Below, piece after piece: positions 1 through 64,000 of a stretch of DNA of 64,000 bases (the first letter of the stretch is position 1; each line of letters starts with the position of its first letter). The notes beneath the pieces were generated by a model, which did not search any database, was not told the DNA's origin, and saw only the letters and a list, made by a program, of their open reading frames with translations. Position numbers and translations under genes: made by a program. Where the stretch lies: contig JAJHTX010000002.1 in assembly GCA_032164295.1 (NCBI GenBank), positions 992,001-1,056,000 on the forward strand, in the 5' to 3' direction. This DNA is from Inonotus obliquus (taxonomy: Eukaryota > Basidiomycota > Agaricomycetes > Hymenochaetales > Hymenochaetaceae).

Positions 1-260
1 CAGTTGCTTTGATTCACACCGCTCAAAATCTTTGGGTAATACTTTGTTGTCACGATAGGACTTCTCGCCGCTACCATGAATGATCGGTAATCATCGTCAA
101 CCCTGCCAAATATTTAGATTACACAGATTACCAATATTGCAGTCAGATTAGCAAATCATACATGATAGCTCTCAAACCCAAAAACAGACAAGAAGCCACT
201 TGTGAACTGGACCTGGAATCAAGAAACAATGGGACTTGTTCAGAAGGTCGACATGAAACC

Positions 261-1941
261 TCAAGTGAAACGCACGTCGCTAACGGTAAGGGTGCCGCGG
301 TCTGTACTATCGGACGGGTTCTTCTGCGCGGCTTCCTTCAGATTAAACAGAAGATGACTACCCAGAACGCATGGTAGGGATGCGTTGGCAAATCCAGAGA
401 CCACGGCCTGGAAATTAGAGCTGTCGATCCAGTAGACGGTGATACTCCCTACACTGCAAGCGATTACACTGAACTCATCGATCAGTGTGGGTTTGGATGT
501 ATGGAGAGTATTTGAACATACATGACGAAGTAAATGACCTGGTCTCGCAAGAGAATCGTAGCAAGCTTGAATCGACCTAGTTCTTTGAAAGAACCCCAAT
601 ATGTGATCGATTTGTGAATGGCAACTACGAGCAGGACAAGCTCGAACATCATTGGAAGGACCCTACCAAGGAACATCGTTAACATAGTTTAATGCGAAGG
701 TCCGGACTCACCAATAAACTGTTGCAGCCCGTTTATCAAAGTGTCCACGAATGCCACAGTAGACTCGATCAAGGACACTGATGTTACCCGCTGTATATGG
801 CGTCTAAGAACACGAGAGATAGTTGCTTTTCGCAAATACTTACGGTGATAAGCAATCTCGATGTGAAGCAGGAGCCCGAATGACGCCATGATTTCAGCCG
901 AGAAGAGGGCTTTAAGGAATCTAGACAATTTCTTGTCTGCAGAAAATGAGCATGAGTCTGATATTCATTGCAGTGAACTAGATCACTCACCCCCTGGACA
1001 GAGGGCCATAACTCTCATTAATAAAATATCTTCACAACTCGTTAGTGAGCTTTACCATGCCCATGAGCGTTCAAGACTGACAGTCAATCATGACAATCCC
1101 AAACCACCCTGGAAGGTATTGTTTGGTCAGTGAGACAACAGCACCTGAATTGACTTCATACCAGCGAGTTGATGAGTCCAGGCCGAAAAAGCGCCTGGAT
1201 GACTTGTGAACACTTGATATGGCTGCACAACTGATTCACTTACAGCTGGGAAACGAAACGCAGGTTATGCATATAATTTCTCCGAATAATCAGAGTATTG
1301 ACAGACTCACAAGGCCGAGTCGCCATTAAAGTAATTGGAAATGGGGACTAGGGAAGGATTCGTAAGCGCATCTGGTTGCATCGCCACTCTGAACATACGA
1401 TGAGTATTTAGGAAATAAATCGTATTGATTGTCGCGGCATATAACCCAATGTACCGATTCTAAAGGAATATCAGTTGTTGCCGCTTCCATGCAAGGTGTT
1501 AGTTCGCTTGCGAGGAAAAACACCCAAGTCGTGAGACTAGCTTTCGATCTCTGAATGACAAAAGTCCGAGAGCACTAGTCAGCAGACTTGCTGGACCTAG
1601 ATACGGATCACCGACCCAGAAGAAATGGATCTGTTTTGCGACAATTGTAACTATAGCAAACCAGAGAAGTGACTGCTGCTCACCTCCTTGTCTAACGTGG
1701 TAACTACATGAGGCAGGATTGGTCACGTTAGCCACTTAAGGCGGGTCTTTACGACACACGTACTTATGTCATAAATCAGGAGACACGTTGCTGCCATACC
1801 AAAGTAGGAGGCGAGCTGGTTGCCCAGCTCGAATGTAATCGCTGCGGACTGCTTTGCATCAGGGGTATCGACTGAGAGGAGGGTATGTATGGCAGGTAGC
1901 AGGGTTATTGATGCCATGGCCATGTGCAACGCAAGGGTCAA
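261..1941 (-). CDS. DUF6533-type multi-pass membrane protein (gene A, multi-exon, approximate)
   Basis: Minus-strand exons can be recognised by type although I did not close every junction. The N-terminal exon (about 1941-1740) encodes a hydrophobic stretch ending in CLLIYDI. The next (about 1650-1560) carries KQIHFFW followed by a second hydrophobic stretch, resembling the LDKEV..W motif of basidiomycete DUF6533 proteins. The C-terminal exons (about 685-480 and 490-261) carry a further membrane segment, an RDQVIYFVMYV segment and LPCVLGSHLLFNLKEA, typical of the family's last helix and cytosolic tail; the stop is at 261-263. The family has about seven membrane segments and no known substrate; it is strongly expanded in wood-decay basidiomycetes. 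A second member lies at 15237-16819. Exon borders and the start (1941, 1920 or 1914) are uncertain, and a pseudogene cannot be excluded. Confidence 0.5.
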
Positions 1942-4776
1942 TAAGGAGGCATAGAACAGTGGACGGCGGAAGGTTGGTGGGGCACGACGTATTATACGTA
2001 TCAGTAACGCGGAGATAGTCAGCCAATTTTACGGAAGACCAGAGAGAAATGATGGAATCAATCCTCAGAACTCCGACATGGGCGGCAGACTGGCACACAA
2101 CCCACGCCTGTCGAGACGGCAGTCCTTAAGTCGCGGAAGTTGCTGTATAGGTTCACGCATCCTGATGACTATATCCACCGACTATACTCTGATTCGCCGA
2201 GGTGGAATAAAGACGTGATTGATGATATAAAACGCGAAGGCTAATAAGGTTTCCACGTGACAAAGGGCCGTCCTGCTATAGCAATCGCCCAAGACCCTCA
2301 AAGCGAAGCGCGTGCAGCTCACCAGCGAAAATTCCTCCTGGGATGGTCCGATGGTGACGGACGCTTGCATAGGGCGGGCAAATAATCGCGATTGGTACGC
2401 AGTTCGCGCTATACATAACTATGATAGACTGATCCGCGTGTCGATCAATGAGCAGTGTTGAGTGGTGTGGAAAGCACTGACTGGGAGAAGATCAACATGC
2501 AATCTTCAGTCCAGTAGACTCAACGGCCATTCGAGACAATCAAGTGTGTTCATCAGTCCGGCAAGAGACTCCTGTCCGACATAGGTACCAAGTGCATGCC
2601 CTTGTGGCATTTATCCCTTGATGAAGAATCGCAGACCACTCGATGAAATCAGATAATAAATTGTGAAGAACCTGATGTGATGTGAGAAGGTGGGCGGTGG
2701 ATGTTGACTGTAAATTGGTGAAGTCGAACGAGGGCAGAGAAGCTGCCGTGTTCCTGTCGCAAAACGACTATTCATACCATTGCGATCGAACATGGAGAAC
2801 TCCTAGTGGTACAAGTTGCATGAGGCATACCATAATCACTCATTGTTTGGGATACATGGCATATGTAATCACGATACGAAGAAAATCTGTGCATGAGGTA
2901 GGGAAATCACTGCAACACACGAGTTCGTCATTAAAAGCACAAACTCATAACTGCACGATGACACTCACGAATTGAAGAGCGGCACCCTTCGTCTTCTTGT
3001 CTCCTCCCAGCTCGAAGCTATGGGAAAGTCAGATACCAAACATGACTCTTCAAGGAGGGAATACGAACTGCTTGCAACGTTTTAATGGCAGCTGCATTTT
3101 GTACTTGCATGCGGTACATTCTAAGCGAAGTACGACCTTTTTGGTCGTTTTTGCTTTCTTGTGGAAGACGGGCTTGGTTTGACCACCGTAACCAGACTGC
3201 TTCCTATCATAACGGCGCTTTCCCTGAGCGAAAAGGGAAGCTTTCCCGGTCTTGTATTGCGTTACTTTGTGTGGGCTATGAAAGGGAAAGAATGGATGTC
3301 AGATGGAGACAAACGAAGGGCGGACAGGACGAGATGTACGTGTGCTTTCTGCATTGTTTCCCCTTGCAGTCTGACATGAATCGTCAATCGTCAATAGCTG
3401 ATAATCCAGTAGAAGAACTTACAGGTCCTGCGGGTCCTGCGAAACCGATCAGAATATGCTCAAAACTATCTGCTAACAGGGACTCACTTGGGAATGTTGA
3501 CCATTTCCACTTGTATTTCGAGCAGGCTTGTTCGTATGAACGATGAGCAAGACGCGTGAAACGCAAGGGCGAAGACTGTATAGCAGTTCCCACGGATCAG
3601 ATCACGTGTACAGTTATCCTAATTCTTACGTAATCGGTCATGCATCCCATATTGTCATCTTGGTGGGGTGGATTCTCTGAATCTTCAGTAGAACTGCCCT
3701 ACATCTCACAGTAATTTCGTCTGTCCCATGTCCTACCTCTGCGATGGTCGCTCGCTTTCTCGGATCACTGATGCACCGAACCTCTCGTTCAACCTGAACT
3801 GGATCCTCAGACATAGTCTATATATAACTCCTAGTAGTAGTTGCGCCTCGGGAACGTATAGGACTCGTTTGTGAATGCCATCGACATGGAACTTTAGAGC
3901 GAATGCGAAGCGTTACTTGGGAATTGCGTTACTTGAAGCGTGATTGGCTCCTGCGTATCGCAAAGCGAACTTGCTCGGGTTCGAAAGTTTCAATCTACTC
4001 TTTCAGAGTATTGTTCTCGGAACCAGAGACTGGAAGACGAAAAGACGAGAGTGGACTACCCTTGGCGAGGTGTCTAATCTCCTTTCTCATCAGGACTTCT
4101 TGTCATTTGCGCACTGCGGTGTACTAAGACGTTGCTCTCGGGATACCGTCACGGTGATCAGCAACAATCTCCTCAGCGTTAGCGACTGCACAGATGGCTT
4201 CTCCGCTTCGGCAGTCTTGCATTTGAGACTGGAAATCAATAAAGGGTCGTGGCTGGATCGACCGCTCTAATTTCCAACCTATGAGCGCGTTCACAAGGTT
4301 ACGCAGCCCGCATCCCACAGTCTCGCAGCAACTGGTGCGCGGGATCGGGGGCCGTTCTTGTTTTGATTCGGGTCGGTGCACAACGGATCGATTAAGAATG
4401 CCAGAAATGTACTCCTCCCCTCCGAGCATTTGTGTCACCGGCGCTCCACGCCTGATGAAGGTCTTTTTGGGTTCTTCTGCTGCGGGCTGAATTTCGTGCG
4501 CAGCTCACATCTGTGTTACGAAATGTGTTCGATGTGAATGGCATGATGGCATATTTCTTGTCTGATGGGGCTTTCTCGTGGAAGAAGATGCCAATTCGAA
4601 ATGAGCGTGTCTCGTCGTTGACGGAGCAAGACGCGTATGGGTATGTTTTGATATGTTTTTGACGGTTCCCCAGCCTCGACAGTGCTTTAAAACGGGATGC
4701 ATTGTGCTGTCTGTCTCCCAGTCAACATCGACGACTATTCCTTTCCTTCATAGGCCCTGGGGTCTTCTTTGCCACC
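1942..4776. other. 2.8-kb stretch without a supportable gene
   Basis: Only short open frames occur here on both strands. The longest are 153 codons at 3085-3546 (+), 108 at 3944-4270 (+) and 104 at 4124-4438 (-). None shows a recognisable motif, and 3944-4270 overlaps 4124-4438 in opposite orientation, as expected for chance frames. The last few hundred bases should hold the Mn-peroxidase promoter. I see no repeats or transposon motifs. Confidence 0.5.
4686..4692 (+). promoter_or_regulatory. TATA-like box of the Mn-peroxidase gene
   Basis: TTTAAAA lies 85 bp upstream of the peroxidase ATG at 4777, a plausible distance for a fungal core promoter. The ATG itself sits in an optimal context, GCCACCATG. 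No experimental support is visible. Confidence 0.35.
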
Positions 4777-6056
4777 ATGCTCAGACTTTCACTCGTTACC
4801 TTTGCTCTTGCAGCTGTCGTGAATGCTGCTAAATACAAGCGAGTCACTTGCCCGGACGGTGTCAACACCGCGACCGATGAAGCTGTATATCGACTTTCCT
4901 CGTAGTTACAGTGTTAAAGCTGACCTGTCATTATTTTCAGTGCTGCGTGTACTTTGCATTGCGAGACGATCTCCAGACCAACCTTTACAATAATCAGTGC
5001 AGCGAGGATGTGCATGAGGTCCTTAGACTCACGTTCCACGACGCAATTGGGTTCTCTTCCTCAGGTGCATTCAGTGGAGGGGGCGCCGACGGCTCAATCC
5101 TCATCTTCTCTGACACTGAGCTCGCATTCACCGAGAATGCTGGGGTTGATGAGGCTGTTGATGCACTTGCGCCATTCTTGCAGAAATACGCTGTCACTGC
5201 GGGTGATTTGATCCAGTTTGCTGGTGCTGTGGGCGTGTCGAACTGCCCTGGCGCACCAAAGCTGACATTCTTGACCGGTCGGGCGAACGCGACAGCACCT
5301 GCATCAGACGGGACAGTCCCACTCCCCGAAGACAGCGCGGATAGCATCCTGTCACGCATGGCCGATGCGGGAATCGAGAATAACGAGGTCATCGCCTTGT
5401 TGGCATCTCATAGTATCGCACGCAGCGATACACTAGTGCCAGGACATACGGCCGTTCCGTTTGATACGACGCCGTTCACATTCGACCCGCAGATTTTCTT
5501 GGAGGTACTGCTAAAGGGGACGGGTGTTCCTTTTGGAGTGAACGACACGGATGGCGCTGAGGTGGATTCGCCTTTACCCGACGAGGGCGAGATGCGGCTT
5601 CAGTCTGATTTCGCATTGAGCCGCGACCCTCGTACAGCATGTGAGTGGCAGTCCATGGTCGGTGAGTGTGATCAATCTTACATACACCACATGTAATGAG
5701 TCACTGAGTATTTGGTTAAGGCGACCAGAGCTCGATGATGAGGAAATTCCAAGCGGCAATGGCGAAGATGTCGGTCATCGGATTCGACAGCAGCACGCTG
5801 ATCGATTGCACGGAAGTCATCCCAGATCCAGTTGCTCCAGTCGGATCTGCTGCAACGTAAGTTGATGTCCACTCGAAGAATGTTGGGAATAGCCGATGTT
5901 CATATTTTACGCAGATTCCCAGCCGGCACGAGCTCGGATGACTTGGAGCAGGCTTGCTCATCCGCGTTCCCGTCGTTGGCTACTGTCACGGGCTCACCCA
6001 CACAGATTCCTGCGTGCCCGAACGGAGATCTGGACATCAACGATTGCCCCTCTTGA
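4777..6056 (+). CDS. mnp: secreted manganese peroxidase, class II fungal haem peroxidase
   Basis: Four exons join in frame: 4777-4884, 4941-5661, 5721-5856 and 5915-6056, giving 368 residues. A signal peptide of about 17 residues ends at VVNA. Distal haem region RLTFHDA (H69) and proximal LLASHSIA (H193) are intact, as is the GGGADGS calcium/haem region. By alignment with versatile peroxidase, the three Mn(II) ligands are present as E58, E62 and D199, while the surface tryptophan used for long-range electron transfer is alanine (A188). This points to a Mn peroxidase rather than a lignin or versatile peroxidase. Ten cysteines are present, including an extra pair in the C-terminal tail, as in MnPs with a fifth disulphide. 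The enzyme oxidises Mn2+ to Mn3+ with H2O2 outside the cell during lignin attack. A GH16 glucanase follows on the same strand. Confidence 0.95.
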
Positions 6057-6852
6057 ATATTCGCCCCAGGCAGAGGTACTGTTGGGAGATTCTTGGTCTT
6101 GGACGATGGACTGTATTTTTTGTTTCCACCTGGACTTGCGTCACTAGATGTAGAAAACTTTGTTCTAGTTTTCCGGAAATACATTCGCATGTTTCCGTTG
6201 CGAAGTGCGATATGAAGTTTTCGACTTTGTGAATTTATTGAGGATCAGATATTTATTTGCAGTTGTTATGTAATGTTTGTGCGCCCGACCACACACCGTC
6301 GTTGACCTCGTTTTCTTCATTTCTGCAACGTTGTTCTGAAACAAATCGCCGACTACCTTCGCCAACAAGAATAGCGGCCGCCGTTACGATGCGGTGGGGT
6401 ACACAGACAAATCGTCTTTTGCACGTGAGGAGCACGTTAGGGGGGATATATCAATATTATCAAGAACACGAGGCAGCGCTATTCAACAAATTTTTCTTCC
6501 ATTCTATCATCGAGCTCGTAAAAAAAAACTGTGAGCTACATATGTCCCCCTTGGGCCTCAATCTGCTTTTCTTCAACGTTAACCCTCCACTGGACACCAG
6601 TGGTTTAGGCTGTGCCTGTGCTCACCTCGACCGCGTTTAAGGCTATCTTTACTTCCGACATAGCCTTCGTGGTCTGGACGCCTCAAGCTTTGAAGCAGTA
6701 TTTATTCTCCAGTTCGCACTCTCTTAAGGTGCTTGTGGTTCTCGGGTCTCCCTGTCCTATACCACTTGTTTTCTGCTTTCCGCTCCGTCTACTCGACTTT
6801 TCGGGCTCGCGTTTCGAATAATCGTCGATCCTTAATAAGCACCAGAACTGTG
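6057..6852. other. intergenic: MnP 3' end and GH16 promoter
   Basis: About 800 bp separate two tandem plus-strand genes. Short frames here lack motifs. No clear TATA box or repeat was seen. The segment is presumed to hold the peroxidase 3' UTR and the glucanase promoter. Confidence 0.4.
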
Positions 6853-8393
6853 ATGCGGAAGCAAATTTTCACCGGCTTCGCTGCCGCGGTCATATTAGGC
6901 TTCAAGGGTTGTAGAGCGTACGAACTGGTACGTGAGTACGCGGGTGGGTCGTTCTTCGACCGCTGGGAGTTCTACGGCAGCTGGGACAACCTCACGAATG
7001 GTATGTACATTGCCATCTCCACGTTTCTGCTTGATTCTCAGCTTTTCTTCACTTGAAAATCCCAGGTGATGTATGGTGGCTCGACCGCACCGATGCAACC
7101 TCTCAAAGGCTCGCGTATACCAACAATGCAGGAAACGCCATCATCAAGGTCGACGATACGAGTAACGTGCCTTGGAATGAGAAGCGCAACACAGTGCGCA
7201 TTACGAGCACCGATTTCTACGACTATGGGAGTCTGTTGATCATTGATTTGATCCATTTGCCTTTTGGGTGTTCCGTAAGTGATCATTCTTGGGGGATCCA
7301 TTCTTTCAGCTAATTGAATATATGTCGCTTCCCTGAAGGTTTGGCCGGCGTTCTGGACTAAAGGCCCCCTCTGGCCTGACGATGGCGAAATAGACATAAT
7401 TGAAGCCGTCAACCTCATGACTGAGAACCAAATGGCCCTTCACAGTACTCCGGGGTGTTTCCACTCCACCCCACCCTCGCAGCTCGGTCAATCAGCCGGG
7501 TTAGGTCCCAATAACACCGCGGGCGATGGGCTGAACAGCGATGGAGGCGACGCCAGCGACTGTTCGACTCCCGCCGGGTGCACGGTCACAGAGACTAAAC
7601 CTGGTAGCCTCGGTGAGGATTTTGCGCGTCAAGGTGGGGGCGTTTGGGCGACGCAGTTTGATGTCGCAGGCGTTTAGTGCGTCTATTTCCTGATATTAGG
7701 TCGCAAACTAACACCTTCCCCGATAGTATATGGTATTGGCCGCGCAGTCAAGTTCCGCAGTCTATCCGCCAATCGACGTCGACGTCGAGCATTGATTTGA
7801 CGGATTGGGGTATGCCCTCCGCGGCGTATCCGAACACACGCTGTGATTTTCCCGAGTTCTTCACGGCACAACAACTTGTGATCGATATCACTCTTTGCGG
7901 GGATTGGTAAGTGTTCCACTCTATGTGAATTGGACCAAAAGCTTGACACTATTGATGCCCTCTTTCTCGATGTAGGGCTGGTATTACTCCTGTGTACAAT
8001 AAGACGTGCGCCAATACGGGGTCGACCGGTCAATGCGTAAGTCATTTATCCTCCTTTCTTCCTTCCGCATCTTTTCTCCCCTCGTTTTTATCAAGCGGTG
8101 ATTTATACCATCTCGATTAGTATCTAGACAACGTCATTGGCTCTGGATCGAACTACGACAATGCCTACTTCGAGATCTCACACCTCCGTGCTTACACCAC
8201 CGCCCCAGGACTCGCTTCTGCCACTGCAGCCTTTGATTCTGATCCATCGAACGCTGACGCGGCGAGCAACGGTGCTGACGGCAGTGTTGCTATTATAGGG
8301 CGGAGAGGAAGAAGGCAGGACTCGGAATGGCGAGTTTGGGCCTTACTAGTGCTGGGGTTAGGGGTCTGGATTGGAGGTTTGATCGCCTTGTAA
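6853..8393 (+). CDS. GH16 endo-beta-1,3(4)-glucanase (laminarinase-like), membrane or GPI tail
   Basis: Six exons join in frame: 6853-7000, 7066-7274, 7339-7676, 7727-7906, 7976-8036 and 8121-8393, giving 402 residues. The third donor is GTGCGT at 7677. A signal peptide ends near GCRA. The GH16 catalytic signature EIDIIE lies at residues 136-141: E136 is the expected nucleophile, E141 the acid/base, D138 the helper. It is preceded by VWPAFW and followed by the usual Trp-rich region (IWYWPRSQ). The C-terminus is a short basic stretch followed by a hydrophobic tail ending in GVWIGGLIAL, suggesting membrane or GPI attachment. Family members cut laminarin-type glucans or remodel the fungal cell wall; which applies here is not determined. 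The gene runs convergent to WAPL. Confidence 0.93.
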
Positions 8394-8834
8394 ATGATAG
8401 ACCCTGCACTTGCCAGACCAACCAACATGTGTCCCGTGCTTATATACCTATCACTTGTTTCCTCCGTTCTCGGTTTGTCACCTTGGGTGCCACCTTTCCT
8501 TCATTGCGTTCCTTTTCAAAGTTGATATTTATTCCTCATCGTATATACGCATACACGCACGACGTCCGTGACTAACGACTTTTGATTTTGGGTTTCATCC
8601 TTATTCCGTGCCTTGGATATGAGAATGTACTGAATGTAGTGGACAACGTAGACGCTATACAAAAAGTTACCTCGTATCTATGTATTTACCCGTTAAGTTC
8701 CAATAGAAGGCGATACCTCTACCTTATCCTGATGCCACTTGAATATTTCGGCAAATTGGAGTGAACTAGCACGTAATCAATACTTCCGATTTTCGCTATA
8801 CTATTCTGAACCCCAAATGCAGAGTGAAGGTACA
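8394..8834. other. convergent 3' region between GH16 and WAPL
   Basis: The 441 bp between two stop codons facing each other should hold both 3' UTRs. Short frames at 8582-8764 and elsewhere have no motif. Nothing else is seen. Confidence 0.5.
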
Positions 8835-11800
8835 TCACAATTCGTCACGCAGGGCACGTAGGGATGCAGCGACACCAGCCACGATGTCTGAGTCGGCACC
8901 AGCGCCGTTGCGACTTGCACGGTGCGGAGTGGGAGTGGGAGTGGTAATGATTGGTTGGTCACTCCCACCTTCATTTCCGATTACATCATGTGCAGCACCC
9001 GAGTCGCCGGTACGACTGGCCCTGCTCGTCAATGAAGCGTACAACCCAGAGAACTCATCGATGTTCTCGATCAATTCGCTCAATTTTCTCCCCCGATATG
9101 TGGAATCAGAAGAGCCTGGGAGAGCGTCAATGATTGAATGAGCCGAAGACAGCGGAGAGGATGAGGTCAGGGAGAAGGATGGCTGTGAGGGAGAGGAAGG
9201 GGACGATGGCGATTGGATGGACGAGAATCCAGGGTTGTGCAGTTGAAGAAGCAGGAGACCGATGAGAACTGCGAGGTGACCGCGGAGGAAATGGAAGTCT
9301 GCAGCCTGGAAGCAGAAGTATTTTAGTGTGTGGCATTATTAGCAACGTGCCAAATCACAAACCATGTCTTCATCTTCGTTCTTCAGGAAGGAGATGTACA
9401 AGCTAACAAGAGCCGAGACGGCGCTTATGCTGTTGGCGCACCGGCAGCCCAATAGACATGATCTCTGCCCATCGCACGCGGGATCTAGCACTACAAAAAA
9501 TCCAGCAGGAGAAAGACGATATTAGCAGGACTTCCACGTCACGCGTCCGAGACTCACACAGGTTCTGCAGTGAATACGCGAGATTGTCCCGCTCCTGCAG
9601 TAGGTTGGTCAGAAGTGCCAGTGACAAGCACAAGTGGTCCATCGCCAATGTTGGGGCACTCGAGACCTCAGAGATCTCATTCAGACTTTTACTGTCTGCT
9701 GCGAGTAGGGAACGACGTGAGTCCATTACTACGCGCATGGTCGCTGGGAGAGTATACGGATCGGCTACAACAGCGTCTGCCCATGTTGGGTCTCCATTCG
9801 TTAAGTTGATGAGGATGCGGAAGGCGAGTTCGGAGCATTTCGCAGCTGCAACGCGTTTAGATACAGCCGAGTAGATTGGGACAAGTGCTCACCTTGTGTG
9901 TGGAGAGTATCTGAAGGACTACTCCGATTTAGAATTTCTGCGACAACGATTAACGCTACCATTGCACTTGGTAGTGATCGGTATCGCCGGCGCAGGTCAG
10001 TTTTTGACAAAGTAGGCATCTCCACAAGTGCCTCCGCCTCGATTAAGTACAGATCCAAAATTGCGAGACAATTATATATATGGTCAAAACAGAGTTTCTC
10101 ATGACCAGCGTTGGTATCATCAGACAGTGTTAGGCCAGAGTTATAGGCTGCCAATCTATTGGAAACGCTTGTGAGATCTCCGCTGACGCTATCTAGCAGC
10201 GTGGGAAGCTGAGGGAAGGCCAGTGAAGGTATAGTAGATAATGAGCACGATAAAAGGAGTCTCATGGATGGCTTGACGGGAAGCAATGTCAGCGCAGTCA
10301 TTCTGATTTTGCTTTTCTGACCTACCTCGCACCCTTCATGTACAATATCAGCCTTCGCGGAGATAATATCACGAAGGCGACTCAGCTACGGTAATAATGA
10401 ATACGAACACGGTGATATTAAGTAACAAGCGTCAACACACCATCAATATCTCTGCCTTGTTTAGCTTAGTCTTGCCATTTGCCGCCGAGGGACCCAACGG
10501 ATCATTCGCAGTATACGCAAGCATCACACGGGTGATAGTCTCAACGAAGTCATCGCTACTTGCTAGAGACGAAATATCCCGAGGGTCTTCTGATGCCAAA
10601 GCCGCAAAACAGCACAAGACAGAATCAAGGACCTGATAAATGTAGGTCACACGAGAGAGTTCATGTCTGGCAAACAATGGAAACAATTGGTTCTTACCTT
10701 ATCGCCACTACCACCACCTGCCCCTCTTAAACGATCCCAGATCTCCACGAGAAGTCCAGCAGCTCTCGCCTTCTTCCAGAACTCTTGGTCGCTGAGCTTC
10801 GATATAATGTCCAAGGCAGATGCCCTACGAACGGAGAGTGCGCTGATCGCCTCCAGACCTTCGAATATGTACCCTACTTCATCACGGAAACGTCTCGACT
10901 CGCCCTTGGACCGCAGGTCCGTGATTGAGGATAATAATGGATTATAGAGCGCAAGTCCCTCCCCGGAGGCTTCGACATCCTCGGCGGCTACCTCCGGACC
11001 TTCTGAGTTATCAACGCCAAAACGCTCCCTCAACTCAGCATAGCTATCCTTGAGATACGTCTCATCTTCTTCGTCTAGAGCGTCTTGCTTTATCCCGATT
11101 GCATCCTTCCCTGCTAGAAGTGCAGCTGTCGGCAAGGCAACTAAGAAAGAACGAGAGTTCCCTGCATAAGTCCGGGAGTTGAGGTTTTTCTCCCTCTGAG
11201 CATGCTGGGCCGTGGACGAGGTGGAGTTGAGGGAAGGATTGCGAGAGAGCTGCTTCCTGGATGAAGGCGATGCGTCTCCTGAGCGCGAACAGTCAGACTG
11301 TCGAGGAATAATGAACGATTGGGCTTTGGGGTACAGTTCCAGAGATGCTTTCGGAGACGAGGACTCTATGCTACTCTCCGTTTTCGAGCGTGAGAGCATC
11401 TTTTTGGTTATTCCAGATCTCCATGGAGTAGTCTGACCGCGATCGCTATACGTATTCGTCTCCTTGTGTGGGGATACAGCTTCAAAAATGCGAGATAGAT
11501 CCTTCGGTTTCTTAGGTGTTGTAGGACGAGATTGTGACGAGCCGGAAGCTAAGAAGCAACGTTAACGGCCACATATATGTATGAATAAAGAAGGATCTTA
11601 CAAGCCGACACGTATTGGATAATCGATGTAGGAGACAATCCCTGAGTTGCGTCACCCACCGAATTCTCGTTTATGGCTCTACCCTTGCCTTTGCCTAATC
11701 GCGAGTAGTCCTAGTAGTAGCAATTATGTGTACTATACGTCGCATATGTTTTATACAACCCACCTCATCCGGACTTTTTCTGCGAAACGGCGAGGATGGA

Positions 11801-12214
11801 GCCGTTGGCATTTCAAGCGAGTCTGATCAAGTGGCAGTCAACCGAAAAAGCTACAGGTTAGGTATACGGGTACGACTTACGATCCGAGTGACTGCTTGTT
11901 GGTCTCGAAGTATAGCTGGATGCCTTCGATATTAATTTCTTCTGGCTCGGTGCATCAGGATCATTATTGATCAACGTCCTGCGTTTCTTGGGTGGTGTTT
12001 CTTCGTCAAATAATCGACTAGAGGAAGCGAGCGTGCTAGGGACATAGGGCGAAGGCAGTTCGACACCTTTCGTTTCCTTAACTGACTGCCGTCTGCTGTA
12101 TGTCCTGACTGAACGATGTATTGAGCTCATCGTTGACTGTGTTGGATGTTCAAGTTGAAGTCGCGACGCGTCACAGCCACGCGCTTCACCGTCACTACTA
12201 CGCGTCGCGTTCAT
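8835..12214 (-). CDS. wapl: WAPL (wings apart-like) cohesin release factor
   Basis: Ten exons on the minus strand join in frame: 12214-11881, 11822-11764, 11710-11602, 11548-10698, 10632-10441, 10385-10326, 10271-9893, 9845-9558, 9490-9363 and 9305-8835. This gives 956 residues, or 928 if translation starts at the second ATG (12130). I prefer 12130 because it places a YSR motif (RTYSRR) at residues 11-13, as in animal WAPL, where YSR binds PDS5. The N-terminal third is Ser/Pro-rich and disordered. The WAPL domain begins near TYLKDSYAELRERFG and DEVGYIFEGLEAIS and continues through helical repeats such as LAFRILINLTNGD and CLSLALLTNLLQE. WAPL opens the cohesin exit gate with PDS5. The gene is head-to-head with BIR1, another chromosome-segregation gene. 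Confidence 0.92.
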
Positions 12215-12254
12215 CTTCTCCTTGCTCTCAACTTCAATTCCATCGCCGCAACAA
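12131..12254. promoter_or_regulatory. bidirectional promoter between WAPL and BIR1
   Basis: The preferred start codons (12130 on minus, 12255 on plus) are only 124 bp apart. If the outer upstream ATGs (12214 and 12222) were both used, only 7 bp would remain. A shared core promoter is therefore inferred. No TATA box is evident. Confidence 0.6.
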
Positions 12255-14874
12255 ATGGAGGCTTACAATGCTAGACTACACTCTTTCGAAAAACCAAAGT
12301 CGAAAGCATCTAGCAAATCATCTTCAAGTCGAGCATGGCCTCATCCAGACTCCTTCGTCGCTACTCCAACAACTCTTGCAGACGCTGGTTTCTTCTTCAA
12401 GCCTAGCAAAGACGATCCAGATAACGTGCAATGTTTCATGTGCAAAAAGGAACTTGGAGGGTGGGACGAGGACGATAATCCATTCGATGTCCATTACAAG
12501 AAATGCCCAAAGTGTCCATGGGCTGTCGCTCGGTGCTCGCTCGAGTTCGACGTCGGTGCAAATGGGAAGTGCGTGATGCTGATCGTGTTGCTTGCCATCA
12601 TCTTATAGTCATGTCTCAGATTCTCGGTAGCAGATTCCTCCCGTCTGCCGACGAATAAGGTGTTGGAGAAGGCTCGGATGGAGACCTTTGGTGGGAAGAA
12701 GTGGTGGCCACACGATGGAGTCAAGAATCACGGTGCAGCATCGAAGAAGGTAACCCTCGAGCTACTATACAGACGAAACGTCGACAGATACCAATAATCT
12801 ACTAGATGGCTAAAGCAGGTTTTGTTTACACGCCTCAAGCTAAAGGCGATGATACTGCAACTTGCTTCTATTGTAATCTCGCCCTGTCAGGGTGGGATGC
12901 TGAAGATAATCCGGCGTACGTTCCAGCAATAATTAATCAACTCGGTATACAGATCTTATTCTATATAGTGATGAGCATCTGAACCGCATAGAGCGCTCTG
13001 GAAAACCGTGCCCGTTCTTTGAGGCTACAGAGCAACCGAAGTCTCAAGCAAGTACACGATCCAACAAAGGCGCATCGAGAAAGTCCCGCGTGCCTAAACA
13101 TGCCGATACTCCAACTGACGGAGATGATGAGACGCCAACAGTCAGGGCACCAGTAAAGAAGAGAAAAAATAAAGGAAATGAGTCAGGTTAGTTCCAGCTG
13201 GACCCCCCCCCCCCCCCCCCCCCCTCTCTCTTTCTCAGAGCTGAAATATACGTTGACCACTCACCTATCCCTTCAGATAACCTGAGCAAGCTATCGTCAA
13301 GGCTGAGCGATGCTGAAGACAGCGAAGATCTACAGGAAGACGACGATCCTTCACTTAAAGTCCAGCCTGCTGCTGTGGTCCGAAAGTCGTCTAGGAAACC
13401 TCCATCAAAATCAAAGCCTCCCTCCAAGGCCGGGGGGCGAAGCAAGCGGAATCGAACTGCCGCTTCTAAGGAATCGGAAGAGATCGAGCAGGAGACTGAC
13501 GCGAAGCCTGCGAGGCCCCGTACTAAGAAGGGGGAGAGAGCAAAAGGAGAAACGGACAAGCCGCCATCTAACGTCGATGGGAAGATCACGAAATCGTACA
13601 CCGACTTTACGGTCGCAATCGATGCGATTGAGGAAGCGAAGGACAGAGACAGATCCCGGGGAAGGGCAGAACGAGGCCGGAGTACTTCACGAGGTCGCTC
13701 CCGCTCGAAATCTAGACCACGATCCACTAATGCATCAACCTTGGTTGATCCACAGGACAAACCACTATTGCGTGCTTTGTCTCGTTCTCGCATTTCTGGC
13801 ACAACAGAGATGGAGGAGATAGAAACGGAGCGGATGCTTGCAGCGACTCCCTCAGACACAGACGTGGAACCTGAGCTGGAAAAAGTGAAGTTACCTTCCA
13901 GCGCAGAACGCGAGAATCACCGGAGAAAAGGACCATCTGGCTCCGAAACGGAGGACACCCTGCACAAGTTAGACCAGCCAACTCCGAGACCTACGAGCAA
14001 ACAGGGCAAGGCGTCCGCGAAGAAGACTGCGAAGAAGACCACGGCAAAGTCAACGTCCAAGAAGTCAGATCCGTCGTCTTCCAAGTCGGTCGAGCCTGTT
14101 GAGCATGACAGTAAGGCTGACGGTAAGAGTGACGCTCAGCAAATTCCTACTGGAGATCAATACATGGACGTTGACCAAAGCGATGGGGAGGGCCAAGGAT
14201 TGGATGAAGACGCGCCTGAACAAACGGCTGTTCCAACTCCCATGTCGCCATCAGATTTCAGACCTGCTCCCTCGAAGTCTGCAAAGGACGGGAAGCCCGC
14301 CTCCAAGTCAAAAATGGGTCACGCCACTAAACCTCGTTTGCCTGATCCGAAGAAGACATATACTCAGCTTGACGAGGACGAAAGGCGAAAGCAAATGTCT
14401 GCGAAGATGAAAAAACCCGCTGCTAATGAAGGACGACCTGCATCTGAACAGATCAAGAAAGAAGCGAACAAGATGGACGTGGATGAAGACCGTATTCGGC
14501 ATGTACGCCCGCAATCACAGGAAAGTAAAATTGCTGAACGACTGATGATCTCGGAGCCGGTGCCTCGGCCTGTTACTCCCGAGAACCAGATTATTCGAAG
14601 CGGCGGTCCAAAGGCCAATACAGACGCGACCGACTTCCGCAACGAGCTGCGCGTTCCTCCGTCACCAGCGGATATGTTCCTCCCTCCATTAGCAAACAAA
14701 CCGATTCCATTTATCGCGGAGTTGACCGAAGAGGAGCGTATTATGACTGTTGAGCAATGGATCCGCCATGAGATGACGGTGCAGTACCACCGGCTGAAAG
14801 AGGACGGGGAGACGAGAATACGTGCTTTCCTTGAGAAGGCAGAAGAAATGAGGAGGCAGATCGAGGCTCTTTAA
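12255..14874 (+). CDS. bir1: BIR1/survivin homologue, chromosomal passenger complex subunit with two BIR domains
   Basis: Five exons join in frame: 12255-12568, 12620-12749, 12806-12915, 12969-13186 and 13277-14874, giving 789 residues; an in-frame ATG at 12222 would add 11. The first BIR domain has zinc ligands C60, C63, H80 and C87 (Cx2Cx16Hx6C). The second has C168, C171, H188 and C199, with Hx10C spacing instead of Hx6C. A long Lys/Ser/Glu-rich disordered linker follows. The C-terminus (about the last 50 residues, with ELTEEERIMTVEQWIRHEM) is a charged helix matching the part of survivin/Bir1 that packs with INCENP and borealin. The protein targets Aurora B to centromeres. Architecture matches fission yeast Bir1 (two BIRs, long tail). 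A poly-C tract lies in intron 4. Confidence 0.93.
13203..13224 (+). repeat. poly-C tract (22 C) in BIR1 intron 4
   Basis: An uninterrupted run of 22 C followed by a CT-rich stretch lies between the donor at 13187 and the acceptor ending at 13276. It may serve as an extended pyrimidine tract. Exact length is prone to sequencing error. Confidence 0.9.
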
Positions 14875-15236
14875 GTTTGTGGGTTACACAGGATCCTTAC
14901 TGCTGGGTGAAATGTTCAGCTACCGCTTGCTCTTCTTAGCACATGAGTATCTTCACCGCTTTTACAATCGGCATATGTTGCACTTTATTTGATTGGTGTT
15001 ATCTCAGGACATTGCGTTTTCGCATGTTCAAGTTCGAATGCCCAGACTCAGACAGAAGTCGATTAAAACTAGTGTGTCTGGACTACTTATCCAACTACGA
15101 AATAATTGATACGATACTCCGGGAAAGATGGCTCTCGGCAGCTGGCCACAGGTGAGGCTAAAACGCTGAGGCCCTGTCATTGTCCACGCAAATATTGTAA
15201 GTTCAATGTCTAGTACAGTAGATTAGAGTCCTTACT
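14875..15236. other. convergent 3' region between BIR1 and DUF6533 gene B
   Basis: About 360 bp between facing stop codons. One 70-codon frame at 14943-15155 has no motif and is probably chance. Nothing else is seen. Confidence 0.5.
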
Positions 15237-16819
15237 TCAAGCGAACTCGATGTCGCTCAGGCTCCTCGGGGTATAATTAGCTCCCCCATTCGAATCCCGT
15301 TCCCCTGCTTCTTTCAAATTAATCAAGAGCTGACCTCCGAGGACGCAGAGGAGAGTTGGACTCCCGAGTCCGGCGAGGATAACAGAGACGGAAGTACTGG
15401 TGTCCCGAATACTGATGGACAATACTCTCAGGATGCAACAAGCAATGACACTAAGATAGTCAGTTCGTATGAGTGACAAAAAAATGTGCATGTACACTCT
15501 ACTTACAAACCATAGTACAGGATTTGATCCTGGACGATGACACGGACTAAATGAAACCCTCTGAACCCGGTTGATAACCTCCAGTGCTCCACTGCTTTAC
15601 AAAGTGAGAGGATAAGTAGTAGCAACCCGTATACCATTGGTATGGTCCTAAGAATAGATATCAGAAGGAGTCACAATTTGGTGCATCATACTTACCAAGA
15701 GATTATATCCAGTATCGGCGAGGGTAATCTTTTCTCGCCGCAGACGGTTATGCCTTCCATAAGGTCAATGACAGCAACTAAAATAAGTCCGATTAAATAC
15801 AAGCGTGTGAGATGGACTGATGCTTTACAGCCTTGGAATATGTTGCCATAGATTAGAATACTAAGTTCGAGGGTTGCCTCAAGAAAAAGGAGTGACTTGA
15901 GGCAAAGGGAAAGTCGTTTATCTGTGCAAATGGTCGGTGGATGGATTCTATCACGAATGAGCGTGCTCGCCTTGGTGGTAAAAGGCCAGGACACGGAGAA
16001 GCAAGATATCTGTTTTCAAGGTGTTAGTGGCGATAACAGACATGCGGTGCTAGTTTCGTACAGTCAACCAAGACGATGGTCAAGAGATCTAGCTATCTTG
16101 ATAAGTGGGTTCATTGAGTACGTTGTGTCATAGTACATACTTGCAAGGGAACTGGTCCAGCCCGACATTACACCTGATTCGCTGTGTCAGGTGATTGTAT
16201 GTTTCCTAGGAGGTAGTGGCGTACATCTGTGGGATGTACATATTCATAAAACTTTCCGTGCAAGAATCGCTAATTTCGATGCACACCTTTCAATTCTTTC
16301 GGAGAAGTTCTGTGCTAGTGACAAGACCAAATTGGTTTGAGCAAAATAGTCAGGAGTTCCGAGCTGAATAATCTACCAATTATGTTGCAAATCGCCCCCA
16401 GGAGACCGATGTAACGGTTCTAATGTATTATATCAAGAATGTTATTCACCCCGGAAATAGGTAGGGTGAACTTACCGTGAAGTAGATTATGCTGATGGAG
16501 CTGCATAGATTCGCCTTCATCTTCGCTGTTAACGAGGGTCCTGGTATCGGAATAATAGTAATGCTTACCCAGAAGTACTTTATCTTATGGTATGTATGTC
16601 AGTATGGACAAGCATCAATCTGAGTGTAGCCAAATGGAATCACCTCCTTATCTAGCGTAATGGCTTGAAACAAGGACAACAATTACAGCGACATTCTGAT
16701 CGAATAACAGAATAACACCACTTACAAGAATGATAGACCAGGACTGTTAGAAGGGCGACGGCGAAGCACTGGCTAGTTTTGTACTCGGAGACTGCCAGTT
16801 CTAAGAGACTTGCATCCAT
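15237..16819 (-). CDS. DUF6533-type multi-pass membrane protein (gene B, multi-exon, approximate)
   Basis: The start at 16819 gives MDASLLELAVSEYKTSQCFAV and a hydrophobic stretch, with a GTAAGT donor after LVYHS. The next exon encodes ITLDKE. A 15-nt microexon at about 16577 (IKYFW, followed by GTAAGC) would then rebuild the DUF6533 hallmark LDKE..W. Further exons supply hydrophobic segments at about 15994-15692 (including LYLIGLILVAVIDLMEG). The last exon carries SPTLLCVLGGQLLINLKEAGE, near-identical in pattern to the tail of gene A at 261-1941, with the stop at 15237-15239. Function is unknown; the family is integral membrane. Several internal junctions remain unresolved, so one or two exons may be missing or the gene may be decaying. 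Confidence 0.55.
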
Positions 16820-17479
16820 GACTCGGAGCTGAAACAGGGCTGAAGAGGTTTGCTGTAATGCAACCTCTCGAGCGCTAGCCTTCTTATATTGGGCAAGAAT
16901 AACGAGTTTCCATGGCCGGCAAGAAGCATCCAACTATTCGACTCAATGTACATGATATAGCATGTGCAACAGGACAGTTGGTTGTTACATTCTAATCTTG
17001 TGGGTCGGATTATTGGAAGAATCTTGATTCCATTGTGATAGAGTACTCAGGAATGCAGGTGGCTACGCTTCTTTGAGCATCAATCATTCATATGTCGGGA
17101 TTATACGTTACATATCAGACGGAGAGTGAGGTTTCGTAGCCAGTGAGATTTTGTCGCTTGATCTTAGCGAAGCGACGTCGGGTCTGGTCTGTATTACTTA
17201 CGTGATCCGCATCTGACGTAAGCACCCTTATGTGCTGCTAAAGCATAGTAAGTACGTCGTGAAGCCAGTTGGGACGAATGACAATATGTTAGCCGGACAC
17301 AATGGATACTATGAGGCTGGTGCTGGGCTTGTATTTAAGTGGATGTCAACGTCGAGTAGCGTTGGTAGTCGTAAACGTGTCGCTTATGAGAATTATTCTT
17401 TATTTTTACACTCATTTCTCTCATCCCTTCACCACTCTTTTCTCTTCCAACTGCACACCCTAGGCCTCCAGCTTTCGTT
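16820..17479. other. intergenic with promoter of the secreted-protein gene
   Basis: This 660-bp divergent spacer has a TATA-like TATTTAA at 17332-17338, 142 bp upstream of the ATG at 17480. It is followed by a CT-rich leader (17400-17470), a typical fungal promoter layout for strongly expressed genes. No other element is seen. Confidence 0.5.
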
Positions 17480-18876
17480 ATGCTCTCGCTCACCCTCGTC
17501 TCTCTTTTACTTCCTTCTCTTCTCCTTCAACGCACAGCGGCAGAGCCATGCATCGCCATGGATACCAGCTTCAACTTGCTCGTCTTCGGTGTTGACGACA
17601 AGGACTGGAACGCGGGCACACAGGATTCCTGGACGTCTGGTGCGTAATTCAGCATAACTGCCACTATAGCTGATTGAATTGCGCCGGCTGTACGTAGGAC
17701 CCGCAACGGACATAACGGCATCAAACCGCCCGTGCGTAGTCACTCTTTATTCAGTCTCAATTCGTTTTTCAGGGCTGACTGTTTGACCCTGGGTATATCG
17801 CCACCTACATTTCTCCCGAATTCGGATGATATGAATGCAGACCGTTTGACGGCGCCAATACGACGTGCTACCTCGCGCAATTTTACAACGCCGTCTACGT
17901 GCTGAATGCCGACGCATCAGATGCAGCGGCCGTATATATCTACGACGCTGGTGCACAGTCCTGGAGCAAGCAGTCTGTTACGGTACCTACGGACAGCGCA
18001 CAGACTTTTGATCCGAGTGACTTCAAAACGATTCTGGACCATGATACCAACGTCTTTTGTGCGTTCATTCAAACATAAGCGAGATTCCAATAGATTTGCT
18101 AACATGGATGGATTTGCGGGGGGGATTATGTATCAGACGCCATGTCGAAGGGGGGGATGTTCTTCCTTGACATGGGCTCGCTCACAGCCGCAAATAGCTC
18201 CGCACTTTCCTGGGTCGACGCTGGCACTCCCGAAGCATGGGGCGACCTCTCCTCATACGAGCCCGTGATGGCCCTCGCGCAGAACCACGTTCATTTCATT
18301 GGCGTGCCTGGTCTGCAACCAGGCGAAGCAGACATTTTTGTCATTCACTTCTCGTTCTTCCAACCCGAAGCACAGAGCTACGGCTCGGACTTCCCGCAGA
18401 CGCACGGTCAGACAACGAGCTTCTTCCAGAGCGAGGGCGTCCAGCAGGAGTTTGCGTTCATTCCTGACGATGGGAGCGCGACCTATGTGATCAATGTTGA
18501 GAACAACTCGACGCAGAAGTTGGCTGGGCCGAGCGTGAAAGATGCTGGTGCACAGTACTTTGCGGGTGTCACATCTTTGGTGCAGCTTTCTCCGTCGCAG
18601 GGCTCTTTGGAGTTCCTACCATACACTCAGGGAAACGACAACAGTGGTGCAAGCTGGGCGAAAATCACGTCCGTTACGATTCCTGTTGGATCGGACTCGT
18701 CGTCTAGCTCAAACGCGACGGCGTCGAACGGACCAAGGACCACTGGCACAGCGAGTGTAAATGGTGCGAGCGGGACGAACAGTTCTAGCGCCGCTATCGG
18801 GAGCCGTGCTAAAAATGTGATGACATGCGCCGGCAGCGTTGCGAGTGCTGTCGCGGTGCTTGCCCTTCTCCTTTGA
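17480..18876 (+). CDS. secreted protein of unknown function with probable GPI tail
   Basis: Four exons join in frame: 17480-17639, 17698-17731, 17841-18058 and 18137-18876, giving 383 residues. A clear signal peptide of about 21 residues is followed by a conserved-looking globular part with DDKDWNAGTQ, FDGANTTCYLAQFYNAVYVL and ILDHDTNVFYA. The arrangement (repeated short Tyr/Asp-containing strands) suggests an all-beta extracellular fold, but I recognise no named family. The C-terminal 70 residues are Ser/Thr/Asn-rich and end in a hydrophobic tail (VASAVAVLALLL), consistent with a GPI anchor. It sits just upstream of a secreted aspartic protease in the same orientation. Other basidiomycetes probably encode it; no function is assigned. 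Confidence 0.85.
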
Positions 18877-19210
18877 GCGCATCAAGTTCCCCCCTTTTTC
18901 CTCGTCTCTGGCTTTTTTACGCTACTACCTTTTCGACACGTACACATCTATTGCATAGGCACGGACACTGATTGGCATTGGATTTATTATGGACAGATTT
19001 ATCTACTGCGTTGTGATTTTCGAGTATTTAGGAATATATAATACTTATACTCACTCTCACGCTGGAGAGAATGCGCAGTCACGATCAAAAAAATGAACGG
19101 CATCCGACTGGCACTGTCTCAGTCTTGGCACACACAGCCCTAACGAAAATTCAAATAAACTCTCTTTTTTGTCGCTCCTTGTTCCTCTCTTTCTATCCAA
19201 TCCCTGTTTG
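18877..19210. other. intergenic with promoter of the aspartic protease
   Basis: About 330 bp hold the 3' end of the preceding gene and a TATATAA at 19035-19041, some 170 bp before the protease ATG. The leader is CT-rich just before the start. Nothing else is seen. Confidence 0.45.
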
Positions 19211-20839
19211 ATGATGCTTCCGTCTCCCGGTGCTTGGCTCGCTCTTGTCTCCGCCTTGGCTTTCGTCCCAAGAACACGCGCAGTAAGCGTACAATTCACG
19301 CGCGTCTCAGCTTCATCTTCATCTCCCAACGAACTCTTTAAATCCGATTCACTCAGCATAGGGGATGCGCGGAAAGACCAGGATGGGAGCGACGTCTTCG
19401 ACTATATCAACGCGAATAACGTCAGTGGGAGTGATATCTATGTCGCTACTCTCGGACTATTAGGCAAGGAGTTTGAAGTCCAGCTCGATACAGGTAGCTC
19501 GGATCTATGGATAGACACATCTGGAGTTGACTTGTTGAGCCTAACGGCGACTGGGCTTGAAACCGGCTTAACTTATGGGTAGGTATCTTATGGGACTTGA
19601 TTCGCAAACGCTGACCATCGTGCCAGGGACGGGACAGTCGCTCAGGGACCAGTCTACGTCGGCGAAATCACCTTTGGCGACTTTACAGTCAACTCTGCTT
19701 TCAGTACGTTCAAGGACAATCAACCATTTAGTGTATTTCGTCTGATGCATAGGCAGTTTCTGCACCCGGCACGAACGCGACCACCAATCGAGACAAGGGC
19801 CTCTTAGGTGTCGGACCCCCACAGCTCTCCGCTATCTTCCAATCGCTCTCCGGTACTCCCTTCGAATCCTTTGGCATCACTCTTCTCGGGAACATATTTG
19901 CAGCCAATTCGAGTCTGCCGCAATTCACAAGCTTCACGCTGAGTCGATCGTTTGCGACGGGTCAAACAGACGGTGGTGTGTTCACGATTGGAGAGATTCC
20001 CAGCAACCTGAGTGCGATTGAGGATGCTCCAAGATTGGATGTTGTCAGCAATGAAAGGTGGATTGTGCTGATGGATGGCGTTGTGGTTAATGGCAGGAAC
20101 GTCTCGGGAGGCAGTTCCTTGTACGTCAGCTCATTCGCTATATTGTAGTTCACTAACGGACAATCTTCGTCTTTTGTCTTTTAGTGAGGAACCAGGTCAA
20201 ACAGTAGGCCAGACACTCGTCAACCTCGACACGGGCACGTCTCTTGCCCAAATACCACAGAGCTACGCTGAAGTTATCTACGGTTCCGTCCCTGGCGCAC
20301 AATTCGTCGGCTCCTCAGGCATCTACATCCTCCCCTGCAACACGCGCCTCAACCTTTCTTTCGTCTTCGCCGGGATCGAGTATCCCGTTCATCCTATCGA
20401 CACAGTCGCAGCCACCACTGACCTCAATGGCGGTGTGGTGTGTTTCTCAGGTTTCACGATCGGAGAAAGTAATAGCGAGGATTTCTTGCTCGGCGACTCG
20501 TTCTTAAGGAATGTGTACAGTCTTTACGATTATGGCGCATTCTTTAACGAATCCAGTACGCCCTATATTCAATTGCTCTCGGTATGTGTCGATCGCGATT
20601 CTGTGCTTGTGCTTCTGTCGCTCGAAGCAAACTGACTGTTTTCTCAACCATAGACGACGGACGCAGACCAAGCATATGCAGAGTTTGACGCTTTGTCCCG
20701 GCAGCGCAACCAGACCCTTACTTCGGATCCATCGAACACTGGCCCAGGCAGCAGCAGCGCCTTGCCGATAGCACACGCCTGTCTTGGTCGAGCCGCTCTT
20801 GCAATCGGCGCGCTCCTGATCGGACTCGTTCTCCTTTAA
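19211..20839 (+). CDS. pepsin-like aspartic protease (family A1), secreted and probably GPI-anchored
   Basis: Five exons join in frame: 19211-19578, 19627-19703, 19757-20120, 20185-20581 and 20654-20839, giving 463 residues. A signal peptide ends near RTRA. Both catalytic motifs are intact: QLDTGSSDLW (D93) and NLDTGTSLAQI (D285). The flap region carries YGDGTVAQG, and GDSFLRNVYSLYDYG is the usual A1 C-terminal motif. The propeptide is short. After the catalytic domain comes a Ser/Gly-rich linker and a hydrophobic C-terminus (IGALLIGLVLL), suggesting membrane or cell-wall attachment, as in yapsin-like and many basidiomycete A1 proteases. It would act at the cell surface on extracellular proteins. 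Confidence 0.95.
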
Positions 20840-21075
20840 CCTATTCCAGCATGTAAGATTCTTTTGGCATTTTCCGCTGGGCTGGACTGTACATATTATA
20901 TCTTGCGTGTAAATGTGGATTACTTTTGCCTGTGCATCTGCATGCAGTTCTTACTGAAGGATCATGGTTTATTAGGGTATGGAATTAGGAATACATTCGT
21001 TTTACACCTTGTGCACTACGACGTTCCCGGTCCAATGGTCACGAATGCATCTGTCAGAGTAAAAAAAACCGGTAT

Positions 21076-22236
21076 TCACGCAAGTCGAGCGGTTATCATC
21101 ATTTGCTGAAACTCTTCATATGTCATCGAAGGGTTGCTGTGGGAGGACGAAGGCGAAAAGAAATTGAGCATCTCAATGATCTGGATCAAATAAGAGAAGC
21201 AACTGTCAGCAACAAGGGCGAACATAGAGAAAAATGGGTGCACCTCCTCAGCAGTAATCTTCTCTTTGATGGATGCCGCGGCATTGGCGACGTCCCTGAT
21301 TGTCAGTTTCTTCTTGACAAGCTCCTCCTCAGTGAGGTTGGTGCGGCTACCTTTAGGTTGGCTTGGAAAGAAGAGGGCGAAAGCTGCGACCGTATCTTTT
21401 ACTTGTCGTACTGTCAGAGATTTAGGACCGCGACCGCTTGAAATTTCGACGACACTTTTACGGGGCTTCCTGGACTTGGATGAGGATACTTTGTTTCGTT
21501 GTCCACGAGATTTACCAATGCCTCTCGTCGTAGGAACATATTCATCCTCTGAGAGATCGTCTTCAATCGAGTCGTCGGACACCGCAGCGCTCGAGCTGGA
21601 GTCTGTTTCTACATCCGGAGCAGAACGAGACTCGACATTGGATTCTTCTGCACTAGTAAGCGGACTGGACACAGGCCTTGGAGTAGGCATGAGGGCTGCA
21701 CAGACGGCTCGCCAATCACGTCTACTGACAACCTGCTCGGGTCCAGGTGCCTCTGCGTCCTCACTCGCACCGGAAAGGTCTGCAATGCGTGCCTTGGATT
21801 TGCGTCTGCTTCCTTCGTCAGTCCACGAAGACGCAGCATCTCTGAAGACGGAGAGAACTTGAGCGTCAGAGGGGTCCAAGTCGAGCAACTGCAACGCGTG
21901 AGGAATGAGTGTGAGCGGGATGTGAGTTGGTTGCAAGGATGAGAAATTATCCTCGTTATCCTCCTCGTTTTCGGCGACAAACCCGCCGCGATCTTCTAGG
22001 ACCCTAATAACAACGTCGTTACCACCGCTGTCGTCAAGCAGAAAGCCGCCTGCGAGCTCTGGCTCCCCATGTTGTGAGATCCGGCGTCGTTTGCGTGGTC
22101 GGCTGTTGTAGTCTTCATTACGTGACTCAGAAATTGCATGGTCAAAGGCCTCGTCTATGCGCCTCAAGGTTTGCTCTGGGAGAGATGCGACGACTTCGTC
22201 GATGTCTGGATCCGATTCTGACATTGATGTGGGCAA
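21076..22236 (-). CDS. acidic, EF-hand-fold protein of unknown function
   Basis: The frame is open across the whole stretch (386 codons from 22236; a second ATG at 22224). A 63-nt segment, 21243-21181, is bounded by GTGCAC and CAG and is probably an intron; its removal makes KITAEEIIEMLNFFS continuous and gives 365 residues. The C-terminal 100 residues (KDTVAAFALFF, LTEEEL, TIRDVANAA, ITAEEI, MTYEEFQQMM) follow the helix pattern of a centrin or calmodulin lobe, but calcium-loop acidic residues are missing. The N-terminal half has a basic cluster (RPRKRRR, a possible nuclear signal) and PLTLIPHALQLLDLDP, also EF-hand-like. The middle is acidic and Ser-rich. Head-to-head with TRM4. A nuclear role is a guess; centrin-like partners of repair proteins are one precedent. 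Confidence 0.7.
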   Translation of the reverse strand: MPTSMSESDPDIDEVVASLPEQTLRRIDEAFDHAISESRNEDYNSRPRKRRRISQHGEPELAGGFLLDDSGGNDVVIRVLEDRGGFVAENEEDNEDNFSSLQPTHIPLTLIPHALQLLDLDPSDAQVLSVFRDAASSWTDEGSRRKSKARIADLSGASEDAEAPGPEQVVSRRDWRAVCAALMPTPRPVSSPLTSAEESNVESRSAPDVETDSSSSAAVSDDSIEDDLSEDEYVPTTRGIGKSRGQRNKVSSSKSRKPRKSVVEISSGRGPKSLTVRQVKDTVAAFALFFPSQPKGSRTNLTEEELVKKKLTIRDVANAAASIKEKITAEEVHPFFSMFALVADSCFSYLIQIIEMLNFFSPSSSHSNPSMTYEEFQQMMITARLA

Positions 22237-22315
22237 ATACTCTGTCCGGTCGTGGTTAAAAGCAAAGTGCGCGGTGTCGTGAATTCAAGTCAAGTCAAAG
22301 TTGACCACGACTACG
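22237..22315. promoter_or_regulatory. bidirectional promoter between the EF-hand-like gene and TRM4
   Basis: Only 79 bp separate the two divergent start codons. A shared promoter is inferred from the spacing. No motif is singled out. Confidence 0.55.
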
Positions 22316-25057
22316 ATGGGCCGCGGTAAGGTGAGTCACCCGATTCAACGATGAATTTCACCCTCTGTTAACGAGATGCAGAAAAAAGGAAAGCGAGCAC
22401 AGACAAAATACACGGATAGGAGCAGCGAGCTCGAGATGTCCAATGAGCGGTTCGAGAAATACTATAAGACACAGCAAATTTTGTCTGAAGACGAATGGGA
22501 TGCATTCATTAACGCTTTGCGCCAGCCTCTGCCTTCGACATTCCGTATAGCAGCGCACAGGCAGATGAAGGATGTCCTTACAGACGCTATCAAGAACAAG
22601 TTTGTCCCACAGCTCGTGGTGGCTCGCTTGGATGGAGAACCGTTACCCGTACCACAGCCTATCCAGTGGTACCCAGACGGACTTGCCTGGCATGTCGGTC
22701 TCGCCCGCAAGGAGCTCAAAAGATCACCAGAATACAAGAAGTTCCACGAGTTCCTGGTGTATGAGACGGAAGTCGGCAACATCTCGCGTCAGGAGGCGGT
22801 TAGTATGCTACCCCCGCTCTTCCTCGATGTTCGTCCCCACCACAATGTAATCGATTTGTGCGCAGCCCCTGGTTCAAAAACATCCCAGTTGCTCGAGGCC
22901 ATGGATCCACCGACAGGCCTTCTCATCGCCAATGACTCTGACCAGAAACGCGCCCATTTGCTTGTTCATCAATCCTCACGATTACCTTCACCTGGGTTCA
23001 TGGTGACGAACCTTGACGCTTCCATATTCCCCTCTTTGAAATATAATGAAGGGGCTCTAAGATTTGATAGGATCCTTGCTGATGTACCTTGCTCTGGCGA
23101 CGGTACTCTGCGGAAGAATGTTGGAATATGGGCAAAATGGAATCCCATGGAGGCCAATGGCTTGCATTCGTATGTATACGCGTCTGTCTCAGGTTTTATT
23201 GCTTGCAATTGACTCTTGTTCAGGCTGCAACTAAGAATTCTGCAGAGAGCTATGCGTATGCTCAAACACGACACGACTATGGACGATGATGACAAGCCAC
23301 GGATCGTTTTTTCTACGTGTTCCCTTAATCCCGTAGAAAATGAAGCAGTCGTTGCAGCGGCCCTGAATACTATTCCCGGTAAGCTGTTGAATGTTCAGTA
23401 TCGTGGTGGAGGAACGATATGACTGTGGAACGTGTAGGTTTTGAGTTAGTCGACGCATCGGAAGTTCTTCCTGCCCTTGACCGACGCCCTGGTATATCCT
23501 CTTGGCTACCCGCAGTGGATCGGGATATGAACATGTCTTACGCATCTTATAAAGAGTATTGTGATAATTTGGACACTTTGGATGTGGAGCCGACTTCAGC
23601 ACGCGGCAAGGTGAGAACAGGGGAGAGTAAAGATGCTGAAGACTTCAAGGAATGCGAGAAGAAAGTAGAAGGCAGAATGCGAAATCGACAAGGAAGGAAC
23701 AAGATGCTCAAGACTCATTGGCCTCCAGAAAATGTGCAAGAGCTGCACTTAGAACGCTGGTAAGTCTATCCCACGTGTGACCTTCTAAGCACTACTGACG
23801 ATGCTTCATTGTCGAGCATTCGAATATACCCCCATCTACAAAACACAGGAGGCTTTTTCGTCGCCGTACTTCAGCGACGGGCCTCTCTACCCCTCGTTTC
23901 TACGCAGCCAAGAACTGACTTGAAACGAGTAGCTGAAGTTCAGGAACGCAAGGAAGCTCCGCGCTCTACCCCTGATGGTGGACCAGCTGCGAAGAAAGTC
24001 AAGCTTTCTACCCACGACTTGGAGAACGTCGTGGGACTACCTGCGGTTGACGTCGGTGGAGAAGCAGAGTCTTCCGTCGATTCTGTAAGCCCGTTTAAGG
24101 AAGATCCGTATACTTTCGTCTCTCCAGACGACCCTATTCTTGTGGCATGCATGTATGTGCCGTCGCTCCTCTTCCTTCAGTTTTATTCATCATATTCCGT
24201 GCGCACCCAGAGAGAGGTTGAAACTTTCAGGGACTTTCCCGCGTTCAAACCTTTTCGTGCGCAACGCCGAAGGGACGCCAATTAGATCGCTATATTTGGT
24301 CAACGATGCAGTGCGGTCGGTTATGTCGCAGACAGATTACAGGAAAATTCGCCTTATCAGTGCAGGGGTGAAAATTTTCGGACGCTCAGAGCTTGGGAAT
24401 ACGAAGAGATACCGTGAGGAGGCCATTGAGTCAGCCGGCACGGTTCAGTTCCGTGTGCTGCATGAGGGTTTGCTGGCTCTGCTCCAGTATATTGACAGAG
24501 AGTTGGTCCTTGTCGGTGCCGCGAAGGAATTGCGTACATTACTGGAGGCCTACTATCCGCTTTGCTCGTCATTCGAAGAGCCATTCCAGAAGAACATCGA
24601 GAGCTGCTGTATGTCACATCTTGTTTCCCCCGTCGGTCTCTCGCGAGCGTCTACTCCCTTTAGATCCGGGTAGCCATGTCATACGCTTCAGGCCTGGCGA
24701 CTATGGCCAGGCTAGGTCAGTACAACAAATTATTCCCTTCCATGCTAGTTCTTGCACTCAATAACATCGACAGTCTGTCGCATGATCTTTTCCTTCCTCT
24801 CTGGAAGTCAGAAGTCTCCGTAAGTCTCATGGTCGATAAGAGGGTCAAGAGGTGCGCGGTCGACTTCTTTTGGGAGAGCTTATTAATGAGAGGTTGCTTA
24901 TAGTGCCTTGAGTTTAAGATTCTTTGGGGAGGACATTACCGTTGCTGGACGCCAAGCAGCGAAGAGGCGGGATGAAGGCAAGGTCGAGGCGGGGGACGGC
25001 GCTGTGATCAAGAACAGCTTAAATTCGGATGATGACCAAATCGAAGGCTCAGAATGA
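22316..25057 (+). CDS. trm4: tRNA (cytosine-5) methyltransferase, TRM4/NSUN2 family
   Basis: Nine exons join in frame: 22316-22330, 22382-23169, 23224-23378, 23438-23759, 23817-24152, 24211-24608, 24664-24715, 24774-24851 and 24904-25057, giving 765 residues. The first exon is only 15 nt (MGRGK). The SAM-binding motif DLCAAPGSKTS lies near residue 163, the DVPCSGDGT motif near 242 and the catalytic FSTCSLNPVENEA near 298. The C-terminal half contains the Trm4/NSUN2 extension (NLFVRNAEGTPIRSLY, LPLWKSEVSVSLMV, SALSLRFFGEDI). The enzyme methylates C34, C40, C48 and C49/50 positions in tRNAs, in the nucleus. Length is close to the yeast and human proteins. Confidence 0.95.
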
Positions 25058-25226
25058 TTACTTTACGAATTCGAAGGTAGTGTATCTTCGATCTTAAAGA
25101 AACAATGGAGTAGGAGCGAAGAAAGAGTGAGCGATATGGTAGTTACTCTATGGACCATTCGAAACAGACGGACGGAGAGCTATCATTATCAATGCCAGAA
25201 CTCGATGATTGTCATGGGAAGAAGTT

Positions 25227-28200
25227 TTACAGAGTTGCAATAAGAGATTGAATCCACGGGTTCGATTCAATTTGGTCTTGGTACTTTGCGATGCAGTCTT
25301 TAAGAGCGACAATGATCTTTTCATCGTGTTCGTCGCCGTCCATGATGACATCCTCACCGTCGTGCTCGACGGCAGCACAATGTTGTGTCCATTCATGCAG
25401 GATCTGTTCAACGATCTTGCTGCCCTCGTCTATCATTTCACCCGGCTGGGAATTGATATGTCCTTTCTCCTGTTCTCCACCGAAATCTTCTAGTTCTTCT
25501 GCTTTCTTTTTTGCTAGCTATACAAGGAGTTATTGGAGATAATAACGTCCATCAGGCAAGTCACTTACTTTTACAACATTCTCAGGGAAATTGGCCAATT
25601 CGGCCACATGAATGCCGAAGCTCTGGTCGCATATGCCTTCACAATCATCATTTGCACCCGGCTCTCAAATAGTCTAATCAGATGGAATGGTCATACCTGG
25701 TTCTACCTTGTAAAGCAATGTAATATCACGATCATGTGCCGATTCGCCCGTCTTTGAAACGTGGGCCACAACATGCAAGTTCTTGACATGAGGGATTTGC
25801 TGATCCAAAGCAGTTAACTCGTGAAAATGAGTCGCAAAAAGACAATAGGCATGAATTTGCGATGCTATGTGTCTGCTGAGTTTGTCAATATGCATTACAG
25901 AATCACGGGTAATGGGACCGACTCGGATATCGCCCAGGCAAGCCCGAAACCATCGTAGGTCGATGTGCCTTGTAGGGAGCTTAGATCGTGGTTCAAAGCG
26001 AAAATATATGACATACCTCGGCCTAATTCGTCAATGATGATGAGAGAATCCTTTGATGCTGACTGTAGATGTATCAACGTCTATTCATGTGTGTGTGCGA
26101 TAACAGCTCCGACCTTTAATATTGTGGCAGTCTCCAGCATTTCTGCCATAAACGTCGAGACTCCTTTCAATTGGCTATCACCTGCGCCCACTCGACACAG
26201 GATAGAGTCAAAAATCGGCAGTTGTGCTTCTGAACAGGGCACAAAGCAGCCGGTCTGGGCCAATAGAGCTATGACTCCGACCTAGGAGGGTAGCCTCTGG
26301 TCAGACGAAGACATAGGCCCCCATAATGCGGGCGGATACTCGCCTGACGAATATATGTACTCTTTCCACCCATGTTCGGGCCGGCTGCAAGACTTTAAGA
26401 AGTTGTCTTGCTGGGCAAAGGTCGACTTACTGATAATTTGGAATTCACTCTGCCCTTTAGTCCTTTTAGCAACAATTCCGAGAGTTAACTCCCAAGTGAC
26501 ACGTACCTTTGATCATTTCGATGTCGTTAGGTATGAAGCTGATGTCGTCCTGTACCTCAAGCAAAGGATGTCGAGCGCCTTTTAGAATAAGGCCTCCTTC
26601 GCCTGTAAGAGAAATGAGGATCGAGCACATCTCATATGTATTCCGAGAAACCTTTTGGCAATAACCTGGGCCTGACATACTCCTCGGGTGCATTAACGGA
26701 AACATGGGCAAAACTTGAGAAACATCGCCTTAGTGTGTGATCATGACTATGTCGCAGATGATCACCTTATAATAACATCAAGATGGGCTATCATATCATC
26801 GAGCGCCTCCAATACAGGGGTGTACGTGGCTCCATAACACCCGTCAGTACGTTACCTGAGTCTATAGAATATCCCGCTTACCGGCTATGCTGACAACCTC
26901 CTTCACTAGACCGCTCTGAGTACGGGCGTATGTCTCGGTTATCTCTTGATAATCCCCAGCCAGATCCTTCAGCTCTCTTGTTGTGAAGTACACGCCACTC
27001 TTGTTCGTCCCTAGCTCAATAAAGCTATCCTCGTTGTGGAGAACCTTTGCGTCCTGAATAAGACAGCTCAGAGATGAATTGAGTAAGTCACACAGGTACA
27101 AACGCATATTTACGGATTTAGTGATTCGAAAGCAATAGCTGTATTGTTGGCTGTTTTCCAGGTGCAGCTTCTTATCAAGCTCTAGGCCAAGCTGCCGGCC
27201 GACCTTTCGATGTTCCGTATCAAGCCCATCCCGGATTTCCATGAGCTTATCCGCAAGTTCTCGCAACCTATCGTCATAATCTGGCTTGATGACAAAATTG
27301 TGTGATGAAAGCTCGTCAAGATCGAGAGTTTGCTCCACCATTTCCGAGTATTTTTCGAGGTTCTGGCTGTGTTCCTGTCGCATAAGTTAGCCTACACTTC
27401 GCCAGGGTTTGTCGCAAGCAGAAACCTTCAGTTTAGTCAAATAAATCTCTTCCACCAACCGGGTAAACTCATAATTTTCCGTTTCAATACCTTCCAATGA
27501 AGAAATCAAACCTGTTAGCTGCGATACAAACTTTCGTGTCAGCGCAATGTCTCGTCATTAGATAACACATTACCTTCTGAGCAGCCTGATAGACACGTAC
27601 GACGTCCTCTAATGTCGCTACTGATCGCTGGAACCTCTTGCTAATTCGATGCATATCAGGCATCATCCTCAAGAAGTCATCCTACGGTGTACATGTTACT
27701 TCTAAAGGAATGATGTCTTGCATTTTAATAAGAAAAATACCTGTAGTATTCGCCGCGTATTTGAATCACGTATAAATGTCTGAACGAGATCCTGACGCTT
27801 TCCTAGACAAAAAGTAACTGGGAATTGCTCGGGTACTCGCAGTAATTCAACTCACGGATCTCATGCAGATGCACCAGTGGTTGTTTGAGCCAACGGCCTA
27901 GCAAGCGAGTTCCCTGGCCCGTCTTGCATTTATTCAGGAGGCTATGGAGAGTCGTGTTCTTTCCCACCGAAGCCTGCAAGGACGATTAACATCTCAATTA
28001 GATTTAAGGCATACAATCAGTCAGAGCTCACTGCATCGCCCGTCAGACCAAGGGCACGAAGGGCGCTCGCATCTAACCTCATGAATTGAGATAAGTCGTG
28101 AGTCTTCAGATCATAGGCAGTATGATTCGATGCGTCTCCAAGAAGAGACAGATAGGAGATCAAGGCACTTAAAGCAGAAGAGGCGGGTGAAGTCGAGGAA

Positions 28201-29366
28201 AGTTCAGCTGTGACAGGCGGGTTGAGTGTGATTAATCAGTCGCGCAGACGTTACTCACGTATTCTGGCAGCAATTCCTACGTCGATGTTCTCGGTCTTGA
28301 TGAGGAGGGAAACATCTTGTTCAATGTTTTTTGGTGTAAAGTCACCTATACAAAAAGATCTTGAGCAGCCGGGTTCTGGTGGACCATGAAACGAGCCGTA
28401 CTTACTTTGCTTTCGCTCAGTAAGCACTACTCCGCAACGTTCAAAAACACCCCTGAGCTTACTCAACTCTAAGTCACGTTCAGTGTTTCCTGTTTTCGAA
28501 GACATTGGTATGACCGCTTCTTTTACTGAAAGTTGAATCACGAGCGACTAAACACGTCAAAACGGTATAGTCAGGTATCTAAATGAAAGTACCCGCTCGA
28601 AGGCCTACCTCGACATTCGAGAACAGATCGCTATCGGCGAACTCTGAAACACCAAGCTCACGCACGGAAGTATCAGCAAAGGCCACTCCAACGGTCCTTG
28701 ACTTCGTATTTGATGGTCCAGCTATACCGGCGAGCTTTAGAGGTCGTCATTATGCACAAATAAAATATGTACCTGATACAGGGGATGTTCCTATTTTCAC
28801 TGCCATTACAACTGGAGCGGAAAGGAGATCAGTGTTGACAAAAAGAAGATCTTCCACCGCTTGAAGGTTGCCCGGTGATGCCTACTTGTCAGAAGAGGTC
28901 ATCGTACTCGATACTCAGACAAAAGCCAGTGGAACATGCATACCTCCTTCCCGAGTTTGAATTTCATGTTCTTCTTTCCTCCCTCGGATATCCAGATTTC
29001 CACACGAAGTTGCAGAGCCGTGAGGGCGTCACGAAGAAACGCAGTAGCTACGTTGTTGCTCATCGTGACGCTAGGAAGACCACCAGACTTGCCCCCAGAG
29101 CCAAGATATTTAAGGACCGACTGGGTACGGAAAACGTGCATTGCAATGTATATTGCATCGTCTCCATGGGCAGAGAAAAAGTCACGACGATCAAACAGGC
29201 GTATTGTGTCCGCGCGCTTAGAGGGTAGCTTGTTGAAGAACGATATAAATCCGACATCTGTTTGGTCTACATTGCAAAGCACGCTCAACTGGCTGAACAG
29301 ATGTGAACAAAGAAACCTACCAAATTCATGATCCTCGTTCTTCTCCTTTCCATACATTAGTGCCAT
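25227..29366 (-). CDS. msh2: MSH2, DNA mismatch-repair MutS homologue
   Basis: Many short exons on the minus strand encode MSH2. The first, 29366 to about 28955, has [11 protein letters not shown] and [17 protein letters not shown] of the mismatch-recognition domain. Next come [14 protein letters not shown] (about 28870), [14 protein letters not shown] (about 28700) and the connector. The lever and clamp domains follow ([11 protein letters not shown], about 27640; [14 protein letters not shown], about 27300; a GVYFTTREL segment, about 26980). The ATPase domain has Walker [10 protein letters not shown] (26382-26356), Walker [12 protein letters not shown] (about 26050-26017, followed by an intron), and [11 protein letters not shown]. 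The C-terminal exon starts near 25515 with [10 protein letters not shown] and stops at 25227. MSH2 pairs with MSH6 or MSH3 and binds mismatches or loops. All conserved motifs I checked are intact. The gene is unusually intron-rich. Confidence 0.93.
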
Positions 29367-29703
29367 ACTGGACCCTAATACAGTTTACGAACAATGCGTG
29401 CTAGCTGTTGTGGTCTGCCAACAGTAAAGCCCGTTGTCCGCTACGTTACAAGGCAAGGACGGGATGAGACGCGCTGAAATTGGCTTCGTATTATCTAATA
29501 TTTAATTACCTCCGTTATGTCAGCCTATGGAGGCAATGGATATCCCATTTTATTATAAGCACAGCAGAATAGTATTTAGACACAACGCATGTACTGCGAA
29601 ATATTTACTGAAGCAGAGTTGATGCCTGCTCGCGAGAGAATGCGCTGTGCCATTATACCTTCCGTTCGGTGTACTTCGCTGTAAATCCGTGACAAGAACA
29701 TCC
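29367..29703. other. intergenic between PRP3 3' end and MSH2 5' end
   Basis: About 340 bp between two minus-strand genes. It should hold the MSH2 promoter and the PRP3 3' UTR. No distinct motif is seen. Confidence 0.5.
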
Positions 29704-31857
29704 TCAAAACAGTTCAACCTCCTCAGGTTTCCAGTTCTTCGTCTGATCCCAGAAACCTGCCATCTTTGGACCGAGGGCCTCTTTCGCTGCGCCATCTGTT
29801 GGGCAGCTTTTCGGGCGGAACGTCTTAAAGACGCGTTCTCGTAATTCACCCTCCCAGATCAAGTCGCATCGATTACCCTCAAGCGACGGCGAACCAAACT
29901 CCTCTTCATGTCCTGCTTGCTTCGGAGTACTTTCAGCCCTTGAGGCAATCCCGTCCTCCCCAACATCCTCATAATCCACCTTATCCTCACCACGTGCTCT
30001 TGCTGCCTCCGTCCAATGTATGCGGTGCAGCATGACACGCTTGTACTTCCTTATGAACTTTGCCGCCCCCTCTACATACACCATACTGGACTGCGGATGA
30101 AAAATCACAACGCCGGACAGGCTTAGCTGTTCCGCATTCTTGCGCACTTTGAAGCGATGCGAGGGATCAGAAAGCGTCTTGACCCTAACATTTTATTCAT
30201 TCTCCGTTGACAATGCATGAGCCAAAGTGAACTTACTTGAAGATGGCGCCAACAAGCCCTTTCTTCTCTTCCTCTATCTTCTTGCTCTCGACCTTCTCGC
30301 GTCGTTTCTCGTCCGTAAGCTTGCGTTCCGCGTTCATTTTCTCGTGATTATGTTTGCGCATTGCCACCTCACGCCGCACACGTGCCTCGACACGGGTCGG
30401 GTCCTGTACGGCGTCACTGGTGAGCACCTTCATAAGATTCGTGAGTCGGACTTTGGGGGGATCGGGCGGTTGCAGGCCCATGCGAATGCGATCGTTCTTG
30501 TCCTGCAGCTCTGCCTGGCGGCGTTGTTTGCGCATCTTTTTCTGCTCCTTTTTCGTAAGCTTAAGGGGCTTAAGTCCTAACTTGTCTTTGTCGCCTGGGG
30601 CGGGTATCTTGATGGGGTGTTGTACGTACAATGTGATAGGAGAGTCGGCTGCACGGATACTGAGATTTGATAAACCTACTGCCAGGTCATCGTATGTCTT
30701 GCTGGGCAAGAATGCCATGTCCCACCACTCCGCATTCGGAGGTGCTTCCCGCTAACATCTAGATTAGATATGGTCCGTAACTCATAGGGAATGGACTCAC
30801 TCTGATATTCTTTTCGACCGTTTCAAATTCACCGTCCAAGCCCGCTTTCCTCGCGCTTTCAGCAATCCGCTGCTTGAGCTCCTCCAGCTGCGCTTCGTGA
30901 CGAACCCTGTTCGCAATCTGCACGTACTTGCCCTTCTGGTTAAACCGGAACGACCGCGATGCACGCTCTTTCGGAGCAGCACCTTCAAATGAACCAGATG
31001 CGGCATCCTGTGACGCATAAGGATTTGCTTTTGCTTCAGGTGCTGGTGATGGAGCGACTGGGGGTGGGGTCGGTGCCGGAGTGCTTCGCACGTTCGCCTT
31101 GATGGATGCGAACTTGGGTTGCATCGGTTTATACTTATCCTTTTTGGACTGGGGGGCCGGAACAGTTGTATCCAAAAGCAAAGGATGTGCAGCCATCTTG
31201 AGACCCGCCCCCTGAGGTGTAGGCTCAGCAGGGGCAACCTTCTTCTTTCCGGGTTGCGCTGCTGCCTGTTGATCATTCTCGTATAATGATGGAGCGGGTA
31301 TACAACATATGAACCTACCAGGTAAGGATTATCTTTCACAGCCATCCTGCTCTGAGCTTCGGCGACTCTCTTCTTTGCCTCAGCAACGCGTCGCGCGAGA
31401 TCCTCATTAGCAGCCGGACTGGCTGACGCCTTCGGAGCCTGTGTTTGTGCAGGGGGGGCGGAATCTGAACCACCAGGGAGAGTTGCTTTCCTGGCAGTCA
31501 TGGCCTGCATCCTAGCCTGGATCTCCGCCCGTTTCTGCTTGATGAGCTCATCTGGAGAGATCTAGTTTACGATGAGTTTAGGATATAACTTCTCTTGATG
31601 GTCGCAGTACTTACAGCTGTGCTTGAGCGAGCCGCCTTTGAGGAAGCCTATTGTTTTTAAAAGAGGTTATAGAACTAAAGTCAGAAACGGTGCTGGAGTA
31701 TTCACCTTGGAACGGAGATGAGATGGAACTTACTGCATCACTACAGAACGAACGGGTTAGATGAGTGAAGAGGATGATAACGAGGCGAGTAAGCGAACCT
31801 TTTGGCCTTTTTCAAAGCTGAGCCATCCCCGTCATGTTCAAGGGGACGTTTGGTCAT
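29704..31857 (-). CDS. prp3: U4/U6 snRNP protein PRP3 (PRPF3)
   Basis: Seven exons join in frame: 31857-31799, a 7-nt microexon (31740-31734), a 33-nt exon (about 31654-31622), 31561-31319, 31265-30801, 30751-30237 and 30184-29704, giving 600 residues. The central region has REAPPNAEWWD, KLTKKEQKKMRKQRR, RMGLQPPDPPKVRLTNLM and VLTSDAVQDPTRVEA, the diagnostic PRP3 sequence. The C-terminal DUF1115 domain has YKRVMLHRIHW and ends with a Trp-rich segment (FWDQTKNW). PRP3 holds the U4/U6 duplex together with PRP4 in the tri-snRNP. The N-terminal third is Ala/Lys-rich and disordered. Head-to-head with MRPL16, 182 bp apart. Confidence 0.95.
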
Positions 31858-32039
31858 TATTGGCGCAGTTAGTTCGATGACAAGATGATCTGGCTGTGGT
31901 GTGGTGGTGGATAGAGAAGTTATGTCACGTCGTGACCAATGAACACGTCACTGCGTTACGTGACGCATCCCTTACATAATTAGCAGCTGTACTGTATTTG
32001 TATTTCTTCACCGTTTTGTACGTTGGTCCTGTGTCTGCC
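31858..32039. promoter_or_regulatory. bidirectional promoter between PRP3 and MRPL16
   Basis: The 182 bp separate two divergent ATGs. It contains several GTCACGT/TGACGCA-type elements (for example TATGTCACGTCGTGAC near 31920-31935), an imperfect palindrome that could bind a bZIP-type factor. This is inference from sequence only. Confidence 0.5.
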
Positions 32040-32828
32040 ATGTTCTCATTATTTGCTGCATTCTCTCGGCTGCAGCTATCTGCACATTCACCCTCCAACT
32101 ATCCTCTCACGTTCATCCGGTACCGCTCCCAGCTCGCTCCTCGCAAAGTGAAGTGGCTCAAACATCAAAAAGGTATCATTCCCATTCCGACGGGAGGCTC
32201 AACGAAGGGCACAACGCTCGCATTCGGTGAATATGGAATACGAATCAGGGGGAACGGAGCACGCCTGACAGGCAAACAGCTTGAGACAACCCGTGAACTC
32301 ATCAAACGCAAGCTCAAGGTTATTAAAGGTGCTCAAGTATATCTTCGCGTCTTTCCGGATGTCCCGGTGTGCATAAAGGTATTCATTGAACATATCCAAG
32401 CATAAGACGTACTTAATCAAATCTGCTTTGCGCAGGGAAATGAGACACGTATGGGGAAAGGTAAGGGAACTTTTGAGTTCTGGGCGACGCGGTAGGTCCA
32501 TTATTGCCTCTTGTACTGGTATACTCTCACAATGGTTACGATCTAGCGTTCCAACTGGACGCGTTGTTTTCGAGATTGGCGGTGTACCTATAAGAGAGGA
32601 GCTCGCTCGCGACAGTCAGTTTTTCCTTCGCTCCACATTACGTTGGCGTCTGAATTCCATATAGCTTTACGACAAGCAAGCAGCAAGCTTCCTGTTATTA
32701 CTGAGTTCATCACCCGTCGTTCTCCTCCCCGTCTCGGAAACCTCGAAGTGCACTCCGTGCTGCCAGAGAAGGGGGAAAGTGTTGGCATGTACTCATCTTG
32801 TAATTCCGCAGTCACTCCGGTTGCTTGA
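32040..32828 (+). CDS. mrpl16: mitochondrial ribosomal protein uL16m (MRPL16)
   Basis: Four exons join in frame: 32040-32378, 32436-32491, 32547-32614 and 32665-32828, giving 208 residues. The N-terminus (MFSLFAAFSRLQLSA) looks like a mitochondrial targeting peptide. It is followed by L16 motifs: KHQKGIIPIPTGGS, FGEYGIRIRGNGARLT, the RMGKGKGTFEFWATRVPTGR core, and GGVPIREELAR. The protein binds 23S-type rRNA near the peptidyl transferase centre of the mitoribosome. Another in-frame ATG at 31998 would extend the N-terminus by 14 residues. Confidence 0.94.
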
Positions 32829-33541
32829 TGTTGCCACCGATGACGAAACAATTGGACTGACTATTATCACTCCCCGTACATGATATGGCCAGTGTAAGTG
32901 TGTCAGAATAATATGCTTTGAGCCTCTTGATATCCCTTAGGCACACCTATCTTGTCACTGTGCTCCGTGTTTAATGGGACTTATCTGGACTCCTACTCCG
33001 TGAACCGGTATAAATTACGCATCAATTGCTACGACAGGAATATATGTCCCGGTTCGTTCCACACCAAGATTTCCCTCTGTACCGTATTGTGAAACGTGGT
33101 ACAAGCCGAGGTCCATGAAAGCAACTGTGTTTGCGATGTTCTCGCCATTGTAACGGTCGTGTTTTGGTCGCACACAGACAATTGGTGGCTGCTGGAGAAT
33201 AGAATAACGACCTGCTAGCTCCGTGTTGCGAGGGGCTGGTTTTACTTCATTATATTAACGTGGTGTATTTGTTTCTACAAGCGATCAATGGTGGTGCCCT
33301 ACTACAGTAAGTACCTTGGTGTTCAATGCGCCCGATGCTAGTCACGTATGATATGTGGAATCCGCTGTCTACTTCTGGCTCGTATTCTGGCTCGTTGCAA
33401 ATGACATGGAGGTATGATGATCTATGATACACAACTTCCATATTACACAGGCATGACAGTGGCAAACAGTAAGTGTAGGCAATGCACTAAGGAACAGAAC
33501 AGAGCAATCTGGCAGAAGAGTAACATACCTGAGACGTAGAA
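32829..33541. other. convergent region between MRPL16 and ATG14
   Basis: About 710 bp between facing stop codons. A 71-codon frame at 33250-33465 (-) has no recognised motif. This is longer than other convergent spacers here but shows no repeat or RNA gene that I can identify. Confidence 0.45.
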
Positions 33542-34964
33542 TTATTCCTCTTCTATGACCTCCCAGCCTTCCTCTTCTTCAATGACTATCCCTTCTCTAC
33601 CTCTCAGCACTCGCATACGGGGTGATACTGGGTTATGATCTGCAGGAGTTGCTTGTGCTTGTAAGAGCTGTCGGAAATCAAGCGCGAACCCGTGAGTCGG
33701 GGGAGGAAGCAGTCCAGGTTTTGCTAATGCGCTACCGGCCGTACCTGTTGCATGGGACCGGTACCCCAGTTCGGCGCTGCAGCATATAGCCCACAGCGTG
33801 GGAAGAATCGCGCCCGACGCGGCGATGGAGAGAGGAATCTCCACACCCTGTGTATAGGCAAGATAGGCAGTATTGTATGAGAGCATGGCAAGGGCAGTTG
33901 GGAATGAAGCCGCAGTCTGTGTAATGGACGAGGATGAAAGAGACTCCCTTCGTGTACCTGAAGAAAGCGGCGAAGGATAAGGTCTAGGCAGCGTCAGTTG
34001 ACCAGGCGATGGCAGAGGAGAGCTTGGTGGAGAGTTGTTCCCAGAGGACGAATGCAGTGGGAGATGCAGAGGGCACCCCGCAGCCCACCGCGCCCATGCA
34101 CCTCCTTCACCACCCCTTCCTGCGCAAATTTCTGGTATTCCTACACCAATCCTCCCTCCGGTCCACGCAACCTCGAACGGCATTTTGACGCCCAGATAGA
34201 AGCTCAGGAGCCCGACGAAGTGTACGGTAAATGTGAGCGCGGCGTTTACATGCACGGGAGGAAAGCGACGCATGTCTCCCGGGACAGGGAGAACGAGACC
34301 ACCGATCGCCCAATCGCCTGGAGTACCCGCCCGTACGCCGACAGCGGGCCTTCCACCCACCTCCACAACTGCAAATACATCGACAAGTTCATGGACGAGA
34401 CCCCGGCGAGCCTTTGCTAGTTCGTCTTGTAGGGACGTATGTGCAGATGTGATGTTCACAATGAGCTTTGCTGGGTGGTCCTGCGTCCGTGGCGGTGGTG
34501 GAGTTGGTGGTCGCCGTGGAGGCCCACCGGGAGGTGTTGGTGTTGGTGTACGTGGTGGAGAATCAACCGCCAAGCGACTGGCTTCATCCAAAGTTGTCCG
34601 TCTGGCGACGAGTGCGGCGCGCATTGACGTTAGTTGTTCCCTGATTTCTTCATTCCCCTCTCGCAGCTTCCGAGCCTGTACCTGTACATCATCGAGGCGG
34701 GCACGCGTGGCGGCAACCTCTGCGCGTCTGCGGCGGGACGCTTGTAGCGGCTCAAGTGACGCCGACGCCTTTGCTACGAGAAGATCACGTTCTGAAGAAA
34801 GATGAAAAAGCGCAGTACGGTGTGTTCGAAGACTGGAGGAGTGGGATGAGACGATGTACGCCACCGGATTCCGTTGTACAGTACAGAATCTACACTTACT
34901 CGCGTGATAGACAAGGTGGACAGACAAAGTCCCTACGCAGCTGCTCACAGTTCACGCACTCCAT
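33542..34964 (-). CDS. ATG14/UVRAG (VPS38)-type subunit of the class III PI3-kinase complex
   Basis: Two exons join in frame: 34964-34900 and 34832-33542, giving 451 residues. The first exon encodes MECVNCEQLRRDFVCPPCLSR, two CxxC pairs like the N-terminal cysteine motif of ATG14. A basic coiled coil follows (about residues 25-105, RRRRAEVAATRARLDDVQVQ). After a Pro-rich linker (PTPTPPGGPPRRPPTPPPP) comes a conserved core with LSFYLGVKMPFEV, LSYNTAYLAYTQG and IPLSIAASGAILPTLW, as in the Atg14/UVRAG domain. The combination of CxxC pairs and coiled coil favours ATG14 (autophagy complex I) over VPS38. The protein would act at endomembranes with VPS34, VPS15 and BECN1/ATG6. Confidence 0.82.
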
Positions 34965-35118
34965 CGACTTCTTTCCGGTAACGGTGAATGTGTCGCGAGC
35001 GACGTGTAAGGCGGATGGAACATATCAATACTGATGACAGAGGATACGAGTCAAGCTCACCAAATTAGGTCGTCGCCGATGTTGCATTTCTTACTCACCT
35101 TCTTACTCACCCACAGCA
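34965..35118. promoter_or_regulatory. bidirectional promoter between ATG14 and NAA38
   Basis: The 154 bp between two divergent ATGs includes a repeated TTCTTACTCACC (about 35089-35110). A shared promoter is inferred from spacing. Confidence 0.5.
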
Positions 35119-35451
35119 ATGGCGACATCCTCACATCCATCGACTTCGGCCCTATCGCCCGTCCTTCCGACTCCGCCGCATTTACGAGGTGCTCTTGAGG
35201 CTCTTAAATGCCTCCTAAACCAAACCCTTCGAATCAACTGCTCAGATGGGCGCGTCTTCATCGGGACGTTTGTCTGCGTCGATAAACAGTTACACATCAT
35301 CCTGGCCAATACAGATGAGTATTCCACAAGCAGGCCCGAGGGACGATACGTGACAATGGTCATGATACCCTGGAGATTGGTTGCTACAGTCTCTGTCCAG
35401 GCTGACGGTAATATCATTTCAGTATTTCATACGTACGGTTCTCACTCGTGA
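35119..35451 (+). CDS. naa38: LSM-domain protein NAA38/LSMD1 (NatC N-acetyltransferase auxiliary subunit)
   Basis: A 110-codon frame encodes an Sm-like fold. The Sm1 part is LLNQTLRINCSDGRVFIGTFVCVD with HIILANTDEY; the Sm2 part is GRYVTMVMIPWRLVATVSV. NTDEY and MIPWRLV are distinctive of LSMD1/MAK31 rather than spliceosomal LSm proteins. NatC acetylates N-terminal Met-hydrophobic sequences on nascent chains. A possible donor GGTAATATC at 35407-35415 near the end would alter only the last residues. This is the last clearly functional host gene before the transposon-rich half. Confidence 0.88.
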   Translation: MATSSHPSTSALSPVLPTPPHLRGALEALKCLLNQTLRINCSDGRVFIGTFVCVDKQLHIILANTDEYSTSRPEGRYVTMVMIPWRLVATVSVQADGNIISVFHTYGSHS

Positions 35452-36806
35452 CTACACAGTGGAAGTTCTCTGCACCTAGTCGACCATAGCTTTCAATCGT
35501 TCATACTGGGTTAGATTTCGATACACGACATGTATTTCATGGATGATTGGGCATGCTGGATGGACACACTCCCCCCCGCGCTCGGCTGGTCGGCTGCACA
35601 GGTTAGCTAAACCCGTTCTACATGGTTGGCGAACGAAAAGTTAAACTCGACTACAGTGTGGAGCGGCTAAAACCGACATCTCAAATGCGTAAATTTGTGA
35701 CTGTAACTCCTCCTCCACAACACCTTCGATTGACTTGTAAAGTGTATATATGAGTAGCTAGATGTCGTAGGAATAGAACTTACATTTTTTAAGATTTTAT
35801 CTCGAGGTTGAAAAATTTTTCCATCGAAAATTGAAATGAATATTTACATAAATGATTAAAAAATCATTTTATATATTAGTAATACTATCAAATATGACCA
35901 AAACGGGATGGTTATATAATACAATTGTGTCAATCCATTCTAAAAAGAGTACTATCCTATCCATTCACTATGCATGGCACCAAGAAAAATATCAAGCAAG
36001 TTATCAAGAAAAGTAGCAAGAAATGTCAAGACTGAAGACATCAAGAAAGTACACGAATCAGCAGTGGGTAAGTGGACTCTTTCTGGATATTGTAAGAAGA
36101 GACCTTGACTCTCAGTGTCTTCTACTGGACTTAGCCTTCTTTGACTTTGCATTGCCTGGAGGCATTCTGAGTGGGTGGAAATGTGTGGAAATGACGTAGA
36201 ATAAAGAGAAAGGGGTCAGGATAGTCTCTATATTTTTATTCAATTTTCTCACTATTTTTTTTTCCTAAAAAAATTGAAATTTTTAATAGCTCATCAAAAA
36301 CATTGGATTCATGTATATTTTTGTTACTTGTATTACTGAAAAAAAATTGGCTCAGTCTGAAACTCAAAATTGCAGCTGCTACAGAGGTGTCAACGTATGA
36401 CGCTCTATACTGTAGGTGTGATGCAGCATGTGCCTAACCTCACCTTCTCAATATGGCTCATTCAGTCTTAACACAACACTAGTAGAGCAAGTACCAAATC
36501 AGTAATATATAGATGATATATGATTTGCCAAGCCATCCTTTAGAATCTCAAGGTTTTTTTTATTTTTATTAAATGTATTTATCAAGCATATCAGCAATTT
36601 TAGTTATAAGTGTGTAGTAGACATAGCTACGTGGTGAAAGGAACTCTAAAAGTGGTGGAGAAATAAATGCAGGAAAAAGGTAGTAGTATGGTGCTCTAAA
36701 GCAAGGGCCTTATAAGTACATATCTAGAGAGTTAGGTAAATTTAAAGAGGTAACAGAAGCAGTTTGAGAAGTTATGTACTGTATGCTTGCATGCAAAAAT
36801 AATATG
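35452..36806. other. AT-rich transition zone, no gene
   Basis: Base composition changes within a few hundred bases from the gene-like first half to AT-rich sequence with A/T runs (for example 35790-35880 and 36240-36300). Only a 66-codon frame is present (35952-36152, -). The sequence ends at the target duplication of the chromovirus at 36802-36806. I recognise no gene or RNA. Confidence 0.6.
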
Positions 36807-37197
36807 TGTTATGAACACTTTTATTTCTTTCCTTTACCATACTTTTCCTTGCTTACATTATTATCTCTTTTACTAATCACACTTACTAAAGCCTTATTAC
36901 TAATAGTCATCTCTTACCAATCTTTTCCTATCATCTGACCTTAGTCCATTTTGGAAGACTCTGAGGACATTCCATGAAGTTCTATCTCCTTCTATAACCT
37001 GTATATAGATAGTAGATAGTTTACGCACTCTCAGAGTACAAATAGGAGGCATGTTCACCTGTACTCCCCAGTTTCAACCTTGTCAATACACTGGCTAGTG
37101 TCGTTCAAGCTCACTCCCTTTCTTTTCTATACTCTCTCTGATCAAGTTAGTGTAGTCTAGCCTTCTATTGTGAGCTGGCCTAAGTGCGTCGCTAACA
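36807..37197 (+). repeat. 5' LTR of the chromovirus
   Basis: 391 bp, begins TGTTATGAACAC and ends CTAACA. It matches 42737-43155 throughout, with scattered substitutions. A TATATAGATAG stretch is present at about 37002-37012. Confidence 0.92.
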
Positions 37198-37198
37198 G

Positions 37199-37209
37199 AA
37201 GGTCAAAAC
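37199..37209 (+). promoter_or_regulatory. self-primer binding site of the chromovirus
   Basis: AAGGTCAAAAC lies one base after the 5' LTR. It is the exact 11-base reverse complement of GTTTTGACCTT at 43029-43039 inside the 3' LTR, the place where the transcript would begin. No TGG-starting tRNA site is present. This matches the self-priming of Tf1/sushi elements. Confidence 0.7.
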
Positions 37210-38041
37210 TCTCTATCACCACTCTACACCCTTGATCACTCTGGTGCTCCATATCTCTCTCTAGACCAACAGCCAATAAATCTATACTTACACCACTAAA
37301 AATGTCACTGTTAACCGTACCATCTCTTTTGTCATTGCTCTCTAGATCTTCTGTATTGTACTCTCGTTCACTAAAGCAGAAATTCCCGGTACTGGAAGAT
37401 GACTCCGAGTTATCCCAATCTCTGTTCTACCTCTACGTCATTTACCAGGCAACAACTCAAACTAAACCTCTTTTAACCTACCTCAATTTATATCGCAGTT
37501 GAACAGACTCCTACTCCTGCAACCTCTGCTATCGTTGTTTAGACTCTGCATAGTAGTTATTCAACATTACCTGTACCCTCTTACTGGTTGTAAAGTGTCA
37601 CCTCTTGGCCTTGCTTGCCAATTGACTAGACATCTCTCTCAACCAGTACTGCCTGATGGGGATCGTGAGATCTAACAGACCAGTAGTGTCTAATAGAGAA
37701 CAGGCATATTGTTAAAACTCTAAGTGTGCTTGTGTCTTAGTCTTTAACGATAGGTAGTGTTAACCTGTAGACTAGTAGTCATCACTGTCCATTCTTCTCG
37801 AAGGAGTTTTAACCTTGCTGGTGTATGCAATCATCAGTAGACTTTCAAACTATCCAAAACTCTCTATCTGACACATCCAAAACCTCCTGAAACCCCTACT
37901 TTCTCCACTACTAGGAGAGAACCCACAAGAGCCCATTCTGATGTAGGCTGTATTGTAAGATACCTTTTATCACAATGAGAAATTGACTGTATTCTCGATG
38001 GAACCAATGAACAGTCCGAGCCCAAAAGTCATAACAGTCAC

Positions 38042-38870
38042 ATGGCTAAATCCAAAGAGTTTGATGAACAGGACTTTGACAGGATCTTGTTTGTACTATC
38101 GTATATGAAAGAAGACACTGTTAATATGTGGGTGAAGAATTATGTCAAAGAATATCTTGCAGATGAACAAGTGGAGCTAAGCTGGAAAAAATTCCTGAAG
38201 CTACTGAAGAAGTCATTCCAAGATCCCAATAAGCAAGTAACGGCACAAAATAAACTAGCGAACTGTTGCATAGAGAAACAGGAAACCGCAAAAGCATTCT
38301 TCAATTGGTTTGACATCCTGAGGTGCATAGTAGGTTACATCAAGAACCATAATGCTTACCTCATTCAGTTAGTCAAAAATACAGTACTGTAAGATCTTGT
38401 ACGATGCATATATTAGTCAGAAATACTACCAGTGGATTATGAAGGATGGAAAAAAGTTATTGTCCAATTAGACAAGCTGGAGAGACACTGGAAGAATTGA
38501 AAGAAAGTTTATATACCATTCCAACCGATCTCGAAACCTGTAACTCACCCTAAGGCTCTCCCTCCTAAACCAGCACCATTAGTAGACTGGTGCAATATAA
38601 CAGGTGTCACGTTTGAAGAAAGGGGACAGCCCATGGAAATGGATTGAGCACGTCACGAAGGATGTTGCTATTACTGTGAAGACCTCAGCCACATTAAAGT
38701 CAACTGTCTCAAGCGAGTAAAACAGATTTGTGCATCCATCCGGCGAATGACAATAGACAAAAGACAGAATTGGGTAAACACCCTTAATCACGTCAAGGAA
38801 GATGACATGTTCGAAGAAGAAGAGGTGCTTAACCAACAGGAGGATTTTGCAGTGTCCCAGCAGTGATCGC
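38042..38870 (+). pseudogene. gag: chromovirus gag remnant with CCHC knuckle
   Basis: An open stretch at 38042-38392 (WKKFLKLLKKSFQDPNKQ, AKAFFNWFD) is typical of Ty3 Gag capsid. After frame breaks, CYYCEDLSHIKVNC near 38655-38705 gives the Cx2Cx4Hx4C zinc knuckle. Stops interrupt the frame. The gene would start further upstream, around 37302. Confidence 0.75.
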
Positions 38871-39499
38871 AGCACTGACTGGGATAAGTTTGGGCTTGAT
38901 TTATTTAATGGGTGCTTTTTCTCAAACGTGCACTCATAGGATACAGAATAGCATAGAAAAACCATTCCCAAAATAACCAAAAATCCAAAAACCCCAAAAA
39001 ATCTCATCTAGTGTAGATAGTGATAATGACTCAGATTATTGTAACAGATACAGACAATATCAGATCTCAGACTTATGCCCCTGTATAGAAGAATACTATA
39101 GATCTGGTCTGGATCTTGAATGTAATAAAGTTTCTTTTAACCTTCTTCTTATACTGTTTCTTCTCTTTCTTCAAGCCAAAAGCCCCAACTAAAAACTGCA
39201 AAAAATAAATCCTGCCTGAAGGGTCCCACTCAATGCAGTAGAGATTTGTTACCTAAGCCATATACTGCCTCTTGGGTAGTGAGACAAATCAGAGAAGACT
39301 CATTGAGCGAGGCCTAGACAGTCCTAAAGCTATGGATGCAAAAACAAAGGCATAGTAAAATAAGCAAAAGACTGGTGCAGAACCTTTGGAAACTAAGCTC
39401 TGTGGAAGCGGAAGCAGCAGTGCAGCAATTAGCTGCATCTAAACGATTTGTTCGAGGCAATCAGGGACAGCAACTTACAGTTCCTGTAATGCTTTGAAC

Positions 39500-42400
39500 T
39501 ATGGACAATGAAATCCAGGTTTGAACATCAGCCCTACTAGACAGTGGTTGTACCGGCTCTTACATAAGTCAAGCATTCATTAAAGAACATGGAATTGAGA
39601 TACAAAAGATACCATTACCAATTTCTGTTTACAATACTGATGGAACACTGATCAAGTCAGGTGCAATTACTAGTTTTGTCAGAATGTGCATGATTGTTAA
39701 AGACCATTTAGAGCTCATCGATTTTACAGTCACTGATCTAGGCAAGACTAATGTCTTTATTGGGTATGAATGGCTAAAGTTACATAGCCTCAGCATTGAC
39801 TGGCAGGATTAGTCGATCACTTTTGATCGCTGTCCTGAAAGTTGCAGGTATATCCATTGTCAAAAAGATATCGATAAGGATGACGATGAAGAATCATTGC
39901 CAACCGAAGAACTGGAAAAAATGAACAGGATATTCTTTACGTAGTACCATGAAACTCGTCAGGTTGACTCTGCCACAATAAACTCACCCTTTGTTAAGGA
40001 ATTTGAAGATGTGTTTAGTACAGAGGAATTCGATCAACTGCCGGAATGTCACTCATGGGATCATGCTATTGAGCTTACACTAAGGTTCAAACCCACCGAC
40101 TGCAAGATCTACCCACTGACCCGAAATGAGCAACTGACACTAGACGAGTTTCTTGAAGAAAACCTCTATAATAGCCACATTTGTCCCTCAAAATCCCCAA
40201 TGACATCTCCCTTCTTCTTTATCAAGAAAAAGGATGGAAAACTGAGACCTGTTCAAGACTATCAGAAGCTAAATGAAGCCACAGTCAAAAACAAATACCT
40301 GCTTTCATTAATACAGGAACTCATAGATGCTACATGTCATGCCAAACATTTCACCAAGCTTGACGTACATTGGGGATACAACAATATGCACATCAAGAAG
40401 GGAGACAAATGGAAGGCTGCTTTCAGGACCAATTGAGGACTATTCAAGCCTACGGTAATGTTCTTCGGACTTACAAACTCACTGGCTACTTTCTAAAGAT
40501 TCATAAACGAGATCTTCCAAAATTTGATCAACAAAGGAAATGTTGACATATATCTAAACAACATTCTCATATTTGTGGAAGACCAAGATCATCATGACAC
40601 CTTAGTATGGAAAGTCCTTTGGGTATTAAGACAATACAAAGTCTATCTACAATATGAGAAGTGTTCGTTCTCTCAACCAACTATAGAATACCTAGGGCAC
40701 ATCATTGGAAATGGTGAAGTACGCATGTATCCTTGTAAAGTAGCTGCGGTACAAGAACGGCCGACACCGACAAACAAGAAGGAGTTACAACAGTTCATCA
40801 GTTTTGTCAACTACTACCGCAGGTTCATCAAAGGCTTCAGTGGAATGGCAAAGCTGCTACATGTCCTCACAGGCAACACAGATTGGAAATAGAGTAAAGA
40901 AGAATAAGAATCTTTTGACCAACTAAGACAAGCCATCACAGAGGAACCAGTACTAGCAGTTCCCACTGATGATGGCCAGTTTCGTATGGAAGCAGACTCA
41001 TCCAACTTCACAAATGGAGCGGTACTTTCTCAACTAATTAACAAAAAATGGCAGCCTATTGTATATCGATCTCAAGTGTTATCCTCGACGGAACACAATT
41101 ATAAGATCTACGACCGAGAGTTGCTGGCAATCATGAAGGCATTTCGAGAATGGTGCCAATATCTTCTGGGAGCTCAACACACCTTTGAAATCTGAACAGA
41201 TCACCTTAACCTTCAGTACTTCGAAAAGCCCCATGAGCCCAATTATCGTCAAGTCTGCTGGCTTACTGAACTCGTAGAATATGACTTTGTCCTCATCCAT
41301 AAACCAGGTCGTAAAATGACAGAAGCAGACCTCCTCTTAAGACAAGTAGGACATAAGAGAGGGGAGAACGACAATGCTGACCTCATTTTGCTAAAACCTG
41401 AGTAGTTTGTCAATGAACTTGAGACAGCTATCAGTACAGATGATGTCAAACTATTGCAGAGAATCAAATGTGCTAGCAAAAATTGAGACTGTAGAGTAGA
41501 GAAAGCACTGCAGGGTAGAGAGAAGGACTGGACTGAGGATGAGATGGGTATAGTAATATAGCAGGATCACATCTACATTCCCAAAGACAGACAGTTGCAT
41601 AAAGACATTATACAGCAGCATCACGATTTCCCATTAGCAGGACATTTAGAGAGATATAAAACCTAGAAATTAATTACATAAAACTACTGGTGGCCAGAAA
41701 TCCAGCATGATGTTCAAAAATACATAATAGGATGTGACACCTGTCAAAGGATGAAATCTCGTCAAGTCAAATTAGCAGCACCACTGGTACCAAACAAGAT
41801 ACTAACAAAACTATGGAAGGTGATCTCCATAGACCTAATTGGAGAATTACCCGAATCACAAGGATACAATGCTATCTGTATAATCATTGATTGATTTAGC
41901 AAACAAGTTTATGTTATACCAATAATGACAGAAGTAACTTCTGAAGGTATTGTCTGAACATTGTGCAATTATGTATTCAAACTCCATAGCATTCCTGAAA
42001 AGGTTATCAGTGACTGGGATTCTCAGTTTGTATTTAGCTTCATGAAGAACCTCTACAGACTCCTAGAAATAATGGGCAACCCATCCATGGCTTATTACTC
42101 TCAGACGGATGGACAGATAGAGAGAATTAACCAAGAAATTGAGCAATACCTTTGCATCTTTGTCAACTATTGTCAGATGAACTGGGCAGATTGGCTAGCC
42201 TTAGCTGAATTCAGTTACAGTGACCGAGAACAATTGTCAATGGGCATGTTGCCATTCTTTGTTAATCATGGCAGATACCCCAACAAAAGCACACATCCCA
42301 GACAAGAAGTGGCAAATGAATCAGCTGACCAATTTACAAAGAGAATGGAACGAATAAGAACAGAAATAGAGACAATATTGAAGAAGGCAGCAGCTATCAT

Positions 42401-42580
42401 GAAGAGCAATAAGAACCACTGTCTCCACCTGAGATAGTTAAGAGGATCGCTAAATACAAAGTGGAACAAGTAGTTGACATCAAAGAGCAATAAGATAAGT
42501 GGAAGTTTTTAGTACATTAGAAAGATTACCTGGCAGAACAACATACTTGGGAACCAGTCAAAACTCTAATGCACACAAAG
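39500..42580 (+). pseudogene. pol: chromovirus pol remnant: PR, RT, RNase H, IN, chromodomain
   Basis: The protease active site LLDSGCTGSYIS lies near 39537. RT begins about 40011 (SPFFFIKKKDGKLRPVQDYQKLN, FTKLDVHWGYNN). The YxDD box reads YLNN at about 40550, so both catalytic aspartates are asparagine. RNase H is at about 40980-41290 (MEADSSNFTNGAVL). Integrase follows from about 41590, with WDSQF and YYSQTDGQIERIN near 42020-42130. A chromodomain-like YKVEQVVDIKEQ with later KDYLAEQHTWEPV lies at 42455-42570. Multiple TAG and TGA stops break the frame. No function remains. Confidence 0.88.
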
Positions 42581-42724
42581 GATGCTATTCGTGACTTCTG
42601 ACTTCTATACACACAACCCTGGTGTACCCAGACACCTTAATACTATCATCTTCAACTCTCTCTGTTTCCAACCTCTCTTCCAGTTTACTAAACCATCCTG
42701 AAGCAATTGAGACAATTGTCTTAA

Positions 42725-42736
42725 ATGAGGGGGTGA
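42725..42736 (+). other. polypurine tract of the chromovirus
   Basis: AATGAGGGGGTGA lies directly before the 3' LTR and fits the plus-strand priming site. Confidence 0.6.
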
Positions 42737-43155
42737 TGTTATGAACACTTTTATTTCTTTCCTTTACCATACCTTTTCTTACTTACATTATTATCTCTTT
42801 TACTAATTACACTTATTATTATCTCTTTTACTAATCACACTTACTAAAGTTTTGTTACTAATAGTCATCTCTTACCAATCTTTTCCTATCATCTGACTTT
42901 AGTCCATTCTAGAAGACTCTGGAGATATTTCATAAAGTTCTATCTCCTTCTATGACCTGTATATAGATAGTAGATAGTTCATGTGCTCTCAAAGTACAAG
43001 TAGGAGACACATTCACCTGTACTCTCCAGTTTTGACCTTGTCAATACACCAACTAGTGTTGTTCAAGCTCACTTCCTTTCTTCTCTTTACTCTCTCTGAT
43101 CAAGTTAGTGTAGCCTAGCCCTCTATTGTGAGCTGGCCTAAGTGTGTCACTGACA
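42737..43155 (+). repeat. 3' LTR of the chromovirus
   Basis: 419 bp, begins TGTTATG and ends CTGACA. It is longer than the 5' LTR because ATTATCTCTTTTACTAAT-type sequence is duplicated at about 42790-42840. TATATAG is at about 42960-42966, about 65 bp before the proposed transcript start (43029). Confidence 0.92.
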
Positions 43156-43160
43156 ATATG

Positions 43161-44269
43161 CCCTTGTTGAGGACTGGTCATAATCATATGGACATATACA
43201 GCATAATAGAGAAAGGGAGAGAAGGTGAAAGGTAGAATAATTAAATGAAGAGAGGTAACAGTATTAGAGAAAGAATTAACAGAAAAATCAAGCAAAATCA
43301 ACTATCTGACCTTATAAGTTGCTGTGCTCATTTTAGAGGTGTCTCCATCTCTGATCCCAGTTTCTCTTGTGCATAGATGTATGCAATCCCTAAGTTGATG
43401 TGATCATTGTGAGTGTCTAGGCTCTCTTTATTCATGCAGTCGTATGCTACAGCAATAGCCTCGGCAGACTTGTGATCTGCGATAAAGAAAGGTGTGGTTT
43501 CCTTTAACCAGTCTGTAAGGGTACTAAGGTTCCTATTCTCGGCCGATTTAGTATAGTGGGTGGGGGTATACTGTCGTACTGAGATGGTATTGGCTATTAA
43601 ATAAACCAAGTACACTCTCGCCGAGTCGACCAGTTTATTTGTCTAGACAGATAGTCTTCTCAGTCATTTATTGAAGCTATGGGCAACTTGTTGTAGTTGG
43701 AGGGTTGAGGGACTCAAGTTTGAGTAGAGAGATGTAGAGTGAGTGAGAGATGAGTCTTTATCTAATTTTCTTAAATATGAGTGATGGATCATAGTAAGTA
43801 AGGAGGAATAAATTGTCCACACCGAGGTAGACAATGACAAGCTATGCAAGATAGATGTCAATGTTTAGAGGGACACACACACTTGAAGTTTCAAGATATC
43901 AGATATTGACTTTGAGCAGGATTTATCACCAATGTCCAATTGGAACAGAGACAACATAATATCTTTAACTAGTACCAAACTAGTCCCTGAGCAATGCAGT
44001 TATCTAATCTACTCTAAGCTGTATGCAATGAAACCTTGACTCGAAAATAGTGTAATAAGAGATTACAGAGTAATGTGAGCTTGTTTTATTCTTAGATTGC
44101 TAGAGCTATGAGTTATTGCTCCTCTGGGGGGCCACATGCTAGTCCTTATAAACTAATTTCAAGACCATTTTACATAATCTACAGCATAAGCTAAAAATAA
44201 ATTTACATCAACCACAGAATTAAAATTTAATGTCTCCTTCTAAACAAATGTTCCAGATGGGGTAATATG
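43161..44269. other. AT-rich segment between elements, one unidentified 95-codon frame
   Basis: A minus-strand frame, 43615-43328, encodes a hydrophilic segment (TDWLKETTPFFIADHKSAEAI). Immediately upstream on the same strand, 43861-43664 ends QLQQVAHSFNK. Together they could be parts of one degraded coding region, but I do not recognise a family. Otherwise nothing is seen. Confidence 0.35.
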
Positions 44270-44462
44270 TATCAATGCATCATTTAATACATGATGCACA
44301 TCAATGAGTTATTTGATGAATGATGCATATCAATAAATTAATTGATGAGTCTAAAAATGGTTTAGAGTGATGACCTGATTAATGATCTAATTGATGATCT
44401 AATCAATAATATACTTGATGAACTGATTAATAATATAATCAATGATATAATCGATAAACTGA
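44270..44462. repeat. degenerate tandem repeat of ~20-bp TGAT/ATCA units
   Basis: Variants of TGATGAATTGATTAATGATC repeat about ten times, e.g. CTGATTAATGATCTAATTGATGATCTAATC. The same pattern resumes at 45463-45515, on the far side of the foldback element, so the element sits inside the tandem array. Confidence 0.7.
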
Positions 44463-45462
44463 TTACTGTTTTTTTCATATGTATTGTCACACCGTGATTT
44501 TTCCACAAAACCTTGACCGTTTTGTGTCATCTAAGTTGCTAAATTCATTTCTCAATTGTGCTGTCCAAACTGTAACAAATTCGAGTAAAATTGGTGAAGA
44601 ATTGATCTCAAAATGGTGCAAAATGCCGTTTTTTCATGCTTTTGTCTTCCCTATTTTTTCCTACACTCAATTCTGGGTCTGCAGCACCCATAACTGTCTC
44701 AGAGCCCTCAGCCTCAGATGGAATAACTGTGAATTTAGAGAGTGAATTTGAGGTGCATTATGAGTTGTGTGTGCCAGTCTGGGTCATATCTGAAATACAG
44801 AAATCCACCTATTTTCTCTGAGCTCCTCATACTTTAGAACAAGCCAACTGAGGCTAAATTCATACATGTAAACTCACTCTAAGTGCATTGAAAGCTATCT
44901 GAGCCCTTTTTGGAGCTGATGCTTAGATTAAAAGGCTAGGGAAGGGCAGGAAGAATTGTGTATATATCCAGTCTCTTTCACCTCATTCTTCTCATCATTA
45001 TGCACAGCAGCCTTCAGAAGCACTCAATCCTCTTCCAATGCACTTGTTCTAAAGCATGGGGAGCTCAGGGGAAATAGGTGGATTTCTGTATTTCAGACAT
45101 GACCCAGACTGTTACACACAGCTCATAATGCACCTCAAATTCACTCTCTAAATTCACAGTTATTCCATCTGAGGCTGAGGGCTCTGAGACAGTTATGGGT
45201 GCTGCAGACCCAGAATTGAGTGTAGAAAAAAATAGGAAAGACAAAAGCATGAAAGAACAGCCATTCTGGGATCAATTCTTTACCAATTTCGCTTGGATTT
45301 GTTATAGTTTGGACGGCACAATTGAGAAATGAATTTAGTAACTTAGATGATGCAAAACAGTCAAGGTTTCGTAGAGATATGGCAAGGTTTGTATTTTGAG
45401 AGATTTGAGGTGCTGAAAATGGCAAAATCACGATGTGATAATACATATGAAAAAGGCAGTAA
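44463..45462. mobile_element. foldback (large inverted-repeat) element
   Basis: Left arm 44463-44845 and right arm 45042-45462 are inverted copies, about 90% identical overall. The innermost ~115 bp around 44664-44760 and its partner are near-perfect. About 50 bp of the right arm, near 45365-45420, is absent in the left. The loop (44846-45041) holds a TATATAT at 44961-44967 followed by a CT-rich run. Both arms encode the same peptide frame (RALSLRWNNCEFRE). The element has no transposase frame; it would be a non-autonomous foldback element, and any transcript would fold into a long hairpin. No clear target duplication was found. Confidence 0.82.
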
Positions 45463-47006
45463 TGATATAATTGATGACCTAAATGATGATATAATCAATG
45501 ACCTGATTTAGGCCTATTTGGCTTTTGGTATCTGGACTGTGGTCTTTGGTTTTTCCAGAGCAATATATTGAATGGCTTCTTAGATAAGACCAAATGAATG
45601 GTGCATCTAAAAGCTCTTAAACCTTCATGTCTGCTTCTCGATTGCAACCATATAAAGAATGGTTTATTTATCTATCGCCACTAACGGGAAATACTGGAGG
45701 CTACAATTGATATAGGCTTAATTATGTGATTCTACTGCTTCTTACTTCTCTTCAGACCACGGTACTTCTGCCATCCTATCTATGCCTGCGGTTTGGACGA
45801 AGTACAAGGCTTCTGTGATTTGACAAGGCTAAGATTGATTGAGAACTGGTCCTACATGCTTTAAGCTAGACTTCTGTGCTAATATCGAATCATCAATTCT
45901 TGCGCCCGTCTTCCATCACAGTACCGAACCACCAAGCTTTGATACCAATGATACCAATACTGTACCATCCACCCATCCTGATACCGAAATTTAATAGTCC
46001 ACATTTAGTCAATACTACGCTCTCGACGGCCTATACCAAGAAAAAGGTCACAAGCTACAATCGGTCTGTCATACGTTGCTGCAAAGAGTTGAATCATCAA
46101 AAGTGTCGAAGCTCCAAGTCCAACGGTCTGCCCTTCCAAACTGCCGTGCATCGATACCAACAATATCAGTGTTGATACCAGTGGCTCACTCCAGTACCGA
46201 AGTTTGTGACGTGTGCTAGGTTGATACCATGCCCTCAAAGATTTTTGTCAAGAGGAAGGTTGGGAAATGAATCAGATCTGCCATATGCTGCTTCGGTCTC
46301 AGAGGAGACCATCAATCCAACTCGAAAGTAAAGCCAAGCAATGCCCAGTCAAGCCAGACAATGCGTACCAATAGATATCAAGGGGCATGAGCAATCTTAT
46401 CAATGCCCAGGGATGATCCCAGTGTACTGATTGGTACTGAGCGATAGAGTACTCCTATGCTAAGGTTGGGTTATATCGACATGTCAACTTCGGCGCATGC
46501 CGTCCAATCGCTCGGTAAACACCCAGACTGATGCTGCACGGATCATGATACCGGAACAAAGGTAAATCTGGATAACGTGCTTCTCTGAAGAAGAAGACAA
46601 TAGGGCCATCGTCAGGAGTACCTATGCGGTAGCTTAAAACACGTTCTCACTTTAATGCTGGTCGACATTGGTACTACCACCCTACCTCGGTATCACTTGC
46701 CGTGAGTTTTCATTGAATTCTTGTCTCATCCCACTCTATTCTTAGCTACCCCTTGATAAAACTTCTTATTCATTCATCATCTTATGTTTTCCCTGATTAT
46801 ATTTTTACATTTATTTCGACCTTATGTTCCCCTTCTTGTACCAGATTATAGTACGATTCGACTCGTAAAAGGCTATGTGGTATTTATAGCCTGCATATTC
46901 TACTGTAGCAGACCAGCTAATCTGAGAGGAGCTTCCAGAGTGAAGATCTGGGTTTTGCTAATCTTGTTCAAGTCCCTGTTCGTTTGTCTCATCTCGTAGT
47001 CGCCGG
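45463..47006. other. AT-rich to GATACC-rich flank, probably part of an older related LTR element
   Basis: After the remaining tandem repeat (to 45515) the sequence becomes rich in GATACC, GGTATC and GTACC words from about 45925 onward. This resembles the young element that begins at 47007. Its counterpart on the other side (52846-53220) looks like the 3' end of a diverged LTR. No intact gene is present. The frame at 45876-46175 has no motif. Confidence 0.4.
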
Positions 47007-48374
47007 TGAAGAGAACTACGTGCGGCTGAGCTCAGTATCAACCCCGGTATCCCATTCTACGCTTACCCCATGCTATGGTACGGTCCCATCTACACCTTAC
47101 AGTATCTACCAGCACACCTAGAGAAACCGTTGGTCCCATTTCTCAAAGTACCGAACGCCGAGAGTACCGGTACCGAGCGCCAAGAAACCCGGTACCGAGA
47201 ATACCGAGAGTACCGAGTGCCGAGAAACCCGGTACCGAGACAAATTGACAAATTGACATGCTCTCATGACATGGATCGGACGTCTCCCTCTCTGGTATTC
47301 ATTCCTGATGGTTGGACTATGCATGCCGGTTCTTTGGAAAAGCTCAGGGTCAGTATCCATTAAGGTTTTCAGGTCCGGTACCACCAGGAACGTGTCGGTA
47401 TCAATCAGCAGGGGCGCATATCTCTTGTCCTGAGGACTTTTCATCCAGGGGTACTATATGCTACGTTTTCATTGGTATCTTGTCCTCCCTAACCCTTTCT
47501 TGTTGTCCCCCTGATGGCGCTGCAATGTTCACTTTCCTTGTTACATTTTCTTCAGACTTTTCTTTGTTTTGATCTTCCTTTCTACTTTCTCCTTTTGGAT
47601 TTATGAGCTAACTACAGTACAGTAGTATAAATATCTCCTCCTGTACGTAGTAGCTCTCCAGGTAATCTTAGGAGCTAGCCTCTAGCGTGAGGGCTCAGGT
47701 TTCCTCACCCCCTTCTCAGTTCCGTCTCAGTCTCCTCTCAAGCTTCGTCTCAGTCCCATCCTAGTTCCGTCTCAAGTGAACCTTCGGAGTTAGCCTCCCG
47801 TGTGAGGGCTCAGGTTTGCTTCCCAGTCCAGTCGACATCTTCATCCACCAGTCTCTCCCATCCAGTTTCTTGCTATACCACCCCGTGCCAGTTGTTTTCT
47901 TGCAGTACCGACGTGTACCGACGTTTTTCCCACGGTACCGACGTTTTGTTATCCTTTGTATTCTGCACATCCACCTTTTGTTTCTGTACTGAGCTTTTGT
48001 TTTACAACGTTTCTGCACATACCGATCCCGTTCGTTTAAGTACCGACCTGTACCGACATTTTTCCCACGGTACCGACCCCTTTCTTTCTGTACCGACCTG
48101 TACCGAGGTTTTTCCCACGGTATTAGACTCTTGTTTTGCTACGTTCTCTCCCATACCGACCTGTACCGAAGTTTTTCCCACATTCTAACCTGTCCTTTTC
48201 ATACCAGAATCACATACCCTTCACTTCCGGCCCATCCATTAACTCCCCCTTTTCATAGACAACAAGTACCGTGACCGTACTGGTTAAGTACCGGCACGTA
48301 TTAGCCCTCCCCCACTTAAAACCATACACCCCTCGTCTCGGTATTTCGGTACCGGACGCGATCTCGCACATTTA
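47007..48374 (+). repeat. 5' LTR of the Gag-only element
   Basis: 1,368 bp, begins TGAAGAGAAC. Very rich in GGTACC and CGGTA words. Four imperfect repeats of a unit containing GTACCGACCTGTACCGA then TTTTTCCCACGGTACCGA lie between 47910 and 48185. Confidence 0.95.
47910..48185 (+). repeat. four imperfect repeats of a TACCGAC..TTTTTCCCACGG unit in the LTR
   Basis: Units containing GTACCGA, TGTACCGA and TTTTTCCCAC(GG) start near 47910, 48038, 48098 and 48151. The same set lies in the 3' LTR about 4,471 bp away. This could be a set of binding sites or an enhancer. It is observed directly; function is unknown. Confidence 0.85.
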
Positions 48375-48376
48375 TC

Positions 48377-48392
48377 TGGAGCCCACCGCGAG
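48377..48392 (+). promoter_or_regulatory. candidate tRNA primer-binding site
   Basis: TGGAGCCCACCGCGAG starts with TGG, as expected for a site complementary to a tRNA 3' CCA end. It lies 2 bp beyond the LTR repeat. The tRNA is not identified. Confidence 0.5.
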
Positions 48393-48643
48393 GGAGGGTT
48401 TTCAAGGTGTCTTGTTGTCTAATTGATTATTCTGACTACTCCCTTTCATTCCCTTTCAATACCGACAGTTTGTTTTGTCCAGTTCATCTCTGTAAAAGTC
48501 TCGGCAGACCGGTACCTCGGTACCGGACAGTAGCATTTATTCTTATTATCGCTTCACAGTCTCCCAATCATTTAGTCTCACTCTTTTTCAGTTCGTATTT
48601 CACCCCGTGATTGTTTCTAGAGTTATACCCCCACTCGAGCAAG

Positions 48644-51103
48644 ATGGTAGGACGTCCTCCTAGACGCAGAACCGAAGATGCTCCTTCGTTCGATGGTACC
48701 AAACCACGAGAACTGCCCCGGTACCTTGAAGACATAGAGTACCTAGCTGCCGAGTACAACCTAGACCCAGCCCAGACGATTTGGTATGCCAGATACTATG
48801 CTTCTCGCACTGTAGCCGAGCTTTGGAAGACCTCTCTGGACGTGTCAGATACCAGTACCGACTGGTCCAAGGCCAAGGCAGCAATCATGTCATTTTACCC
48901 GATATTGTCTGAAGGAGCCCGGTATACTCGAGAAGATGTTGCCCAGCTTGTAGAGTTCTGGAGATGCAAAGGGATCAAGACACGACTCGATCTGGCCCAG
49001 TACCGGAACGAATTCTTTGTGCGTTGGAGCTACCTGAAGAGTCTCGGTACACTCTCGGTAGAGGAAGCAGCCCGGTACTACTTCTCAGTATTCACCGGTA
49101 GCCTTCGGGATCGCATCCATTTACGTCTCGAGACAAAAGAAGCCGATCCCCAGCCTGGAACGACGTATACAGTGGAGCAGATCCATAAGCACGCCGATTA
49201 TGTCCTCGGTATCGACTTTTTCGATGAATCACCTTGTACCGGATTATGTAATGCTGAGTCGCAGCCAGTCAAGGAGGAGCCGGAGCTTGGTACACTCTGG
49301 AAGACGTTGCAGGTCCTTCAGTTACAGGTAGAGGAACTGGAGCAGGAGCAGCAGTTGTTACTGGAACCAGTGGAGTTGCCTTCGGTAAACGTAGTTGTGG
49401 CCCATTCACCTCCGGTATCAGTCTCGGTACCGATCCAGCAACGCCGAGAGTCCCCAGTTGCAAGGCAGAGAATTGCAGAGGAGGTAGGAGATGATCAGGA
49501 GGTCATTAGGTTGGAGATTCTGCTTGAGGAGGCTCGAAGGAAGGCAGAGGAAGCACGCAGGAGGAAGTACCGGAGTGCCGAGAGATCACAAGTACCGGAG
49601 TACCGGAGCGCCGAGAGATCATCCATACCGGAGTACTACTATATGGAGGACACGTCTCCCAGCAGAGTCTTAGCAATGCCGGACCCACTCCCGAAACCCA
49701 AAGAAGATGTGTACGAGCCCTCGGTAGCTGGCTGGAAGTCTCCGGTACTGGCCCCGGTAGATCAGCCTCTTGGATCTGGGCTTACGGTATCTCAACGCGA
49801 GTTGTTGGCGTTGTCGCAGGAGCTTAGAAGGCAGATGAGCGAGTTGGTTTCAGTTGAGTGTGGAGGTCCCAGGAGTGCGTATACAGTTGGTACCGAGGCA
49901 GCAGGAGAGCCGTCAGAGAAGGAAGAAGATCTCCCGGTACTCAGCTCCAGGTCGTTAGTTGAAGAAGGACCAGCAGATTCGGTTGCAGGAGGAGACGTGT
50001 TAGGTCAGGAAGTAATGCAGTGTCTAGAAGGCATACGTCTGGTGGACGAGCATCGAGTATCGATCGGAATTGAGGTGCACAGCCACGTACCGGACCCTGG
50101 TATCAGTCAGGATATGGATCCAGCTGACGACTCGTTAGTGTCATCGGTGGCTCCGGTACCAGTCATTCCAGTGCCAGATGAAATTGTCAAGTCCCCGGTA
50201 TCAATCGTTCCAGTGCAGGATGCAATCGTCGAGGCCCCGGTACATGCTCTAGATTTTTCGGTACCTGTTCTCCCAGTCATTGGCATTGTTAGGAAGGCCC
50301 CCGCTTCAATCTTCTGTCTAGTTGGCACTCATCCTCAGGTTTTGGATCCAGTGTACGAATTTCGGAAGGCATTTACTGGTTGCTCCCCCACGCGCGTCTT
50401 GTCACCCGGGATTCCTCAGCCTCTCGGTACCGAGCACAGCCACATCGAGTCGGTAGACGCCAGCCATTCGGACTATGGTACTAGGAAGAATTCATCCCTG
50501 GAGTCTCAGGTCAGCCGTACGACATCTACTGGAACTAGTAGAGCTTCTATTGGTATTGGAGGAGTCGCACGTTTTGGCTTATTCGATCGATTTCCGGTAC
50601 CGGTACCGGTACTTTTCTCTCGGCATCGGTACCAACCCCCTGGTATTGGCTCAGTAGTTCGTTCAGTGGTGGCAGCAGCTCTTGAAACTCATTCTACGAC
50701 CCATCGAAGCATTTCCGGTACTTCAGTAAGGGCTCTCGAGTTGGGAAATGTGGTGACCGTAAAGTCTACAAGCACCAAGGAGTCATCGGTATTTGGTACA
50801 CGTGATGGACTATGGTTCAAGGACGACTATGGCTTGCTCATTTTAGGACAACTCAGCCAGACGTTCCCTGCCAACCCGGGCAAGCAACTAGCGACGGCTC
50901 GCAGCAGCTACCGGTACCAGAGTACTGCGCAAGACTCTCTCCTGTTCTCAGTACCGCCTCGGTACCGCTTACATAAGCTCGGTACCGGACGGGGCTATTG
51001 TATCAATGGTGGAACATACCTCGGTATGGCTGTGGACTGGTTGCTACCCCTTTCCCAGCTATTCTTTCTTCTATTCCACCCTCTCCTTTCTGATTATGGA
51101 TAA
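48644..51103 (+). CDS. gag: Gag-like protein of the non-autonomous element
   Basis: 819 residues from the ATG at 48644, preceded by GCAAG; an upstream in-frame ATG at 48611 exists. The N-terminal 200 residues resemble basidiomycete Ty3-type Gag: SFDGTKPRELPRYLEDIEYLA, TVAELWKTSLDV, DWSKAKAAIMSFYP. Next comes a short acidic coiled coil (WKTLQVLQLQVEELEQEQQ, and later RLEILLEEARRKAEEARRRKY). The remainder is Ser/Pro/Val-rich, disordered and probably hypervariable. No CCHC zinc knuckle and no protease, RT or integrase follows. It is unbroken, in contrast to all other transposon frames here. It presumably packages its RNA in particles made with enzymes from another element. Confidence 0.85.
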   Translation: MVGRPPRRRTEDAPSFDGTKPRELPRYLEDIEYLAAEYNLDPAQTIWYARYYASRTVAELWKTSLDVSDTSTDWSKAKAAIMSFYPILSEGARYTREDVAQLVEFWRCKGIKTRLDLAQYRNEFFVRWSYLKSLGTLSVEEAARYYFSVFTGSLRDRIHLRLETKEADPQPGTTYTVEQIHKHADYVLGIDFFDESPCTGLCNAESQPVKEEPELGTLWKTLQVLQLQVEELEQEQQLLLEPVELPSVNVVVAHSPPVSVSVPIQQRRESPVARQRIAEEVGDDQEVIRLEILLEEARRKAEEARRRKYRSAERSQVPEYRSAERSSIPEYYYMEDTSPSRVLAMPDPLPKPKEDVYEPSVAGWKSPVLAPVDQPLGSGLTVSQRELLALSQELRRQMSELVSVECGGPRSAYTVGTEAAGEPSEKEEDLPVLSSRSLVEEGPADSVAGGDVLGQEVMQCLEGIRLVDEHRVSIGIEVHSHVPDPGISQDMDPADDSLVSSVAPVPVIPVPDEIVKSPVSIVPVQDAIVEAPVHALDFSVPVLPVIGIVRKAPASIFCLVGTHPQVLDPVYEFRKAFTGCSPTRVLSPGIPQPLGTEHSHIESVDASHSDYGTRKNSSLESQVSRTTSTGTSRASIGIGGVARFGLFDRFPVPVPVLFSRHRYQPPGIGSVVRSVVAAALETHSTTHRSISGTSVRALELGNVVTVKSTSTKESSVFGTRDGLWFKDDYGLLILGQLSQTFPANPGKQLATARSSYRYQSTAQDSLLFSVPPRYRLHKLGTGRGYCINGGTYLGMAVDWLLPLSQLFFLLFHPLLSDYG

Positions 51104-51477
51104 TTTTGAACTTCTACTTCTGAAATCCGTTTGCACGGTCGGTATTTGATTGTTTTACCTTCTGTACCTATACCCCCATCCCATTCTCAAATTATCTTAT
51201 ACATTCTTCCACTGTCTCACTTATTCACGTTCTTCTGTCCTTTGTTCGAATTTCGGTATTGGTTCCTATTCGATGACACTGCAGTTGCATTCCACTGCCA
51301 CTCCCCGTACTGAAGCTTACTAATCACTGGTACCGGCAATGCCGAGTCGACTCGATGATGGATTGGGTTGGAGGAAGGACTCTTTGGCTTACCTCTCCTT
51401 GTGCCGCCTCACGTTACCGATGCACCTTGGCTTTGGAGGATGACTGAGGACAGTCACTATTTAAAGTGCCGGGGAGA

Positions 51478-52845
51478 TGAAGAGAACTACGTGCGGCTGA
51501 GCTCAGTATCAACCCCGGTATCCCATTCTACGCTTACCCCATGCTATGGTACGGTCCCATCTACACCTTACAGTATCTACCAGCACACCTAGAGAAACCG
51601 TTGGTCCCATTTCTCAAAGTACCGAACGCCGAGAGTACCGGTACCGAGCGCCAAGAAACCCGGTACCGAGAATACCGAGAGTACCGAGTGCCGAGAAACC
51701 CGGTACCGAGACAAATTGACAAATTGACATGCTCTCATGACATGGATCGGACGTCTCCCTCTCTGGTATTCATTCCTGATGGTTGGACTATGCATGCCGG
51801 TTCTTTGGAAAAGCTCAGGGTCAGTATCCATTAAGGTTTTCAGGTCCGGTACCACCAGGAACGTGTCGGTATCAATCAGCAGGGGCGCATATCTCTTGTC
51901 CTGAGGACTTTTCATCCAGGGGTACTATATGCTACGTTTTCATTGGTATCTTGTCCTCCCTAACCCTTTCTTGTTGTCCCCCTGATGGCGCTGCAATGTT
52001 CACTTTCCTTGTTACATTTTCTTCAGACTTTTCTTTGTTTTGATCTTCCTTTCTACTTTCTCCTTTTGGATTTATGAGCTAACTACAGTACAGTAGTATA
52101 AATATCTCCTCCTGTACGTAGTAGCTCTCCAGGTAATCTTAGGAGCTAGCCTCTAGCGTGAGGGCTCAGGTTTCCTCACCCCCTTCTCAGTTCCGTCTCA
52201 GTCTCCTCTCAAGCTTCGTCTCAGTCCCATCCTAGTTCCGTCTCAAGTGAACCTTCGGAGTTAGCCTCCCGTGTGAGGGCTCAGGTTTGCTTCCCAGTCC
52301 AGTCGACATCTTCATCCACCAGTCTCTCCCATCCAGTTTCTTGCTATACCACCCCGTGCCAGTTGTTTTCTTGCAGTACCGACGTGTACCGACGTTTTTC
52401 CCACGGTACCGACGTTTTGTTATCCTTTGTATTCTGCACATCCACCTTTTGTTTCTGTACTGAGCTTTTGTTTTACAACGTTTCTGCACATACCGATCCC
52501 GTTCGTTTAAGTACCGACCTGTACCGACATTTTTCCCACGGTACCGACCCCTTTCTTTCTGTACCGACCTGTACCGAGGTTTTTCCCACGGTATTAGACT
52601 CTTGTTTTGCTACGTTCTCTCCCATACCGACCTGTACCGAAGTTTTTCCCACATTCTAACCTGTCCTTTTCATACCAGAATCACATACCCTTCACTTCCG
52701 GCCCATCCATTAACTCCCCCTTTTCATAGACAACAAGTACCGTGACCGTACTGGTTAAGTACCGGCACGTATTAGCCCTCCCCCACTTAAAACCATACAC
52801 CCCTCGTCTCGGTATTTCGGTACCGGACGCGATCTCGCACATTTA
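51478..52845 (+). repeat. 3' LTR of the Gag-only element
   Basis: Begins TGAAGAGAAC directly after a GGGGAGA purine tract; matches 47007-48374. Confidence 0.95.
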
Positions 52846-53225
52846 CCGGTATTGATACCAGTAGTCGTTGATATTGTCTTTATAGTACTCACCTCTCATC
52901 TCACAACTAGTCTCATCCTCTACTCATCCTCTACTCATCTTCTCCACTGCTTTGTTCTCACTACCGTGATATCGAACGACAAATGTCTTGATATCAACAA
53001 ATTTGTCTCGGTATTGACCGCCTCCTGATACTTCGCCTCTTGAGCGGTCACCTAGGATCCCCTCCCCTGTACTTATCTATCTAGCCAGGCCCTACTATCT
53101 CTCTCGACGTCCTGTCTGTGACAGTACAACTTAGTACCGCCACATACTGGCCCTCTCAATGCACCTAAATTGTATCCCCCTTGTCTAGTACTTCTGATAC
53201 TGGCTGCGTTTTCGCACAATCACCG
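52846..53225 (+). mobile_element. 3' end of an older related LTR
   Basis: About 53115-53220 aligns with the last ~120 bp of the young LTR: AGTACCG, a CCCTC block, then TCTAGTACTTCTGATACTGG and TTTTCGCACA. It is diverged in many positions. Together with 45925-47006 it suggests that the young element landed inside an older family member. Confidence 0.55.
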
Positions 53226-54063
53226 CTTGAGTTTCTTTCCTACAATTCTTTATTCTAATGCTATTATTATAACTTTGTGTACAACTTCACCATCTGCTCT
53301 GCCACTCTTCTGATCTTCTCAGGCTGGCATTTATATATAGTTGCACTTCCTCTAACTTGATTCAGTAAGTTACTTTCTCAATACTTTATGATCTTTATGC
53401 TTATTAACATAAAGAGTATTTATAGAGACAACTATAATGATCGAGAAGAAGTGGGTCGAGTAGGTACTGGTGCTTGTTACTAAACAAGTTATTCTCAAGG
53501 CTTGATAGTAAGCTTGGCACTTTCAATTGGCTTTTGATTTACTAACTTGTGTGTAGAATTACTGTGGTGTCCAATATTCTTTATTTTTTCCCTTTTTAAT
53601 ATTCTGCTATGTTTTTGCTTCTAATAATGTAAAGTGTGCCAATATTACAATTATTTATGTCCAGGCAATATTCTGGCCTGACATTTGCCCAATACTTGAA
53701 TATCAACTATCTCCAGTTGCAAACTTCCTAAAAAAATCCTCCTGAAGAGCTGATATTTAATTATTCTAGAAGAATATTGATATGTTAGCTTGCTGCTTTT
53801 TTTTGTGCCTTGTTCTTATTACATAAGTGATCAGCTTCAATGTTTGCATCTTCAAGTAAGTTTGCTGTCGACTCCTTTCTTTGTTACTCACTATGTCCTT
53901 CATACTCCCTTCCTTCTTTACTGTACCTAATATTCTTGACTGGCAGCAAATTGTTTTTCCTACTTCTCAATTTGTTCTATTAACCTCTGATTATGATATT
54001 CTCTCTGCAATTTATATTGTTAAAGTTGATCCAGGTAGGTGCCCTTTCTAATATGTCTGTTAA
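53226..54063. other. AT-rich segment with no recognisable feature
   Basis: About 840 bp of AT-rich sequence. No coding frame above 60 codons and no repeat of the kinds described here were recognised. Confidence 0.5.
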
Positions 54064-55690
54064 ATGTGCGAGATTGCATCCAGTACTGAAAAACTGAGAC
54101 AAGGGATGCATAGTTTAAGAGAGGGAGGGTTAATATGTGCTGGTACTTAACTAGTATGGTCACAGTACTTATTGTCTATGAGGAGAGGGTGATATCAGTC
54201 TGGCTGGAAGAGAAGAGAATGAGATCTTAGTATGTAATGAGAGGGTTAATACCATGGGAAAAAATGTTGGTACAGGTTAGTATAGCAAGGAAACAGCTAG
54301 TACAGGATGGTACAATAAGATTGAACAAGGTGGTCGAAATAGACAGAGACAGAGCTAAACACAATGAGCTAGTACCATGGAAAAAATGTTGGTATAGGTT
54401 GGTACTACTAAAAGATAGCTAGCATAGTAAATGTGTGAGAACGTGGCTAGTATTGGAGGTACCAGTCAAGGAGTGTATAGTATAAAAAAGAGAGAGGGCC
54501 AAATGAGGCTGTACTTATCCAGTACGCTTACAGTACTTGTTGTCTAAAGAAGGGAGATATAAAGGAAGTTAAAGGAATAATAGAAAGGGGTGCTGGACCA
54601 GTTAGATATTAGGAGGAATGTGTTCTTGTCCAGAATCAAGAGGGTTGATACTATAGGAAAAATGTTTGTACAGGTTGGTACTTGAACGAACAGGATCGGT
54701 AGGTGAAGAAACATTGTAAAACAAAAGGTTTGTACAGAAACAAAAGGTGGATGTGCAGAATATGAAGGATAACAAAAGGTTGGTACCATGGGAAAATCGT
54801 CGGTACAGGTCGGTACCACAAGAAAACAACTAGTACAGGGTGGTATAGTAAGAAACAAAATGGAGGAGACTGGTGAATAAAAGTGTCAACTAGACTGGGA
54901 AGCAAAGCTGAGCCCTTGCATAAGAGGCTAACTCTTGAGGTTCACTTGAGACAGAACTGAGATGGGATCGGGATGGAACTTGAGACAAAACTGAGACAGA
55001 ACTGAAAAGAGAGTGAGAAAACCCAAGCCCTCACGCTAGAGGCTAGCTTCTAAGATTACCTGGAGAGCTACTATATACAGAAGGAGATATTTATGCTACT
55101 GTACTATAGTCAGCTCATAATTCCAAAAGGAGAAAGTAGAAAAGAAAATTGAAACATAGAAAAGTCTAAAAAAAAATATCATAAGAAGAATGAATACAAT
55201 AGAGCTATCAGAGAACAACAAGAAAGAGTTAGGGAGAACAAGATACTAATGAAAATGTAGCACATAGTATCTCTGGATGAAAAGTCCTCAGGACAAGAGA
55301 TTTGCATCTCTACCAATTGATATCGATGTGTTTTAGGTGGTACTGGACCTAAAAACCTTAACAGATACTGACCCTGAGCTTCTTCAAAGAACTGGCACGC
55401 ATAGTTCAACTATCAGGAATGAATAGAGAGAGAGATGTCTGATCCATGTCACGAGAGTATGTCAAATTGTTAAAATATCTTGGTACCAAGTTTCTTAGCA
55501 CCCAGTACTCTCAGCACTCTCGGTACCGGGTTTCTTGGCGCTTGGTACTGGTACTCTCGGCATTTGGTATCTTGAGAAATAGGACAGATGGTTTCTTTGG
55601 GTGTGCTGATTGATACCGGAAGATATAGATGAGACTGTACTATAGCATAAGATAAGTATGGAATAAGATACCAGGCTTGAAACTGAGCTC
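54064..55690 (-). mobile_element. decayed LTR copies of the GGTACC family, inverted
   Basis: The region is made of minus-strand, diverged LTR-like sequence. Frames at 54602-54829 (-) still read FSCGTDLYRRFSHGTN, matching the LTR shadow frame FSCSTDVYRRFSHGTD. GAGGGAGGGTTAATATG at 54120 and GTACTTAACTAGTATGG match the inverted LTR end; a similar one at 54480-54560 suggests two copies side by side. The LTR start region is seen at 55180-55690. Its GGTACC words are largely mutated to GGTACA, AGTACC or similar. Confidence 0.75.
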
Positions 55691-56263
55691 AGCCGTATGT
55701 AGTTCTCTTCAATGAGATGGTATAATAAAAGAATAGATAAGATTGACTGGAGAATGAAGGTGTTGACTGGACTGGGAAGCAAACCTGAGCCCTCACACAA
55801 GAGGCTAACTCTGAAGGTTCACTAGGGCAGAACTGAGACAGAACTTGAGATAAAGCTGAGATGAGACTGAGAAGGGGTGAGGAAATATTAATACTGCTAT
55901 ACTGTAGTTAGCTCATAAGTCCAAAAGGAGAAAGTAAAAAGGAAGATCAAAGTACAGAAAAGTCTGAAGAAAATTGTCATAAGAAGAATGAATACAGCAG
56001 AGCTATCAGGGGGACAACAAGACACTAATGAAAACATAGCATATAGTACCGCTGGATGAAAAGTCTTCAGGACAAGAGATCTGCACCCCCATTGATCGAT
56101 ACTGATGTGTTTTGGGTGGTACTGGATCTGAAAACCTTAACAGATACTGACTCTGAGCTTCTCCAAAGAACTGGCATGCATAGTCCAACCATCAGGAATG
56201 AATACCAGAGAGAGAGAGACATCTGATCTATGTTATGAGAGCATGTTGAATTGTCAAAACTCT
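55690..56263 (-). mobile_element. second, partial decayed LTR of the same family, inverted
   Basis: Another minus-strand LTR fragment repeats the LTR middle: a frame reading MDYACQFFGEAQSQYLLRF at 56188-56006 matches MDYACRFFGKAQGQYPLRF in the young LTR. It ends in GAGAGCATGTTGAATTGTCAAAA at 56263, where a copia LTR remnant begins. Confidence 0.7.
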
Positions 56264-56318
56264 CTACCTTTTATGCTTATCCACTGCATATAGTGTGTTC
56301 AGGTTACTGCTGCTTACA
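56264..56318 (+). repeat. truncated 5' LTR of the copia element
   Basis: CTACCTTTTATGCTTATCCAC and GTGTGTTCAGGTTACTGCTGCTTACA match the last 55 bp of the 3' LTR (61010-61064). Confidence 0.75.
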
Positions 56319-56331
56319 GGTTATATGAGCC
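56319..56331 (+). promoter_or_regulatory. half-tRNA-type primer-binding site of the copia element
   Basis: GGTTATATGAGCC follows the LTR end. It resembles the complement of the initiator-tRNA anticodon arm (GGTTATGAGCC) with two extra bases, as known for copia-type elements that prime from a cleaved tRNA-iMet. Confidence 0.5.
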
Positions 56332-57079
56332 TTGTGCTCTGAGTCACACACATACACTGTTGCTTCTGAGTGAGAATCAGTTCACATTAAGTTCTGAGTT
56401 TATTGGATCACCTCTGGCTTTTATAAATCACCTCTGGGCTATTTTGAAGCTTTCTTATTGCTCTCTGCCACTTCTGTGATATTGGAAATTGATTCTGGCC
56501 CCTCCAGATATCTGAATTGCAATATCTTTGTATTCAGCCATCTGATCCTGCTCAAATTCTGCACATGCTTGATCTATGGCCACCTACTATTGTGCAAAAG
56601 GGCTCTCTAATCAACCTTGATCTTGTTAAGTTAAAGATACAGCAATTTTTGTATTTCATACTGTCAAGCTTTTATTGCACCTGCACACATTTTTGCCTAT
56701 TGCAGCACATGAGGTGCATACTGACTCTTGCATCATTCTGTCTATCCATTCTGTTGCTATATCGATTTTTGTCATTTGCCACTGTTCTTTGCAGTTAGAG
56801 TACAGCCTTTACATCCAATTGTTATTGTTGGATCAGGGAATCCTACAGACTTTGAAGCTTGTCTGCCCAGCCTTAGTTTGCTGATGCCTTGTCTTGCAGG
56901 TAAACCTGTGTATACTTCACAACACAGAGTGCTCTGTAGCTACCACTGACTGTATTTGAATAAGTGCCCATTCTATCCCTACTTCAATTTTGCTCATATC
57001 TCATCTCTCTCTTATCTGATTACGTTCCTGTTTTATGCACTAGCTCTTGCACATGCCAATTACCTCCCTACCAAGTGCC

Positions 57080-57790
57080 ATGGCCGATCCTGCAGGTGCT
57101 GACTCACAATCAGCATTTGTGAAGCTGGACACATCCAACTATGCAACTTGGGAGTTTGACATGCAGGTCTTCCTGCAGACCAAGATGCTGCAGCAGCTTG
57201 TCAGTGGTCAGGGGAAGCAAACTGATGAGGAGAACAAGCCTGAACTAGCCACATAGCAGGTAAAGGCTGAGCATGTGGCTGGTCTTATCTATCAGAATAT
57301 AGACCAGAGCATGCAGATCCTTGTTAGAGAGAACATCTCAGACTCTATTGAGATGTGGAGTGCACTCAAGAAGCTGCATAAGCAGAACAACCCCACTGTG
57401 TGCTTTCTGGCCTACCACTCCTTCCTGTCCATTCAGAAGCAAGAGAATGAGTCACTCAAGCAGCTCACCTTCAGAGTTGAAAAGGGCATTGCATGATGTC
57501 AGAAATACTTGCAAAGCAGACCTCACATTAGAGAAGTTTGAGGAAGAGCTTGTATGTACCATCCTATGTTGTTCTCTGCCTGAGGAGTTCTCTTCCTTCA
57601 GATCTGCTATCCTTCTCAAGCCTGACTTTGGCCGGGAGGCACTCAAGTCAGCTCAGAAACACTCTAAGGACTTTACTTGTAAGTTCTGTGGCATTAGGGT
57701 ACATGCAGAGACAACCTACTTCAAGGAGCAGAATGCAAGTAAGGCAGTGGGCAGAGATCAAGGACAAGAAGGGAAAGAAGAGACAGAAGT
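57080..57790 (+). pseudogene. gag: copia gag remnant
   Basis: From the ATG at 57080, frames carry FVKLDTSNYATWEFDMQVFLQ and SIEMWSALKKLHK with the UBN2-type Gag pattern. A stop (57254-57256) and a frame change after 57495 break it. A CKFCGIRVHAET segment near 57680 may be the zinc knuckle. Confidence 0.78.
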
Positions 57791-57823
57791 AGAAGGCCAA
57801 TATTACTCAGGAGGAAGACTCTG

Positions 57824-58560
57824 ATGCTGCTCAATCTGCTGAAGTTGCTGGAAAATGCAAGTACTCAAGACTACACCAATCCGCACTCACCACTCATCTC
57901 TGATGCTGGATCTGACTGGATTGTTGACACAGGTGCCACTTGCCACATGACACCACACAGACACTGGTTCCACCATTATGAACCAAAGTGCATTCCAGTC
58001 AGACTTGCAAACAACCACATTATTTATTCAGTTGATATGGGGACAGTGTGCTTCCAACCTTCACTATGCGGAAAACCTAAACAGTTGCTTGAATTCTATT
58101 GTGTATTCCATGTTCTAGATCACAGAAACAACCTCCTCTTAGTCCTGTATTTGACCAGAACCAAATCCTATATTGTCGCCATTCTCCACAATCAGGATCC
58201 TCTTTAAACAAAATAACACATTCCTCTTCACTGCAACTATTGCTTCTAACAATATTCACAAGCACATATCCACTTAACTTTACCCTGTTGTACCAGAGAG
58301 GTTTGCACACCTCAACCACAGTAATGTGAAGCTGTTGCATAAGGAGCAGATAGTGAATAGAATGGCAATCAAGTCCACAACTGCTCCAGATCACATCTGT
58401 GAGCCATGCATTGCAGACATGCAACACAGGGCCAATGTCTCTAGACTTGCATGCTCCAGACACAAGTACTGGATTACCTTCATTGATGACTCTAGTTGCT
58501 TCTGGACTTGCAGAGGGAATCACCACAATGCTCAATGCAGCATGTCTACCTCCTAGCTTC
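57824..58560 (+). pseudogene. copia protease and GAG-pre-integrase remnant; integrase core deleted
   Basis: The protease motif DWIVDTGATCHMT lies near 57920-57950. GAG-pre-integrase (HLNHSNVKLLHKEQ, CEPCIADM) is at about 58310-58430. Integrase starts at YWITFIDDSS, about 58470, and the rest of the DDE core is missing before sequence resumes near 58590. Frames are broken by stops. Confidence 0.78.
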
Positions 58561-58589
58561 TGGTGAGATGCAGTGGCAGTATTTGTGCA

Positions 58590-60776
58590 TGTGCACAACT
58601 GCTCTCTCATATCAGCTTTAGATGGCAGGACCTCTTATGAGGTCTGGTACAAGTCTAAACCAGATGTGTCTCATTTGAGAGTGTTTGGGTGAGTCTCCTA
58701 TGTGCATGTGAAGAAGGACCAGAGAAGGCTATTGCAGTCTCACACTCAGAAGTGTGTCTTTCTTGGTTATCCTTCCAACTACAAGGGCTAGCTATTCTAG
58801 AATCCACTCACCAGGAAGGAGATTATCAGTGACTCTGCTCAGTTTGATGAGAGAGTGTTTCCTGGTACATCCAGAACCTCTGTTGACTTGAGAGTGCATC
58901 TTACTCCTGAGGCAAAAGACCTGCCAGAGCAGGGGGAAGTAGATGATGAGTTGGATGTCCTGTCACCTCTTTTGCCAACTGCACCTGATCCACCTGCACC
59001 TGCACCTCCATCTCCTGCACATTCACCTTCTCCACCACCTGCTGCACAATCACCTCCACCACTCACCAGACCACAGCCTGCTCAGCACACTCAACAGCCT
59101 CACAATCCACCTGCATCATCAATTTCCACACAGAGTCATTCACAGTCCAATTCACCATCACCTGAGAAGAGAGCCAGAACTGCTCCTCCATCCAAACCTT
59201 GGCCTAGCCCTGTCTGGAGATCCAAATTAAGACCATTCACTGATGGTTGGGACAGGTACATTAATCCTCTCATGCACTATCCTGGGAGGAGACTGCCCAG
59301 ACCATCTGTGCCAGTTACACAGCCAGTGCCAACTGAGAGCCAGAGCCTGAGGTGGTGCATCAGCCAGATGAAGATGTGCACATGGACAGTGATTCCTCTG
59401 ATGAACTGGATGTGATGTCTGAGGAGGAGCTGCAAGCTGAAGCACTCATGTTCTCTGCCCTAATGGACTTTGGAGCCAATGCAGGCCTAGAGAATGTGTA
59501 TATTCCATTTGAGGATGCCTTTGACTATGTCTTTCAATCCACTAATAAGTTTGAGCAAGTGTTCTCTGCACAAGCCAGATAGCAGTATGGATTTGAACCA
59601 TGCCAGAGGAAGTACATTAAAGGCAGACCTGATGCACATCTCTGGGAAGAAGCTGCAATGCAGGAGTTTGTCAGTCTCATTGAGAATGGCACATTTCAGC
59701 CTGTGAGGCTTCCTGCTAGCAGAAAGCCAATTGGCTGCAGACAGGTGTTCAAGCTGAAGAGAAAGGCAGATGGCTCAGTGGACAGATATAAGGCCAGACT
59801 GGTTGCAAAGAGCTACTCTCAGCATCCTGGATTGGAGTTCTCTCAAGTGTTTGCCCCTATAGCCAAGTGGGCAAAATTGAGAGCCATCCTTGCACTTGCT
59901 GCACTTGAGGATCTGGAGCTCTATAGTGTGGACATCTCCACTGCCTTTCTCAATGGTGATATGGAGCATGCCTGAGGGATTTGAAGAGTATTTTGGTCCT
60001 GGCTTTGATCTCAAGCTTGTCATTCTATCCATGGACTGAAACAAGCTGGCAGACAGTGGCACAAGAAGCTTGACACTGTTCTGCAGGACATGAGCTTTAC
60101 ACTGGTGCGCTGTGACTACAGTATATGGGTCTACAGAAAGGAGGATGTCAGAATCATCATTCCTGTCTATGTTGATAACATGACCATTGCTGCAAAGTCA
60201 AAGTAGCAGTACCAGTTGGTAAGAGATGAGCTGGCCAAACACTTCAAACTGCATGATCTGGGTCCTACTTCCTTTCTACTTGGTGTGCACATTGAGAGAG
60301 ACAGAAGCAAGCATTCCTTATCCCTCTCACAGAGACAGTACATTGTGGATATGCTTGAGAGATCTGGGATGTCTGACTGCAGTTCTATGAAGATCCCCAT
60401 TGATGAGCATCATAAACTAAGCGAGGTGATGGCTCCTCAGACAGACTAGGAGCCTTTTGTGACTCTGTCCACCACTGAAGCAGAATACATTGCTGCAGTC
60501 AGTGCAGGTCAGGAGATCATGTGGCTAAGGAATCTGTTTACAGAGTTTGAGTATAGCTTTGATGCACCCTCCTCTTTGTGGATGGATAATCAGTCTGCCC
60601 TGTCTGTTGCCCAGAATCCTGAACACTATGGGAGGATGAAGCATCTGGATCTGAGGTTCTATTGGCTTAGGGATGATGTTTGGGCTGATCATGTGAAAGT
60701 GAACTATATGCTCACTAAGACTATACCTGCAGACATTCTCACCAAGGCCTTAGGAAGCATTAAGGTGCAGTAGATG
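58590..60776 (+). pseudogene. copia reverse transcriptase and RNase H remnant
   Basis: The IN C-terminal region (HTQKCVFLGYPSNYKG, about 58745) and a Pro-rich linker (59000-59200) precede RT: GCRQVFKLKRKADGSVDRYKARL (about 59730), FSQVFAPIAKW and YSVDISTAFLNGD. The YVDD box reads YVDN near 60165. RNase H follows: LSTTEAEYIAA (about 60465), WMDNQSAL and the HLDLRFYWLRD tail, ending at 60773. Stops occur at several places. Confidence 0.85.
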
Positions 60777-60828
60777 GCTGAACTTCTTGGACTTTCATTG
60801 TTGAGAGATGTGTCAAATCAGGGAGGAG

Positions 60829-61064
60829 TGTTGAAATTATGATCCTGACATATTCTTCTTATTTATTAACACATATGCACACTTGTGTATCTTATGGTTA
60901 TTTGTGTTTTATTTTGTTTCTCTTTTATTTCTACAGTGTGACGACTTTTGGTCACATTCTGATTATGTAATCTAGCCCTCAAAGCGGCCTGATGCAGTGG
61001 ATAACACTCCCTACATCTTGTCCTCATCTACTGTATACAGTGTGTTTAGGTTGCTCTGCTCACA
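60829..61064 (+). repeat. 3' LTR of the copia element
   Basis: 236 bp, starts TGTTGAAATTATG directly after a GGGAGGAG purine tract and ends CTCACA. Confidence 0.8.
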
Positions 61065-64000
61065 AAAATTCCCTATAGAAGCCTTTAGAAACATTGGCAA
61101 TCACTGCTGATCTTCTATGTCATAGTTAATTACCTAACCAATGACTTATCATAGTACAGTCATCACTAGAGAGTCTGAAAATAATTAATTAAATTCTGGC
61201 TTGAACTAATAGCCATAGTGTGATATACTTGTTTCAGGTCAGATAGTTACCTGAATTAAATAGATTGATCAGAGATTATAGTGGTCGTCTTTTTATGTAT
61301 TGCTCTACTCTTGACAATACTATAGTATGTAGAATGTGTCAGTGCTAAAAATATGAGATACGACCTGGTCCAAAAAGGGACTCACGCAAGGCATGTACAG
61401 GTGATAAGATTATAGAGGGAGGGTTGGTATGAGTCAGTGCTTAGTTCAGTATATGTCAGTATCTCATAGACATGGAGTATTCAGCCAGGCAACAAACAGG
61501 TTGATGCTCACTAGAAGTTCCAATAGTCTGTAAGAGAAATTCAAGGGTGTTTTAGTACAATGATGAATGAATAGACTAAGCTAGTAAAAACAATATACAA
61601 ATGACAATGAGTAATTGATAGGAGAGATAATGAGAACAAAGTTTTGGATAAGCAAGTCTTTCCACACTATAGAGAATGTAAACTCCAATTTCACTGATCT
61701 TGCATTATGTATAAGGCCTATAAATAATAATGACAGATAGAAAGTTTATAATTCTATAAAAGGTAAGTATATGCATAGTTGAATAATAGACTAGTCCATC
61801 ACAATAGGAAATAAAATATTAGAGAGCAACCAATGACTAGCAGTAGTGATTCTAAAAGACAAGAATTTAATAATGACTCAAGTTCACATTATACCAATAA
61901 TTGGAATAGAGAGCCCAATGTCATATTCTTCCTCTAATCACCGGTGATATCTGACGTGTTTCATATATACCAACTCTAAATAGAATTCTCTGAGCAATCT
62001 GGAATGACTTAGAGACTTTTTGAAGTGCCAATTGGTACAATTAGACAGTCTTGAGAGATCTGATAAGAGTGTTTTAGATATCTTGGAAGATCTCTGTTAG
62101 TATCCTGGGTCATTCTTGAGTATAGATCAGACCAGTTCACATGAATATTAGCTAGACTGGGCTGCTATTGAACATTTCTGGTTAGTAAGGGTCTGCGCCT
62201 GAAGTAAGATATTTATTGTATTGATTGGAGCCCAGCAAGTTGTGGTTCTCTTCAGTGCTTAGTCTCAATTTGAATTGTCTTAAGATGTCTTCTTATAATT
62301 TCTTTACATATTTATACACATGTGACATAGTATAAAAAGAATATTATCAGCATCCTACAAGTCTCATCTGATAGTTACTCAACAGATACAATAATTTTCT
62401 ATACTAAAATTCAACATTATTTGATCTGACTTGTGTCTTAGAATTATGGTCAAGACAACTGTTACAACTAGAGTGAAACCTATTTTGCTATCTATGTTTC
62501 ACTGTTTTAATCTACATGCATTTAGTATGTTTATCTTCTACTTTCTGCTGTTTCAACACTAGCAGTACCTTTAGAGCATTTACTATTATGTTATTGACTT
62601 ATCTTACTCCATTACAACTGTTTACATTCTATACTCTCTTACAACTCTGAATAATGTTTTCATACAATACATGCATTATTTATTTTTAGATAGTTTTAAA
62701 GCCTGACATCGTACTGAGAGAACTGCTGCTGTTAGTAGTCAGAGACCAGTACTTTACTCTCTGTATCTTAAGAGAGGTTCTCTTGCTGTTGCTACTAGTA
62801 TGAGGATGGTGTATAGTCATTAACATCTAAAGGTAAAATAAGTCATTAGTATCATGTTGCTAAGACTGTACAGAGTTGGTGTAGTCTTGTTCTTTGTACA
62901 TTTGCTGCTATAACTCCAGCAGAGCCCTGAGAGCCTCTCAATCTCTCTCTGGCTAGTGCTTGTCATACTTATAAAGAAGGAACATCTTATGCTCCAACTT
63001 AGTTATTTTGACTATACCAACCTCTTCCAGACTTAGTTTCTCTGGCTCACTTGATAACATGACAGCTGACAGTACTTTCACCTATATGTCATTGCCAGTG
63101 AACCAAACTTTGTGTGGTAAGTGGAGTATTATCGTATAATATACTGTACCAGCTTATTTTCTATCATACTAATCGATAGTATAGAGTTGGAGAAGTACTA
63201 TGAGTATTGTGTACTTGTACTCATTCTGTTTATCACTTATTTGATAGCAGCTTCTTTCAGTATCCTTTGAAGCTAAGCAAGGCTTGATGTTGTTGGCTAA
63301 GTGATAGTTATATCATCTGAGAGAATGGAAAGAAATTCTTCTCATCTGTGACTGTATGGGAAGGTAAAGAGAATCATTGCTTACTATGCTCAGTAACAAT
63401 CCTACGGATGTTCTACATCAGGCCTAAATCATTGTCAACCAAATTTTACTAAATTCAACTAATATTGACTTACAGCTGTTTGCAAAAACATTTGCAGTCA
63501 GCCCTCACATGCTTTTCTTTGACGTACGTCATGCCTTCAGAGGTCAAAAATAGACTAATCAGCCATTTTCTTCATTAATACTGCATGTAAAACTCTGATA
63601 TAAACATGTAAAAAATGTACTCAAAAGCACACTTCTAACAGTGTAAAAATGTCTCAAAAATGTGATGTGTGCATGGCAGAACAAGAAACACAATTGCATC
63701 AAGTATGTACCTCACCTCCTTCTTCAGGCAATGCAAAGCTTGTAACTCACTGAATACTGCATGTGAAAATATGATACAACCACATAAAAAATACACTTAA
63801 AAATGTGCTTCCGTACATGCCACTATCTCACAAATTTGTTGTGCATAGGCCTTAGCAGAAAGGAAACAGTCTTGCAGATATTGGTCATCACAATGCTCCC
63901 CACAGACTGCATCAGTCGTTGCCATCAACTAGATTGTCTGAGTCAACAAAATTGCCTCTATCTGGCATGCATCTGGGCGATAGATTAAGAAACTGTAAAA
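61065..64000. other. AT-rich sequence with a short inverted LTR remnant; otherwise unassigned
   Basis: About 61330-61470 is a strongly mutated, inverted fragment of the GGTACC-family LTR (GAGGGAGGGTTGGTATG, CTCATAGACATGG). The rest has no coding frame above about 60 codons (one at 63803-63988) and no recognised element. The segment 63255-63340 resembles 5S rRNA weakly and is discussed as a finding. Confidence 0.5.

Follow-up and report, generated by a model that had tools for sequence, protein, structure and literature searches.

Gag-only, non-autonomous LTR elements have been described in plants as TR-GAG. The VANDAL elements of Arabidopsis combine dense short motifs with sequence-specific anti-silencing by VANC proteins, and the available passages of these reports place the VANC21 motifs (YAGTATTAY) mainly in non-coding DNA, in one orientation and often in tandem repeats (PMC5735166, PMC10398659). 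For the plant elements Retand, Grande and RIRE2, ORFs are described that run antisense between pol and the 3' LTR. Retand has a TRP28 domain that is predicted to bind DNA, as well as non-autonomous relatives; a selected element-wide word is not mentioned in the available parts of these two papers (PMC11963269, PMC7264820). In Pleurotus ostreatus, CxC5/CxC6 cysteine-cluster ORFs are linked to Copia elements, with no mention of word enrichment in the part of the paper that was available (PMC7641404). Zn2Cys6 proteins, according to the available section of another report, typically bind CGG triplets, some of them as monomers (PMC5559640).

A gag-only element and its autonomous relative

The sequence analysed here (the window) is a 64-kb stretch of contig C2 (992001-1056000) from the genome of Inonotus obliquus (36.07 Mb, 30 contigs). 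Element A (47007-52845, Table 1), whose insertion site is a decayed LTR of family B, is a gag-only non-autonomous Ty3/gypsy-like LTR retrotransposon, in which an LTR pair, a 4-bp target-site duplication, a primer site and a polypurine tract are all present; the latter two are putative assignments based on position (i.e. adjoining the LTR in the case of the primer site). As in TR-GAG elements, these features are combined with one gag-like ORF (the sole long ORF of the internal region) and no pol, whereas the fungal host and the identified autonomous partner set A apart from them. Residues 1-239 of the A gag are 57% identical to the gag of family B, of which the CxxC-type knuckle and the protease are missing in A. 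The ORF has no match in Pfam, and none of 7,994 scored candidates among public proteins matched at E 0.001. Genome-wide, the A LTR has at least 49 matching rows, and A-type gag sequence is found at 22 loci, many of which have an open frame.

Table 1. Features of element A and its surroundings (positions in the window, except for the family B copy)
Feature	Position	Strand	Remarks
Decayed family B LTR, left part	45719..47006	+	81% identity to young B LTR
Target-site duplication, left copy	47003..47006	+	CCGG
Element A 5' LTR	47007..48374	+	1,368 bp; 32 CGGTA/TACCG, 7 GGTACC
Element A primer-binding-site region (putative)	48375..48400	+	TGG AGCCCACCGCGAGGGAGGG; 25 nt identical between A and B
Element A gag-like ORF	48644..51103	+	819 aa; 48 words, all frames
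Densest word cluster	50596..50607	+	overlapping GGTACC pair (CCGGTACCGGTACCGG)
Element A polypurine-tract region (putative)	51463..51477	+	AAAGTGCCGGGGAGA; near-identical in B
Element A 3' LTR	51478..52845	+	identical to 5' LTR
Target-site duplication, right copy	52846..52849	+	CCGG
Decayed family B LTR, right part	52846..53222	+	79% identity
Decayed pieces of A-type LTR(s)	54061..56257	-	dead-copy control
Family B copy, LTR pair	C2 1086689-1088409 and 1098400-1100121		13.4 kb end to end

Family B is an autonomous Ty3/gypsy-like relative of A, with six loci whose first ~240 gag residues are 55-57% identical to those of A. Its gag-protease ORF reaches 835 aa, and the family also encodes a reverse transcriptase and an integrase, with Asp_protease_2, RVT_1 and Integrase_H2C2 above their Pfam cut-offs and RT_RNaseH_2 (27.6 bits) just below its cut-off of 29.8. 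B is most likely what mobilises A, since the two agree in the primer site (25 nt) and the polypurine tract and their LTR tips are nearly identical. In blastn, the alignment between the LTRs of A and B covers about the last 100 nt only. The target sites of both are CpG-centred (NCGN); target choice at CGGTA words was considered and rejected, as the word follows only some of these sites.

Enrichment and conservation of CGGTA

The original prediction described an extreme excess of GGTACC in the LTRs and the coding sequence of element A alike, which is borne out. Of the 41 copies of GGTACC in the window 30 lie within element A (7 per LTR and 13 in the gag ORF), where the density is 5.1 per kb, whereas at genome scale its frequency is unremarkable (7,506 in 36.07 Mb, or 0.21 per kb, vs 7,427 for the reversed control word). 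In the 4,471-bp A unit (i.e. element A minus its 3' LTR), GGTACC occurs 23 times against a mean of 1.35 and a maximum of 6 in 500 dinucleotide shuffles, and CGGTA/TACCG 88 times against a mean of 8.1 and a maximum of 18 (again 500 shuffles). In the gag ORF the respective counts are 13 (mean 3.37, maximum 10) and 48 (mean 14.0, maximum 26) relative to 1000 synonymous-codon shuffles, so that the counts are outside the range of dinucleotide- and codon-matched shuffles alike. Furthermore, both copies of CCGGTACCGG in the window lie inside element A, and the 8-mer CGGTACCG occurs 1,677 times genome-wide, compared to 412 times for its control.

Enrichment and conservation both centre on CGGTA (= TACCG), and GGTACC is largely the dyad CGG-TA-CCG. 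In each of the seven A and B regions tabulated, CGGTA/TACCG is more enriched than any other 5-mer, and it is absent from the listed top words of family C (a sister family) and of the gene part of the window. A and B have about one word per 50 to 60 bases, inside as well as outside genes. The density of the word is ~16 to 23 per kb in A and B LTRs and coding regions, with 23 per kb in the LTRs of both (32 in 1,368 bp for A, 40 in 1,722 bp for B), and both orientations are found in every A and B region. In family B, the words exceed the synonymous shuffles in the gag-protease ORF (39 in copy L029 vs 8.7, maximum 18), in pol (34 vs 8.3, maximum 17), in the integrase part (19 vs 4.7, maximum 11) and in the antisense ORF discussed below (54 in copy L034 vs 10.5, maximum 20), whereas the first ORF of family C shows no excess (3 vs 4.7 expected) and family C copy L032 has 0.4 words per kb. 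As to the spacing of word pairs, 28 pairs have an offset of 3 in +- orientation; a fixed dimer spacing besides CGG-TA-CCG was rejected, since other spacings account for at most 8 pairs. Some local tandem repeats (periods 22, 33, 42 and 50) include the word.

It is hardly credible that protein sequence or codon bias produced the words as a side effect. Word-containing dipeptides are indeed over-represented in the A gag (e.g. GT, 13 vs 2.8 expected), but the LTRs are just as dense in words, the words in gag fall in all three codon frames, fourfold sites within words are conserved (see below) and synonymous shuffles stay below the observed counts in 7 of 7 A and B ORF rows, by which this explanation was rejected.

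For conservation, 22 A loci were aligned to the window copy, giving 58 stretches of at least 300 nt with at least 90% identity. Along the oriented CGGTA, substitution amounts to 0.043, 0.036, 0.0099, 0.0011 and 0.0005, against 0.083 for the next base, 0.022 for the preceding base and 0.105 for the third preceding base, so the conservation signal ends at the edge of the word. Because T and A do not deaminate, the control was base-matched (i.e. TA elsewhere) instead of comprising all non-CpG bases. In the A copies the T and A of the word have changed in 3 of 3,064 cases, compared to 369 of 7,617 for TA elsewhere, which is ~50 times less; counted by columns, 3 of 150 are variable vs 61 of 362 (Fisher p = 3e-7). 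Changes are found in 132 of 4,219 cases for the TA of GTA outside words, and in 46 of 1,316 for the TA of GGTA that lacks the leading C. In family B the word T/A have changed in 5 of 849 cases vs 50 of 1,362 elsewhere (by columns p = 6e-5). Among the non-CpG fourfold-degenerate positions in gag, 2 of 614 have changed within words and 483 of 5,716 outside, a difference that is modest by columns (2/35 vs 70/329, p = 0.026). Of the 261 5-mers with at least 8 occurrences, three have a rate below that of CGGTA, on 8 to 12 occurrences each vs 88 for the word.

The purifying selection on the A words depends partly on the choice of reference. When each of 15 gag copies was used as the reference (a set that skips the tandem copy L020), 12 gave 0-1 changed word T/A of about 1,060-1,300, while L009 and L011 gave 11 each and L018 gave 15; with all 15 references the word T/A rate was lower than that of TA elsewhere (65-219 changed of about 2,350-2,770). 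In dead A copies (window 53501-57000 and L027), 4 of 90 word T/A have changed vs 21 of 259 elsewhere, which is not significant by columns (p = 0.33), and the release from constraint in these two copies rests on few data. The B LTR relic in the window has still undergone few changes of word T/A (1/72 vs 13/123 elsewhere), though its divergence arose partly in the live lineage.

Following these results, it is well supported that selection acts on the CGGTA word itself, which is conserved at synonymous, nonsynonymous and non-coding positions alike. Since the word is far steadier than its surroundings, it looks like a self-identification tag. It is very improbable that the words are there without selection, through mutational or slippage spread or by being shielded from mutation (including CpG decay). 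Such a process would fit the tandem repeats that include the word and the lower loss of word CpGs in young A copies (141/3,473 vs 906/6,186 for other CpGs). However, most words are outside tandem arrays and occur in all frames, the T and A are steady while adjacent bases change freely, and LTRs that do not align have the same word density. In addition, young A copies are the only ones with the lower CpG loss: word CpGs were lost like other CpGs in dead copies (43/102 vs 90/192), and about equally in family B (66/904 vs 328/3,844). An escape from methylation-driven decay, one of the causes originally proposed, is therefore unsupported, and it is also disfavoured by the conservation peaking at T and A, bases that are not subject to deamination.

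The individual sites are not fixed. Over 453 aligned gag codons with 53.6% nucleotide identity, A and B have 22 words each, of which 6 are co-located, and among the 15 A gag copies 21 of 65 word positions in total are common to all. A steady density with moving sites is to be expected if selection acts on a recognition word that is dispersed.

A candidate reader on the antisense strand of family B

Between pol and the 3' LTR, family B has a long ORF on the opposite strand. It is stop-free over 991 (C2), 993 (C5), 994 (C12) and 869 aa (C9), and thus open in four of the five long B copies, with C11 being broken and C10 and C13 being fragments. The ORF is under purifying selection, with a dN/dS of 0.28 for C9 vs C2 (34.5 synonymous and 27.5 nonsynonymous changes) and of 0.37 for C11. 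The encoded protein is of low complexity, with glutamine runs, and six of its seven cysteines lie at 779-808 in the arrangement C-x2-C-x6-C-x7-C-x2-C-x7-C, i.e. the Zn2Cys6 (Gal4-type) spacing, which is kept in all five B copies read. The full ORF finds nothing in Pfam at E up to 10 (TRP28, PF04195, included), and no PF00172 match at E up to 1 in a genome search. With the cysteine domain cut out, Zn_clus is the sole Pfam match (E 0.7), at 10.5 bits and thus below the cut-off of 21. In hhalign, a query profile of three antisense copies and three host relatives aligned to a target of six host Zn_clus domains with a probability of 79.6 (E 1.5e-5), 6 of 20 host stretches being usable. The domain had no match among 736 candidates from public proteins; NCBIfam yielded nothing, and a PDB sequence search gave one unrelated match (E 0.029) and no solved relative. 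Family C, whose reverse transcriptase region is 48% identical to that of B, has no antisense ORF of at least 150 aa with such a domain between pol and LTR in the one copy examined (L042). The association of word and ORF thus rests on one clade vs one sister family.

These properties make the antisense ORF a candidate reader of the CGGTA words. The dispersion of the words, their two orientations, their sharing by A and B and the presence of an antisense DNA-binding candidate point to recognition by a protein of the element itself. Of the functions originally suggested, a binding motif is the best reading, because the word is kept as DNA across site classes and B putatively encodes a Zn2Cys6-like protein of the CGG-reading class.

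The reader could also be a host DNA-binding protein (e.g. a host Zn2Cys6 factor) whose sites are exploited for transcription or chromatin opening, with the antisense ORF employed otherwise, but this seems unlikely. CGG readers do exist in the host, where 37 of 49 Zn_clus domains among the matches listed exceed the Pfam cut-off, and three host loci have a domain resembling the one in the antisense ORF (E 0.0013 to 0.015); these domains match Zn_clus weakly, with E 0.15, 1.4 and 1.7, beside other weak matches. Against a host reader, the window's gene part is poor in the word (35 copies over 36 kb, or 0.97 per kb), activation would have no need of words all along gag, pol and the antisense ORF, and family C manages without them.

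A role in the particle, where Gag, integrase or another element protein would bind the RNA or cDNA in order to package it, bring it into the nucleus or integrate it, is distinctly improbable. The words do span the entire A and B elements, as the sites of a nucleocapsid or cDNA-coating protein might, and A has kept them while stripped to gag. Their occurrence in both orientations everywhere (e.g. 20 CGGTA and 21 TACCG in the B gag), however, suits double-stranded DNA better than single-stranded RNA, and the A gag has lost the knuckle of B with the words retained. RNA structure was rejected as an explanation, as the A LTR, the A internal region and the B LTR show no excess of structure over dinucleotide-shuffled sequences (mean z 0.00, 0.50 and 0.16, respectively). 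The suggestion of a packaging signal thus finds no support.

Proposed mechanism and comparison with known systems

The reading that we favour, with a probability of roughly 0.58, is that the words are recognition sites for the antisense Zn2Cys6-like protein of B, which would act in the manner of VANDAL/VANC anti-silencing. CGGTA would then be a recognition word in the DNA, maintained by purifying selection at the level of the element in one Ty3/gypsy-like clade, and the protein would bind CGG-TA half-sites, either single or as CGG-TA-CCG dyads, in the DNA of any copy of the family (i.e. B itself as well as the gag-only parasite A). The bound protein would mark a copy as kin, and the marked copy would be kept free of silencing and/or be activated, as by VANC. 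A copy that loses words would recruit less protein and leave fewer offspring, and it is this cost that would hold the density high while single sites turn over. Both the protein as reader and the effect of its binding are predicted from sequence. The more specific proposal of an element-wide self-tag, selected at the DNA level even within codons, by which the antisense Zn2Cys6-like reader tells kin copies from the rest of the genome, is tentative, and we would place it a little short of even odds. As a counterpoint, about 90 words per element far exceed the needs of a promoter, and selection on each single word must be weak.

If correct, the words would constitute a transposon-made kin-recognition code that is overlaid on coding sequence. 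The elements also show a DNA word with enough force to leave its mark on synonymous sites and on the protein sequence together. Only a few systems, VANC among them, explain how transposons can evade silencing while the genome at large remains silent. In A and B the sequence itself displays the presumed recognition code at base-level resolution, the candidate reader belongs to a well-studied protein class with a matching preference, and the natural parasite A, which kept the code and lost the protein, serves as a control. A shared code would also explain how non-autonomous copies stay eligible for help.

Within the limited literature covered, no report was found of an LTR retrotransposon that encodes a Zn2Cys6 protein, of such a dispersed word or of CpG-centred target sites of LTR elements. 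The CxC5/CxC6 ORFs likewise combine a mushroom retroelement with a cysteine cluster, but the elements are of the Copia type and the cysteine pattern is another one. With Retand, Grande and RIRE2, family B shares a long antisense ORF in the same position, which in B has a Zn2Cys6-like cluster instead of a TRP28 match. Compared to Zn2Cys6 (Gal4-type) factors in general, the six-cysteine spacing is the same and their typical CGG recognition fits the enriched word, whereas the domain of B scores below the Zn_clus cut-off, is borne by a retrotransposon and is part of a low-complexity, glutamine-rich protein.

Among experimentally studied systems VANC comes closest, but the parallel would be one of function, not of membership. 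VANDALs are DNA transposons, whereas A and B are LTR retrotransposons; unlike the VANC21 motifs, CGGTA is found in coding and non-coding sequence, in both orientations and mostly dispersed; and VANC binding and demethylation have been proven experimentally, whereas for A and B the binding and its effect are predicted from sequence. In both cases, however, the family's own copies are set apart by a dense short motif, which is common to autonomous and other copies and turns over within the family, and the transposon-encoded DNA-binding protein of the VANDALs has a putative counterpart in B.

CpG-centred target sites

Integration of both the gag-only LTR retrotransposon A and its autonomous Ty3/gypsy-like relative B is CpG-centred, with target-site duplications of the form N-CG-N. 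Among the 13 tabulated A loci with both flanks, the 4-bp duplication is exact in 12, all of them NCGN, the sole inexact case being L003 (flanks GCGC/GCAC). L023, which has NCGN at either flank with letters differing between the sides, was excluded from the A target-site tabulation. For solo LTRs of B, the duplication is exact in 6/10 (all 6 NCGN) and off by one transition in 4/10. Of the dinucleotides in the window's gene part, 6% are CpG.

CpG landscape and other repeats

The first 36,000 nt (1-36000) are gene-rich and high in CpG (about 100-145 per 2 kb), and from 36 kb onward repeats follow that are sharply poorer in CpG, as would be expected if these repeats had undergone methylation and decay. 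The window also holds an inverted repeat, lying within a decayed repeat region, and two element fragments (see table).

Coordinates of the features discussed
Feature	Loci	Position
Target-site duplications examined	L003-L023; L065-L084	window 47003-47006 and 52846-52849
Composite insertion	L030, L033, L010	C9:1331913-1350189
Tandem array of A	L020	C5:949000-958900
Host ORFs with related six-cysteine domain	L043, L044	C4:571200-573900, C4:27400-28400
Inverted repeat (219 bp, arms 95% complementary)		window 44625-44843 / 45043-45261
Fragment, 83% identity to LTR region of sister family C		window 43572-44092
Ty1/copia-like remnant (Pol_BBD match, E 2.4e-17)		window 57303-58207

Composite and tandem insertions and possible host relatives

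The composite insertion runs from an A-type LTR through the internal region of B, an LTR of B and the internal region of A to a further A-type LTR, which suggests that A and B have recombined. The tandem array consists of two A gag copies, spaced 4,445 bp, with one LTR in common.

Elsewhere in the genome, the host ORFs at L043 and L044 share the domain core C-[VIA]-G-x-x-G, and their domain is possibly the source, or a relative, of the six-cysteine, Zn2Cys6-like domain encoded by B's antisense ORF.
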